Source of the DNA: Holophagaceae bacterium
GTDB lineage: Bacteria; Acidobacteriota; Holophagae; Holophagales; Holophagaceae
DNA: 44,708 nucleotides
Direction of reading: 5' to 3'
Assembly: GCA_025357545.1 (NCBI GenBank)
Contig: JANXPB010000093.1
Location: 1-44,708, forward strand
The notes under the pieces are model-generated. The model was given only the letters and a program-made list of their open reading frames with translations, was not told the origin of the DNA and ran no database searches. Below, piece by piece: positions 1 through 44,708 of the stretch (positions within the stretch are counted from its first letter, which is position 1; each line of letters begins with the position of its first letter). The position numbers and the translations under genes were made by a program.

Positions 1-1048
1 GGGTGATGGCAGCCAGGGCCGCATCGAAATTCAACCCATTGGCCACGGCCATGGCCGCTTCCCACAACACCACGCGGACCTTCGGAACGTAGCCCTCATA
101 TCCGCTCTGCAACGCGAAAGGGATGCCCGCAGCTTGCAGCTGGGCAGCTGTTTCCAGGCCCATGTTTTCCATCTCTCCTGTGGCCCGCGCCATGGTGGGG
201 TGCAGCAGCACCGGCACACCGGCCGCCTTGATCGCATCCAGCACCAGGTAGGCTTCAGCCACGCCATCGAGCACCACCGGGATATCGAATTCCTTGGCTA
301 CCCGCAACAGCGACAAAATATCCTGGGCTCGATGGACGGTCACCAGCAGCGGCACCTCCTTGCGCAACACCGCTGCCAGCGCCTCTTTGTGCAGATCACG
401 GGCAGGCTCTTTCCCCTTCTCCGGGTCCTTCTGCTTGCGCAGGTATTCCTGGGTGCCGATGAGTTCGGCCCGTAGCATCGCGATTTCCTTCGCGCGCGTT
501 CCCGGTGACTTGCCTTCGCCCTTGGCCCTCGCCCCTTCCCCCAGCGTCGCGGCGATCATGGCCTCTGGCTTCATCACGCCGGAAGTGATCTCCTGGACAT
601 CCGTCTTCACCACGAAGGTCTGGCCGCTGATGAGGGCCCCCGGACCATGGCCGGTGTGGACGGTGGTCACGCCGAGGCTCCGCAGGTAGGCCACCAAAGG
701 GTCGCGACCATTGTAGGCATCCACCGCCCGGAGCTCGGGCTGGGTGGGAGCGGAAGTCTCCAGCTGATCCTGGTCATGGGGCTGGTTCAACATCCCCGAA
801 AAACCCACGGTGCTGTGTCCATCCACCAGGCCCGGCGTGGCGACCTTCACTTTCCGCACTGGGATTCCAATTGGGATCTTCACCTCTGAGGCGCGACCCA
901 CGGCCTTGATGCGGCCATTTTCGATGAGCACAGCACCGTCCAGAAGGGCCGGCCCGGCTGACGTGTAAAGTTTTTCGGCGCGGATGGCGAGGCTCTGGGC
1001 CGAGACTGCCCATCCACCTGCGATAAGAAGGTAGGCGAGTCGCTTCAC
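1..1048 (-). CDS. amidohydrolase family protein (imidazolonepropionase-like), 3' end outside window
   Basis: Minus-strand frame from a GTG at 1048 reads VKRLAYLLIAGGWAVSAQSLAIRAEKLYTSAGPALLDGAVLIENGRIKAVGRASEVKIPIGIPVRKVKVATPGLVDGHSTVGFSG..., signal peptide plus amidohydrolase N-terminal strands. It is absent from the ORF track because of the GTG start. Start overlaps the stop of the upstream amidohydrolase. Confidence 0.8.
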   Translation of the reverse strand, partial: MKRLAYLLIAGGWAVSAQSLAIRAEKLYTSAGPALLDGAVLIENGRIKAVGRASEVKIPIGIPVRKVKVATPGLVDGHSTVGFSGMLNQPHDQDQLETSAPTQPELRAVDAYNGRDPLVAYLRSLGVTTVHTGHGPGALISGQTFVVKTDVQEITSGVMKPEAMIAATLGEGARAKGEGKSPGTRAKEIAMLRAELIGTQEYLRKQKDPEKGKEPARDLHKEALAAVLRKEVPLLVTVHRAQDILSLLRVAKEFDIPVVLDGVAEAYLVLDAIKAAGVPVLLHPTMARATGEMENMGLETAAQLQAAGIPFALQSGYEGYVPKVRVVLWEAAMAVANGLNFDAALAAIT

Positions 1049-2370
1049 TGGAACATCTCCGTGCCCTCAAGGGCCAACAGATCAAAAGGAAGAGCGCTGT
1101 CGTGGCTGGCGCCGTAGCCGCCCGCCGCGTACAGGTGGTCCTTGGCAAGCGACCGGTCGAACACTTTGCGCCCCTCCACCCAGGTCTCCTCCACGTGGGT
1201 GTAAACACTGAGCGGATCCCCCGAGAGCAGCAGAAAATCAGCGTCCTTGCCGGGTTTCAGCGAGCCAATCCGGTCCTGGAGATCCAGCAGTTTCGCGCCG
1301 CTAAGGGTCAAGCCTTCCAAGGCCTTTTGACGGCCCATGCCGGCGCGCACCGCCAGCGCGGCAGAGCGCATCAACCACCGGGAATCGGTGATGGGATCGT
1401 CCGTGTGAAAAGCGGTGAGCACTCCGGCTTTCTCCAGGGCCGCGCCATTCGTCATTCGCAGATCCTTTGTCTCCAGTTTGCCCCCGGGAGAATCGATGAC
1501 GATGATGCTGGCGCCATCGCCGGATTTGGCGATTTCGTCGGCGATCATCCAGGCTTCGGACACATGGTGCAGCACCACCTTGAAACCGAACTCCTTTTGG
1601 AGCCGCAGCACCGTGAGCACGTCGTCATGGCGGTGCGTGTGATGGTGCACCACCCGGCGGCCTTCCAGGACTTCCACCAGGGCCTCCATGCCCAAATCCC
1701 GGGCGGGAAGTTTTTTCGGGTCGCCGCCGGCCTCTTTGAGCTTCTTCTGGTAGTCCTGGGCCTTCACAAATTGTTCCCGGACCAGGCTGGCGCTCTTTCC
1801 GCGGGTTCCCGGGAAAGGGGCCGCCGCGCGCCGCGGATTGGTGCCATTCGCCATCTTCATGCCGCCAAGGGGTGCCGCGCCCGGTGCGTTGAACTCCAAC
1901 TGATCGAGATCCTGGCCGCTGCGCAGCTTCAGGTAGATGGTCTGGCCACTGAGCAGATGGCCTGAACCGGGCATCACATTTACAGTGGTGATGCCGCCGG
2001 CCCGGGCCTTGGAGACCGAAGCGCTGCGCAGATTCACCGAATCCAGCACTCGCACATCAGGCTGGAGGGGGGCGCTGCCATCGGCGCCTTCCGGCATCCC
2101 GATGTGCGAGTGGGTGTCCACCAGACCGGGCATCAGAGTCCGCCCACTCACATCATGGCGTTCGGCATCGCCGGGAATCGCAAGGTTCGATCCGCCCACG
2201 GCCAGGATTTTGCCCTTCTGCACAACGAGCACTCCATTGGGAATCTCGGCGCCCTCCATGGGAAGGATGCGGGCCCCGATGAAGGCCTGAGGTCGCTCCT
2301 GGGCTGCAAGCGACAGCCCAATCAAACTCGAGACCACCCCGAAACATTGGATATAGATGGATGAACGCAT
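1045..2370 (-). CDS. amidohydrolase family protein, exported
   Basis: 441 aa ORF with signal peptide, GLVDTHSHIG metal-binding motif, HHHTHRHDD, FHTDDPI and the C-terminal GSLKPGKDADFLLLSGDPL motif. Confidence 0.9.
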   Translation of the reverse strand: MRSSIYIQCFGVVSSLIGLSLAAQERPQAFIGARILPMEGAEIPNGVLVVQKGKILAVGGSNLAIPGDAERHDVSGRTLMPGLVDTHSHIGMPEGADGSAPLQPDVRVLDSVNLRSASVSKARAGGITTVNVMPGSGHLLSGQTIYLKLRSGQDLDQLEFNAPGAAPLGGMKMANGTNPRRAAAPFPGTRGKSASLVREQFVKAQDYQKKLKEAGGDPKKLPARDLGMEALVEVLEGRRVVHHHTHRHDDVLTVLRLQKEFGFKVVLHHVSEAWMIADEIAKSGDGASIIVIDSPGGKLETKDLRMTNGAALEKAGVLTAFHTDDPITDSRWLMRSAALAVRAGMGRQKALEGLTLSGAKLLDLQDRIGSLKPGKDADFLLLSGDPLSVYTHVEETWVEGRKVFDRSLAKDHLYAAGGYGASHDSALPFDLLALEGTEMFQ

Positions 2371-2425
2371 GGAGGGAGTTTAATCCTCGTCTTGCGAGGG
2401 CGGTAGATTTCCTTTCCGGATTCCA

Positions 2426-2475
2426 GGCCCTGGCGCTCCGGGTTCAATTCCGTCTCCACCAACACGAAGGGGCCC
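2426..2475 (+). repeat. 50-bp direct repeat copy 1, tRNA-Phe 3'-tail derived
   Basis: ggccctggcgctccgggttcaattccgtctccaccaacacgaaggggccc. 49/50 identical to 2611-2660 by eye. Confidence 0.9.
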
Positions 2476-2610
2476 CGGCTCTTTTGAACCGAGTGACTCA
2501 AGGGCGGACGGAATTCCTTCGGTCGGCGCTCCCGCGCCTCCCTACGGCCGCCCAGGCGCTAAGGCCGCCTCACTTGGGGAACACTGCGCGTCCCCCGGCG
2601 CTCGTTGCGC

Positions 2611-2660
2611 GGCCCTAGCGCTCCGGGTTCAATTCCGTCTCCACCAACACGAAGGGGCCC
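2611..2660 (+). repeat. 50-bp direct repeat copy 2, tRNA-Phe 3'-tail derived
   Basis: ggccctagcgctccgggttcaattccgtctccaccaacacgaaggggccc. Single g/a difference from copy 1. Confidence 0.9.
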
Positions 2661-2683
2661 AAAAAGGGGCCCCTTCGTGTTGG
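2644..2683 (-). terminator. 17-bp perfect inverted repeat immediately 3' of tRNA-Phe, candidate terminator/processing hairpin
   Basis: ccaacacgaaggggccc / aaaaag / gggccccttcgtgttgg. The right arm overlaps the encoded CCA end of the tRNA. There is no downstream T-run, so a terminator role is inferred. Confidence 0.55.
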
Positions 2684-2756
2684 TGCCTGGAGACGGAATT
2701 GAACCGCCGACACATGGATTTTCAATCCATTGCTCTACCAACTGAGCTACCCAGGC
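2681..2756 (-). tRNA. tRNA-Phe (anticodon GAA), CCA encoded
   Basis: Minus strand GCCTGGG-TA-GCTC-AGTTGGTA-GAGC-A-ATGGA-TTGAAAA-TCCAT-GTGTC-GGCGG-TTCAATT-CCGTC-TCCAGGC-A-CCA folds as a full cloverleaf. Confidence 0.97.
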
Positions 2757-2845
2757 GCGGAGATTCAGGCTAGCAGAGGGGAGGCGGATTTCAAGTGGGA
2801 AGTCGGGGGGGAATGAGGCAGACTGGAGGTTTGGAGACCCGCGTC

Positions 2846-3526
2846 ATGGCGACCCCTAAGTCCAAAGAGATCCAGGTCCAGAAGCCTGCCCAGAGCCTCG
2901 CGCACTTCCAACAGAAGCTCGCCCAGGGTCAGGATCTGCAGACGGGAATCCTGAAACCCCTGCTCATCGGTGCCGGCGCGGTGGTGCTCTTGGTGGCGGG
3001 GTATTTCGGTTACAGCGCCTGGCAGGACAACCGCATCGACGCCTTCGAAGCCACCTTGGCCGAGGTCACCGCTGGGGTTGAGGGGTCGGGTCCCGCACCC
3101 CTCGGAGCTGGCCAGGTTGAGACGACCATGCGGGAGCGTTTGCCCAAGCTGGAAGCCTTGGTGAAGGTTGCGCCGGCCTCGCGAAGGGTCTCCTCGCAAG
3201 GTTTGCTGGCTTCCTGGAAACTCTCTCTGGATGGCAAATCCCCCAGCACGTCCGCAGCCCCAAAGGACCCCTGGTCCCGCATCGCCCTGGCTGAACGCGC
3301 CGTCGCCCTGGGGCAAGGAAAAGAGGCCCTGGACCTGCTCACGCCCCTGCGCTCCAGCGCCACCCCCAAGGAAGATTGGGCCAATCTCTACTGGAACACC
3401 TTGGTAGAAGCCGATCGCCTGGCGGGCAACCGTGACCAAGCCTGGAAGGACTTCGCGGATTACAAGGTTCAGTTCAAGGAGCGCGCCGTTACAGTGTTGA
3501 TGGAGCGCACACTTCAGGGAATCTAG
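2846..3526 (+). CDS. single-TM tetratricopeptide-like (YfgM-type) protein
   Basis: MATPKSKEIQVQKPAQSLAHFQQKLAQGQDLQTGILKPLLIGAGAVVLLVAGYFGYSAWQDN...: one N-terminal TM helix followed by helical, TPR-like sequence. Internal ATG preferred over 2795. Confidence 0.7.
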   Translation: MATPKSKEIQVQKPAQSLAHFQQKLAQGQDLQTGILKPLLIGAGAVVLLVAGYFGYSAWQDNRIDAFEATLAEVTAGVEGSGPAPLGAGQVETTMRERLPKLEALVKVAPASRRVSSQGLLASWKLSLDGKSPSTSAAPKDPWSRIALAERAVALGQGKEALDLLTPLRSSATPKEDWANLYWNTLVEADRLAGNRDQAWKDFADYKVQFKERAVTVLMERTLQGI

Positions 3527-3569
3527 GATCTGCCCCGCTATTCTGGTTCCATTCAAAAAGGAATGAGCC

Positions 3570-4865
3570 ATGCGGATGTATGATCTGATCCACGCCAAGA
3601 AATCCGGCCGGGCCTTGAATGGGGAGCAGATCGCCTTCTGGGTGGACGGTGTCACCACCGGCGCCGTCCCGGACGAGCAGAGTTCAGCCCTGCTGATGGC
3701 CATCTGCTGGCGCGGCATGGACACCGCTGAGACGCTGGCGCTGACCCTGGCCATGCGCGACTCGGGTCACCGCATCAATCTCTCTTCGGTGCCCGGCGTC
3801 AAGGTGGACAAGCACAGCACCGGCGGCGTGGGGGACAAGACCACCCTCATCCTGGGGCCCATCGTCGCAGCCTGTGGCCTGAAATGCGCCATGTTCAGCG
3901 GGCGCGGCCTAGGACATACCGGCGGCACGGTGGACAAGTACGCCGCCATCCCCGGCATGAAGGTGGAGCTGCCGGAAGCGGAATTCATCGCCGGTCTGGC
4001 GAAGTTGGGCTTCGCCAATTCGGCCCAGACCGCTGATATCTGTCCCGCAGACCGGAAACTCTACGCGCTGCGGGACGTGACCGCCACGGTGGAATCCATC
4101 CCCTTGATCACGGCCAGCATCATGTCGAAAAAGTTGGCGGGCGGGGCCGACGCGCTGGTGCTGGACGTGAAGTGCGGCAGCGGCGCCTTCATGGCCACCC
4201 TGGAAGACGCCACCACCCTCGCCCGCAGCATGGTGGACGTGGGCAAATCCCATGGCATGAAGATGAAGGTCCTCATCACCCGCATGGAGGAGCCACTGGG
4301 CTGGGCCATCGGCAACGCCTTGGAAGTCATGGAATCCGTGGAGATCCTGCGGGGCCAGCACGGCAGCTCGGTGCTGGCACGCATGAGTTTCCGCCTAGCT
4401 GCCGAGATGCTCTTGTTGGGCGGCCTGGCCGCCGATCTGGATACGGCCCTGGCCAAGGTCCAGGGTGTCGTGGCCGACGGCTCGGCCTTCGAGCTGTTCA
4501 AACGGTTCGTCGCCTTGAACGGCGGCGACGCCAGCTCCCTGGACGATTTCAGCCGCCTGCCCCAGGCCACGCGTCAGGTGGAGATCAAGGCCAGTCAGGC
4601 GGGCTTCGTCCAATCCATCGACAGCCGGGCCCTGGGCATCCTGGCCATGGAGTTGGGCGCGGGCCGCCGGAGCAAGGACGATGTGCTGGACTACGGTGTG
4701 GGTATTCGAATCCACGTGGCCCCCGGCGACCTGGTGGCAGCGGGTCAGGTGCTCCTGACGCTCCACGCCTCCGAACGGCCCCTCCCCGAAATTGAACCTG
4801 AGTGGATCCGGGTTTCCAACCAGTCGATTCCAGCCCAGGACTGGCTCTTGGGGACCGTGGAATAA
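3570..4865 (+). CDS. pyrimidine-nucleoside phosphorylase / thymidine phosphorylase
   Basis: 431 aa with VKVDKHSTGGVGDKTTLILGPIVAACGLKCAMFSGRGLGHTGGTVDK, the signature of the thymidine/pyrimidine-nucleoside phosphorylase family. Confidence 0.95.
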   Translation: MRMYDLIHAKKSGRALNGEQIAFWVDGVTTGAVPDEQSSALLMAICWRGMDTAETLALTLAMRDSGHRINLSSVPGVKVDKHSTGGVGDKTTLILGPIVAACGLKCAMFSGRGLGHTGGTVDKYAAIPGMKVELPEAEFIAGLAKLGFANSAQTADICPADRKLYALRDVTATVESIPLITASIMSKKLAGGADALVLDVKCGSGAFMATLEDATTLARSMVDVGKSHGMKMKVLITRMEEPLGWAIGNALEVMESVEILRGQHGSSVLARMSFRLAAEMLLLGGLAADLDTALAKVQGVVADGSAFELFKRFVALNGGDASSLDDFSRLPQATRQVEIKASQAGFVQSIDSRALGILAMELGAGRRSKDDVLDYGVGIRIHVAPGDLVAAGQVLLTLHASERPLPEIEPEWIRVSNQSIPAQDWLLGTVE

Positions 4866-4904
4866 ACCCAGGGCTGTCATCCGAATGCAAGTTATTCCTT
4901 TGCG

Positions 4905-4933
4905 TTGACAGAGGATGCCTAAAATTGTAAAAA
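4905..4933 (+). promoter_or_regulatory. candidate sigma70-type promoter upstream of TonB receptor 1
   Basis: TTGACA (4905-4910), 17-nt spacer, TAAAAA (4928-4933). Match to consensus by eye only. Confidence 0.4.
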
Positions 4934-5067
4934 GGTTCCCGCTGCTCAATTGATAACTATCCACCCGAACCGGACGAATTGCGTCGTGCAAATCGCTCGA
5001 AAGGGCTCGTGACTCCACCCCCTTCCACAGCGGCGGAGCGTCTCCGCCATAAACCTGGAGCATATAC

Positions 5068-8000
5068 ATGCTGCCCTTCTCAAATCGATTGGGACGCACT
5101 GCGGCCCTCCTCATCGCCGCGGGGTTCATCGCCCATGCCGCCGGTGATGGCAACATCTCCATCGCGGTCCTGGATGTGACGGGGAAAGCCGTCAGCGGGG
5201 CCACGGTAGTGGTTTCCAGTCCCACCCAGATCGGTGGCTCCAAATCCGCCGTCACGGATTCCACCGGCAGAGTGCGTTTCCTGCGCCTGATTCCAGGCAA
5301 GTTCAAGGTCACCCTTAGCGCCGAGGGCTATCAGGCCCAGACTATCAATTCCGTGGATGTTTTGGTGGATCAGACCGCCGTCGTGTCGGCCAAGCTCATC
5401 CCAATTGGCGGCGCCACCGTCGAAGTGCTCAGCTCCATTTCTGCGGTAGACACCACCACGGTGACAGCCGGCACGCAGTTGACCCAGGAGGAGCTCACTT
5501 CGCTACCCTTGGCCCGCAACCAGCTGGGCACCATTAATTTGGCCCCGGGCGTCGTCAGCATTGGTGGCAACCCGTCCTTGGCGGCCGGACTGAACCGCGA
5601 CAACTTCGGCAACCAGGGTGCCCGCAACAATACCTACCTGATCGATGGCATTGACGTCACCAGCCCAGAAGCTGGAACCTACCGCACCTCTATCGCGCCG
5701 GAGCTGGTATCCACTCAGGATGTGAAAACCGGTGCCATCACGGCCGAATACTCTGCCCGCGCCGGTCTGTTCTCCCAGGTCACCACGATCTCTGGTTCCA
5801 ACGAATTCCACGGCGGCCTGGTCGAGTACCACCGCTCTTCGGATTGGTGGAGCGCCGTGGGCCGTTTCCGTCCCTACATCCTACCTTCCCAGGTGAATGA
5901 CACCACGCTGTTCCTCTCGGGACCGATCATCAAGGACAAGCTGTGGTTTGTGGTCTCCGGCCAGAAGGTCAAAGAGGATGGCACGATCACAGTGAATCCC
6001 GGTGCGACCCTGACTCCCGGCGAAACCCGGGCCACCACCCTCAACGATGAACAGCGTTACTTCTTCAAACTGACCTGGGCCATCGCCCAAGGGCACAGCG
6101 TGTTCGCCAGCTTCAGCCGCAACCCCGGGAGCTTCGACAATCTGAGCAATCCCAATGTGGTCACCAGTCAGGCGGCCAAGACCATCCGGGGTGGCAACAA
6201 CTACAACCTGTCCTACACCTGGCAGACCCCCAGCTTCATCCTGGACATCAAGGGCACCCGCCACGAAGAGAGCGATACCACCAAGGCGCTCTTCACCAAT
6301 GCGGGTCCTCTCATCACCCTGCAAACCGATCCGGCGGGCGGCACCATCCCCTCCATCCAGCGCACCTTCGGCAACAGCTCCGCCGACACCGGAAGGCTTT
6401 ACCGCCGCGATCAGGTCCGCGCGGATTTCACCTACCTCTTCGACGCCCTCGGCCAGCACACACTGAAGGCAGGCATGCAGATGGGTAAGGACCAGCTCAC
6501 CCAGACCGTCGGCATCTCCCAAGGCGTTTTCTACGATAATCTGGGGCCCATCGGCAACGTCGCCGCCAACGGTGGCCCCTCGTTCAACTTGGTGGATACG
6601 AAGTACAGTGGCTTCGTTCCGGGCACCGGCAGCCGCATGCTTTCAGCCATCAACAATCCCGCCAATGGCTACGGCGCCGTGATCACGGCCCTGGACACCA
6701 ACCACAATGGCACGGTGGACTCTGATGAATTGAACGCCTACCGCTTCACGGAGCTGTTCGACGGATCTCGCCCTCAGCTGGGCTATTTCGGATACCGCCG
6801 CACACTGGACAGTGCCGCCAGTTCCACGCCGAAAATGGAATACCAGGGAGCCTACGTGCAGGACCAGTGGCAGCTTGGCCGCTGGACTTTCTCACCCGGT
6901 GTCCGCTTCGACAAGTATGACTTCAAGGCTGACAACGGCACCTCCCTCTTCAAGACAGACCTGGCCATCGCGCCTCGCATCGGCCTGACCTGGGACGTCC
7001 AGGGTGACGGCCGCACCAAGGCCTACGCCTACTGGGGCCGTTACATCGATCCCATCAAGCTGGACATGGTGCGCTTCACCGGCAGCCTCTCCAGCTCCGT
7101 GCAGCTTGAGCAGATCCGCATCGCCAACACCTGGGTCACGGAGAACCGCCGTGGCGGTACCAAGACCATCGATGCCGTCTTCGCCGACACCTTCAAGCTG
7201 CCCAAGACCGATGAGTTTCGCATGGGCTTGGCCAAGGACTTCGGCAATGCCTGGTCCTTGGAAGGTGTCTATACCTACCGCCGGGACTACGACATCGTGG
7301 AAGATTGGGATCCAACCCTCTATACCAGCGCCGACGCCCTTGAAGATGAAGGTCGGTCCGTCTTTGCCCTTCCCAAGCGCAGCGTCACGCCCTACGCCAG
7401 TCTAACGGCTGCGCAGAAGAAAGTCGTTGATGCCTTCCGCGGCCTCGTCATCGATCCGAATTACTTCGCCGGTGGTGGCTTCACTGGCCAGCAGAACGTG
7501 GATCGAGTGAACGGGGGCACGCTCAACTTTGTGCTGGCCAACATGCCCGGCGCCTTCCGCTACTACAACACCTTTGATATCACTGTCACCCGCAAGTTCA
7601 AGGATCACTGGGGGGGCTTCGCGACCTACAGCCGCGTCCGCGCCACGGGCAACACCCAGAGTTCAGGCAACGCCGACTTCCAGGGTGACTTGGCTCGTTT
7701 CGATCCCCGCCTGGGCTACAACAACGGCAGCCTGGATGGTTCCGTGGACTGGCTGGCCAAGGGCTACGCCTACTACAAGTGGGACAGCGGCTTCCTGCTG
7801 GGCCTCACCTACAATGTGCTGTCCGGTTACCACTACAGCAACAGCCGTGTGTTCTCTACCCGCATTCTCCTGGCCTCGCCTTCGGACCCGGCGCTGTTGA
7901 ACACAGAGCTGCAGGGAGCCAATCTCAGCCCCCGCTACGATACTGCGGACCTGCACGCTTCCTACGACTTCAAGATCGGTAGCCGCCTCAAGGCCGCCGT

Positions 8001-8148
8001 CTATGCCGACGTCTTCAACTTCTTCAACAAGCAGACGGCCACGGATCTGGCCGAAGGGACCAACGTCCGCGCGGGCTTCGGTGCCAACGAAGCCTATGCC
8101 TACGTCCCACCCCGCCGCTTCAGCCTCGGCGTGCGCTTGACGTTCTAA
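5068..8148 (+). CDS. Oar-like TonB-dependent receptor with N-terminal carboxypeptidase-regulatory-like domain
   Basis: 1026 aa: signal peptide, ISIAVLDVTGKAVSGATVVVSS...STGRVRFLRLIPGKFKVTLSAEGYQ domain, plug, then beta-barrel ending RRFSLGVRLTF. Confidence 0.92.
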   Translation: MLPFSNRLGRTAALLIAAGFIAHAAGDGNISIAVLDVTGKAVSGATVVVSSPTQIGGSKSAVTDSTGRVRFLRLIPGKFKVTLSAEGYQAQTINSVDVLVDQTAVVSAKLIPIGGATVEVLSSISAVDTTTVTAGTQLTQEELTSLPLARNQLGTINLAPGVVSIGGNPSLAAGLNRDNFGNQGARNNTYLIDGIDVTSPEAGTYRTSIAPELVSTQDVKTGAITAEYSARAGLFSQVTTISGSNEFHGGLVEYHRSSDWWSAVGRFRPYILPSQVNDTTLFLSGPIIKDKLWFVVSGQKVKEDGTITVNPGATLTPGETRATTLNDEQRYFFKLTWAIAQGHSVFASFSRNPGSFDNLSNPNVVTSQAAKTIRGGNNYNLSYTWQTPSFILDIKGTRHEESDTTKALFTNAGPLITLQTDPAGGTIPSIQRTFGNSSADTGRLYRRDQVRADFTYLFDALGQHTLKAGMQMGKDQLTQTVGISQGVFYDNLGPIGNVAANGGPSFNLVDTKYSGFVPGTGSRMLSAINNPANGYGAVITALDTNHNGTVDSDELNAYRFTELFDGSRPQLGYFGYRRTLDSAASSTPKMEYQGAYVQDQWQLGRWTFSPGVRFDKYDFKADNGTSLFKTDLAIAPRIGLTWDVQGDGRTKAYAYWGRYIDPIKLDMVRFTGSLSSSVQLEQIRIANTWVTENRRGGTKTIDAVFADTFKLPKTDEFRMGLAKDFGNAWSLEGVYTYRRDYDIVEDWDPTLYTSADALEDEGRSVFALPKRSVTPYASLTAAQKKVVDAFRGLVIDPNYFAGGGFTGQQNVDRVNGGTLNFVLANMPGAFRYYNTFDITVTRKFKDHWGGFATYSRVRATGNTQSSGNADFQGDLARFDPRLGYNNGSLDGSVDWLAKGYAYYKWDSGFLLGLTYNVLSGYHYSNSRVFSTRILLASPSDPALLNTELQGANLSPRYDTADLHASYDFKIGSRLKAAVYADVFNFFNKQTATDLAEGTNVRAGFGANEAYAYVPPRRFSLGVRLTF

Positions 8149-8164
8149 AGTTTTCAACGCCACC

Positions 8165-8196
8165 AAAAAAGAGGCGCCCTATGGCGCCTCTTTTTT
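8165..8196 (+). terminator. rho-independent terminator after TonB receptor 1
   Basis: aaaaaa gaggcgcc ctat ggcgcctc tttttt. Confidence 0.93.
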
Positions 8197-8498
8197 GCTA
8201 TCCCAGCGCATGGCTGGTCATCGTTCCATCAATTGTTGGCGAGAAGAGTTCAAGATCCAATAGGCTTACAGCACTGTTGAAATTCTCAATATGGTCCCTT
8301 GAAATGGCTGCCTAGGAAACATATCGCTTGCTTATATGCTTGATGCAGCGTCATAAACAAAGTCAGTCCTTCGATAATTTCGCCCGTTGCCTTTATTTGT
8401 CTGGCTTGTTGAGTTTTATGGAGCTGGGTTCTGATTTCATCGATTTCATTTTCCACCTTCCACTGCGGCTGCTGCCGCACACCTAGAGGAGTTCATAT

Positions 8499-11429
8499 AT
8501 GAACCGAATCATTCCCCGCATGGGCCTGACAGCTCTTGCCCTCATCGCTGGGTCGGCAGCCCTCGTGGCCCAGGAATCCACCACCACGGGATCGATCCTT
8601 GGGACTGTGGTCGATCAGAACCGCAAACCTGTTTCTGGGGCGCGCGTGCTGGTGGACGGCATCCGCGGGCAAATGAACTTTGTGTCGGATGCCGCAGGCA
8701 CATTTCGCGCACCCAACCTGATCCCCGGACGCTACAGCGTAACGGTCACTGCGAATGGTTTCCAATCCACCGGCAAGCAGGTGGTTGACGTCCAACTCGG
8801 CCAGCGTTCCCCCATCACCTTCCGACTCGCCCCCATCAGTTCCGCGGTGGTTGAAGTGATCGCGACGGCCAATGTCCTGGACGCGGCCGTAGTGACCAGC
8901 GGCACGACGTTCAGCACTGAGCAGTTCAGCACCATGCCCCTCGGCCGCTCTTTTACCTCGATCGCCTCCTTGGCCCCGGGTGTGGTCGATGGCGGCGGCA
9001 CCGGAGCCGGCAACCCCTCCATTTCGGGTGGATCCGGCCTTGAAAACCAGTACGTGATCGACGGCGCCAACACCACCAATACCGGCTTCGGCGGCAGCGG
9101 TTCCTTCTCCATCATTTACGGCTCCCTGGGCACCGGCATCAACTCGGACTTCATCCAGGACGTCCAGGTCAAGAGCTTCGCCATGGAGGCCGAGTATGGT
9201 CAAACCACGGGCGGCATCATCAACGCCATTACCAAATCCGGTTCCAATACCTTCGAGGGCAGCGCCTTCGCCTTCTTGGACCTGGACGGGCTCCAGGCGT
9301 CAGACCGGCTGGTCCATAAGGTTGACGGCCAGGAGCGGCCAACCTTCAAATCGGATACCCGGCAGGAACTGGGATTCACCGTCTCCGGTCCCCTGATCAA
9401 GGACAAACTTTTCTATTTCATCGGATACAACCCTGTCTCCCAAAGTCTGAAGCAAGTCGCTCCATTCGCCTCGGATGGTACGCGCTATGCGCTTTCGGGT
9501 CAGACCCTGGACCAGAAGACCACCAACAATTCCTACTACGGCAAGCTGCAGTGGCAGATATCCAGTAATCACCAGTTGGAACTCAGTGTCTTTGGGGATC
9601 CAGGCAAGCGGGCACTTGGCCCTAGCGATAGCGTTTTCAGTACCTACCGGGGCACCGAAGGCAAATTCACGGAACTGAAATTTGGCAGCCAGACCCTGAC
9701 GTTGAAATATAACGCCACCTTCATGAACGAGTACTTCCTGGAAGCCCGCCTCACGAGTTCCACGAACGATTTTAAAACCGCCGTCTCCCCGTTGGGCAAT
9801 TCCGAATGGCAGGTGCGGGATACCGCCAATGGATTGAACGATGCCTCGACGAATTCGGCCGGACTCTTTGAGCAGAACTTGAAGGGCGAAAACAAGCAGT
9901 ACGATCTTAAGCTGACCCGAACTTGGGGCAACTTCGATCTCAAGGCCGGCTACCTGCACGAGGATGTGACCTACAGCTCCTTCCTGCAGCGTTCCGGTCC
10001 CCTCGGCTTCGTCGATCCACACTCTGGGGTGGTCTTTCAACAGGGCCTCCGGATTGACATCCGGTATGGCTCCATCAATGGGGGCCCTGCCGGCACTCCC
10101 TACTACCGCATCACCCGAGGCGATACCTCGAATCCCAAGATCACCACCAAGACAAAATACGATGCCTACTTCTTACAGACCTCCATTCGGGCGGACCGGC
10201 TGAACTTCAAGCTGGGCGTGCGCATGGAAGGCCAGGAGATGAGCGGCAATCAATCCTCCTACAAGTTCAAACCGAGCGACAACATTGCCCCCCGCCTGGG
10301 TGTCACCTACGACATGAACGGCGATGGCAAATCAAAGCTATATGCTTTCTTCGGCCGCTACTTTGAGAAGGTCCCCAACGACATCGCGGTGCGCTCCTTC
10401 TCCAATGAAACGGGTGTGAATCGGTCGGATTTCCGGACCCTGGGCCCCGGATTCAATAGCCTTTCGAATCCGATCTTGAATGGAACTCCCGTGGTGGATG
10501 ACGGTGGAACCGCCATCACCACTATTCACTACCGCACCACCGGTGATCAGACGACCCTGGTCGTTCCCGGCACGAAGTCCATGTACCAAGATGAAGTGGT
10601 CTTCGGTTTCGATTCCGAGCTCAAGAACGGGGTCACCCTCAGCAACCGCTTCATCTACCGGAAGCTAGGGCGGATCCTGGAGGACATGTCCCTAGATGGC
10701 GACAGCTACTTCATCGCCAACCCCGGCGAGAACAACGGCGCCATCGCCGCTCTCACTGGGTTCACCGGTGTGGCCACCTTCCCGGCCCCCACTCGCAACT
10801 ACTACGCCTTCGAATTCGAGCTCCGCAAATCTTCGGCCACCTGGAACGCCTTCATGAACATGCGCCTCTCCAAGCTGGAAGGCAATTATGAGGGCCTGTA
10901 CCGCAATGACAACGGCCAGTCCGATCCCAACATTTCCAGCCTCTACGACCTTCCCGTCGAATTGCTGGCGGATCCCGCCCGCGGCCTCACTGGCCGGGAA
11001 CAGTTCCTGGTGGGCGCCCTGCCCTCGGATCGCACTCTGGTGATCAATACGGGCGGCAGCTACACCTTCGACATGGGTCTCAATGTCGGCTTCACGGCCC
11101 GCTACCAGACGGGCACCCCGATCACCTCCTACCTGGCCCATCCTGTGTATGAGAATGCGGGTGAAATTCCAGTCTACGGTCGTGGCGTGGAAGGCCGCCT
11201 CCCGGCACGTTTCCTCCTGGACTTGGCCGCTCAGTATTCCTTCAAGCTGGGTGGAACCAAGCGGCTGACCTTCATCGCTAATGTCTTCAACTTCTTCAAC
11301 CAGCAGAAGATCACTTCAATGGACACGAACGTGGATGTGGGCATTAATACCGTCAATCCCAACTACATGACCCCGAGCTCCTACGACCCAGGTCGGCGCA
11401 CTCGGCTAGGCGTGAAGTTCAGCTTCTAG
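8499..11429 (+). CDS. Oar-like TonB-dependent receptor with N-terminal carboxypeptidase-regulatory-like domain
   Basis: 976 aa: signal peptide, TGSILGTVVDQNRKPVSGARVLVDGI...AGTFRAPNLIPGRYSVTVTANGFQ, plug, barrel ending RRTRLGVKFSF. RBS-like gaggag upstream. Confidence 0.92.
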   Translation: MNRIIPRMGLTALALIAGSAALVAQESTTTGSILGTVVDQNRKPVSGARVLVDGIRGQMNFVSDAAGTFRAPNLIPGRYSVTVTANGFQSTGKQVVDVQLGQRSPITFRLAPISSAVVEVIATANVLDAAVVTSGTTFSTEQFSTMPLGRSFTSIASLAPGVVDGGGTGAGNPSISGGSGLENQYVIDGANTTNTGFGGSGSFSIIYGSLGTGINSDFIQDVQVKSFAMEAEYGQTTGGIINAITKSGSNTFEGSAFAFLDLDGLQASDRLVHKVDGQERPTFKSDTRQELGFTVSGPLIKDKLFYFIGYNPVSQSLKQVAPFASDGTRYALSGQTLDQKTTNNSYYGKLQWQISSNHQLELSVFGDPGKRALGPSDSVFSTYRGTEGKFTELKFGSQTLTLKYNATFMNEYFLEARLTSSTNDFKTAVSPLGNSEWQVRDTANGLNDASTNSAGLFEQNLKGENKQYDLKLTRTWGNFDLKAGYLHEDVTYSSFLQRSGPLGFVDPHSGVVFQQGLRIDIRYGSINGGPAGTPYYRITRGDTSNPKITTKTKYDAYFLQTSIRADRLNFKLGVRMEGQEMSGNQSSYKFKPSDNIAPRLGVTYDMNGDGKSKLYAFFGRYFEKVPNDIAVRSFSNETGVNRSDFRTLGPGFNSLSNPILNGTPVVDDGGTAITTIHYRTTGDQTTLVVPGTKSMYQDEVVFGFDSELKNGVTLSNRFIYRKLGRILEDMSLDGDSYFIANPGENNGAIAALTGFTGVATFPAPTRNYYAFEFELRKSSATWNAFMNMRLSKLEGNYEGLYRNDNGQSDPNISSLYDLPVELLADPARGLTGREQFLVGALPSDRTLVINTGGSYTFDMGLNVGFTARYQTGTPITSYLAHPVYENAGEIPVYGRGVEGRLPARFLLDLAAQYSFKLGGTKRLTFIANVFNFFNQQKITSMDTNVDVGINTVNPNYMTPSSYDPGRRTRLGVKFSF

Positions 11430-11447
11430 TCCAGACTGTATTCCTAA

Positions 11448-11477
11448 CGAGGGGAGGGGCGACCCTCCCCTCGTTTT
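11448..11477 (+). terminator. rho-independent terminator after TonB receptor 2
   Basis: cgaggggaggg gcga ccctcccctcg tttt. Confidence 0.85.
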
Positions 11478-11496
11478 GTGTGCACAAGCTGGAAGC

Positions 11497-12228
11497 CTAC
11501 ATCCCCAGCACTTCCTTCACCTTTGGTGTGGCGCTGCGGCTGACTTCCAGGTCTTGGCCTTCGGCGACCCGCACGGAGGCGCGGCCTCCTTCAAGGGGCT
11601 TGAGGCCCAGCACGGCTTCGGGGCGCAGCAGCAGGTGGCGCTGGATCCGCAGCAGGTTCGCGGCCGGAAAGGCGGCTTCCACTTCCGCCAGGCTGGTCCA
11701 GCTGGTGCGATGGCGTTGGCCTGCGGCCACGGCATAGACGATCTCGGTTTCGACTTCGAAATGGGAGGTCTTCTTCAAATCGAGGAAGACGACACCTTCG
11801 CCGGCCTTCACCGGGAAACGCGTGCTGCCGGGGAGCAGCTGCTGTAATTCCAGCCCACTTCGCTTGGGCACCCGGCCATCCCGCAGCCGCTGCAGGGCTC
11901 GTTCCAGGCGGTCCGCCGCGATGGGTTTCAGGATGTAGTCCACCGCGGCAGTGTCGAAGGCCCGCACCGCATGTTCGCTGAAGGCCGTGACGAAAACCAC
12001 CGGGATGGGCTGGGGGATTTCAGCGGCCACTTCCAGCCCTGTGGCGCCGGGCATCTGGATGTCCAGGAACAGGGCGTCCAAGGCTGGCGCGGTCTTCAGC
12101 CACTCCAGCAGCGCCAGGCCATCCGGCAGCTCCGCCAGCACCTCGCAGCCCGCCTCTTTGAGCAGCCGGGACAGGCGCGAGCGCGCCAGAGGTTCATCAT
12201 CCGCCAGTGCCACTCTCATGTTGCTCAT
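11497..12228 (-). CDS. LytTR-family response regulator
   Basis: MSNMRVALADDEPLARSRLSRLLKEAGCEV...DALFLDIQMPGATGLEVAAEI receiver domain plus C-terminal LytTR DNA-binding region (LLRIQRHLLLRPEAVLGLKPLEGGRASVRVAEGQDLEVSRSATPKVKEVL). Confidence 0.93.
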   Translation of the reverse strand: MSNMRVALADDEPLARSRLSRLLKEAGCEVLAELPDGLALLEWLKTAPALDALFLDIQMPGATGLEVAAEIPQPIPVVFVTAFSEHAVRAFDTAAVDYILKPIAADRLERALQRLRDGRVPKRSGLELQQLLPGSTRFPVKAGEGVVFLDLKKTSHFEVETEIVYAVAAGQRHRTSWTSLAEVEAAFPAANLLRIQRHLLLRPEAVLGLKPLEGGRASVRVAEGQDLEVSRSATPKVKEVLGM

Positions 12229-13292
12229 CAGGCCACCCCCAAGGCTCGTGTCTCGATTCGGAAACCCGCCCGAACCCAGCCATTTTCACTTTCCAGGATG
12301 ACGGAACTCTGCGCGGGAAAGTGCAACTGCAGACGCTCGGTAAGGTTCTGAAGGCCCACGCCCTTCCGGCCGCCTTTGGACACAATCTCGCCTTGGTTCT
12401 CCACGCGCACTTCCACATCGCCCAGCACCTTCCGGCAGACGATGTAGATTTTTGAAATCTCCACCCGTTGTGAAAGGCCATGCTTGATGGCGTTTTCAAC
12501 CAGAGGCTGGAGCATCAGGGGCGGCACCATGATGGAATTCAGGTTGTCATCCCATTCCCAGATGACGTGCAAGCGGTCGCCCAGACGTAATTTCTCCACC
12601 GCCAGGAAGCGCTCCACCAGCCTGACTTCCTCCTTCAGGGGGATCCACGCGAGCCGGCCGGTGTCCAGCACCATGCGGTATAGCTCTGCCAGGTCCAGGA
12701 TGCCCTGTTCGGCGGCCACGGGGTCCTGACGCACCAGCTCGGCCAAGCCGTTCAGCGCATTGAAGAGCACGTGGGGCGACAGCTGGTGCTGCAGCGCCCG
12801 GTCCTGGGCGGATTTGGCTTGGTCGGCCGCCAGCTTGTGCTCGGTTTCGCTGACTTCCCCGGTAGCAATGAAAAAGCCCACCAGGGTCATGAAGGGCACC
12901 AGGATCACGCCATTGACCGCCGCCGATACCCAGAGGTCATGCAGCTTGACCGCCTGGCTCATGTCGATCAGGACAACATCAACCTCGACGTACAGCAGGA
13001 CGGCGATGCTGTTCACCACGACAGATTGCAGGGTGCCCCGGATGATCCCAGCGATGGGGCGCCCATCGCCGGTGTAGCGCCACGCCAGGGGCGCGGTCCA
13101 GGTGAACCCCATGGAAACGAAGATGGGGACCAGCACCGCGCCCGCCAGGGTGAGCGGATGGTTCAGCTGCTGGTGCCAGAAAATCCAGCTGCGCAGGAGG
13201 ACGAAGGGCGCGGCGAAGCCCAGGATCGTTGCCCAGGTCCAGGGCCGGGTGATGCGCTCCCATAGATTTCGTTCCAGGTCCACCTTCTTCAT
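12228..13292 (-). CDS. LytS-like sensor histidine kinase (His_kinase family)
   Basis: From MKKVDLERNLWERITRP: TM segments, then QLSPHVLFNALNGLAELVRQDP phosphoacceptor motif and ATPase motif MVPPLMLQPLVENAIKHG. Stop overlaps the regulator start. ATG at 13292 chosen over the longer ORF. Confidence 0.9.
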   Translation of the reverse strand: MKKVDLERNLWERITRPWTWATILGFAAPFVLLRSWIFWHQQLNHPLTLAGAVLVPIFVSMGFTWTAPLAWRYTGDGRPIAGIIRGTLQSVVVNSIAVLLYVEVDVVLIDMSQAVKLHDLWVSAAVNGVILVPFMTLVGFFIATGEVSETEHKLAADQAKSAQDRALQHQLSPHVLFNALNGLAELVRQDPVAAEQGILDLAELYRMVLDTGRLAWIPLKEEVRLVERFLAVEKLRLGDRLHVIWEWDDNLNSIMVPPLMLQPLVENAIKHGLSQRVEISKIYIVCRKVLGDVEVRVENQGEIVSKGGRKGVGLQNLTERLQLHFPAQSSVILESENGWVRAGFRIETRALGVA

Positions 13293-13540
13293 GGCTTGAA
13301 CACTGGGGCGAAACGGGTGGCCAGAAGGCGCCGGATGCTCCCGGGGAGTCCCCAAGCCGACCCCACCCGGAAGGTCGGAGTGTCCGGTGGCGCATCGTTG
13401 GCATCGTCGCCCCACTGGTGCATCCGCCCTCCGATGGAATTCCAGACTCCACCATAGCGCCGGGGTTGACCGGCACGGGCCGAGTCCGCTCAGTGGGCCG
13501 ATGGCCCCGCCCATCGGTGACAATGGTGCTGGGAGCCGCC

Positions 13541-13900
13541 ATGAATTTTTTCCGCCGCTTGTTCCGGTCCAAGTCCACCTCAATTTTGGAGCCTCAGTTC
13601 GATGCTTCCGTGGCCCAGCGGCTGGCCGCCGCCGGCAAGGATCCCCACCGGGTGGAGGCCATCCCCGCCGCTCTCCTGGAGATGCCCGCCAAACCTGCCC
13701 TCCCGGGCTTCGCGGGCTTGGTGCGGCTGGAACTGACCCTCGACGTCGCAGGGAAAGTCCGCGCGGTGCAGATGGACGGCGCGCCCTTCGACCAAGTCTC
13801 GACACTGGAAACCTGGGCGGAGCAATGGGCTTTCACTCCTGCGAAGATGGAAGGAGAAGCCCATCCCTGCCGGATGGTCTTCGAAATCACTTGGTCCTGA
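13541..13900 (+). CDS. hypothetical protein, possible TonB C-terminal-like fold
   Basis: MNFFRRLFRSKSTSILEPQFDASVAQRLAA...GLVRLELTLDVAGKVRAVQMDGAPFDQVSTLETWAEQWAFTPAKMEGEAHPCRMVFEITWS. The 'V.F.PA...G.P' region is TonB-like, but this is weak. Confidence 0.6.
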   Translation: MNFFRRLFRSKSTSILEPQFDASVAQRLAAAGKDPHRVEAIPAALLEMPAKPALPGFAGLVRLELTLDVAGKVRAVQMDGAPFDQVSTLETWAEQWAFTPAKMEGEAHPCRMVFEITWS

Positions 13901-13906
13901 GGCCCT

Positions 13907-14446
13907 ATGAGCTACCTGCTTTTCTCCCTTGCCACCCTGTCCCTGATTGCGGCGCCGCCCGCGGAAAGGAAGAAGCCCATGTCCTTCTTCGAAATGACCG
14001 TAACCAAGCTGGATGGCAAGCCGGAATCCCTGGCGGCCTATAAGGGCAAAGTCGTGTTGGCCGTGAACGTCGCATCTGAATGCGGCTACACGCCCCAATA
14101 TGAGGGCCTGCAGATGCTTTATACCGACTACAAGGATCGCGGTCTGGTGGTGTTGGGCTTCCCCTGCAACCAGTTCGGCGGCCAAGAGCCCGGCAGCGCC
14201 GAGCAGATCCAGTCCTTCTGCTCCACAAAATTCCATGTGAACTTTCCCCTGTTCGAGAAGCTCGATGTGAAGGGCTCGAATCAAGCGCCTGTCTACGCTT
14301 TCTTGACCGCCAAGCACGGCGAACCCGCCTGGAATTTCCACAAATATCTGATCGGCAAGGATGGCCAGGTGATCGCCGCCTTCAAGAGCGGGGTGACCCC
14401 GGAAGGCTCCGAATTGCGTGGGGCCATCGAGGCCGCCCTGAAGTAA
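13907..14446 (+). CDS. glutathione peroxidase family protein, exported
   Basis: Signal peptide, then VVLAVNVASECGYTPQYEGLQMLYTDYKDRGLVVLGFPCNQFGGQEPGS...WNFHKYLIGKDGQVI motifs. Confidence 0.95.
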   Translation: MSYLLFSLATLSLIAAPPAERKKPMSFFEMTVTKLDGKPESLAAYKGKVVLAVNVASECGYTPQYEGLQMLYTDYKDRGLVVLGFPCNQFGGQEPGSAEQIQSFCSTKFHVNFPLFEKLDVKGSNQAPVYAFLTAKHGEPAWNFHKYLIGKDGQVIAAFKSGVTPEGSELRGAIEAALK

Positions 14447-14461
14447 CCCATCACCTGGACG

Positions 14462-15076
14462 ATGGACGCCCACCTGCCCTTTCGTGAACAGCACAAGCTG
14501 CGTCTGGGCTGGATGCCCTGGCTCTATTTCAACTTGAAAGAGCGGCACCGCGCCTGGGCCGAGCTCTGGCAGCGGGAAACCCAGCGGCACCTCATGGCCG
14601 TGGAGACCGTGGAGATCGCCGAGGGTTGTTTCATCGCACCCAGTGCGCGGATCTTCGGCGAACCGGGGAGGGCCGTGGTCATCGGGTCCGGTTGTGCCAT
14701 TGCCGCTGAAGCCTTCCTTCATGGCCCGATCACACTGGCAGCGAATGTCAGCATCAATGCCCGGGCCAGCCTGGATGGAGGCGCCAAGGGCATCACCATC
14801 GGCCGCGACACCCGCATCGCGGCGGGGGCCGTGATCTATGCCTTCGACCACGGCCTGGATCCGGAGCGGTCCATCCGCAGCCAGCCTGTGACCTCCAAGG
14901 GCATCAACATTGGTGAGGATGTGTGGGTGGGGGCCAATGCCGGCATCACCGATGGCGTGACCATTGGCGACCACGCGGTGGTGGCCATGGGCGCGGTGGT
15001 CACCCGGGATGTTCCGGATTACGCCATCGTCGCAGGCGTGCCGGCGCAGATCATAGGCGACCGCCGCGCCCGTTGA
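14462..15076 (+). CDS. left-handed beta-helix acyl/acetyltransferase
   Basis: Hexapeptide repeats [21 protein letters not shown]...[52 protein letters not shown]. Confidence 0.9.
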
Positions 15077-15231
15077 AAGCTACAACAACCATGGCGCCAA
15101 GGGTTGCAAAACGCTTTGGAATCTCGCCTCAACCTTTGCCATCTCCTGCTTTCAAAGGTGTTTGTACTCTGGCACGGCCAGTGATTACATGCACGTGGGC
15201 AAACCTACCGCCCCGATCCCAAGGAGATCCC

Positions 15232-15576
15232 ATGAACACCATCACCAAGCGTCTGGCCCTCATCGTCGTCGGCACCCTCATCAGTGGCGCGGCGCTCGTC
15301 GCCCAGGAAACCAGCACGCCCAAGCGCGAAGCCCAGGTGGAACGCCGGGCCGACCGCCAGCAGAAGCGCATCGCCCAGGGCGTGAAGAGCGGCCAGCTCA
15401 CCCCCAAGGAGACCATCAATCTCGAGAAGCGTGAGAGCAAGCTGAACAAGGACATCGCCAAGGCCGAGGCCGACGGCAAGATCACCAAGAAAGAGCAGAC
15501 CAAGTTGAACAAGGAAGAGAACAAGGATTCCAAGAAGATCTACCGCAAAAAGCACAACGCCCGTACCCAGAAATAA
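15232..15576 (+). CDS. small exported charged repeat protein, uncharacterised
   Basis: Signal peptide MNTITKRLALIVVGTLISGAALVAQ, then Lys/Arg/Glu-rich two-repeat helical region. RBS-like aaggag upstream. Confidence 0.75.
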   Translation: MNTITKRLALIVVGTLISGAALVAQETSTPKREAQVERRADRQQKRIAQGVKSGQLTPKETINLEKRESKLNKDIAKAEADGKITKKEQTKLNKEENKDSKKIYRKKHNARTQK

Positions 15577-15681
15577 CCCCTGAACAAATAGCGGGAGGTG
15601 TCCCCCTTCCTCCCGCCTGGGCGGGGCAGCGTGAACCGCTTCCCCGCCCTTTTTCCATTTCCTGTCGACCCTGGAGGTCCC

Positions 15682-15894
15682 ATGCGCTCCCTTCTACTGG
15701 CCGGTTTCGCCGCTCTGTTGGCGGCACCTCTCTCCGCCCACGGCTGCGGCCCCCGCGTCGTGGTGCGTGGCGGGTTCTGGGCTCCTCGCCCCCTCGTGGT
15801 GTTGCGCCCCGCGCCCATCTGCCTCGAGCCCGCCCCGGTGGTGATCTACCACCACGGCTATGGCCACCGCCACGGCTGGCGCCGCCGATGGTAA
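15682..15894 (+). CDS. small exported His/Arg-rich hypothetical protein
   Basis: MRSLLLAGFAALLAAPLSAHGCGPRVVVRGGFWAPRPLVVLRPAPICLEPAPVVIYHHGYGHRHGWRRRW; RBS-like ggagg upstream. Confidence 0.65.
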   Translation: MRSLLLAGFAALLAAPLSAHGCGPRVVVRGGFWAPRPLVVLRPAPICLEPAPVVIYHHGYGHRHGWRRRW

Positions 15895-15960
15895 GCCGTC
15901 GGAAAAAATAACTAGGCCATTTCGATAGGGAACCGGCATAAGGGGCTGTATCAAACCAAC

Positions 15961-15985
15961 CAGAACTGCGCTGGTTATTTTGTAA
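15961..15985 (+). terminator. possible weak rho-independent terminator
   Basis: aaccag aactgcg ctggtt attttg: short 6-bp stem followed by a T-rich tract. Confidence 0.4.
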
Positions 15986-16074
15986 CGGACCCTAAGACCG
16001 ACTATCGCCGCCCAAGCGCGGGGGCTTCTGCGGGATTACACTCAAGGCAGTACTTCCCCCTGGAGTCATGCCTC

Positions 16075-16626
16075 GTGCCTGTGGACACGCCCACCTTTTG
16101 TCCAGCGACCCTCGGTTGGCCACTGCCCGAAGGCCGCCCGGGGGGGCCGACCCAAGAGGACCAACGCGGCCTGCTGGCGGCCCTAGCCACCACCCGTCTT
16201 GATTGGGGCACCTTGGGCCCGCACTTGGCCTTCGATCCCAGCGGCTATGTGCGGCGGCGGCTCTTCCTGAATAATTCCTGGGAGATCCTGCTGCTCTGCT
16301 GGCTGCCGGGCCACCACACCGCGCTGCACGACCACGGCGCCTCCTGGGGCAGCACCCTCGTGGTCCTGGGCGACTTGGTGGAAACCACCTACCGGTGGCA
16401 GGGCCAGGGCATCCCTTTAGAGAAGACCGGGGACAACCAGCTGGGCGAGCGGCAGATCACCGTGGAGACCCACGACACCATCCACGTGGTATCCAATCGC
16501 TCCGCTGCCCCAGCCGTAAGCCTGCATCTCTACAGCCCCCCCTTGAAATACCTCCACGCCTATGACTTGGAGAGCGGTGAGCAGAACTACGTGGAACCCA
16601 GCGAGAGCCGCTTCTACACGCGCTGA
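16075..16626 (+). CDS. cysteine dioxygenase family protein
   Basis: GTG start; cupin motif HTALHDHGASWGSTLVVLGDLVETTYRW and HDTIHVVSNRSAAPAVSLHLYSPPLKYLHAYD. Confidence 0.88.
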   Translation: MPVDTPTFCPATLGWPLPEGRPGGPTQEDQRGLLAALATTRLDWGTLGPHLAFDPSGYVRRRLFLNNSWEILLLCWLPGHHTALHDHGASWGSTLVVLGDLVETTYRWQGQGIPLEKTGDNQLGERQITVETHDTIHVVSNRSAAPAVSLHLYSPPLKYLHAYDLESGEQNYVEPSESRFYTR

Positions 16627-16628
16627 TA

Positions 16629-17573
16629 TCAAGCGATCCAGCCCCAGAGAATCGCGCCCAGGGTGGCGGTAGCGACAATGAACCAAAGGGCCACACCCTG
16701 GATGAGGGGCCGCGCACCGACCTTCTTCAGCGCCTCCCGGGTGATGCCGCAGCCCAGTAGGAAGAGCGTCAGCACCAGCAGGCGATGGGCGATTTCGTTC
16801 ACGACATGGCCCGCGGTTTTCAGCCCGGGTACGAAGGTGACCAGGGCCGCCGCCAGTAGGAAACCCAGGATGAACCAGGGCCGTTTGGCCTTGGGGCGCA
16901 GCTCTGCAGCGGACTGCCCCCGGAGCCGGACGTGCAGCATGCCCACGCCGAAGGCCACCGGCACGATCCACAGGGCCCGCGCCAGCTTGGTGGAGGTGGC
17001 CACCAATTCCGCCACAGGCCCGAAGGCGGCGCCCGCGGCCACGACGGAACTGGTGTCGTGGATGGCGAGGGCAGCCCATAATCCGAACGGCCGCTCCGCC
17101 ATGTGGAAGTAGTGGCCGATCACGGGGAACAAGATCAGCGCCAGGGCGTTCAACAAAAAGACTGTGGCCAAGGCTACGGAGGTATCCTCGTCCCCGGCGT
17201 GGATCACCGGCGCCACAGCGGCGATGGCACTGCCGCCGCAGATGGCGGTGCCCACGGAAATCAACATGGAGGTAGCGCCTGCCACCCCCAAGCGCCGGCC
17301 CAGGTAAAGGCCCACTCCAAGCGCGAAGGCGATGCCCACGGCCGTGTAGGCGAACCCTTGCAGGCCCACCTTGCCCACCTCCACCAGGTTCATGCCCGCC
17401 CCCAGCCCCACCACCGACCAGGCCAGCAGCTTGGGAGTCAAGGGCTTGGTGAGGGCGGCATAGGGGTTCCCGAAGGCCAGCGCCAATAGGATCCCCAGCA
17501 CCAGCGCGGCCCAGGCCGGCACCATGGGCAGCAAGGATAGGATCGCCAGGAGCGGGAGCAGGATTTTGGCCAT
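16629..17573 (-). CDS. YeiH family putative sulfate exporter
   Basis: 314 aa polytopic protein with GISTAICGGSAIAAVAPVI-like segment (VGTAICGGSAIAAVAPVIHAGDEDTSVALATVFLLNALALILFPVIGHYFHM), as in the YeiH family. Confidence 0.9.
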   Translation of the reverse strand: MAKILLPLLAILSLLPMVPAWAALVLGILLALAFGNPYAALTKPLTPKLLAWSVVGLGAGMNLVEVGKVGLQGFAYTAVGIAFALGVGLYLGRRLGVAGATSMLISVGTAICGGSAIAAVAPVIHAGDEDTSVALATVFLLNALALILFPVIGHYFHMAERPFGLWAALAIHDTSSVVAAGAAFGPVAELVATSTKLARALWIVPVAFGVGMLHVRLRGQSAAELRPKAKRPWFILGFLLAAALVTFVPGLKTAGHVVNEIAHRLLVLTLFLLGCGITREALKKVGARPLIQGVALWFIVATATLGAILWGWIA

Positions 17574-17596
17574 CTACCCAGTGTGACGGAGGCGGG

Positions 17597-19264
17597 CTAC
17601 TTCCTCCTTGGTACTTCCAGCTCAAGGGCCTTCCCGTCGAGAGGCTCCGACGGGGTGAGGCCCAGCTCCCGGGCCAGGGTCGGGGCCAGGTCCACTGTCC
17701 GCACGGGTTCCGCCACGGTGCGCGCCTTCCAGGGGCCCAGGAAGATCAGCGGCACCCGCCGGTCGTAGTCCCAGGGGCTGCCGTGGTTCGCGGCGTAAGG
17801 TGGTTCATGGAACATGGTCAGAGGCTTGAACACCACCAGCAGGTCCCCACTGCGCCCGGGCATGAAGCTGTGCTTGAGGCGACTCCCCAAACTGGAATCC
17901 CGGGGGCTGGCCGAGGGGCCGTCGGGCAGCGCCGCCAGAGCCTCGGCGGAGAATACCTCCTGCACTTCGGACTGGGACCGCAGCTGCGCGGTGATCGACT
18001 CCAACACCTGCTGGCGATCCAGGCCCAGCTTCCTGATGGCCCCATCATCCAGGTAGATCTGCTTGGGTGAATTGAAACGCCGCACCAGATCCACATTCAC
18101 CTGCAGCCGCTGGTGCAAGGCCTGGTTGAGGTGCGCATACCAGTCCTTGGGCTGCGACAGCCGCTCGGCGGGAAAGCCGTCGTCCCTCAGTCCCTCGGGC
18201 AGATCCATGCCGCCGTGATCGGAGCTGAGCACCACCCATAGGTCCGGGACTCGGTGGCGAAGCCAAGCGAGGAAGGCTCCCAGTTGGCGGTCGAGGCGAT
18301 GGATCTGGTCCCACATCTCCACACCGCCAGTGCCGAAATTGTGGCCGATATAATCCGTGGCCGAGAGGCTCAACATGAACAGGTCGGTGCCGGGGCCGCG
18401 CCCGACCCCTTCTTGCTCCACCAGCCTGCGCGCGGCTTCGAGCGTCACCTGATCAAAAAAGGGCGAGTGGCGGAAACGCTCCACGAAGCCCTTGTCCAGA
18501 GGCATGCCCGCGCCCTGGACCACCCGGGGCAGCCCGTTGCGCACCTGCAGGCCCTCCGGCAGCGTCCACAACGCGGTGCGAGCAGCGCCATTGGAGGGTT
18601 GCAAAGGTGTCCAAGTCCAGTTTTCGCTGAGGAAGCGATGGTTCAGCTCCAGGTCGAAGGCCGCCAGCCATTCCGGCTTGGCCTGGGCATAGGCCGTGGA
18701 GGTGGTGAAACCGGCCGCACCTTCGAACCAGTACACCGCCGTGGGCGCCCGCCCTGCCATCAGCACCGCGGCCCGGTCCTTCCCGGAGAGCGAGAAGGCC
18801 CTGCTGCCCTTCACCTGCGCCTGGAGCCAATCCCCGAGGGTCGATCCCAAGAAGCGGGAAGGGGAAGCCCCCATCAGGCCATCCCGGCCGATCAGCTGCA
18901 CCGCCTCGTCATCCACGCAGTAGACGATGCGTCCCGAAGCTCGGTCGAACCATTCGTTTTCGATGATGCCGGTGTGCCCTGGGAAGCGCCCGCTCAACAG
19001 CACCGAGTGGCCGGGGCCGGTCTCCGTGAAGGCGTGATCGTGATAGGTTTCCGTGAACACGACGCCCTGTTCCTGTAGCAGCCCCAGACCGCCAGGAAGG
19101 TCCTTCCCGAAGCGCTGGAGGAGGTCCGCGCTCAATTGGTCCACGCTGATCACCAGAATCAGCTTGGGGCGGTGCCGAGGGGCGGTCGCGGCCGGCATCG
19201 GAGCGTGGGCCAGGGATGCGGCAAGCAGCACCCAGGACAGCAGCAAACGGGATGGCATCGGCAT
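17597..19264 (-). CDS. alkaline phosphatase family protein (PafA/type I phosphodiesterase-like), exported
   Basis: KLILVISVDQLSADLLQRFG, ETGPGHSVLLSGRFPGHTGIIENEWFD, LSSDHGGMDLPEGL motifs. ATG at 19264 preferred over the GTG at 19279. Confidence 0.9.
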   Translation of the reverse strand: MPMPSRLLLSWVLLAASLAHAPMPAATAPRHRPKLILVISVDQLSADLLQRFGKDLPGGLGLLQEQGVVFTETYHDHAFTETGPGHSVLLSGRFPGHTGIIENEWFDRASGRIVYCVDDEAVQLIGRDGLMGASPSRFLGSTLGDWLQAQVKGSRAFSLSGKDRAAVLMAGRAPTAVYWFEGAAGFTTSTAYAQAKPEWLAAFDLELNHRFLSENWTWTPLQPSNGAARTALWTLPEGLQVRNGLPRVVQGAGMPLDKGFVERFRHSPFFDQVTLEAARRLVEQEGVGRGPGTDLFMLSLSATDYIGHNFGTGGVEMWDQIHRLDRQLGAFLAWLRHRVPDLWVVLSSDHGGMDLPEGLRDDGFPAERLSQPKDWYAHLNQALHQRLQVNVDLVRRFNSPKQIYLDDGAIRKLGLDRQQVLESITAQLRSQSEVQEVFSAEALAALPDGPSASPRDSSLGSRLKHSFMPGRSGDLLVVFKPLTMFHEPPYAANHGSPWDYDRRVPLIFLGPWKARTVAEPVRTVDLAPTLARELGLTPSEPLDGKALELEVPRRK

Positions 19265-19333
19265 GACGACCTCGGCCACCAGAATGCCCTTGGCGGACTA
19301 AGTTGGGAAATCCCAGGTCTTGGAACCCTGCGC

Positions 19334-19347
19334 ACACTATGTAGTGT
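19334..19347. promoter_or_regulatory. 14-bp perfect inverted repeat in divergent intergenic region
   Basis: ACACTA TG TAGTGT between the divergently oriented phosphatase and RNase genes. Confidence 0.4.
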
Positions 19348-19361
19348 ATCCAGGAGGCACG

Positions 19362-19781
19362 ATGCTCAGCCGAGCCCTCAGAGTCCTGCGGAATACACTG
19401 TCCGCCCTGACGATCCTGCCCCTCTTAGTGGTTCTGTCGCTATCCTCCGCCGCGGCCCCGGCGTTGCGTGCGGACTGCCATCCCAAGCGCGTGGCGCCCT
19501 CGGCCATTCCCGCCTACGCTTGGGACACGCTGGACTACGTGCGCTCCCATCACGCGGCCAGGCCTGGGTTCCACGGAGGCCGCTACTTCGGCAACTACGG
19601 CACCAATGGCGAAACCAAGCTCCCCCGGGAAGCCAACGGACAGCGCATCGCCTACCAGGAATGGGACGTGCACCGGAAGTTTGACGGCCGCAGCCGCGGG
19701 CCTGAGCGCATCGTCTCGGGCAGCGATGGCCGCGCCTGGTACACCGCGGACCATTACTGCACCTTCACCGAGATGAAATGA
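19362..19781 (+). CDS. secreted guanyl-specific ribonuclease (barnase / RNase Sa family)
   Basis: Signal peptide, then RIAYQEWDVHRKFDGRSRGPERIVSGSDGRAWYTADHYCTFTEM, containing the Glu/Arg/His catalytic triad arrangement of microbial RNases. RBS aggagg. Confidence 0.93.
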   Translation: MLSRALRVLRNTLSALTILPLLVVLSLSSAAAPALRADCHPKRVAPSAIPAYAWDTLDYVRSHHAARPGFHGGRYFGNYGTNGETKLPREANGQRIAYQEWDVHRKFDGRSRGPERIVSGSDGRAWYTADHYCTFTEMK

Positions 19782-19788
19782 GGGCCCC

Positions 19789-20259
19789 ATGAGCTGGGAA
19801 TTCCTGCTGGAGACCGAAGCACCGCACGTCCACGTCATCGCCGGGAGCGCTGAAGACCTGTGCGAAGCGGTGATGGGCCTGGAGGGAATGCGGGAGCAGG
19901 GCCTCGAAACCCGCTGGCTGCGGGCTTCCAAGATGCGCACGGCCAATGCGCTGTTCGACGAATTTGCCGCGGTCCTGCAATTCCCGCCCTATTTCGGTGA
20001 GAACTGGGATGGCCTGGACGAATGCCTGAATGACCTCGACTGGCTGGAAGGCAACGGCGCGGCGCTCTTCATCCTGGACGCGGACCAGCTTTTGCAGGAT
20101 GCTCCGTCCGAAGATGGCCGCATCCTCTTCGAGATCCTCCAGGCCGCCGAATCCAACCTGCCCTTCCACATCGTCCTGCAGACCCAGGACACCACCACCG
20201 TCATCGAAGCCCTCCAGGCCATGGACGTGGACTGCCGGCTGCTGCCACCCCTGCCCTGA
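19789..20259 (+). CDS. barstar family RNase inhibitor
   Basis: FDEFAAVLQFPPYFGENWDGLDECLNDLDWLEG is the barstar signature. Begins 7 nt after the RNase stop. Confidence 0.93.
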   Translation: MSWEFLLETEAPHVHVIAGSAEDLCEAVMGLEGMREQGLETRWLRASKMRTANALFDEFAAVLQFPPYFGENWDGLDECLNDLDWLEGNGAALFILDADQLLQDAPSEDGRILFEILQAAESNLPFHIVLQTQDTTTVIEALQAMDVDCRLLPPLP

Positions 20260-20268
20260 TCTAGACAC

Positions 20269-20751
20269 CTAGTCCTGGCGCCCCATGTAGGCATCCAGCG
20301 ATTTCCGGGCCTCCCGCCGGACCTTGTTCTGGATCGGCGCCGACCAGCCCAGGAGCACGCCCGGAAGGCCGAGAGCCTGCCGTGTCCAGGCGTAGAAATC
20401 GAAGCGGTCCCGGTGCGCCAGAATCAGCCCGTCCAGAAATCCGAACTGCGCATCGATCTTGTTGTGCACCTTCCGGCCGGTCTTGGAAAACATGTAGGTC
20501 GCTTCCCAGTGGGCGCTGCCAGAACCATCATCGGCCTCCACTTTTTCAAACGTGATCGCCAAATCCTTGCCCCGCGCGTTGAGCATTCGCCACATGGCGC
20601 AGACCTCGTCATGATTCAGCCGCCCGAAGACCGGGTCCATGAACATGCAGTCTGGGTGGTAGCAGGCGACCATGGCCTCCACATCACGCGCCACGAAGGC
20701 CGTGTAGAAGCGAGTGATGAGCTCGGCGTGGGGGTGCACCGCGGGAGTCAC
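20269..20751 (-). CDS. nuclear transport factor 2 (SnoaL-like) family protein
   Basis: [49 protein letters not shown]... GTG start overlapping the upstream thiG stop. Confidence 0.85.
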
Positions 20752-21521
20752 TTCCCCACCACGCCCGCCAGGGGGCTGCTGGCTGAGGCATAGAGTCGCT
20801 TGGCCATGCGCCCGGCTTCGAAGGCGAGTCGTCCAGCCTGCACAGCGTGGTCCATGGCGGCGGCCATCTTCACGGGGTCCGCGGCCTCGGCCACGGCGGT
20901 GTTGAGCAGCACGGCGTCGGCGCCCAGTTCCATGGCCAGGGTCGCATCGCTGGCGGTGCCCACGCCGGCGTCCACGATCATGGGCAGGCCATAGGGCTCC
21001 AATACCTCCTTCACGAGCATCAGGGTCATGGGGTTCTGCACGCCGAGCCCCGAGCCGATGGCGCTGCCCAGGGGCATCACCGCCGCGCAGCCCACGTCGG
21101 CGAGTTTTTTGGTGAGGATGGGATCCGCAATCACGTAGGGCAGCACCACGAAACCCTCTTTCACCAGGATGGCCGCGGCTTTCAAGGTCTCTTCGTTGTC
21201 CGGGTACAGGGACTTGGGGTCGCCGATGACTTCGAGTTTGATCCAGTCGGTCTGCAGCGCCTCGCGGGCCAAGCGCGCGACCCGCAGCGCGTCCTCGGTG
21301 GTGTAGCAGCCCGCGGTGTTGGGCAGCAGGGCCAGGGACTTCGGGATCCAGTTCAGGATATTCTCCTCGCCCGCGGCATTCAGGTCGAAACGCCGCACCG
21401 CGAGGGTCACCATCTCGGTGCCCGAGGCCTCGTAGCAGGCCTTCATGGTGGCGAAATCCTTGTACTTGCCCGTGCCCAGGATCAGGCGGTTGGTGAAGGT
21501 GCGGCCGTGGATGGTGAGCAT
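20748..21521 (-). CDS. thiG: thiazole synthase
   Basis: [44 protein letters not shown]...[23 protein letters not shown]...[16 protein letters not shown]...[32 protein letters not shown]. Confidence 0.97.
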
Positions 21522-21614
21522 GGATACCTCAAGGAATAGCTTAGCGCCGAGATGACTTGTGCTTGAGGCCCGGGTCTTGACGCCGGACACTGGAACCCTG
21601 CCCCAGGCCCCCCC

Positions 21615-22166
21615 ATGGACCACCCCATCATCCTCGTCCCCGGCTATCAGAACTCAGGTCCTGGCCACTGGCAAAGTCTGTGGGAAGCCAGCCTCAAGGG
21701 CGCGTTGCGCGTGGAAATGCCCAACTGGGAGTTTCCCCGCCGGGCCGAATGGATGGAGGCCCTGGATGATCTCCTCGCCCATGCCTGGCAGGAAACCGAA
21801 ACTCCAGCGGTGCTGGTGGGGCATTCTCTCGGTTGCCTGGCCATCGTGCACTGGGCAGCGGACGCCTTCTTCTCTGCCCGTTGGCCCGTGAAGGCCGCGC
21901 TACTGGTGGTGCCGGCGGACGTGGACCGCGAGGACGGCCTCGAAGGGCTGCGCAATTTCGGCCCGATCCCGCGGGGGCGCCTGCCCTTCCCCAGTCGCGT
22001 GGTGGCGTCCACGAACGACCCCTTCCTCACGCCTGAACGGGCCCAAAGTTTTGCCGACAGCTGGGGCAGCCAATTCACCAACGTGGGGGCCTGCGGGCAC
22101 ATGAACACCGCCTCGGGCTTCGGCGAATGGCCCCGGGGTGAGGCGCTCTTGCTGGACCTGTTGTAG
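21615..22166 (+). CDS. RBBP9/YdeN family alpha/beta hydrolase
   Basis: [21 protein letters not shown] and [15 protein letters not shown] motifs; 183 aa. Confidence 0.92.
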
Positions 22167-22327
22167 CCCAGCCGTTCGTCAGCGCTGCCCTACCGTTCAT
22201 CCAGAGGTTCCCAAATGTGGGCCAGCGAAGCCGTGCCGGATGCCCGTCCCGGGGCCTCCACGGGGGCTTTGGGCCTGATGATTGATCCACTCACCGATCT
22301 GGTTTCGACCCACTGCTGGGGTGCCCC

Positions 22328-23953
22328 ATGGCGACCTTTGATGCCCTAAAATCCACTTGGACGCCCGACGACGTGCTGCATTTCGGCCGGCGGGCGGGCT
22401 TCGGGCTGAAGCCCGAGGCCGCCGCCACGCTCGCCATGCGGGCCATCGGGACCACCGTCGATGCCTGGGTGGATGGCAGCGCCGATGAAGCAGCCCTCAC
22501 CGCCGCCCTGCCGTTGGCGAATGTGGTGGACTACCCCGGCTACGGCAATGAACCGGACCAGTGGGCGCCCCATCCCTTCAACCTGCGGGTGGAGCACCCC
22601 GCGGACCTCACGGAGGCCCAGGGCTACTGGGTCTGGCGCATGCAGTACGCACCCAATCCCTTCACCGAGAAGCTGGCCCTTTACTGGCATCAGCACTTCG
22701 CCACCGGCGCCAAGAAGGTGGACAACATCCCGTTGATGCTGAAGCAGATCCAGCTCTTCCGCAGCCTGGGACGCGGGCCCTTCGGCGACCTGCTGCTGGC
22801 CGTGAGCCAGGACCCGGCCATGATGATCTGGCTGGACACCGTGCAGAACAAGGTCGAGAAGGCCAGCGACGTTCCCAACGAGAACTACGCCCGGGAAGTC
22901 CTGGAGCTCTACTCCCTGGGCATCGACAACGGCTACAACCAGCAGGACATCACCGAATTGGCCAAGGCGCTCACGGGATGGGACTACATTGGCCGGGACT
23001 TCCCGGATCCCAAGAACCCCTACTACTACAACGATGCGGAATTCATCGTGTACCGGGGCCAAGCCAATCCCTATCCCGACCATCCCTGGCTGCACGGCTA
23101 CGCGATGCTGCCCAACCAGCGCAAGAGCGGCACCTTCACGCTTTTCGGCGTGACCCTGGATCTGGGCGCAGACAGCCACTACGGCGCTGACGCGATCCGG
23201 CTCATCCTGACGCAGCGCGCCCAGGCCTGCGCTGGATTCCTGGCCCAGCGGCTGCTCCATTTCTTCTTGAGTCCCGAACTACCGGCCAATGTGGTGAATG
23301 ATTTCCGGGACGTGATCCTGGCCAACAATTTCGCTATCGGGCGCAGCCTCAAGGTCCTGTTCAAGTCAGCCTATTTCTACGATCCCGCTCATCGTTTCGC
23401 TCTGGTGGAGGGGCCCGTGGCCTGGAGCGTGCGTATCGCGCGGCTGCTCATGCCGGACTTGGCCTCCGCGATGGCCCCCTACCTGCAGAATCCCGCCAAC
23501 CCGCCCCGCTTCGGCGCCTGGTCGGCCTTCGTGAACTGGGACACCTCGGGCTTCTTCAACATGGGCCAGGACCTGCTGAACCCCAAGGGGCCCAATGGCT
23601 GGAAGGAGCACGGCGGCTGGCTCAACAGCGACACCTACCGCCACCGCACGCGCACCGCCTATGCGCTGGCCGCAAAGGAGGGCCGGGGTGACGACCACAA
23701 TCACGTGCCGCGCTTCCTTTTCGATACGGATATCCACGAGTGGTTTCCTGCCACGCCCGCCAGCGCCCTTGACGTCTTCAACCGCCTGGTGGCCCTGCTG
23801 CAGCCAGCGCCGATCCCCACGGGGCTGCGGGATGCCTGGCTGACCCTGGTCTGGGCCAAGCCCTTCGCCTGGGACGGCAAACCTGCCACCGAAGACGCCG
23901 TTCGGCGCCTGGCCTTCCTCATCCTCTGCTCGCCCCAGGCCCAGCAGCATTAA
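22328..23953 (+). CDS. DUF1800 family protein
   Basis: 541 aa with HFGRRAGFG, YWVWRMQYAPNPFTEKLALYWHQHFATG, NYAREVLELYSLGIDNGYNQQDITELAKALTGW motifs. Confidence 0.92.
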   Translation: MATFDALKSTWTPDDVLHFGRRAGFGLKPEAAATLAMRAIGTTVDAWVDGSADEAALTAALPLANVVDYPGYGNEPDQWAPHPFNLRVEHPADLTEAQGYWVWRMQYAPNPFTEKLALYWHQHFATGAKKVDNIPLMLKQIQLFRSLGRGPFGDLLLAVSQDPAMMIWLDTVQNKVEKASDVPNENYAREVLELYSLGIDNGYNQQDITELAKALTGWDYIGRDFPDPKNPYYYNDAEFIVYRGQANPYPDHPWLHGYAMLPNQRKSGTFTLFGVTLDLGADSHYGADAIRLILTQRAQACAGFLAQRLLHFFLSPELPANVVNDFRDVILANNFAIGRSLKVLFKSAYFYDPAHRFALVEGPVAWSVRIARLLMPDLASAMAPYLQNPANPPRFGAWSAFVNWDTSGFFNMGQDLLNPKGPNGWKEHGGWLNSDTYRHRTRTAYALAAKEGRGDDHNHVPRFLFDTDIHEWFPATPASALDVFNRLVALLQPAPIPTGLRDAWLTLVWAKPFAWDGKPATEDAVRRLAFLILCSPQAQQH

Positions 23954-23967
23954 TATTCGGAGGCCAC

Positions 23968-25296
23968 ATGTCCAAGCGCCGAGAATTCCTGCAGACTCTG
24001 GCGGCCGGAAGTGCCGCGATGACCGGCCTGGCCTGCGGCGGCGGCGGAGCCGTCACCGCTTCAAGTGGCCCGGGCGGCGGCCCGCCGCCCCCCCCTCCGA
24101 CTCCCGCGCCCACCTCGCCCATTCTCGTGATCATCACCGCCGAGGGCGGCATGGATCTGTTGGACGCTCTCGTCCCCATCGGGGGCGCCAATGCCGGCGC
24201 CTACCAGAATTTGCGTCCCACCCTGAAGGTGAATCCCGCGGCGACCACAGATCTGGGCTCGAACATCGGCCTCAACAATGCCTTCGCCGGGATGGCCGCT
24301 CTGCACCAGCAGGGGCGAGTAGCCTGGCTGCCGGGCATCGGCATGCCCAATCCGACGCTCTCCCATTTCCTGGCTGCGGACCTCTGGTGGCAGGGGTCCG
24401 CCGTGCCCGGCGGCACCGGCTGGATGGGCCGCTACGCGGACCTGGCCTTCGCAAGAAGCGGCGACCCGCTGCGGGGCATCAGCACCGATGGCCTGCCCCT
24501 GGGCCTCCAAGGCGTTGACCGCAACTTCGTGAACATCTCAAGCCCCGACACCTACCGCTTCCCGTCCACCCGGTCGGAATGGGGCAGCGTCGAGGATCCC
24601 GTGCCCCTGCGGGCCGGCTTCACCGATGGCTTCGCCCTGAGCGGCACCCCGGGTTCTTCGGGGCTCAAGGCCGCGATGGAATCGGGCCAGCTCTACGACC
24701 AGGCCCAGTCGCTTTTTTCGAACCTCATCGGTACCAGCCGCCGCACCCCCAGCGTGCCCTACCCTGGCGATGCCACCTACCCGGACGCAACCCTCCGGGA
24801 TGGCTACCGGCACCTGTCCTACCAATTGAAGTTCATCGCGGAGATGGTCGCCAAGGATCTGCCATCTCAGGTCTTCGTGGCCACCACCGGCGGCTTCGAC
24901 ACCCACAGCAACCACGCCCGGGACTTCCCCCTGCTGCTGAAGGAGATGGGTGCTTCTTTGAGCGCCTTCTACGCGGACCTCGCGAGCATCAGCACCGCCA
25001 AGGGCAACGCCCAGGACCGAGTGCTCATCATCGGCTGGAGCGAATTCGGAAGGCGGGTGCGGGAGAACAACGGCGGCCTGGACCACGGCACCGCGGGGCT
25101 TGGCTACGCCATCGGCAAGGGCGTGAAAGGCGGCCTCTATTCCAACTTTCCCGATCTCACGAGCCTGGACAGCAACGGGAACATGAAGTTCACCACCGAT
25201 TTCCGCAACCTCTACGCCACGGTGCTGGACAAGTGGCTGGGCGTGAGCAGCCGCACGGTGCTGGGGGGGAGCTACCCGAATCTCGGGTTCCTATGA
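23968..25296 (+). CDS. DUF1501 family protein, exported
   Basis: N-terminal KRREFLQ Tat-like motif, Pro/Gly-rich linker, then FVATTGGFDTHSNHARDFPLLLKEMGASLSAFYADL...VLIIGWSEFGRRVRENNGGLDHGTAGLGYAIG. Confidence 0.92.
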   Translation: MSKRREFLQTLAAGSAAMTGLACGGGGAVTASSGPGGGPPPPPPTPAPTSPILVIITAEGGMDLLDALVPIGGANAGAYQNLRPTLKVNPAATTDLGSNIGLNNAFAGMAALHQQGRVAWLPGIGMPNPTLSHFLAADLWWQGSAVPGGTGWMGRYADLAFARSGDPLRGISTDGLPLGLQGVDRNFVNISSPDTYRFPSTRSEWGSVEDPVPLRAGFTDGFALSGTPGSSGLKAAMESGQLYDQAQSLFSNLIGTSRRTPSVPYPGDATYPDATLRDGYRHLSYQLKFIAEMVAKDLPSQVFVATTGGFDTHSNHARDFPLLLKEMGASLSAFYADLASISTAKGNAQDRVLIIGWSEFGRRVRENNGGLDHGTAGLGYAIGKGVKGGLYSNFPDLTSLDSNGNMKFTTDFRNLYATVLDKWLGVSSRTVLGGSYPNLGFL

Positions 25297-25325
25297 GCCC
25301 ATCCTTCACCCTTGAGTCTTGGGCC

Positions 25326-25497
25326 CGGACCTGAGAGGCTGGAGGCTCCGATGGAGGAGCGGTTCCCATCAGTAGCGCGGCGGAGGGGTTGCACCCATTG
25401 AGGCCACGCGAAAGGGGTGGATCGCCGAAGGGCCCGCGAAGCAACAGCGCGGACCTTGGACGCACGGGCTAAATCCCGGCGGCTGTCAGGGCGGTCC
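25326..25497 (+). promoter_or_regulatory. lysine riboswitch (L-box) candidate
   Basis: Ordered L-box-like motifs: GAGAGG, CAGTAG, GAAAGGGGTGGATCGCCGAAG, GCTGTCAG. Possible P1 pairing GGACCTGA / TCAGGgcGGTCC. Immediately upstream of the lysine operon. Confidence 0.82.
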
Positions 25498-25670
25498 CCC
25501 GCCGTGAAGTGCCTGATGGACGAAGGCTTCACCCTGCTTCACCCCCGACCCTTGCGAGTCACATCAGGGCGGGTGCCGGGCACCTCGTTTCGGTGGCACC
25601 ATCGTTGTCCGGAAGCCGGAGTTCGGCTTACTGGGCACTTCGCCGATGCTGCTCCGATGGACAGGTCCCC

Positions 25671-26723
25671 ATGACCAAGGCCCACACCAAAAAACACCCT
25701 GCCCCGCCCGGTCCGCTTTGGATGCAGCACTGGCTCATGCGCCTGTGCGAGGTCGATTCCACTTCGGACCGCGAAGACGCGATGCTGCCGCTGCTGCGGC
25801 AGCTCATGGCCGAGATGGGCGCCGACGTGTTCGAGCAGCCCGTGGCCGAGGGCCGCACCAATGTGCTGGCCCTGTGGGGCAGGCCACGGGTGCTCTTCTC
25901 CACCCACCTGGACACGGTGCCGCCCTTCATCCCGCCGCGAAAACAGGGCAACGCGATCTTCGGCCGTGGCACCTGCGACGCCAAGGGCCAGATCATGGCC
26001 CAGCTGGAAGCCATCCGCCAGATGCTGAGCGAAGGCATCACAGGCTTCGCCTGGCTCGGCGTGGTGGGCGAGGAAACCGATAGCGCCGGAGCCACCGCGG
26101 CCCTGGGCCTCTCGGACCGGGTGCGGGATTGCCGGGCCCTCATCAATGGCGAACCCACGGAGCTGAAGCTCGCCTCGGGCCAACGGGGAGTGCTGCATCT
26201 GCGGATGCGCTGCCAAGGCAGGTCCGCCCACAGCGGCTCTCCGGACCTGGGGGTGGATGCCAACTGGATGCTCATCGACTGGCTGCAGCGGATGCGGGGG
26301 CTGCCGGGCCTCGAAGATCCAGATCTCGGTCCGGAGGTCTGGAACCTGGGCCGCATCGAAGGGGGCGAAGCCATCAATACCATCCCAGCCCTCGCGGAGG
26401 CCCATGTGCTGGCCCGTACCCTGCCCCATTCGATCTTCGAGCTGCAGGCCCGGGATCTCCAGCCCGAGGGCGGCGAGGTGGTGCGCCTGCTGGCGGAACC
26501 CGCCGACCGCTACCCGTCGATCCCCGGTTTCCTTCAGGCCTCCATGCCCTTTGGCAGCGATGCGCCCCAACTGCGGGAACTCATCCCGGACCGCACGGTG
26601 GTCTTGGCGGGGCCCGGCTCCATCGCCGTGGCCCACACCGAGCACGAGCACATCACCTTGCCGGACCTGGCCCTGGGCGTGGCCTTGAACAAGCGCTTGG
26701 CCATCTATTTCCTGAAGGACTGA
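25671..26723 (+). CDS. M20 family metallopeptidase, DapE-like (succinyl-diaminopimelate desuccinylase candidate)
   Basis: RVLFSTHLDTVPPFIPPRKQGNAIFGRGTCDAKGQIMAQLEA...LGVVGEETDSAGA. DapE function inferred from the operon context. Confidence 0.88.
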   Translation: MTKAHTKKHPAPPGPLWMQHWLMRLCEVDSTSDREDAMLPLLRQLMAEMGADVFEQPVAEGRTNVLALWGRPRVLFSTHLDTVPPFIPPRKQGNAIFGRGTCDAKGQIMAQLEAIRQMLSEGITGFAWLGVVGEETDSAGATAALGLSDRVRDCRALINGEPTELKLASGQRGVLHLRMRCQGRSAHSGSPDLGVDANWMLIDWLQRMRGLPGLEDPDLGPEVWNLGRIEGGEAINTIPALAEAHVLARTLPHSIFELQARDLQPEGGEVVRLLAEPADRYPSIPGFLQASMPFGSDAPQLRELIPDRTVVLAGPGSIAVAHTEHEHITLPDLALGVALNKRLAIYFLKD

Positions 26724-26724
26724 C

Positions 26725-27783
26725 ATGACCCAGCACATCAAGATTCCCGTCACGGTCCTGGGCGCCACCGGAGTCGTCGGCCAGCGCTTCGTGCGGCGCC
26801 TGGCCAACCATCCGCTCTTCATCATCCAGCATCTGGCCGCCAGCGAACGCAGCTCCGGCAAGCGCTACCGCGAGGCCTGCGCGTGGCGCCTGGACGGGGA
26901 GCCCTACGGGGGCCTGGCGGACCACGTGCTGGTGCCCGGAGACCCCGACCACGCCCTGTCCCCGATCGTGTTCAGCGCCCTGGACAGCGGCCCGGCTTCG
27001 GAGCTGGAGCCTTTTTTCGCCCAGGCGGGCGCCCTCGTGTTCTCCAACGCCTCGGCCTTCCGCATGGCCCGGGAAGTGCCGCTGCTGGTGCCCGAAGTGA
27101 ACCCCGAGCATTTGCGCCTGGTGGAACTGCAGCGCCGCCACCACGGCTGGAAGGGCGCCATCCTCTGCAATCCCAACTGCACCGCCACGGTGCTGGTGAT
27201 GGCCCTGGCGCCGCTGCACCAGGCCTTCGGCGTGGAACAGGTGTTCATGAGTTCCATGCAGGCCGTCAGCGGCGCGGGCTATCCCGGTGTATCAAGCCTG
27301 GACATTCTGAATAACGTGGTGCCCCACATCCGCAACGAGGAGGAAAAGGTCGAAGAGGAACTCCCGAAGATGCTCGGCCGCTTCACCGCCGAGGGCGTTG
27401 AAATGGCTGGCATCGGGGTATCGGCGTTGTGCCACAGGGTGCCCGTCATCGATGGCCACACCGAAGCCGTAAGCGTGAAACTGAAAGGCAATCCGAATCC
27501 CCAGCAGGTGCGGGAAGTTCTCAGGATCTGGAAACCGGAACCCCAACAGTTGGCTTTGCCATCGGCGCCGCCAGTGCCCATCCGCCTCCATGACGCCGAG
27601 GACCGGCCCCAGGTGCGCCGCGACGTGGAGCAGGATGGCGGCATGAGCGTGCACGTGGGCCGCATCCGGCCCTGCCCCCTGCTGGGCATCAAGTTCACGC
27701 TGCTGGGCCACAACACCGAGCGCGGTGCGGCGGGCGGTTCGATCCTGAATGCCGAGCTGGCCCACGCCAAGGGCCTGCTTTGA
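26725..27783 (+). CDS. asd: aspartate-semialdehyde dehydrogenase (archaeal/fungal-type)
   Basis: VTVLGATGVVGQRFVRRLANHP, AILCNPNCTATVLVMALAPL, SSMQAVSGAGYPGVSSLDILNNVVPHI, DGHTEAVSVKL. Confidence 0.95.
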   Translation: MTQHIKIPVTVLGATGVVGQRFVRRLANHPLFIIQHLAASERSSGKRYREACAWRLDGEPYGGLADHVLVPGDPDHALSPIVFSALDSGPASELEPFFAQAGALVFSNASAFRMAREVPLLVPEVNPEHLRLVELQRRHHGWKGAILCNPNCTATVLVMALAPLHQAFGVEQVFMSSMQAVSGAGYPGVSSLDILNNVVPHIRNEEEKVEEELPKMLGRFTAEGVEMAGIGVSALCHRVPVIDGHTEAVSVKLKGNPNPQQVREVLRIWKPEPQQLALPSAPPVPIRLHDAEDRPQVRRDVEQDGGMSVHVGRIRPCPLLGIKFTLLGHNTERGAAGGSILNAELAHAKGLL

Positions 27784-29153
27784 CGCCCATCCACCCGCTC
27801 ATCCTCAAGTTCGGCGGCAGCAGCGTCGCCGACGCGGCCTGCATGCGCCAGGTGGCGACCCTCGTGCGGGCAGCCCTGCCCAAGGCCCCCCTGGTGGTGC
27901 TCTCGGCCATGGGCAAGACCACCAACGGGCTCTTGGCCGCCGCCCACGCCGCAGAGCAAGGCGATCTACCCACGGCCCTTGAGCAATTGAAGGCCCTCAT
28001 CCAGCATCATCGTCGCGCCGCCGAAGAATTGTTTGAAGGCGGCGTCCCCGACGGCTTAGACCAGGGCCTCACCGATGCTTTCGGGCAAATCGAGCTGCTG
28101 CTGCGCGGCGTCGCTTTGCTGCGGGAATTGAGCCCCCGCAGCCAGGATGCCATCGCCTCCTTCGGCGAACGGCTGTCCACGGGGATCTTCGCTGCCTTCC
28201 TGGAACACCAGGGCTTGGCCACGGCCTGGGTGGACGCCCGCACAGTCATGCGTACGGATGCCACCTTCGGCGAGGGCCAGCCCCAGATCGGGCTGCTCCG
28301 CGAGTTGGCCATCGCCCACCTCGCGCCCCATCTGGGAATAGACCGCGTGCTGGTCACCCAAGGCTACATCGGGGCCACGGAGGAGGGCCTCACCACCACC
28401 CTGGGCCGGGGCGGCAGCGACTATTCCGCGGCCCTTTTCGGCGCGGCCCTCCAGGCCACGGAAGTCCAGATCTGGACCGATGTGGAAGGTGTCCTAACAG
28501 CCGATCCGCGCGTCGTTCCCGGCGCCTTGCCCATCCCCGAATTGAGTTTCGCTGAAGCCGGGGAACTGGCAGCCTTCGGCGCCAAGGTGCTGCACCCGGC
28601 CACCATCCAGCCGGCGGTGGAAGCCAACATCCCCGTCACCGTGCGGCACACGGGCAAGCCCCTGGGCCGCTTCACCACCATCACCGGCGAGGTGCGCTCG
28701 GGGCGCCCGGTCACCGCCTTGGCCAGCCGCGGACCTATCACCGTCCTCACCGTGAGCAGCACCCGGATGCTGGCCCAGAGCGGTTTCCTGGCCCGGCTCT
28801 TCGAGGTCTTCGGCCGCTTGGGCGTGAGTGTGGACCTGGTGGCCACGGCGGAAGTCAGCGTGTCCCTCACGGTCGAAGCCGACGCGCCGTTGAAGGTCCT
28901 GCTCAAGGAACTGTCGGCCTTCGCCACCGTGAAAACCGCCGAGGACCGCGCCATCATCGCGGTGGTGGGCGAGCGGCTGAAATATACGGCGGGCTTGGGT
29001 TCGCGGCTCTTCGGCGCCCTGGCCGACATCAACATCGAGATGATCTCCATGGGCGCCAACGAGATCAATCTCAGTCTGGTGGTGAACCGCGCCGACGAGG
29101 CCGCCGTGCTGCGGCGCCTCCATGCGGCGCTGATCGAAGGAGGCGGGCCATGA
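27780..29153 (+). CDS. lysC: aspartate kinase
   Basis: LILKFGGSSVADAACMRQV, TTTLGRGGSDYSAALFGAAL, two C-terminal ACT-like repeats. TTG start overlapping the asd stop. Confidence 0.94.
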   Translation: MTPIHPLILKFGGSSVADAACMRQVATLVRAALPKAPLVVLSAMGKTTNGLLAAAHAAEQGDLPTALEQLKALIQHHRRAAEELFEGGVPDGLDQGLTDAFGQIELLLRGVALLRELSPRSQDAIASFGERLSTGIFAAFLEHQGLATAWVDARTVMRTDATFGEGQPQIGLLRELAIAHLAPHLGIDRVLVTQGYIGATEEGLTTTLGRGGSDYSAALFGAALQATEVQIWTDVEGVLTADPRVVPGALPIPELSFAEAGELAAFGAKVLHPATIQPAVEANIPVTVRHTGKPLGRFTTITGEVRSGRPVTALASRGPITVLTVSSTRMLAQSGFLARLFEVFGRLGVSVDLVATAEVSVSLTVEADAPLKVLLKELSAFATVKTAEDRAIIAVVGERLKYTAGLGSRLFGALADINIEMISMGANEINLSLVVNRADEAAVLRRLHAALIEGGGP

Positions 29154-29872
29154 GAATCGGCGTCTTTGGAAAGGGCCGCCTTGGCTCGGCCATCGCGGAA
29201 TGCGCGGGTGCCGAGCTGGCCTGGTGCCTCGGCCGGAATGAAGCCATCCCTGGTCCGGTGGAGGTGGCCGTGGATGCCAGCTCCGGCGCGGCCGTCGCCA
29301 GCCATCTGGATTGGTGCCTGGCGAACGGCGTGGATTTTCTCATCGGGACCACAGGCTGGGAGATGCCTGATCTCGCCGCCCGCATCGGCAACCGCATCGG
29401 CGTGATCAACGCGCCCAACTTCTCCCTGACGGTCGCGCTCTACGCAAGGCTCAGCTTGATCCTCGCGCGTTTCGCCGCCCAGGATGAAGGCCGGGATCCC
29501 TACCTGGTGGAGCACCATCACGCCCGCAAGCACGACGCTCCCAGCGGCACAGCCAAGCTCCTTGCAGGGACCTTGATGAAGGGCTGCCCCCGCAAGACCG
29601 AATGGGTCATCCCCGCCGCGGGCCACGATGTGAAGCCCCATCAACTGAATGTCTCCAGCATCCGGGCGGGCTTCACCTACAGCTCCCACATCGTGGGTCT
29701 CGATTCGCCGGGCGAGGTCCTGGAATTGCACCACTCCGCCCGCTCCGCCATGCCCTACGCCGAGGGCGCCCTGCAAGCCGCCCGGTGGATTCGAGGGCGC
29801 AAGGGTCTCTTCACCATGGACGCCGTGGCCCGGGACCTGCTCGACCCGATCTTCCAGGAGGTGAATCCATGA
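29150..29872 (+). CDS. dapB: 4-hydroxy-tetrahydrodipicolinate reductase
   Basis: RIGVFGKGRLGSAIAE, NAPNFSLTVALYARL, LVEHHHARKHDAPSGTAKLLA. Confidence 0.95.
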   Translation: MRIGVFGKGRLGSAIAECAGAELAWCLGRNEAIPGPVEVAVDASSGAAVASHLDWCLANGVDFLIGTTGWEMPDLAARIGNRIGVINAPNFSLTVALYARLSLILARFAAQDEGRDPYLVEHHHARKHDAPSGTAKLLAGTLMKGCPRKTEWVIPAAGHDVKPHQLNVSSIRAGFTYSSHIVGLDSPGEVLELHHSARSAMPYAEGALQAARWIRGRKGLFTMDAVARDLLDPIFQEVNP

Positions 29873-30771
29873 GGACCTTCCAAGGCCTGGGAGTCGCCCT
29901 GGCCACGCCCTTCACCGCGGCGGGCGCTGTGGATCTGCCGGCCTTCAAGCGGCTGGTGAAACACGTGGTCCACGGCGGCGTGGATTTCCTGGTGGTGCTG
30001 GGTTCCACGGGCGAAGCCGCCACCCTCAATGATTCGGAAAGGGACGCCCTCATCATTGCCTGCCGCGAGCAGGCCAACGGCAAACCCGTGGTGGTGGGCG
30101 CCGGCAGCAGCTGCACGGCCCAAGCGGCAGCCTGGTGCGCCCGGGCCCAAAACCTGGGCGCTGAAGGCGCCCTGGTGGTGACGCCCCCCTACAACAAGCC
30201 CACGCCGTCGGGCCTCGTGGCGCACTACCGGGCCCTGGCGGAAGCGGCCCCGGAGCTGCCCCTCATCGTCTACAACGTGCCGGGCCGCACGGGCCAGAAT
30301 CTGCTGCCGGCCACGCTGCAGCGCCTCTGGGAGATCCCCTCGGTGGTGGCAGTGAAGGAATCCAGCGCCAATCTAGGCCAGATCGTGGAGATCGCGCGCA
30401 CCCTGCCGGAAGGAAAAACCCTCCTGGCTGGCGACGACAACCTGGCCCTGCCCAGCATCGCCGCCGGCGCCCAGGGCTTGGTGTCGGTGCTGGGCAACCT
30501 GCTGCCCCGGGAGGCCAAAGCCTGGGTGGAGGCGGCCCTGTCTGGAGATCTCGAGGAGGCCCGCGCCCGACAAGCGCGACTCCTGCCCCTCATCGATGCG
30601 CTCTTCGTGGAGAGCAATCCCATCCCCTTGAAAGCTGGACTCAAGCTGCTCGGCCTCGGCGGAGATATGTTGCGCCTGCCCCTCACCCCGCCCGAACCCG
30701 CCACCAGCAAGCGTTTGGCCGAGGCGCTCTGCCTCGCCGCCGAAGGCACCCTTCCTGGAATATCGCTATGA
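29869..30771 (+). CDS. dapA: 4-hydroxy-tetrahydrodipicolinate synthase
   Basis: GLGVALATPFTAAGAVDLPAFKRLVKHVVHGGVDFLVVLGSTGEAATLN...PLIVYNVPGRTGQNLLPATLQRL...VAVKESSANLGQI. Confidence 0.97.
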   Translation: MRTFQGLGVALATPFTAAGAVDLPAFKRLVKHVVHGGVDFLVVLGSTGEAATLNDSERDALIIACREQANGKPVVVGAGSSCTAQAAAWCARAQNLGAEGALVVTPPYNKPTPSGLVAHYRALAEAAPELPLIVYNVPGRTGQNLLPATLQRLWEIPSVVAVKESSANLGQIVEIARTLPEGKTLLAGDDNLALPSIAAGAQGLVSVLGNLLPREAKAWVEAALSGDLEEARARQARLLPLIDALFVESNPIPLKAGLKLLGLGGDMLRLPLTPPEPATSKRLAEALCLAAEGTLPGISL

Positions 30772-31583
30772 CCCCCGAAGCCCTGGAAGCCTTCTACGCC
30801 CAGAACCCCGAAGCCCCGACCGCCAGCCCCCAGCGGGCCGAGGCCCACGAAGCCCTGCTCGCGGCCCTGGAATCCGGCATCTTGCGAGCGGCCGAACCCG
30901 ATGGCCACGGGGGCTGGCGGGTCAATACCTGGGTGAAGCAGGCCATCCTCGCAGGCTTCCGCCATTCGGCGCTGCAGGATCTTTCGGTGCCAGGCTTCGC
31001 CTTCTTCGACAAGAGCGCCTACCCCGCACGGGCTTTCACGCTCGAGGATGGTGTGCGCATCGTGCCCGGCGGCAGCACGCTGCGCCGCGGCGCCTTCATC
31101 GCCAAAGGGGTGGTGGTGATGCCTCCGGCCTATGTCAACGTGGGCGCCTTTGTGGACGAGGGCACCCTGGTGGACAGCCATGCGCTGGTGGGCTCCTGCG
31201 CCCAAGTGGGCAAGCGCGTGCATGTGAGCGCCGCCGCCCAGATCGGGGGCGTCCTGGAACCAGCCGGAGCCCGGCCGGTGATCGTCGAGGACGATGTCTT
31301 CGTGGGCGGCCTGGTGGGCCTCTTCGAGGGCATCCATGTGCGCGCGCGGGCCGTGCTGGCCAGCGGTGTGATCATTACTGGCTCGACGGTCATTTTCGAT
31401 CTGGTGAAGGGCAAGGAATGGCGGAAGGAAGTGCCCGAAGGCGCCGTGGTGGTGCAGGGCTCCCGACCCGCCAGCGGGGACTTCGCGAAGGCCCATGGCC
31501 TGCAGGTCTCAGCGCCCATGATCGTCAAGTACCGTGATGCGCGTACCAACGCCGCCACCACCCTGGAAGACGCATTGCGGTGA
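30768..31583 (+). CDS. dapD: tetrahydrodipicolinate N-succinyltransferase (or acyltransferase)
   Basis: GGSTLRRGAFIAKGVVVMPPAYVNVGAFVDEGTLVDSHALVGSCAQVGKRVHVSAAAQIGGVLEP...IVEDDVFVGGLVGLFEGIHVRARAVLASGVIIT. Confidence 0.94.
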   Translation: MTPEALEAFYAQNPEAPTASPQRAEAHEALLAALESGILRAAEPDGHGGWRVNTWVKQAILAGFRHSALQDLSVPGFAFFDKSAYPARAFTLEDGVRIVPGGSTLRRGAFIAKGVVVMPPAYVNVGAFVDEGTLVDSHALVGSCAQVGKRVHVSAAAQIGGVLEPAGARPVIVEDDVFVGGLVGLFEGIHVRARAVLASGVIITGSTVIFDLVKGKEWRKEVPEGAVVVQGSRPASGDFAKAHGLQVSAPMIVKYRDARTNAATTLEDALR

Positions 31584-32731
31584 GGGCGCGGAACGGCGAC
31601 GATCGAAGGACCATGGAACCTGCCGCCCGCCTCTCCCTCCTTAAGCCGTCGCCCATCCGCATCCTGAGCGAAGGCGCCCCCCCCACGGCCATCCCCCTGG
31701 GCCTCGGGGAGCCCACCTGGGATATGCCGGAAGCCGCGAGGCGGGCGTTGATGGCTAGCTCGGGCCCCTGCCCCTACGGGCCCAATTTCGGCCTGCCGGA
31801 ATTGCGGGACGCGGTGGCGCGCTTCCACGGCGCCACCCGGGATGAAGTCCTCATCACCTGCGGCAGCGAAGGCGCGCTGTTCTCGCTCTTCCTCGCCTTC
31901 CTGAACCCCGGCGATGACATCCTGGTGCCCGACCCTTATTTCCCTGCCTATACCTCCCTGGCCCACCTGGCGGGGGCCGAGGCACTCACCTATCCCTTGG
32001 ATGCGGGCGACCGCTTCCGGCTCAAGGCCGGCCCGGTGCTGGCGGCTCTGGAGGCCCATCCCCACGTGAAGGCGGTGCTGGTGAACGCGCCCTCCAACCC
32101 CACCGGCGGGGCCACCACGGCGGCGCATCTCAAAGCCATCGCCCAGGCCTGCGAGGCCAAGGGCGTGATGCTCATCAGCGACGAGGTGTACCTCGACCTG
32201 CACTACGGCACCCGGCCCCCGAGTTTGCGGGACGTGTCGAAATACGGCTTGGTCATCACCTCCGTCAGCAAAGGTTGGGGCGCCGCAGGACTGCGGGTGG
32301 GTTGGATCCTGGGCGACCCTGCGTGGCTGGGACCAGCCCGCACGGTGCATGGCTACGCTGTCACCGGCGCCGCCCATCCCGCCCAGCGCGCGGCCCTGGC
32401 CCTGCTGGAGGATTCCGAACGGATCTTTGTCGCCGCCCGGCACGAGATCCGCGTGCGTTGGGAGGCCCTGGCCGCAGCCCTGAAGACCCACCTCGGCCAG
32501 GACATCACCCCCCCGGACGGCGCCTTCTACCACTGGATGGAGCTCCCGGAAACCGCCGTGGCGGACCCCATGGCCTTCTGCCTGCGCCTGCGGGACGAGG
32601 GCGGCGTGGTGCTGGTGCCCGGCGCCACTTTTGGCGAGCAGGGAAAACGCTTTGCCCGCCTCAGCTTCGCCGCCTCCCCGGCCCAGATCACCGAGGGCGT
32701 GCGGCGCATGGCGCCTTTCTGGAAGGCCTGA
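31580..32731 (+). CDS. class I/II aminotransferase, putative DAP-pathway aminotransferase
   Basis: PLGLGEPTWDMPEAARRAL...YGPNFGLPELRDAVARFHG...VLVNAPSNPTGG...LISDEVYLDLHYG...SVSKGWGAAGLRVGWI. GTG at 31580 or ATG at 31613. Confidence 0.92.
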   Translation: MRARNGDDRRTMEPAARLSLLKPSPIRILSEGAPPTAIPLGLGEPTWDMPEAARRALMASSGPCPYGPNFGLPELRDAVARFHGATRDEVLITCGSEGALFSLFLAFLNPGDDILVPDPYFPAYTSLAHLAGAEALTYPLDAGDRFRLKAGPVLAALEAHPHVKAVLVNAPSNPTGGATTAAHLKAIAQACEAKGVMLISDEVYLDLHYGTRPPSLRDVSKYGLVITSVSKGWGAAGLRVGWILGDPAWLGPARTVHGYAVTGAAHPAQRAALALLEDSERIFVAARHEIRVRWEALAAALKTHLGQDITPPDGAFYHWMELPETAVADPMAFCLRLRDEGGVVLVPGATFGEQGKRFARLSFAASPAQITEGVRRMAPFWKA

Positions 32732-33885
32732 TGAACCTGTTCCCCTTCGAGGACAAGGCCTGCCGCAGCTTGGCTGAAACCCACGGCACGCCCCTCTTCG
32801 CCTACCACGGACCCACCGCCGCCGCGCAATTCCAGCGCCTCCGGGCAGTGCTGCCGAAGCGCGCGCGCCTGGCCTATGCGGTGAAGGCCAATCCCCATCC
32901 TGAATTGCTGAAGCGCTTCGCCGCCCTGGGCGCCAGTTTCGATTGCGCCTCCGTCGGCGAATTGCGCGCCGTCGCGGAGCTGCACCTTCCCGCAGGCCGC
33001 ACTTTCTTCGCGGGGCCTGGCAAGCGCAGGGAGGAGCTGGAACTGGCGCTGAGCCTTGGCGTCCGCGTGCAGGCCGAAGGCTGGGAGGACTTGGCCCGAC
33101 TGGATGAACTCGCGACCACCGAACACGCCGTGAACCTCCGCGTCCATCCCGCCACCGGCGCCGAAGAGGGCAACCGCATCATCGGCGGTGTAGGGCCCTC
33201 AGCCTTCGGCATCGATGAGGAACAACTGCCTGGGGTCCTCGAACGGGCCGACGCCCTGCGCCACATCCGCATCCGCGGGTTGCATGTGTTCGCCGCCAGC
33301 AACCAGCGGGATGGGACCGCGCTGTTGCGCACCCACCGCATGGTGCTGGAGTTGGGCCAGCGGCTGGTCCGCGACCACGGACTTCGGCTGGAGCAGATCG
33401 ACCTGGGCGGAGGCTTGGGGGTGGCCTATGCGCCGGATCAAACCGAACTGGACGTGGACGCCCTGGGCCGCGGGCTATCGGAAATGCTGGAAGAGCACGC
33501 TTGGTTCGACGGGGAACTGATCCTGGAGCCGGGCCGCTTTCTGGCCGCCCCCTGCGGGATCTACCTGGCCCGGGTGGTCCGCATCAAGGAAAGCCGCGGC
33601 ACCCGCTTCGCCATCCTTGAGGGCGGCATCAACCACCTGCTGCGCCCCCTGCTCACGGGGGAACCCTTCCCGGTGCGGGCCATCGACAGGTCGGGTGCGG
33701 CGGTCCCCACCACCCTGGCGGGGCCCCTCTGCACCAGCCTCGACCGGCTGGGCGAAGTGGAGCTGCCGCACGATCTCGCGCCCGGCGATCTTCTGGCTTT
33801 CGGCCGCGTGGGCGCTTACGGTTTCAGCGAAGGCATGACCCATTTCCTGAGCCACCCGGTGCCGCCGCAGATCTGGGTGGCCTGA
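32731..33885 (+). CDS. lysA: diaminopimelate decarboxylase
   Basis: LAYAVKANPHPELLKRFAALGASFDCASVGELR...VAYAPDQTELDVDALGRGLSEML...LILEPGRFLAAPCGIYLARVVRIKESRG. Confidence 0.92.
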   Translation: MNLFPFEDKACRSLAETHGTPLFAYHGPTAAAQFQRLRAVLPKRARLAYAVKANPHPELLKRFAALGASFDCASVGELRAVAELHLPAGRTFFAGPGKRREELELALSLGVRVQAEGWEDLARLDELATTEHAVNLRVHPATGAEEGNRIIGGVGPSAFGIDEEQLPGVLERADALRHIRIRGLHVFAASNQRDGTALLRTHRMVLELGQRLVRDHGLRLEQIDLGGGLGVAYAPDQTELDVDALGRGLSEMLEEHAWFDGELILEPGRFLAAPCGIYLARVVRIKESRGTRFAILEGGINHLLRPLLTGEPFPVRAIDRSGAAVPTTLAGPLCTSLDRLGEVELPHDLAPGDLLAFGRVGAYGFSEGMTHFLSHPVPPQIWVA

Positions 33886-33910
33886 GTCCGAAGCCTGGCA
33901 GCCGCGGGTT

Positions 33911-34879
33911 CTATCGGATCACATGTGTGGCGAACAGTACCAGAACCACCCCCAGCAGGAATGCGGGCAGGATGAAGAGGCCGAACAACACGAGCGCGGC
34001 GATGGCCACGCCCCGACCTGCCCGGATCCCGCTGCGCCGGCTTGCGCGGAGGGCGGCGAGGCCCAGCAGCAGTGAACTCAGCCAGGCCGCCACGGGACGG
34101 ATCCATTGGGTGGTCATGTCGAATCCCCCCCGGTTGAAGCCATGCCCGACCAGCATCAGCAGCACCATGAGCGGGGAGCCCAGAATGAAAAGCAGAGCCA
34201 TCTGCCCGAGGCTATGGGCCGCCAAGGCGTCATCGCCGCCATCGAACCACTCACCCTTCAAGGCTTCAGCGGGACGGCGGAGCGCGTCCCAAGCCGCAGC
34301 CAGTAGGGGGTGGCCGCCGATCAGCGCACCGAAGGCCAGCAGGCAGGGCCCCAGGAACCCGAGCCCACCCAGCATCGCCAGCGCGGCGATGGCAGCGTCG
34401 TAGGTGCCGCCGCTCTGGTCCTCCCGGGACAAAAGGAGCAGCAGCACCGGGACGGACGCCAGGATCGGCGACACCAGCGGCTGCAGGCGCAGGTAGGTGT
34501 ACCAGGCATCGCCCGACTGGAGCACATGCAACCGGAACACCAGCCCGATGGCAACTTGGATGAGCCAGATCACCAGGGCGGCCAGAAAGGCCCCCCGCCG
34601 CAGGGCACCCGGGTTTTCGGTTTGCTCTCCCTTGAATCCCAGCACCACGGCGCCACCGCCCAGCGCCCAGAAGACTCCCGAAAGCATCCAAGAAAACACC
34701 GCGGCGCCGGTTCCCACGCTCTGGAGCACCGGCCTGAAAACGAGGCCTGACAGCACGGGCCAGATGAGCACCACCCAGAACAGGAGATGCGCGGGTCCCA
34801 GGGGGATCCAAGGCGAAGCACCTGCATCGCCAGAACCTGGGGCTTCCAGCATCATGGGGGCATCGGTTTCTGGATTCAT
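33911..34879 (-). CDS. polytopic membrane protein (Yip1-like?)
   Basis: 322 aa with several strongly hydrophobic segments. Family assignment weak. Confidence 0.75.
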   Translation of the reverse strand: MNPETDAPMMLEAPGSGDAGASPWIPLGPAHLLFWVVLIWPVLSGLVFRPVLQSVGTGAAVFSWMLSGVFWALGGGAVVLGFKGEQTENPGALRRGAFLAALVIWLIQVAIGLVFRLHVLQSGDAWYTYLRLQPLVSPILASVPVLLLLLSREDQSGGTYDAAIAALAMLGGLGFLGPCLLAFGALIGGHPLLAAAWDALRRPAEALKGEWFDGGDDALAAHSLGQMALLFILGSPLMVLLMLVGHGFNRGGFDMTTQWIRPVAAWLSSLLLGLAALRASRRSGIRAGRGVAIAALVLFGLFILPAFLLGVVLVLFATHVIR

Positions 34880-35032
34880 GCGGAGAGTCTAGCGCTTCGC
34901 GGCGCCTTTCCCCACGGACGGGCTCGGATCGCCCTGAGAAAACTTGACCCTCGGCACTGGCCCATCTTGTCAGCCTGGACTTCCGCCGATTCCGGCGCGC
35001 GCTACCGTTCAGGATCCTTCCCAGGAGTTCCC

Positions 35033-36295
35033 ATGCCCCGCCACTCCGACGCCCTGTCCGCGGTCTCCGTCATCCAGTCCGGCCAGCGGGTCTTCGTCCA
35101 CGGCGGCTCCGCCACACCGCAGGTGCTGCTGCACGCGCTCATCCAGCGGGCGCCGGAGCTCCGCGATGTGGAGATGATGCACCTGCACACCTACGGCGCG
35201 GCGCTCTACGCCGATGAATGCCACGCGGAGTCCTTCCGCATCACCAACCTGTTCGTCGGCCACAACCTGCGCAGTCGGGTAGGCAGCGAGCGCGTCGACT
35301 ACCTGCCCTGCTTCCTATCGGAGATTCCCGCCCTCTTCCGCTCCGGGCGCCGGGCGCCGGATGTGGCCCTGCTCCATGTAAGCCCGCCGGACGCCCACGG
35401 CTACTGCACCCTGGGCACCTCCGTGGACGTGGCCCGCGCGGCGGCGGACACGGCGAAAGTGGTCATCGCCCAGGTGAATCCACGGATGCCGCGGGTACAC
35501 GGCGATGGCTTCATCCACATCGACCAGATCCACCACTGGGTGGAGGTGGACGAGGCCATCCCGGAATCCCCCGCCGCGCCCTTGAGCGACATCGAGCGGG
35601 CCATCGGCCGGCACGCCAGTTCGCTCATCGAGGATGGCGCCACGCTCCAGATGGGCATCGGCGCCGTGCCCGACGCGGTGCTGGCGGCCCTGCACCACCA
35701 CAAGCACCTGGGCATCCACACCGAAATGTGGAGCGACGGCGCGTTGGCCCTCCTCCAGTCCGGCGCCGTGGACAACAGCCAGAAGAAGGTCCATCCCGGC
35801 AAGACCATCGGCGGTTTCGTCACGGGCTCGCGGGCCCTGTACGACTTCATCGACGACAACCCCTCGGCGGTGCTGCTGGACATCGCCTACATCAACAACC
35901 CGAGCATTATCGCCCGCAACCCCAGGGCCACGGCCATCAACTCGGCAGTGGAAGTGGACCTCACCGGCCAGGTCTGCGCGGACTCCATCGGCAGCCGCAT
36001 CATCTCCGGTGTGGGCGGGCAGATGGACTTTATCCGTGGCGCCTCCCTCTCGCCCGGCGGCAAGCCCATCATCGCCCTGCCCAGCCGCTCCAAGAAAGGC
36101 CATCCTCGCATCGTGCCGCAGCTCCGCGCCGGGGCGGGGGTGGTCACCACGCGCGCCCACGTCCATTACCTCGTCACTGAGTACGGCGTGGCGGACCTGG
36201 CCGGCAAGACCCTCCACGAAAGGGCCAAGGCCCTCATCGCCCTGGCCCACCCGGAGGACCGCGAGGCCCTGGCCAAGGCGTGGCACGAACTGTGA
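35033..36295 (+). CDS. acetyl-CoA hydrolase/transferase family protein
   Basis: VIQSGQRVFVHGGSATPQVLLHALIQRAPEL...LGIHTEMWSDGALALLQSGAVDNSQKKVHPGKTIGGFVTGSRALYDFIDDNPSAVLLDIAYINNPSIIARNPRATAINSAVEVDLTGQVCADSIGSRIISGVGGQMDFIRGA. ATG at 35033 with upstream aggag. Confidence 0.94.
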   Translation: MPRHSDALSAVSVIQSGQRVFVHGGSATPQVLLHALIQRAPELRDVEMMHLHTYGAALYADECHAESFRITNLFVGHNLRSRVGSERVDYLPCFLSEIPALFRSGRRAPDVALLHVSPPDAHGYCTLGTSVDVARAAADTAKVVIAQVNPRMPRVHGDGFIHIDQIHHWVEVDEAIPESPAAPLSDIERAIGRHASSLIEDGATLQMGIGAVPDAVLAALHHHKHLGIHTEMWSDGALALLQSGAVDNSQKKVHPGKTIGGFVTGSRALYDFIDDNPSAVLLDIAYINNPSIIARNPRATAINSAVEVDLTGQVCADSIGSRIISGVGGQMDFIRGASLSPGGKPIIALPSRSKKGHPRIVPQLRAGAGVVTTRAHVHYLVTEYGVADLAGKTLHERAKALIALAHPEDREALAKAWHEL

Positions 36296-36316
36296 AGCCA
36301 GGATCGAGCCTGGCTT
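36295..36316. terminator. candidate bidirectional hairpin between convergent genes
   Basis: AAGCCAGG ATCGAG CCTGGCTT: 8-bp stem overlapping both stop codons, no T-run. Confidence 0.5.
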
Positions 36317-38462
36317 AACGCGGCTTCACATCCAGTGCCTTGAGGCCTTCCAACGCCGCCTCCATGCGCGCGAAAACTGGCAACCCGGCTTTGGCGAGAG
36401 TCTGCCGAAGTCCTGCGTAAGCGGAGCCGGCATCCACTACCAGGCCCACGGCCTTTCCTCGGGGCTCTGCCGCGGCCCGCAGGGCCTGGGCGAAGGCCTC
36501 CGCCCGCAGCGGATCTTCCAGGGCGAGGCGCCGAGTGAACGGCACCAGGCCCACGATGAGCACCGCGGCTTCTCCTTCGAGCAACAGCCGGGCGATGGCT
36601 TGGTAGGCGGCCAGATCGGCCATGGGCGTGATGTCCAAGGGCAGGTGCGGCGCCACCAGTTGGTCCAGCCCATGGGTGGTCAAAAGCGTTTGCAGCTTTG
36701 CGGTTTCATGGCCCCACAAGGTCGCCGGCGGGAAGGCGCCGCCCATGAGGTCTCCGGCCGCCACGCTCTCAAAACCAGCGTTCGTGAGCACCGCCACAGG
36801 CCCAGGGGCCAGCGCGGGGAAGGCCCCCAGCCACGCCAGGCCTGCATCGAAGGCCGCGATGGAGGGTGCAACAGGGATGCCCGCGCGGCTCAGCAAGGCC
36901 GCTTCCAATTCGCGGTCTCCGGCCAACGCCCCCGTATGGCTGGCAGCGGCGGCGAGACCCGCCTCGGTACGGCCGGCGCGGTAGAGCAGAAGGGTTTTCC
37001 CGGCGGTTCTCAGGCGCGCGCCGATGCGGGCCGTGGCTTCCAGATCGCCCGCGCCGAAGCCCTCCACGTAAGCCCCCACGGATCGGATCATCGGATCCAG
37101 CTCCAGGGCTTCGAGCAAATCCGGCAGCCGCAGATCCAGCTGATTGCCCAAGGCCACGCCCAGACCCAATGGTAGACTGGCTCCCACGGAAAGGCGACTC
37201 AGCAGGAAGGCGCCGCTCTGGCTCAAGAGGGCCAGGCTCCCGCCACCCTGGGGTGGGGTCCATTTATCCTCGGGAATGAAGGTTGTATTGATCCGACGGA
37301 TCGGCACGACGTGGCCCAGGAAATTGGGACCCAAGAGCGCGGGAGTCCAGCGGCCCTCAGACCGGGCGGCCGCTAGGCAGGCGCGGAGCCGCTCCCCGAG
37401 GCCCTCGGTGTCGGCCCCATCGCCGAGCCCCCCCGCGACCAGGGCCACCACCCGCGCGCCCTCGCCCTGGGCGATGAGGGTTTCCACCACCTCGAGCGCC
37501 GCCGAGGCAGGAAGCGCCAGGACCAGCAGATCCACGGGCTGCGCTCCCAGCGCGACGGCATCGGGAAGGCAGGGGAGATCCAGGAACCGGGTCTCATGGG
37601 GACGCACGATGATGAGGTCGCCTTCGGGCAATCCTGCCAGCCGGAGGTTTTCGAGAATGATCCGGCCCACCCCATCGGGCTTGCTGGAAACGCCCATCAC
37701 GGCGATGCGCCGGGGGGCGGTCAGGGCTTCCAGGAATCCAGGGGGCGGAGGTATCCGGTCGGGCTTTGGTCCGGATCGCCGGCCCACTCCGTCGAGGGGA
37801 CGGGGATCTCCGGCTGGATCCAGGGCGATGGGGTTGAGTTCCAGCAGTTCCAGGCCTTCGGCTTCAGCAAGCGCCGCGGCTTCCCATAAGCCCGCCAGGA
37901 AGGTCCGAAGCTGCGCGCGGGTGGTGAGGGCTTGGGCTCCGCGCAGGGTTCCGAGCCAGACCTGCCCCAGCAAGTGGGCTTCCAAATCCGCCAGGGCCAC
38001 TTCGGGCGTCACGAAAGCCAGGGGCCACCGCAGGGGCGGCGCCAGCTTTCCGAGGGCATCGGCTTGCAGGCCGCCGAGGCCTATGACCAGGGTCCAGCCG
38101 CCCTCGCCGCGGGTGAGGCCCGCGAAGGCTTCGGTGGGCAGTCCTTCGGCCCGGGCCATCCGAATGCGCTCGCAGACGAGGGTCCCGATCCAGGCATGGC
38201 CTTCGGCCTCAGCGCGAGTGCGCATCTCGGCCGCGGCGGAGGCCAGGGCTGTGGGCTCGAAGGCCAGGAAGCGCACGGCCCCCAGTTCACTTTTATGCCA
38301 AAGCTCTTCGGCCAAGCCCTTGAGCACCACCGCCTCGCCGGGCGCGAAGGCCAGCGCTTCGCCGAGCCATCCATGCCGTGGGGGTTTCAGGCCAGCCCGG
38401 GCCAGCAAGTCATAGCAAGCCTGTTCGTGGACGAAGCCAGAGCGCTCGGCGACCGGCGTCAT
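36315..38462 (-). CDS. ADP-forming acetate/acyl-CoA ligase family protein, ATP-grasp domain N-terminal
   Basis: 715 aa. N-terminal ATP-grasp_5-like (VVLKGLAEELWHKSELGAVRF), then CoA-binding (RRIAVMGVSSKPDGVGRIILENL) and ligase domain (AAASHTGALAGDRELEAALLSRAGI). Confidence 0.92.
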   Translation of the reverse strand: MTPVAERSGFVHEQACYDLLARAGLKPPRHGWLGEALAFAPGEAVVLKGLAEELWHKSELGAVRFLAFEPTALASAAAEMRTRAEAEGHAWIGTLVCERIRMARAEGLPTEAFAGLTRGEGGWTLVIGLGGLQADALGKLAPPLRWPLAFVTPEVALADLEAHLLGQVWLGTLRGAQALTTRAQLRTFLAGLWEAAALAEAEGLELLELNPIALDPAGDPRPLDGVGRRSGPKPDRIPPPPGFLEALTAPRRIAVMGVSSKPDGVGRIILENLRLAGLPEGDLIIVRPHETRFLDLPCLPDAVALGAQPVDLLVLALPASAALEVVETLIAQGEGARVVALVAGGLGDGADTEGLGERLRACLAAARSEGRWTPALLGPNFLGHVVPIRRINTTFIPEDKWTPPQGGGSLALLSQSGAFLLSRLSVGASLPLGLGVALGNQLDLRLPDLLEALELDPMIRSVGAYVEGFGAGDLEATARIGARLRTAGKTLLLYRAGRTEAGLAAAASHTGALAGDRELEAALLSRAGIPVAPSIAAFDAGLAWLGAFPALAPGPVAVLTNAGFESVAAGDLMGGAFPPATLWGHETAKLQTLLTTHGLDQLVAPHLPLDITPMADLAAYQAIARLLLEGEAAVLIVGLVPFTRRLALEDPLRAEAFAQALRAAAEPRGKAVGLVVDAGSAYAGLRQTLAKAGLPVFARMEAALEGLKALDVKPR

Positions 38463-39880
38463 GCGGGCGTGAGCGCATGACGCTGCCCCGCGGCGAAGGC
38501 CGCCTCGTTCAGGGGCAGCAGGGCCGGCTTGTCCTTCAGCACGGTGCGGATGGTGGCCAGGAAGGTCTCACCCGGGAAGATCTGGGTCACCGCCTGGATC
38601 GCGCCCAGCGCGACGATGTTCTTCACCATGGGCCGCTCCAGCCCTTGCGCCACCTGGGTCATCGGCACGCCCACCACACGGACGCCTTCGGGCACGGGGG
38701 GGAGGTCCTGCACCACGGTGGAGTCGTAAATGATCACGCCACCGCTGCGGACCGTAGACGCGAATTTCGCGAAGCTCGGCGCGTTGAACGCCACCAGCAC
38801 CATAGGATCCGGCGCGGCGGGGTTCAGCACTTCCTCTTGGGCGATGTGGACATCGGCATAGGAAGTGCCGCCCCGGCTTTCGGGTCCGTAGCTGGGAATG
38901 TTGGTGGCGTCGAAGCCCTCGTTGATGGAGGCCCGAGCCAGCAGCAGGGCCGCGGTCTGGGCACCATCGCCGCCGGAACCGGCCAGCTTGAAGCTGATGT
39001 CATTGCCGCCCAGGTGGGTCGGGAACGTTTTCGCATGTCTGGTGGGAGGTTCCTTCCCCGCTCCGATCAGGGTCAGGAGTTTCCCCGCGTCGAAGCTGGG
39101 CACCTTGGCGGAATCCCACCACGGCTCCACGGTGAGGTCCTTCTTCACGCCCAAGGGGTAGACCGGCTCCATGCACTCCTTCACCCATTTCTCGGTCTCG
39201 GTGGGGTTCATTTTCAAGTGCGTGGGGCACTCCGCCAGCACTTCGATGAAGGCGTAGCCGCGGCCTTCCTTCTGGATGCGCAGGGCCTTCTCGATGGCCT
39301 TGCGGGCTTTGATGCGCTGCTTGGCGTCGTAGAGCGCTACGCGCTCCACGTAGACCGGGCCGTCCAGCTGGGCGATGAGTTCGGCCATGCGCAGGGGCAT
39401 GCCCATGGCCGAGGTGCGGCCATCGGGGCTGGTGCTGGTTTTCTGGCCCATGAGCGAGGTGGGGGCCAGCTGGCCGCCAGTCATGCCATAGATGGCGTTG
39501 TTGATGAAGATGACCGTGAGGGGAATGCCCATCTGCGCGGTGGATACGGTTTCCGCCAGGCCGATGGAGGCCAGATCGCCGTCCCCCTGGTAGCTGATGA
39601 CGATGCTGTCGGGATTGGCGAGCTTGTGGCCGATGGCCACGGCGGGGGCGCGGCCATGGGCCGCCTGGGTGTTGCCCACATCGAAGTAGTAGTACGCGAA
39701 GACCGAGCAGCCCACAGGGCTCACGAGCACGGTGCGGTCCTGAATGCCCAGGGCTTCGATGGCTTCGGCCAGGTCGCGGTGGGCCAAGCCGTGGCCGCAG
39801 CCGGGGCAGTAGTGGGTGGAGTGGCCTTTGAGGCCCTCCCCGTGGGAGTGGCGTTCGAAGTGATCATAGAAGACGCTCAT
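38459..39880 (-). CDS. 2-oxoacid:ferredoxin oxidoreductase, fused TPP-binding beta and gamma domains
   Basis: HSTHYCPGCGHGLAHRDLAEAIEALG..ISYQGDGDLASIGLAET (TPP domain), then ISFKLAGSGGDGAQTAALLLARASI (gamma domain). Confidence 0.94.
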   Translation of the reverse strand: MSVFYDHFERHSHGEGLKGHSTHYCPGCGHGLAHRDLAEAIEALGIQDRTVLVSPVGCSVFAYYYFDVGNTQAAHGRAPAVAIGHKLANPDSIVISYQGDGDLASIGLAETVSTAQMGIPLTVIFINNAIYGMTGGQLAPTSLMGQKTSTSPDGRTSAMGMPLRMAELIAQLDGPVYVERVALYDAKQRIKARKAIEKALRIQKEGRGYAFIEVLAECPTHLKMNPTETEKWVKECMEPVYPLGVKKDLTVEPWWDSAKVPSFDAGKLLTLIGAGKEPPTRHAKTFPTHLGGNDISFKLAGSGGDGAQTAALLLARASINEGFDATNIPSYGPESRGGTSYADVHIAQEEVLNPAAPDPMVLVAFNAPSFAKFASTVRSGGVIIYDSTVVQDLPPVPEGVRVVGVPMTQVAQGLERPMVKNIVALGAIQAVTQIFPGETFLATIRTVLKDKPALLPLNEAAFAAGQRHALTPA

Positions 39881-41301
39881 GCCTTCACCTCTTCCAGGGA
39901 CAGGGCCGCTGCGCGGACCCCGGCTTCGATCTCGTCCTGCTGCGGCAGCATGCCGCCGAACCGCTGGACCGAGGTGATGGGGGGATGGTCCAGTTCGGCT
40001 TTGCTGAGGGCCAACCGGAGTTCATCCTCCAGCTGACCGTGGCTGGCCTCCACCATGACGATGCGCTGGGCGTGGGCCAGCAGCGGCTTGAACGCGTCGA
40101 TGGGGAAAGGCCAGAGCGTGATGGGCCGGAAGAGGCCCGCCTTGATGCCCTGCTTCCGCAGGTTTTCCACGGCGCCCTTGGCCATGCGGGCAGGCGTGTT
40201 GCAAGCCACCAGCACTACCTCCGCGTCCTCGCAGCGGTACAGGTCGGCCCGCTGTTCCTGCGCGGCAATCTCGGCATATTTCGCATTGAGGTGGACGTTG
40301 TGGGCTTCCAGATCCGATTCAGTGAGGAAGATGGAACAGATGAGGTTGGGCCGGTGCTCCTTGTCGCCCCACACCGCCCAGGCCGGGAGGCCGGGCTTCG
40401 TGAGCGTCGCGGGCAGGCGCACCACGCCGGTCATCTGACCCAGATAGCCATCGCCCAGCAGCACCACCGGGTTGCGGTACTTGAAGCTGAGTTCGAAGGC
40501 CAGACGTGTGAGGTCCAGCATCTCCTGGGGCGTGGCGGGCGCCAGCACGATGCCGTGGGTATTGCCATGGCCGAGGCCCCGGCAGGCCAGCTTGATGTCC
40601 GACTGCTCAGGCCCGATGTTTCCAAGCCCCGGTCCGCCGCGCATGATGTTGACGAAGACCCCCGGCAGCTCGGCGCCAATCATGTAGCTCACGCCTTCGA
40701 GCATCAGGCTGAAGCCCGGGCTGCTGGTGAAGGTGATGCAGGGCAGTCCCGCGCCGCTGCAGCCGTACATCATGTTCACCGCCGCCACTTCGCTGACGGC
40801 CTGCACAAAGGCGCCGTCCAGTTTGGGCAGGATCTTCGCCATGAGCTCGGCCCCTTCCGTGGAAGGCGTGATGGGGTAGCCGAAGACGTGGCGGCACCCC
40901 GCCAGCAGCGCGCCGATGGCCGAGGCGTAGGTGCCCTTGAGCATCAGGGGTTCGCTGGCGGAAAGCGGAAGCTCGATCCCCGGATGGTCCACCGCCGCCG
41001 GGAGGCCCGTGGCCTTGGCGCCGAAGAGCTTCGATGGGTCTTCCAGGTCGAAATCCCCTTCGATGGTTTCGGCGGGCAGCTGGGGCCGCAGGCCGAAGGG
41101 CTCAGGACAGGCTTGGATGCAGAGCTGGCAGCCGTTGCAGTCTTCCAGGTCGAGATGCACGGGAATCATTCCGGTGCCCGCGTGAATGTGCTCGCCCTGG
41201 GTGATGCAGTCCTTGGCGCACGCATCGATGCACCGGAGGCATCCCTTGCAGTATTCAGCCTCCAAGAAAGGCTTGGGTCGGGTCAGTGCAGGCGTCGCCA
41301 T
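39877..41301 (-). CDS. 2-oxoacid:ferredoxin oxidoreductase, N-terminal 2x[4Fe-4S] ferredoxin fused to alpha subunit
   Basis: CKGCLRCIDACAKDC and CNGCQLCIQACPEPFGL cluster motifs, then KGTYASAIGALLAGCRHVFGYPITPSTEGAELMAKILP alpha-subunit signature. Confidence 0.94.
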   Translation of the reverse strand: MATPALTRPKPFLEAEYCKGCLRCIDACAKDCITQGEHIHAGTGMIPVHLDLEDCNGCQLCIQACPEPFGLRPQLPAETIEGDFDLEDPSKLFGAKATGLPAAVDHPGIELPLSASEPLMLKGTYASAIGALLAGCRHVFGYPITPSTEGAELMAKILPKLDGAFVQAVSEVAAVNMMYGCSGAGLPCITFTSSPGFSLMLEGVSYMIGAELPGVFVNIMRGGPGLGNIGPEQSDIKLACRGLGHGNTHGIVLAPATPQEMLDLTRLAFELSFKYRNPVVLLGDGYLGQMTGVVRLPATLTKPGLPAWAVWGDKEHRPNLICSIFLTESDLEAHNVHLNAKYAEIAAQEQRADLYRCEDAEVVLVACNTPARMAKGAVENLRKQGIKAGLFRPITLWPFPIDAFKPLLAHAQRIVMVEASHGQLEDELRLALSKAELDHPPITSVQRFGGMLPQQDEIEAGVRAAALSLEEVKA

Positions 41302-41351
41302 GGGGGTTCTCCAGTGCCCCCTCAGATTCGTGCCGGGGCTCTGTGCATGCA

Positions 41352-41380
41352 GTCACAACGCCGATGCAGCCCGTCACAAC
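41352..41380 (-). promoter_or_regulatory. two GTTGTGAC direct repeats 21 bp apart, candidate regulator site
   Basis: Plus strand GTCACAAC at 41352-41359 and 41373-41380, about 50-80 bp upstream of the oxidoreductase operon start. Confidence 0.35.
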
Positions 41381-41422
41381 AACCGGGCGCGATCGCGCGA
41401 ATCAGGCGCTGCCTTGCTTCGA

Positions 41423-41644
41423 TCAGTGGCCCAGGGCCACGAAGGAAGCCACCAGCTCGTGGCAGTGCTCACAGGTGTCGTTGGGCGCCATGCAGGGGAA
41501 ACCGTCCACGCCGATGCCTGGGCAGGTCTCGTGGTGGGCCGTCAGCATCAGCAGTTCCCGGGCGGCCAGGGCCATGGCACGCTGGCGTGCAACGGGGAAC
41601 TCGTGCAGGGCTGCGAGCAGTAGGACTTCGTGGGGTTCCAGCAT
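41423..41644 (-). CDS. small Cys/His-containing hypothetical protein
   Basis: 73 aa MLEPHEVLLLAALHEFPVARQRAMALAARELLMLTAHHETCPGIGVDGFPCMAPNDTCEHCHELVASFVALGH. In the right place to precede the oxidoreductase operon. Confidence 0.55.
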   Translation of the reverse strand: MLEPHEVLLLAALHEFPVARQRAMALAARELLMLTAHHETCPGIGVDGFPCMAPNDTCEHCHELVASFVALGH

Positions 41645-41803
41645 CGCGGCCTCCCGTTGGGCTCATCCAGGATCGGTCGCTCCCCCTGTGCCTGGGGTCA
41701 CGTCCAAAGGGCATATTCCCCGAGGCTTTCAGGGCCTCGGCCCTTGGCCGGGCTGGGCTCGCCCGGCGTGCCCCATCATGAAGACAGCTTCCAGGAGTTC
41801 CCA

Positions 41804-42013
41804 GTGCCCGATGTCATCACTTCCCAGCAGATGGGCCTCCTCCAGGTCGTCGCCAAGAACCCGGGGATCACCCGGGAGCGGATCCTCGCGATCAAGGGGA
41901 TGACCCTTGCGGACATCGCCTACCTGGAAAGCCACGACCTCATCCGCGAGCGCGAGGTCCATCAGTACCGCGTGTCGCATTTCGGCGAGATGGCCCTGCG
42001 GCGGGGGCTCTGA
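41804..42013 (+). CDS. small winged-helix-like hypothetical protein
   Basis: GTG start with aggag upstream: VPDVITSQQMGLLQVVAKNPGITRERILAIKGMTLADIAYLESHDLIREREVHQYRVSHFGEMALRRGL. Confidence 0.6.
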   Translation: MPDVITSQQMGLLQVVAKNPGITRERILAIKGMTLADIAYLESHDLIREREVHQYRVSHFGEMALRRGL

Positions 42014-42192
42014 TACGGATTCGCGTTTAAATTATTTAAATTCACCACCGAAGCACCGCGAAAAGCACGCAGCTCCAGCACCCACGGCACCACTCCAAAA
42101 TTGCTTCATGAGGTGCTTGGTTATTGCGGCGGCTGCGGGCCAAAGGCCTGGAAATGAAAGAAGTTTTCGCGTCTCCCGTTCGAGTCATTCGC

Positions 42193-42229
42193 GGTTCCGA
42201 ATCCACCGAGCACACCTCGGTCGGAAACC
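42193..42229. other. strong imperfect hairpin in intergenic region
   Basis: GGTTCCGA atcca CCGAG cacac CTCGG TCGGAAACC. Confidence 0.5.
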
Positions 42230-42244
42230 TACGATTGCCAGACC

Positions 42245-43768
42245 TCAGTCTATGCGCCAAAGCGGGAGTTCATCGCCCAGCGAAGGCACCGGAAGCAGTC
42301 CATTCTCAATGGCGCCATCATCGCTTTCGGGTTCACACAAGTAGACGGCGATGGCACCCAGGGGCTGGTCTGTCCTCACGAGGCCTGAACCCACAGGAGC
42401 CACGCGAGGACCGCTGCGCCAGGACACGGCCAGCTCGCCGACCTTGGCGGCTTCCAGGATGGCGCGGCCTCCTTCGGTGCCCAGGCTTTCCACCACCGGC
42501 ACCCCCACGTCGTAACCTCCGGCCGCTGTTTCCACTCGAAGGCCGTGTTGGCGAAGGTGCGCAGCGACGGCAGGCGGCACCACGTAGGCCGCAGGCCGGT
42601 CCACCACCGTGCGGCCCACGAAACGTCCGATGTGGGGGATGGTCACGCTGGTGGGCGCGCCCTCCAGCGTGCGCGGAATGCGGGTGAGGATCTCGATGGG
42701 GGCCGCGAAGAGCTCCAGGCCATAGCGCACGGCCACTCGGGGAGGCGGCGTGCGGCTGGCGGCCACGGTCTGTACCACTTCATCCCCATGGGCGGCCACG
42801 AAGGTGAGGGTCTCCAGCATGAAGGCGTAGGCCGTGCGCACCCGTTCCTCGAAGGTGATGTAGGAGTAGCACTCCAGCAGCAGGTCCATGCGGCTGGTGA
42901 GGCCCCGGTAGTTGCTACCGAAGCGCGGATGGTGCGGGTAGGTCATCCAGCCTTCGCGCACGGCCGAGGCTGGATCCGCCTCGCCATCGGCATCCAGTAC
43001 CCGCTCGTCCTCCACGAAGTTGCCATACCACCCGGCGTCCAGCTGGTGCTTGGCCTTCAGGGCCGCCGTGACCGGGCCCAGCAGTTTCTCGCGCATATAA
43101 AGGATGGGCTCGGCCCGCCCGCTTTCGATGGTGTGGGGGATGTCGTAGGTCATGGAGAACCGGTGCACCGAACCGTTGGTGGCGTGGTTGTCGATGGTGA
43201 GGTCCGGCTCCCAAAGCTGGCAGACTTGGGTTTGGAGCAGGCGCATCTCCACGCCCTCCTGGCGCATGTAGTCGCGGTTCAGGTTGATCTTGGCGGCATT
43301 CACGCGGGTGCCCACGCCACTCTCGGGGCCAAGCTGCCCCGCGAGCTTCGGCAGGTGGAGCTTCCGGTTGCCGGGATCGATGGCGTCGTTGCCGTCGGGG
43401 TTGAAGAGGGGCACCACCACCAGGGTCAGTTTGGCGAGGATGTCCGCGGCGTCAAGGCCAGGCTTGCCTTCCAGGAGATCCCGCACCAGCATCAGGCAGC
43501 CTTCCTTGCCCTCCACCTCGCCCGCATGGATGCCGCTGATGACCAGCACGATGGGCAGCCCCAGCTTCCGGGCTTCCTCTGGAGTCTTCACACCATGGGC
43601 CGACAGCACCAGGATCGGCAGCTCCCGACCCTGGGCGCTCACACCGAAGTTGCTGATGTGGAGGCGCGGATCCCCCTTGGCCGCAAGCGCCGCAAGGAAG
43701 GCCATCACGTCCGCGTGCAGGGATGTGAACTCGTAGTGGGTGCTTTCCGCGCGGGTCTGGATGCTCAT
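42245..43768 (-). CDS. M14 family zinc carboxypeptidase
   Basis: LPIVLVISGIHAGEVEGKEGCLMLVRDLL (HxxE metal motif), VVVPLFNPDGNDAI, INLNRDYMRQEGVEMR. Confidence 0.92.
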   Translation of the reverse strand: MSIQTRAESTHYEFTSLHADVMAFLAALAAKGDPRLHISNFGVSAQGRELPILVLSAHGVKTPEEARKLGLPIVLVISGIHAGEVEGKEGCLMLVRDLLEGKPGLDAADILAKLTLVVVPLFNPDGNDAIDPGNRKLHLPKLAGQLGPESGVGTRVNAAKINLNRDYMRQEGVEMRLLQTQVCQLWEPDLTIDNHATNGSVHRFSMTYDIPHTIESGRAEPILYMREKLLGPVTAALKAKHQLDAGWYGNFVEDERVLDADGEADPASAVREGWMTYPHHPRFGSNYRGLTSRMDLLLECYSYITFEERVRTAYAFMLETLTFVAAHGDEVVQTVAASRTPPPRVAVRYGLELFAAPIEILTRIPRTLEGAPTSVTIPHIGRFVGRTVVDRPAAYVVPPAVAAHLRQHGLRVETAAGGYDVGVPVVESLGTEGGRAILEAAKVGELAVSWRSGPRVAPVGSGLVRTDQPLGAIAVYLCEPESDDGAIENGLLPVPSLGDELPLWRID

Positions 43769-43863
43769 GGTCGCTCCCGAAGGTGGGGGTGGATGGAGGT
43801 TGCCTGGAATCCTCCCATGATCCCGCCCCGGCGATACACTGCATCCGAAGCACCGGAGCGCCC

Positions 43864-44475
43864 ATGGAAGAATTCGCCGAAGCCATCCATGAAACCGTCC
43901 ACCAGGCAGAGCACGGCTCCGAGGGCCACCGCAACCCGCTCATGGGGCGGGTGGGGATCTGCGTAGCCATCACCGCCACGCTCATGGCCCTCACCACCAT
44001 CAAGGGCAACATCGTGGTGCAGGAGAGCACTTTGCTCCAGAGCCGCATCAACAACACGTGGGCCTTGTTCCAGGCCAAAAGCACCAAACAGCATCTCGCG
44101 GAGAACACCAAGGAGATCCTGGGGGCGTTGAAGGATAGCGGTTCTTCCGCCGCGGTGCTGGAACCGCGCGTGAAGCACTACGAGGCAGAGGGCCTCCGCT
44201 ACGAACACGAGAAGGGCGACATCAAGCAGCAGGCCGACGCCTTGGAGGAGACGCGCCACCTGCTGCACCAGCAGCATGAGCATTTCAGCATCGCCGAAGC
44301 CATCTTCTCCCTCTCCATGGCGCTCTTCGGCCTCACAGCCCTGACCCAACGCAAAGCCCTGCTGAACGTGGGCCTCGTGTTCGCCGTGTTGGGTTTCGGC
44401 GCAGGGATCTGGGCCCTGAGCGGCGCTCCGAAGCCCGAACCGGAGCATCCCACCGCCTCCGCCGAACATCACTAG
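43864..44475 (+). CDS. DUF4337 family protein
   Basis: MEEFAEAIHETVHQAEHGSEGHRNPLMGRVGICVAITATLMALTTIKGNIVVQESTLLQSRINNTWALFQAKSTKQHLAENT... with C-terminal TM segments. Confidence 0.88.
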   Translation: MEEFAEAIHETVHQAEHGSEGHRNPLMGRVGICVAITATLMALTTIKGNIVVQESTLLQSRINNTWALFQAKSTKQHLAENTKEILGALKDSGSSAAVLEPRVKHYEAEGLRYEHEKGDIKQQADALEETRHLLHQQHEHFSIAEAIFSLSMALFGLTALTQRKALLNVGLVFAVLGFGAGIWALSGAPKPEPEHPTASAEHH

Positions 44476-44488
44476 CGGAAGAGGCCCC

Positions 44489-44581
44489 ATGAACCACCAC
44501 CGCGAAGTCCTCACCCTCCACCTTCCGGATCGCACGGGCTTCGTGAACATAATCCGCGACGTGGAGAACGCGCTGGCCGAG
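44489..44581 (+). pseudogene. YjbQ-like N-terminal fragment, apparently interrupted
   Basis: MNHHREVLTLHLPDRTGFVNIIRDVENALAE resembles the YjbQ N-terminus. Resemblance ends abruptly after codon 31. Confidence 0.55.
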
Positions 44582-44708
44582 AGGCAGTTTGGGCCCAGGA
44601 CGGGTCTTGGGGAAGGGCTGTTTGCAGGGGGAGGGCACGCGCTTCGGGCGCTCGTGGAGGAGGTCGTGCAGGAGTTGCTCGCGGTGGAAGCGGACCGGCA
44701 CTTCGGGG
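44582..44708 (+). mobile_element. IS256-type transposase N-terminal-like sequence, truncated by window edge
   Basis: In-frame continuation ...GEGLFAGGGHALRALVEEVVQELLAVEADRHFG resembles the N-terminus of IS256/Mutator transposases (ALRELVREVVQ..LEAE...LG pattern). Confidence 0.55.

What the first reader, a model, noticed from the sequence alone, without database searches (positions are those of the whole stretch)
2426..2660. tRNA-Phe 3'-tail-derived 50-bp direct repeats next to tRNA-Phe
Two 50-bp copies, 49/50 identical and 185 bp apart, contain GGTTCAATTCCGTCTCCA-CCA-ACACGAAGGGGCCC. The functional tRNA-Phe on the minus strand has GGTTCAATTCCGTCTCCAGGCACCA-ACACGAAGGGGCCCC. Both copies therefore look like the tRNA T-arm/acceptor end plus its 3' flank with the same 4-nt loss of GGCA. 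Possible origins are integration scars at a tRNA 3' end, a small mobilizable repeat family spreading as tRNA tails, or leftovers of a decayed tRNA array. The shared 4-nt deletion means the copies arose from each other rather than independently.
Basis: partly seen in the sequence, partly recalled or inferred. Interest (0 to 1): 0.6.

Follow-up and report, generated by a model that had tools for sequence, protein, structure and literature searches.

The report
tRNA-linked repeats with host-copied ends
The two repeats beside this tRNA gene are edges of a small folded DNA element, found behind many tRNA genes and the tmRNA gene in this bacterial family, whose two ends match the tail of whichever gene it sits behind, which makes testable the old question of how such tRNA-linked repeats arise and move.

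Summary
In detail: two 50-bp copies, 49/50 identical, 185 bp apart, beside tRNA-Phe, in inverted orientation to it. They are boundaries of a tandem array: one complete ~136-bp element (2507-2642, minus strand) and one truncated copy. A covariance model built from relatives finds the family in 50 of 93 genomes of the class, all in Holophagaceae, with up to 11 copies per genome. Of 129 copies examined, 110 lie on the same strand 3' of a tRNA or tmRNA gene (Ser, Phe, Gln, Gly, His, Asn, Glu, Met, ssrA); for the other 19 no gene was found nearby. The left arm is the reverse complement of that gene's tail from T54; the right arm copies the tail from position 57 (z about 16 against shuffled pairing). 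Cores changed host kind at least 15 times, and the 36-pair fold covaries strongly. The layout equals the E. coli tyrT repeats (RtT), a kind known as tRNA-linked repeats (TLRs; PMC8144298), but Rfam's RtT model does not reach these elements. Verdict: a new, multi-host, apparently mobile TLR-like family with host-matched ends. The copying mechanism is inferred; template switching is favoured.

The parts
2681..2756 (-). host gene, tRNA-Phe(GAA), with encoded CCA; tail TTCAATTCCGTCTCCAGGCACCA
   Evidence: ARAGORN; sequence
2642..2685 (-). long hairpin between the tRNA 3' end and the element (arms 2642-2660 and 2667-2685, loop of six)
   Evidence: inverted repeat I5; the hairpin is kept with compensating changes in relatives
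2626..2642 (-). left arm of copy 1: reverse complement of the tRNA tail
   Evidence: inverted repeat I8; family-wide register
2507..2642 (-). complete element, copy 1 (left arm, folded core, right arm)
   Evidence: R1 124.5 bits and R2 104.1 bits; this copy is one of the sequences the models were built from
2507..2515 (-). right arm of copy 1: direct copy of tRNA positions 57-65 (AATTCCGTC); the acceptor part is not present in this copy
   Evidence: sequence
2476..2506 (-). stretch between copy 1 and copy 2, not recognised as tail
   Evidence: sequence
2426..2475 (-). copy 2, truncated: hairpin arm, left arm and the first bases of the core
   Evidence: direct repeat D1

Best explanation
The repeats are the left boundaries of a tandem pair of non-coding elements behind tRNA-Phe. 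The element belongs to a Holophagaceae family that works like the tRNA-linked repeats (TLRs) of E. coli. Each element is [inverted host tail from T54]-[folded core]-[direct host tail from position 57], in fixed orientation 3' of a tRNA or tmRNA gene. SHOWN: the layout, the fixed polarity, the host-matched ends, the sharp junctions inside the universal T-loop, cores shared between different host genes, tandem copies, and patchy presence. INFERRED: the core moves as DNA and takes its arms from each new host. The favoured route is replication template switching: synthesis folds back at the hairpin behind the gene, copies the tail in reverse through GGANTYGAA, switches at that universal T-loop word to another element's core, and returns to the host tail at RANTCC. 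Later template switching and slippage keep the arms identical to the tRNA, and recombination between tail copies makes tandem arrays. No RNA function is needed, and none was tested. My odds: TLR-like family with host-matched ends 0.9; movement of cores between genes 0.85; template switching as the main route 0.4.
For: 110 of 129 copies lie on the same strand 3' of a tRNA or tmRNA gene; nearly all first copies start 34-48 nt after it. Fixed-register match to the own host over 86 elements: right arm 8.41/9 (shuffled 6.48), left arm 11.29/12 (shuffled 9.49), z about 16. Junctions are sharp: left 99% at position 54 and 5% at 53; right 93% at 57 and 3% at 56. 35 of 110 cores have their nearest relative at another host kind, up to 96% identity; the core tree needs at least 15 changes of host kind, with tRNA-His elements inside the tRNA-Phe clade at 98/98 support. 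Fold: 92.6% of cells paired against 73.6% shuffled, 155 double-changed cells against 45. PMC8144298 documents TLRs in E. coli; PMC8794818 shows that template switching can create and maintain hairpins.
Against: No insertion was seen as an event: the genomes are one per species, so no strain pair with and without an element was compared. No moving enzyme or mechanism was observed. Covariation could also come from an RNA function. Arms could be corrected after insertion rather than copied at it. The core tree has only 122 columns and many open forks.
Confidence: 0.6

Rival explanations
1. A conventional non-autonomous transposable element or recombinase cassette cuts at the T-loop (between 56 and 57), and the ends converge on the host sequence later by gene conversion or template switching.
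For: Sharp junctions in the T-loop; patchy, multi-copy spread; strict orientation would fit an asymmetric target site.
Against: No ends shared by all copies apart from the T-loop words; no gene inside; Y1 transposase (PF01797) is absent from copy-rich genomes G068, G085 and G042. A cassette that brought a foreign tail would break the host tRNA at insertion. Other recombinase families were not tested for co-occurrence.
Confidence: 0.2
2. The element is a functional RNA gene or 3' trailer (like the E. coli rrn TLR RNAs), kept by selection. The arms pair with each other or with the tRNA and so must match it.
For: Strong covariation; conserved unpaired stretches in the alignment; three E. coli TLRs are transcribed and bind Hfq and CsrA (PMC8144298).
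Against: A hairpin lies between gene and element; 54 of 86 have a T-rich stretch by my loose count. Predicted read-through RNA pairs the tRNA tail with the left arm (mean probability 0.92) and loses the acceptor stem, which should harm the tRNA; this is a thermodynamic prediction of an unmodified RNA and ignores folding order. Presence is patchy. No expression data were available.
Confidence: 0.17
3. The repeats are scars of genomic islands that integrated at the tRNA 3' end.
For: Islands do use these tRNA genes: in L249 and L250 the tRNA 5' half is replaced by foreign DNA with a phage integrase next to it.
Against: The displaced 3' half keeps its element behind it, so the islands are separate. 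Scars have no conserved fold and no inverted tail.
Confidence: 0.03

Closest known systems
tRNA-linked repeats (TLRs) of E. coli K-12 (22 copies at ten loci, as summarised in PMC8144298)
   Same: Sits directly behind a stable RNA gene; its 3' end repeats that gene's 3' end; one to several tandem copies.
   Different: Another phylum, another core sequence, many more host genes including tmRNA, and an inverted left arm that the E. coli rrnB repeat does not clearly show.
RtT RNA (Rfam RF00391), the tyrT-tyrV repeats of E. coli and Klebsiella
   Same: Inverted tail, folded core, direct tail from about position 58, tandem units of 175-178 bp. R2 ranks the three repeats after tyrV first in a 1.8-kb stretch, 16.6-17.7 bits.
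   Different: RtT's model gives no match over the gathering score in 77 Holophagaceae genomes and none to these elements at E up to 1 or 5. The R2 scores are weak, so common descent is not shown.
REP/REPIN elements with RAYT (Y1) transposases
   Same: Short palindromic, multi-copy, intergenic.
   Different: No dependence on Y1 transposase; fixed place behind RNA genes; ends vary with the host.
Rickettsia palindromic elements and other small bacterial mobile repeats (review PMC2229807)
   Same: Small folded repeats; RPEs also occur in RNA genes.
   Different: Those are inserted inside genes and are recognised by a shared sequence; here the arms are the host's own tail.
Attachment sites of tRNA-targeting integrative islands
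   Same: Direct duplication of a tRNA 3' end.
   Different: No genes, about 140 bp, with an added inverted copy and a conserved folded core.

Membership tests
tRNA-linked repeats (TLR) | located directly downstream of a tRNA or rRNA gene | tested here: met
   110 of 129 copies, same strand; no rRNA host was found
tRNA-linked repeats (TLR) | last 18-19 bp identical to the 3' end of the upstream gene | tested here: inconclusive
   46 of 86 elements carry the acceptor-strand copy, mostly on to CCA; the rest, including the window copy, match only about 9 nt
tRNA-linked repeats (TLR) | core sequence shared with E. coli TLRs | tested here: inconclusive
   R2 finds the tyrV repeats at 17 bits with E 3e-4 in 1.8 kb, but unrelated pattern-selected loci reach 18.9 bits
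tRNA-linked repeats (TLR) | transcribed, processed, binds Hfq or CsrA (shown for three rrn copies) | not testable with these tools
   no expression data
RtT (RF00391) | score at or above the gathering score of 45 bits | tested here: not met
   0 of 77 family genomes over the cutoff; no match on the elements
REP/RAYT system | Y1 transposase in genomes that carry the repeats | tested here: not met
   13 of 77 genomes have one; copy-rich G068, G085 and G042 have none
integrative island at tRNA | integrase gene between the tail copies | tested here: not met
   the element is about 136 bp without a gene; islands in L249 and L250 lie on the other side of the tail

The most novel reading that the evidence does not exclude
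A mobile element with no ends of its own: a folded core that spreads between stable RNA genes and copies its two arms from each new host gene at insertion, using the universal T-loop as its switch point. The same mode might explain the E. coli tRNA-linked repeats and the repeated 3' end of nuoD in Geothrix.
Probability: 0.35. Interest if true: 0.85.

Novelty: new variant of a known kind. Interest (0 to 1): 0.62.

Why it matters
PMC8144298 says TLRs were first described in 1978 and had no known function before its study of the rrn copies; its introduction does not explain why each carries its host gene's tail. A family with over a hundred copies at many host genes, with sharp junctions and cores that changed host, turns that into a question that strain comparison and bench work in cultured Geothrix can answer. 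If the fold is kept by a DNA process, it is also a warning that strong covariation alone does not prove an RNA function.

Tried and rejected
Decayed tRNA array: rejected, no tRNA 5' halves in the units. Island scar: rejected. RAYT/REP: no co-occurrence with Y1 transposase. Known Rfam RNA: no credible family over the element at E up to 1 or 5; the weak matches are tRNA-derived or far below cutoff. Spread beyond the family: R2 in 396 Acidobacteriota genomes gave one weak hit outside it (G202), inside protein-coding sequence, an ATP synthase beta subunit by my reading, so chance. The 18-base pattern hits in other phyla and in viral contigs carry no convincing element. Plasmids: no match to the Ser-type core. 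A first batch ARAGORN run over many loci missed most tRNAs and was replaced by one-sequence linear runs. A first, sliding version of the end-matching test separated own from other hosts less well and was replaced by the fixed-register test. E. coli proM: no tail copy. Other E. coli TLR loci were not surveyed; leuV was fetched but not analysed. Literature searches for Holophagaceae repeats and for 'tRNA-linked repeats' up to 2013 gave nothing of use.

Full report
OBSERVATION. The two 50-bp copies are real: 2426-2475 and 2611-2660, 49/50 identical, 185 bp apart. They lie beside tRNA-Phe(GAA) at 2681-2756, minus strand. The shared 18-mer occurs three times in the genome, all here. The copies are inverted with respect to the tRNA, so the nearer copy, the hairpin behind the gene and the tRNA tail form one long near-palindrome.

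WHAT IT IS. A DNA search of relatives found the same arrangement behind tRNA-Phe in other species, and there the flanking arms changed together with the tRNA. Nine elements gave a covariance model, R1. A second model, R2, from 25 elements at several host genes has 36 base pairs, 26 of them with changes on both sides. Against shuffling, 92.6% of cells pair (73.6% shuffled) and 155 cells carry double changes (45 shuffled); sliding the partners destroys both. The structure was derived from these same sequences, so the comparison with slid versions leans in its favour, and related sequences inflate the shuffle comparison.

DISTRIBUTION. R2 finds the family in 50 of 93 genomes of the class, all in one family, with up to 11 matches per genome. 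Record titles name Holophagaceae and Geothrix; contig lengths agree (G051:C5 and Geothrix rubra NZ_BSDD01000005.1 are both 372,486 bases), so f1 is Holophagaceae by inference. Outside this family one weak hit appeared in 396 Acidobacteriota genomes, inside coding sequence. The own genome has two elements: the window's, and one behind tRNA-Met at C181:12197-12310.

POSITION. Of 129 copies tabulated, 110 have a tRNA or tmRNA gene upstream on the same strand. Nearly all first copies start 34-48 nt after the gene, and second copies lie about 200 nt further on. Hosts: Ser (four isoacceptors), Phe, Gln, Gly, His, Asn, Glu, Met and tmRNA. The 19 without a gene found include contig edges and displaced tRNA 3' halves; I read only some of them by eye. 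The loci were chosen by the model, which contains the arms, but the model was not told to look next to tRNA genes.

ENDS. In fixed register over 86 elements the right arm matches its own host at 8.41 of 9 positions (57-65) against 6.48 when hosts are shuffled, and the left arm at 11.29 of 12 (54-65) against 9.49, z about 16 for both. The 86 are not independent, since many are related or share a host gene. An earlier sliding version of the test gave a weaker separation. The match ends abruptly: left arm 99% at 54 and 5% at 53; right arm 93% at 57 and 3% at 56. 46 of 86 right arms continue through the acceptor strand, mostly to CCA.

MOVEMENT. For 35 of 110 elements the nearest core sits at another host gene kind, 33 of these in another genome, up to 96% identity. 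Most of these switches are among Ser isoacceptors, whose tails are similar. The core tree needs at least 15 changes of host amino-acid kind (37 of isoacceptor); it has few columns, so single forks are uncertain. The clearest case is in the window's own genus: two tRNA-His elements inside the tRNA-Phe clade with 98/98 support. L062 has arms matched to tRNA-His; in L116 they have decayed.

MECHANISM. Shown: the points above. Inferred: arms are taken from the host, most simply by template switching at the hairpin and at the universal T-loop words; PMC8794818 shows that template switching can create and maintain hairpins. Against a purely RNA role: a hairpin separates gene and element, and read-through RNA is predicted to trap the tRNA tail, which would be harmful unless rare. 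Against a conventional transposon: no gene, no shared ends, no Y1 transposase in copy-rich genomes.

COMPARISON. The E. coli tyrT repeats have the same layout. PMC8144298 describes this kind as tRNA-linked repeats, whose last 18-19 bp equal the end of the upstream gene. I found that paper late, after the analysis, so the TLR comparison rests on tyrT, rrnB and proM only. rrnB has the direct tail but no clear inverted arm. The Holophagaceae family works like a TLR; membership by sequence is unproven. An RtT-type element with matching Ser ends also occurs behind tRNA-Ser(CGA) in another Acidobacteriota family, below Rfam's cutoff (L248).

CAVEATS. R1 and R2 were built with the window copy in them, so its own score is not independent evidence. 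Novelty rests on Rfam 15 and an open-access paper library; Rudd 1999 and Egan and Landy 1978, the primary TLR papers, were not read, so parts of the arm layout may already be described there.

Noticed in passing
L237-L241 (G042, G044, G051, G054, G060): Behind nuoD (product ending LGAMNIIAGELDR by my reading) the gene's 3' end is repeated, three times in L241, with an RtT-like core between; that core matches Klebsiella RtT at 82% over 64 nt.
   Followed up: partly
L248 (G432:C1:23201-23350): An RtT-like element (30.3 bits, below cutoff) behind tRNA-Ser(CGA) in another Acidobacteriota family, with a perfect 57-bp repeat of tail and flank and a matching inverted arm.
   Followed up: partly
G000:C181:12197-12310 (L150): A second, divergent element in the window's own genome, behind tRNA-Met, with a tail copy at its right end.
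   Followed up: partly
L083/L249 (G084:C26) and L084/L250 (G016:C168): Integrase-coded islands have replaced the 5' half of tRNA-Ser(GGA) and of a tRNA read as Glu, leaving the 3' half with its element.
   Followed up: partly
L086 906-1081 (G044): The Ser(GCT) element carries an extra RtT-like insert in its second stem: an element nested in an element.
   Followed up: no
L247 (Klebsiella plasmid p3): Rfam's Aggregatibacter sRNA 22 (RF02902) matches the Klebsiella RtT repeats at 28 bits, below its cutoff of 39.8, which hints that other catalogued sRNAs may be TLR-type repeats.
   Followed up: no
NC_000913 rrnB end (L253): The E. coli rrnB repeat has the direct 5S tail but no clear inverted arm, so E. 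coli TLRs are not uniform in layout.
   Followed up: partly
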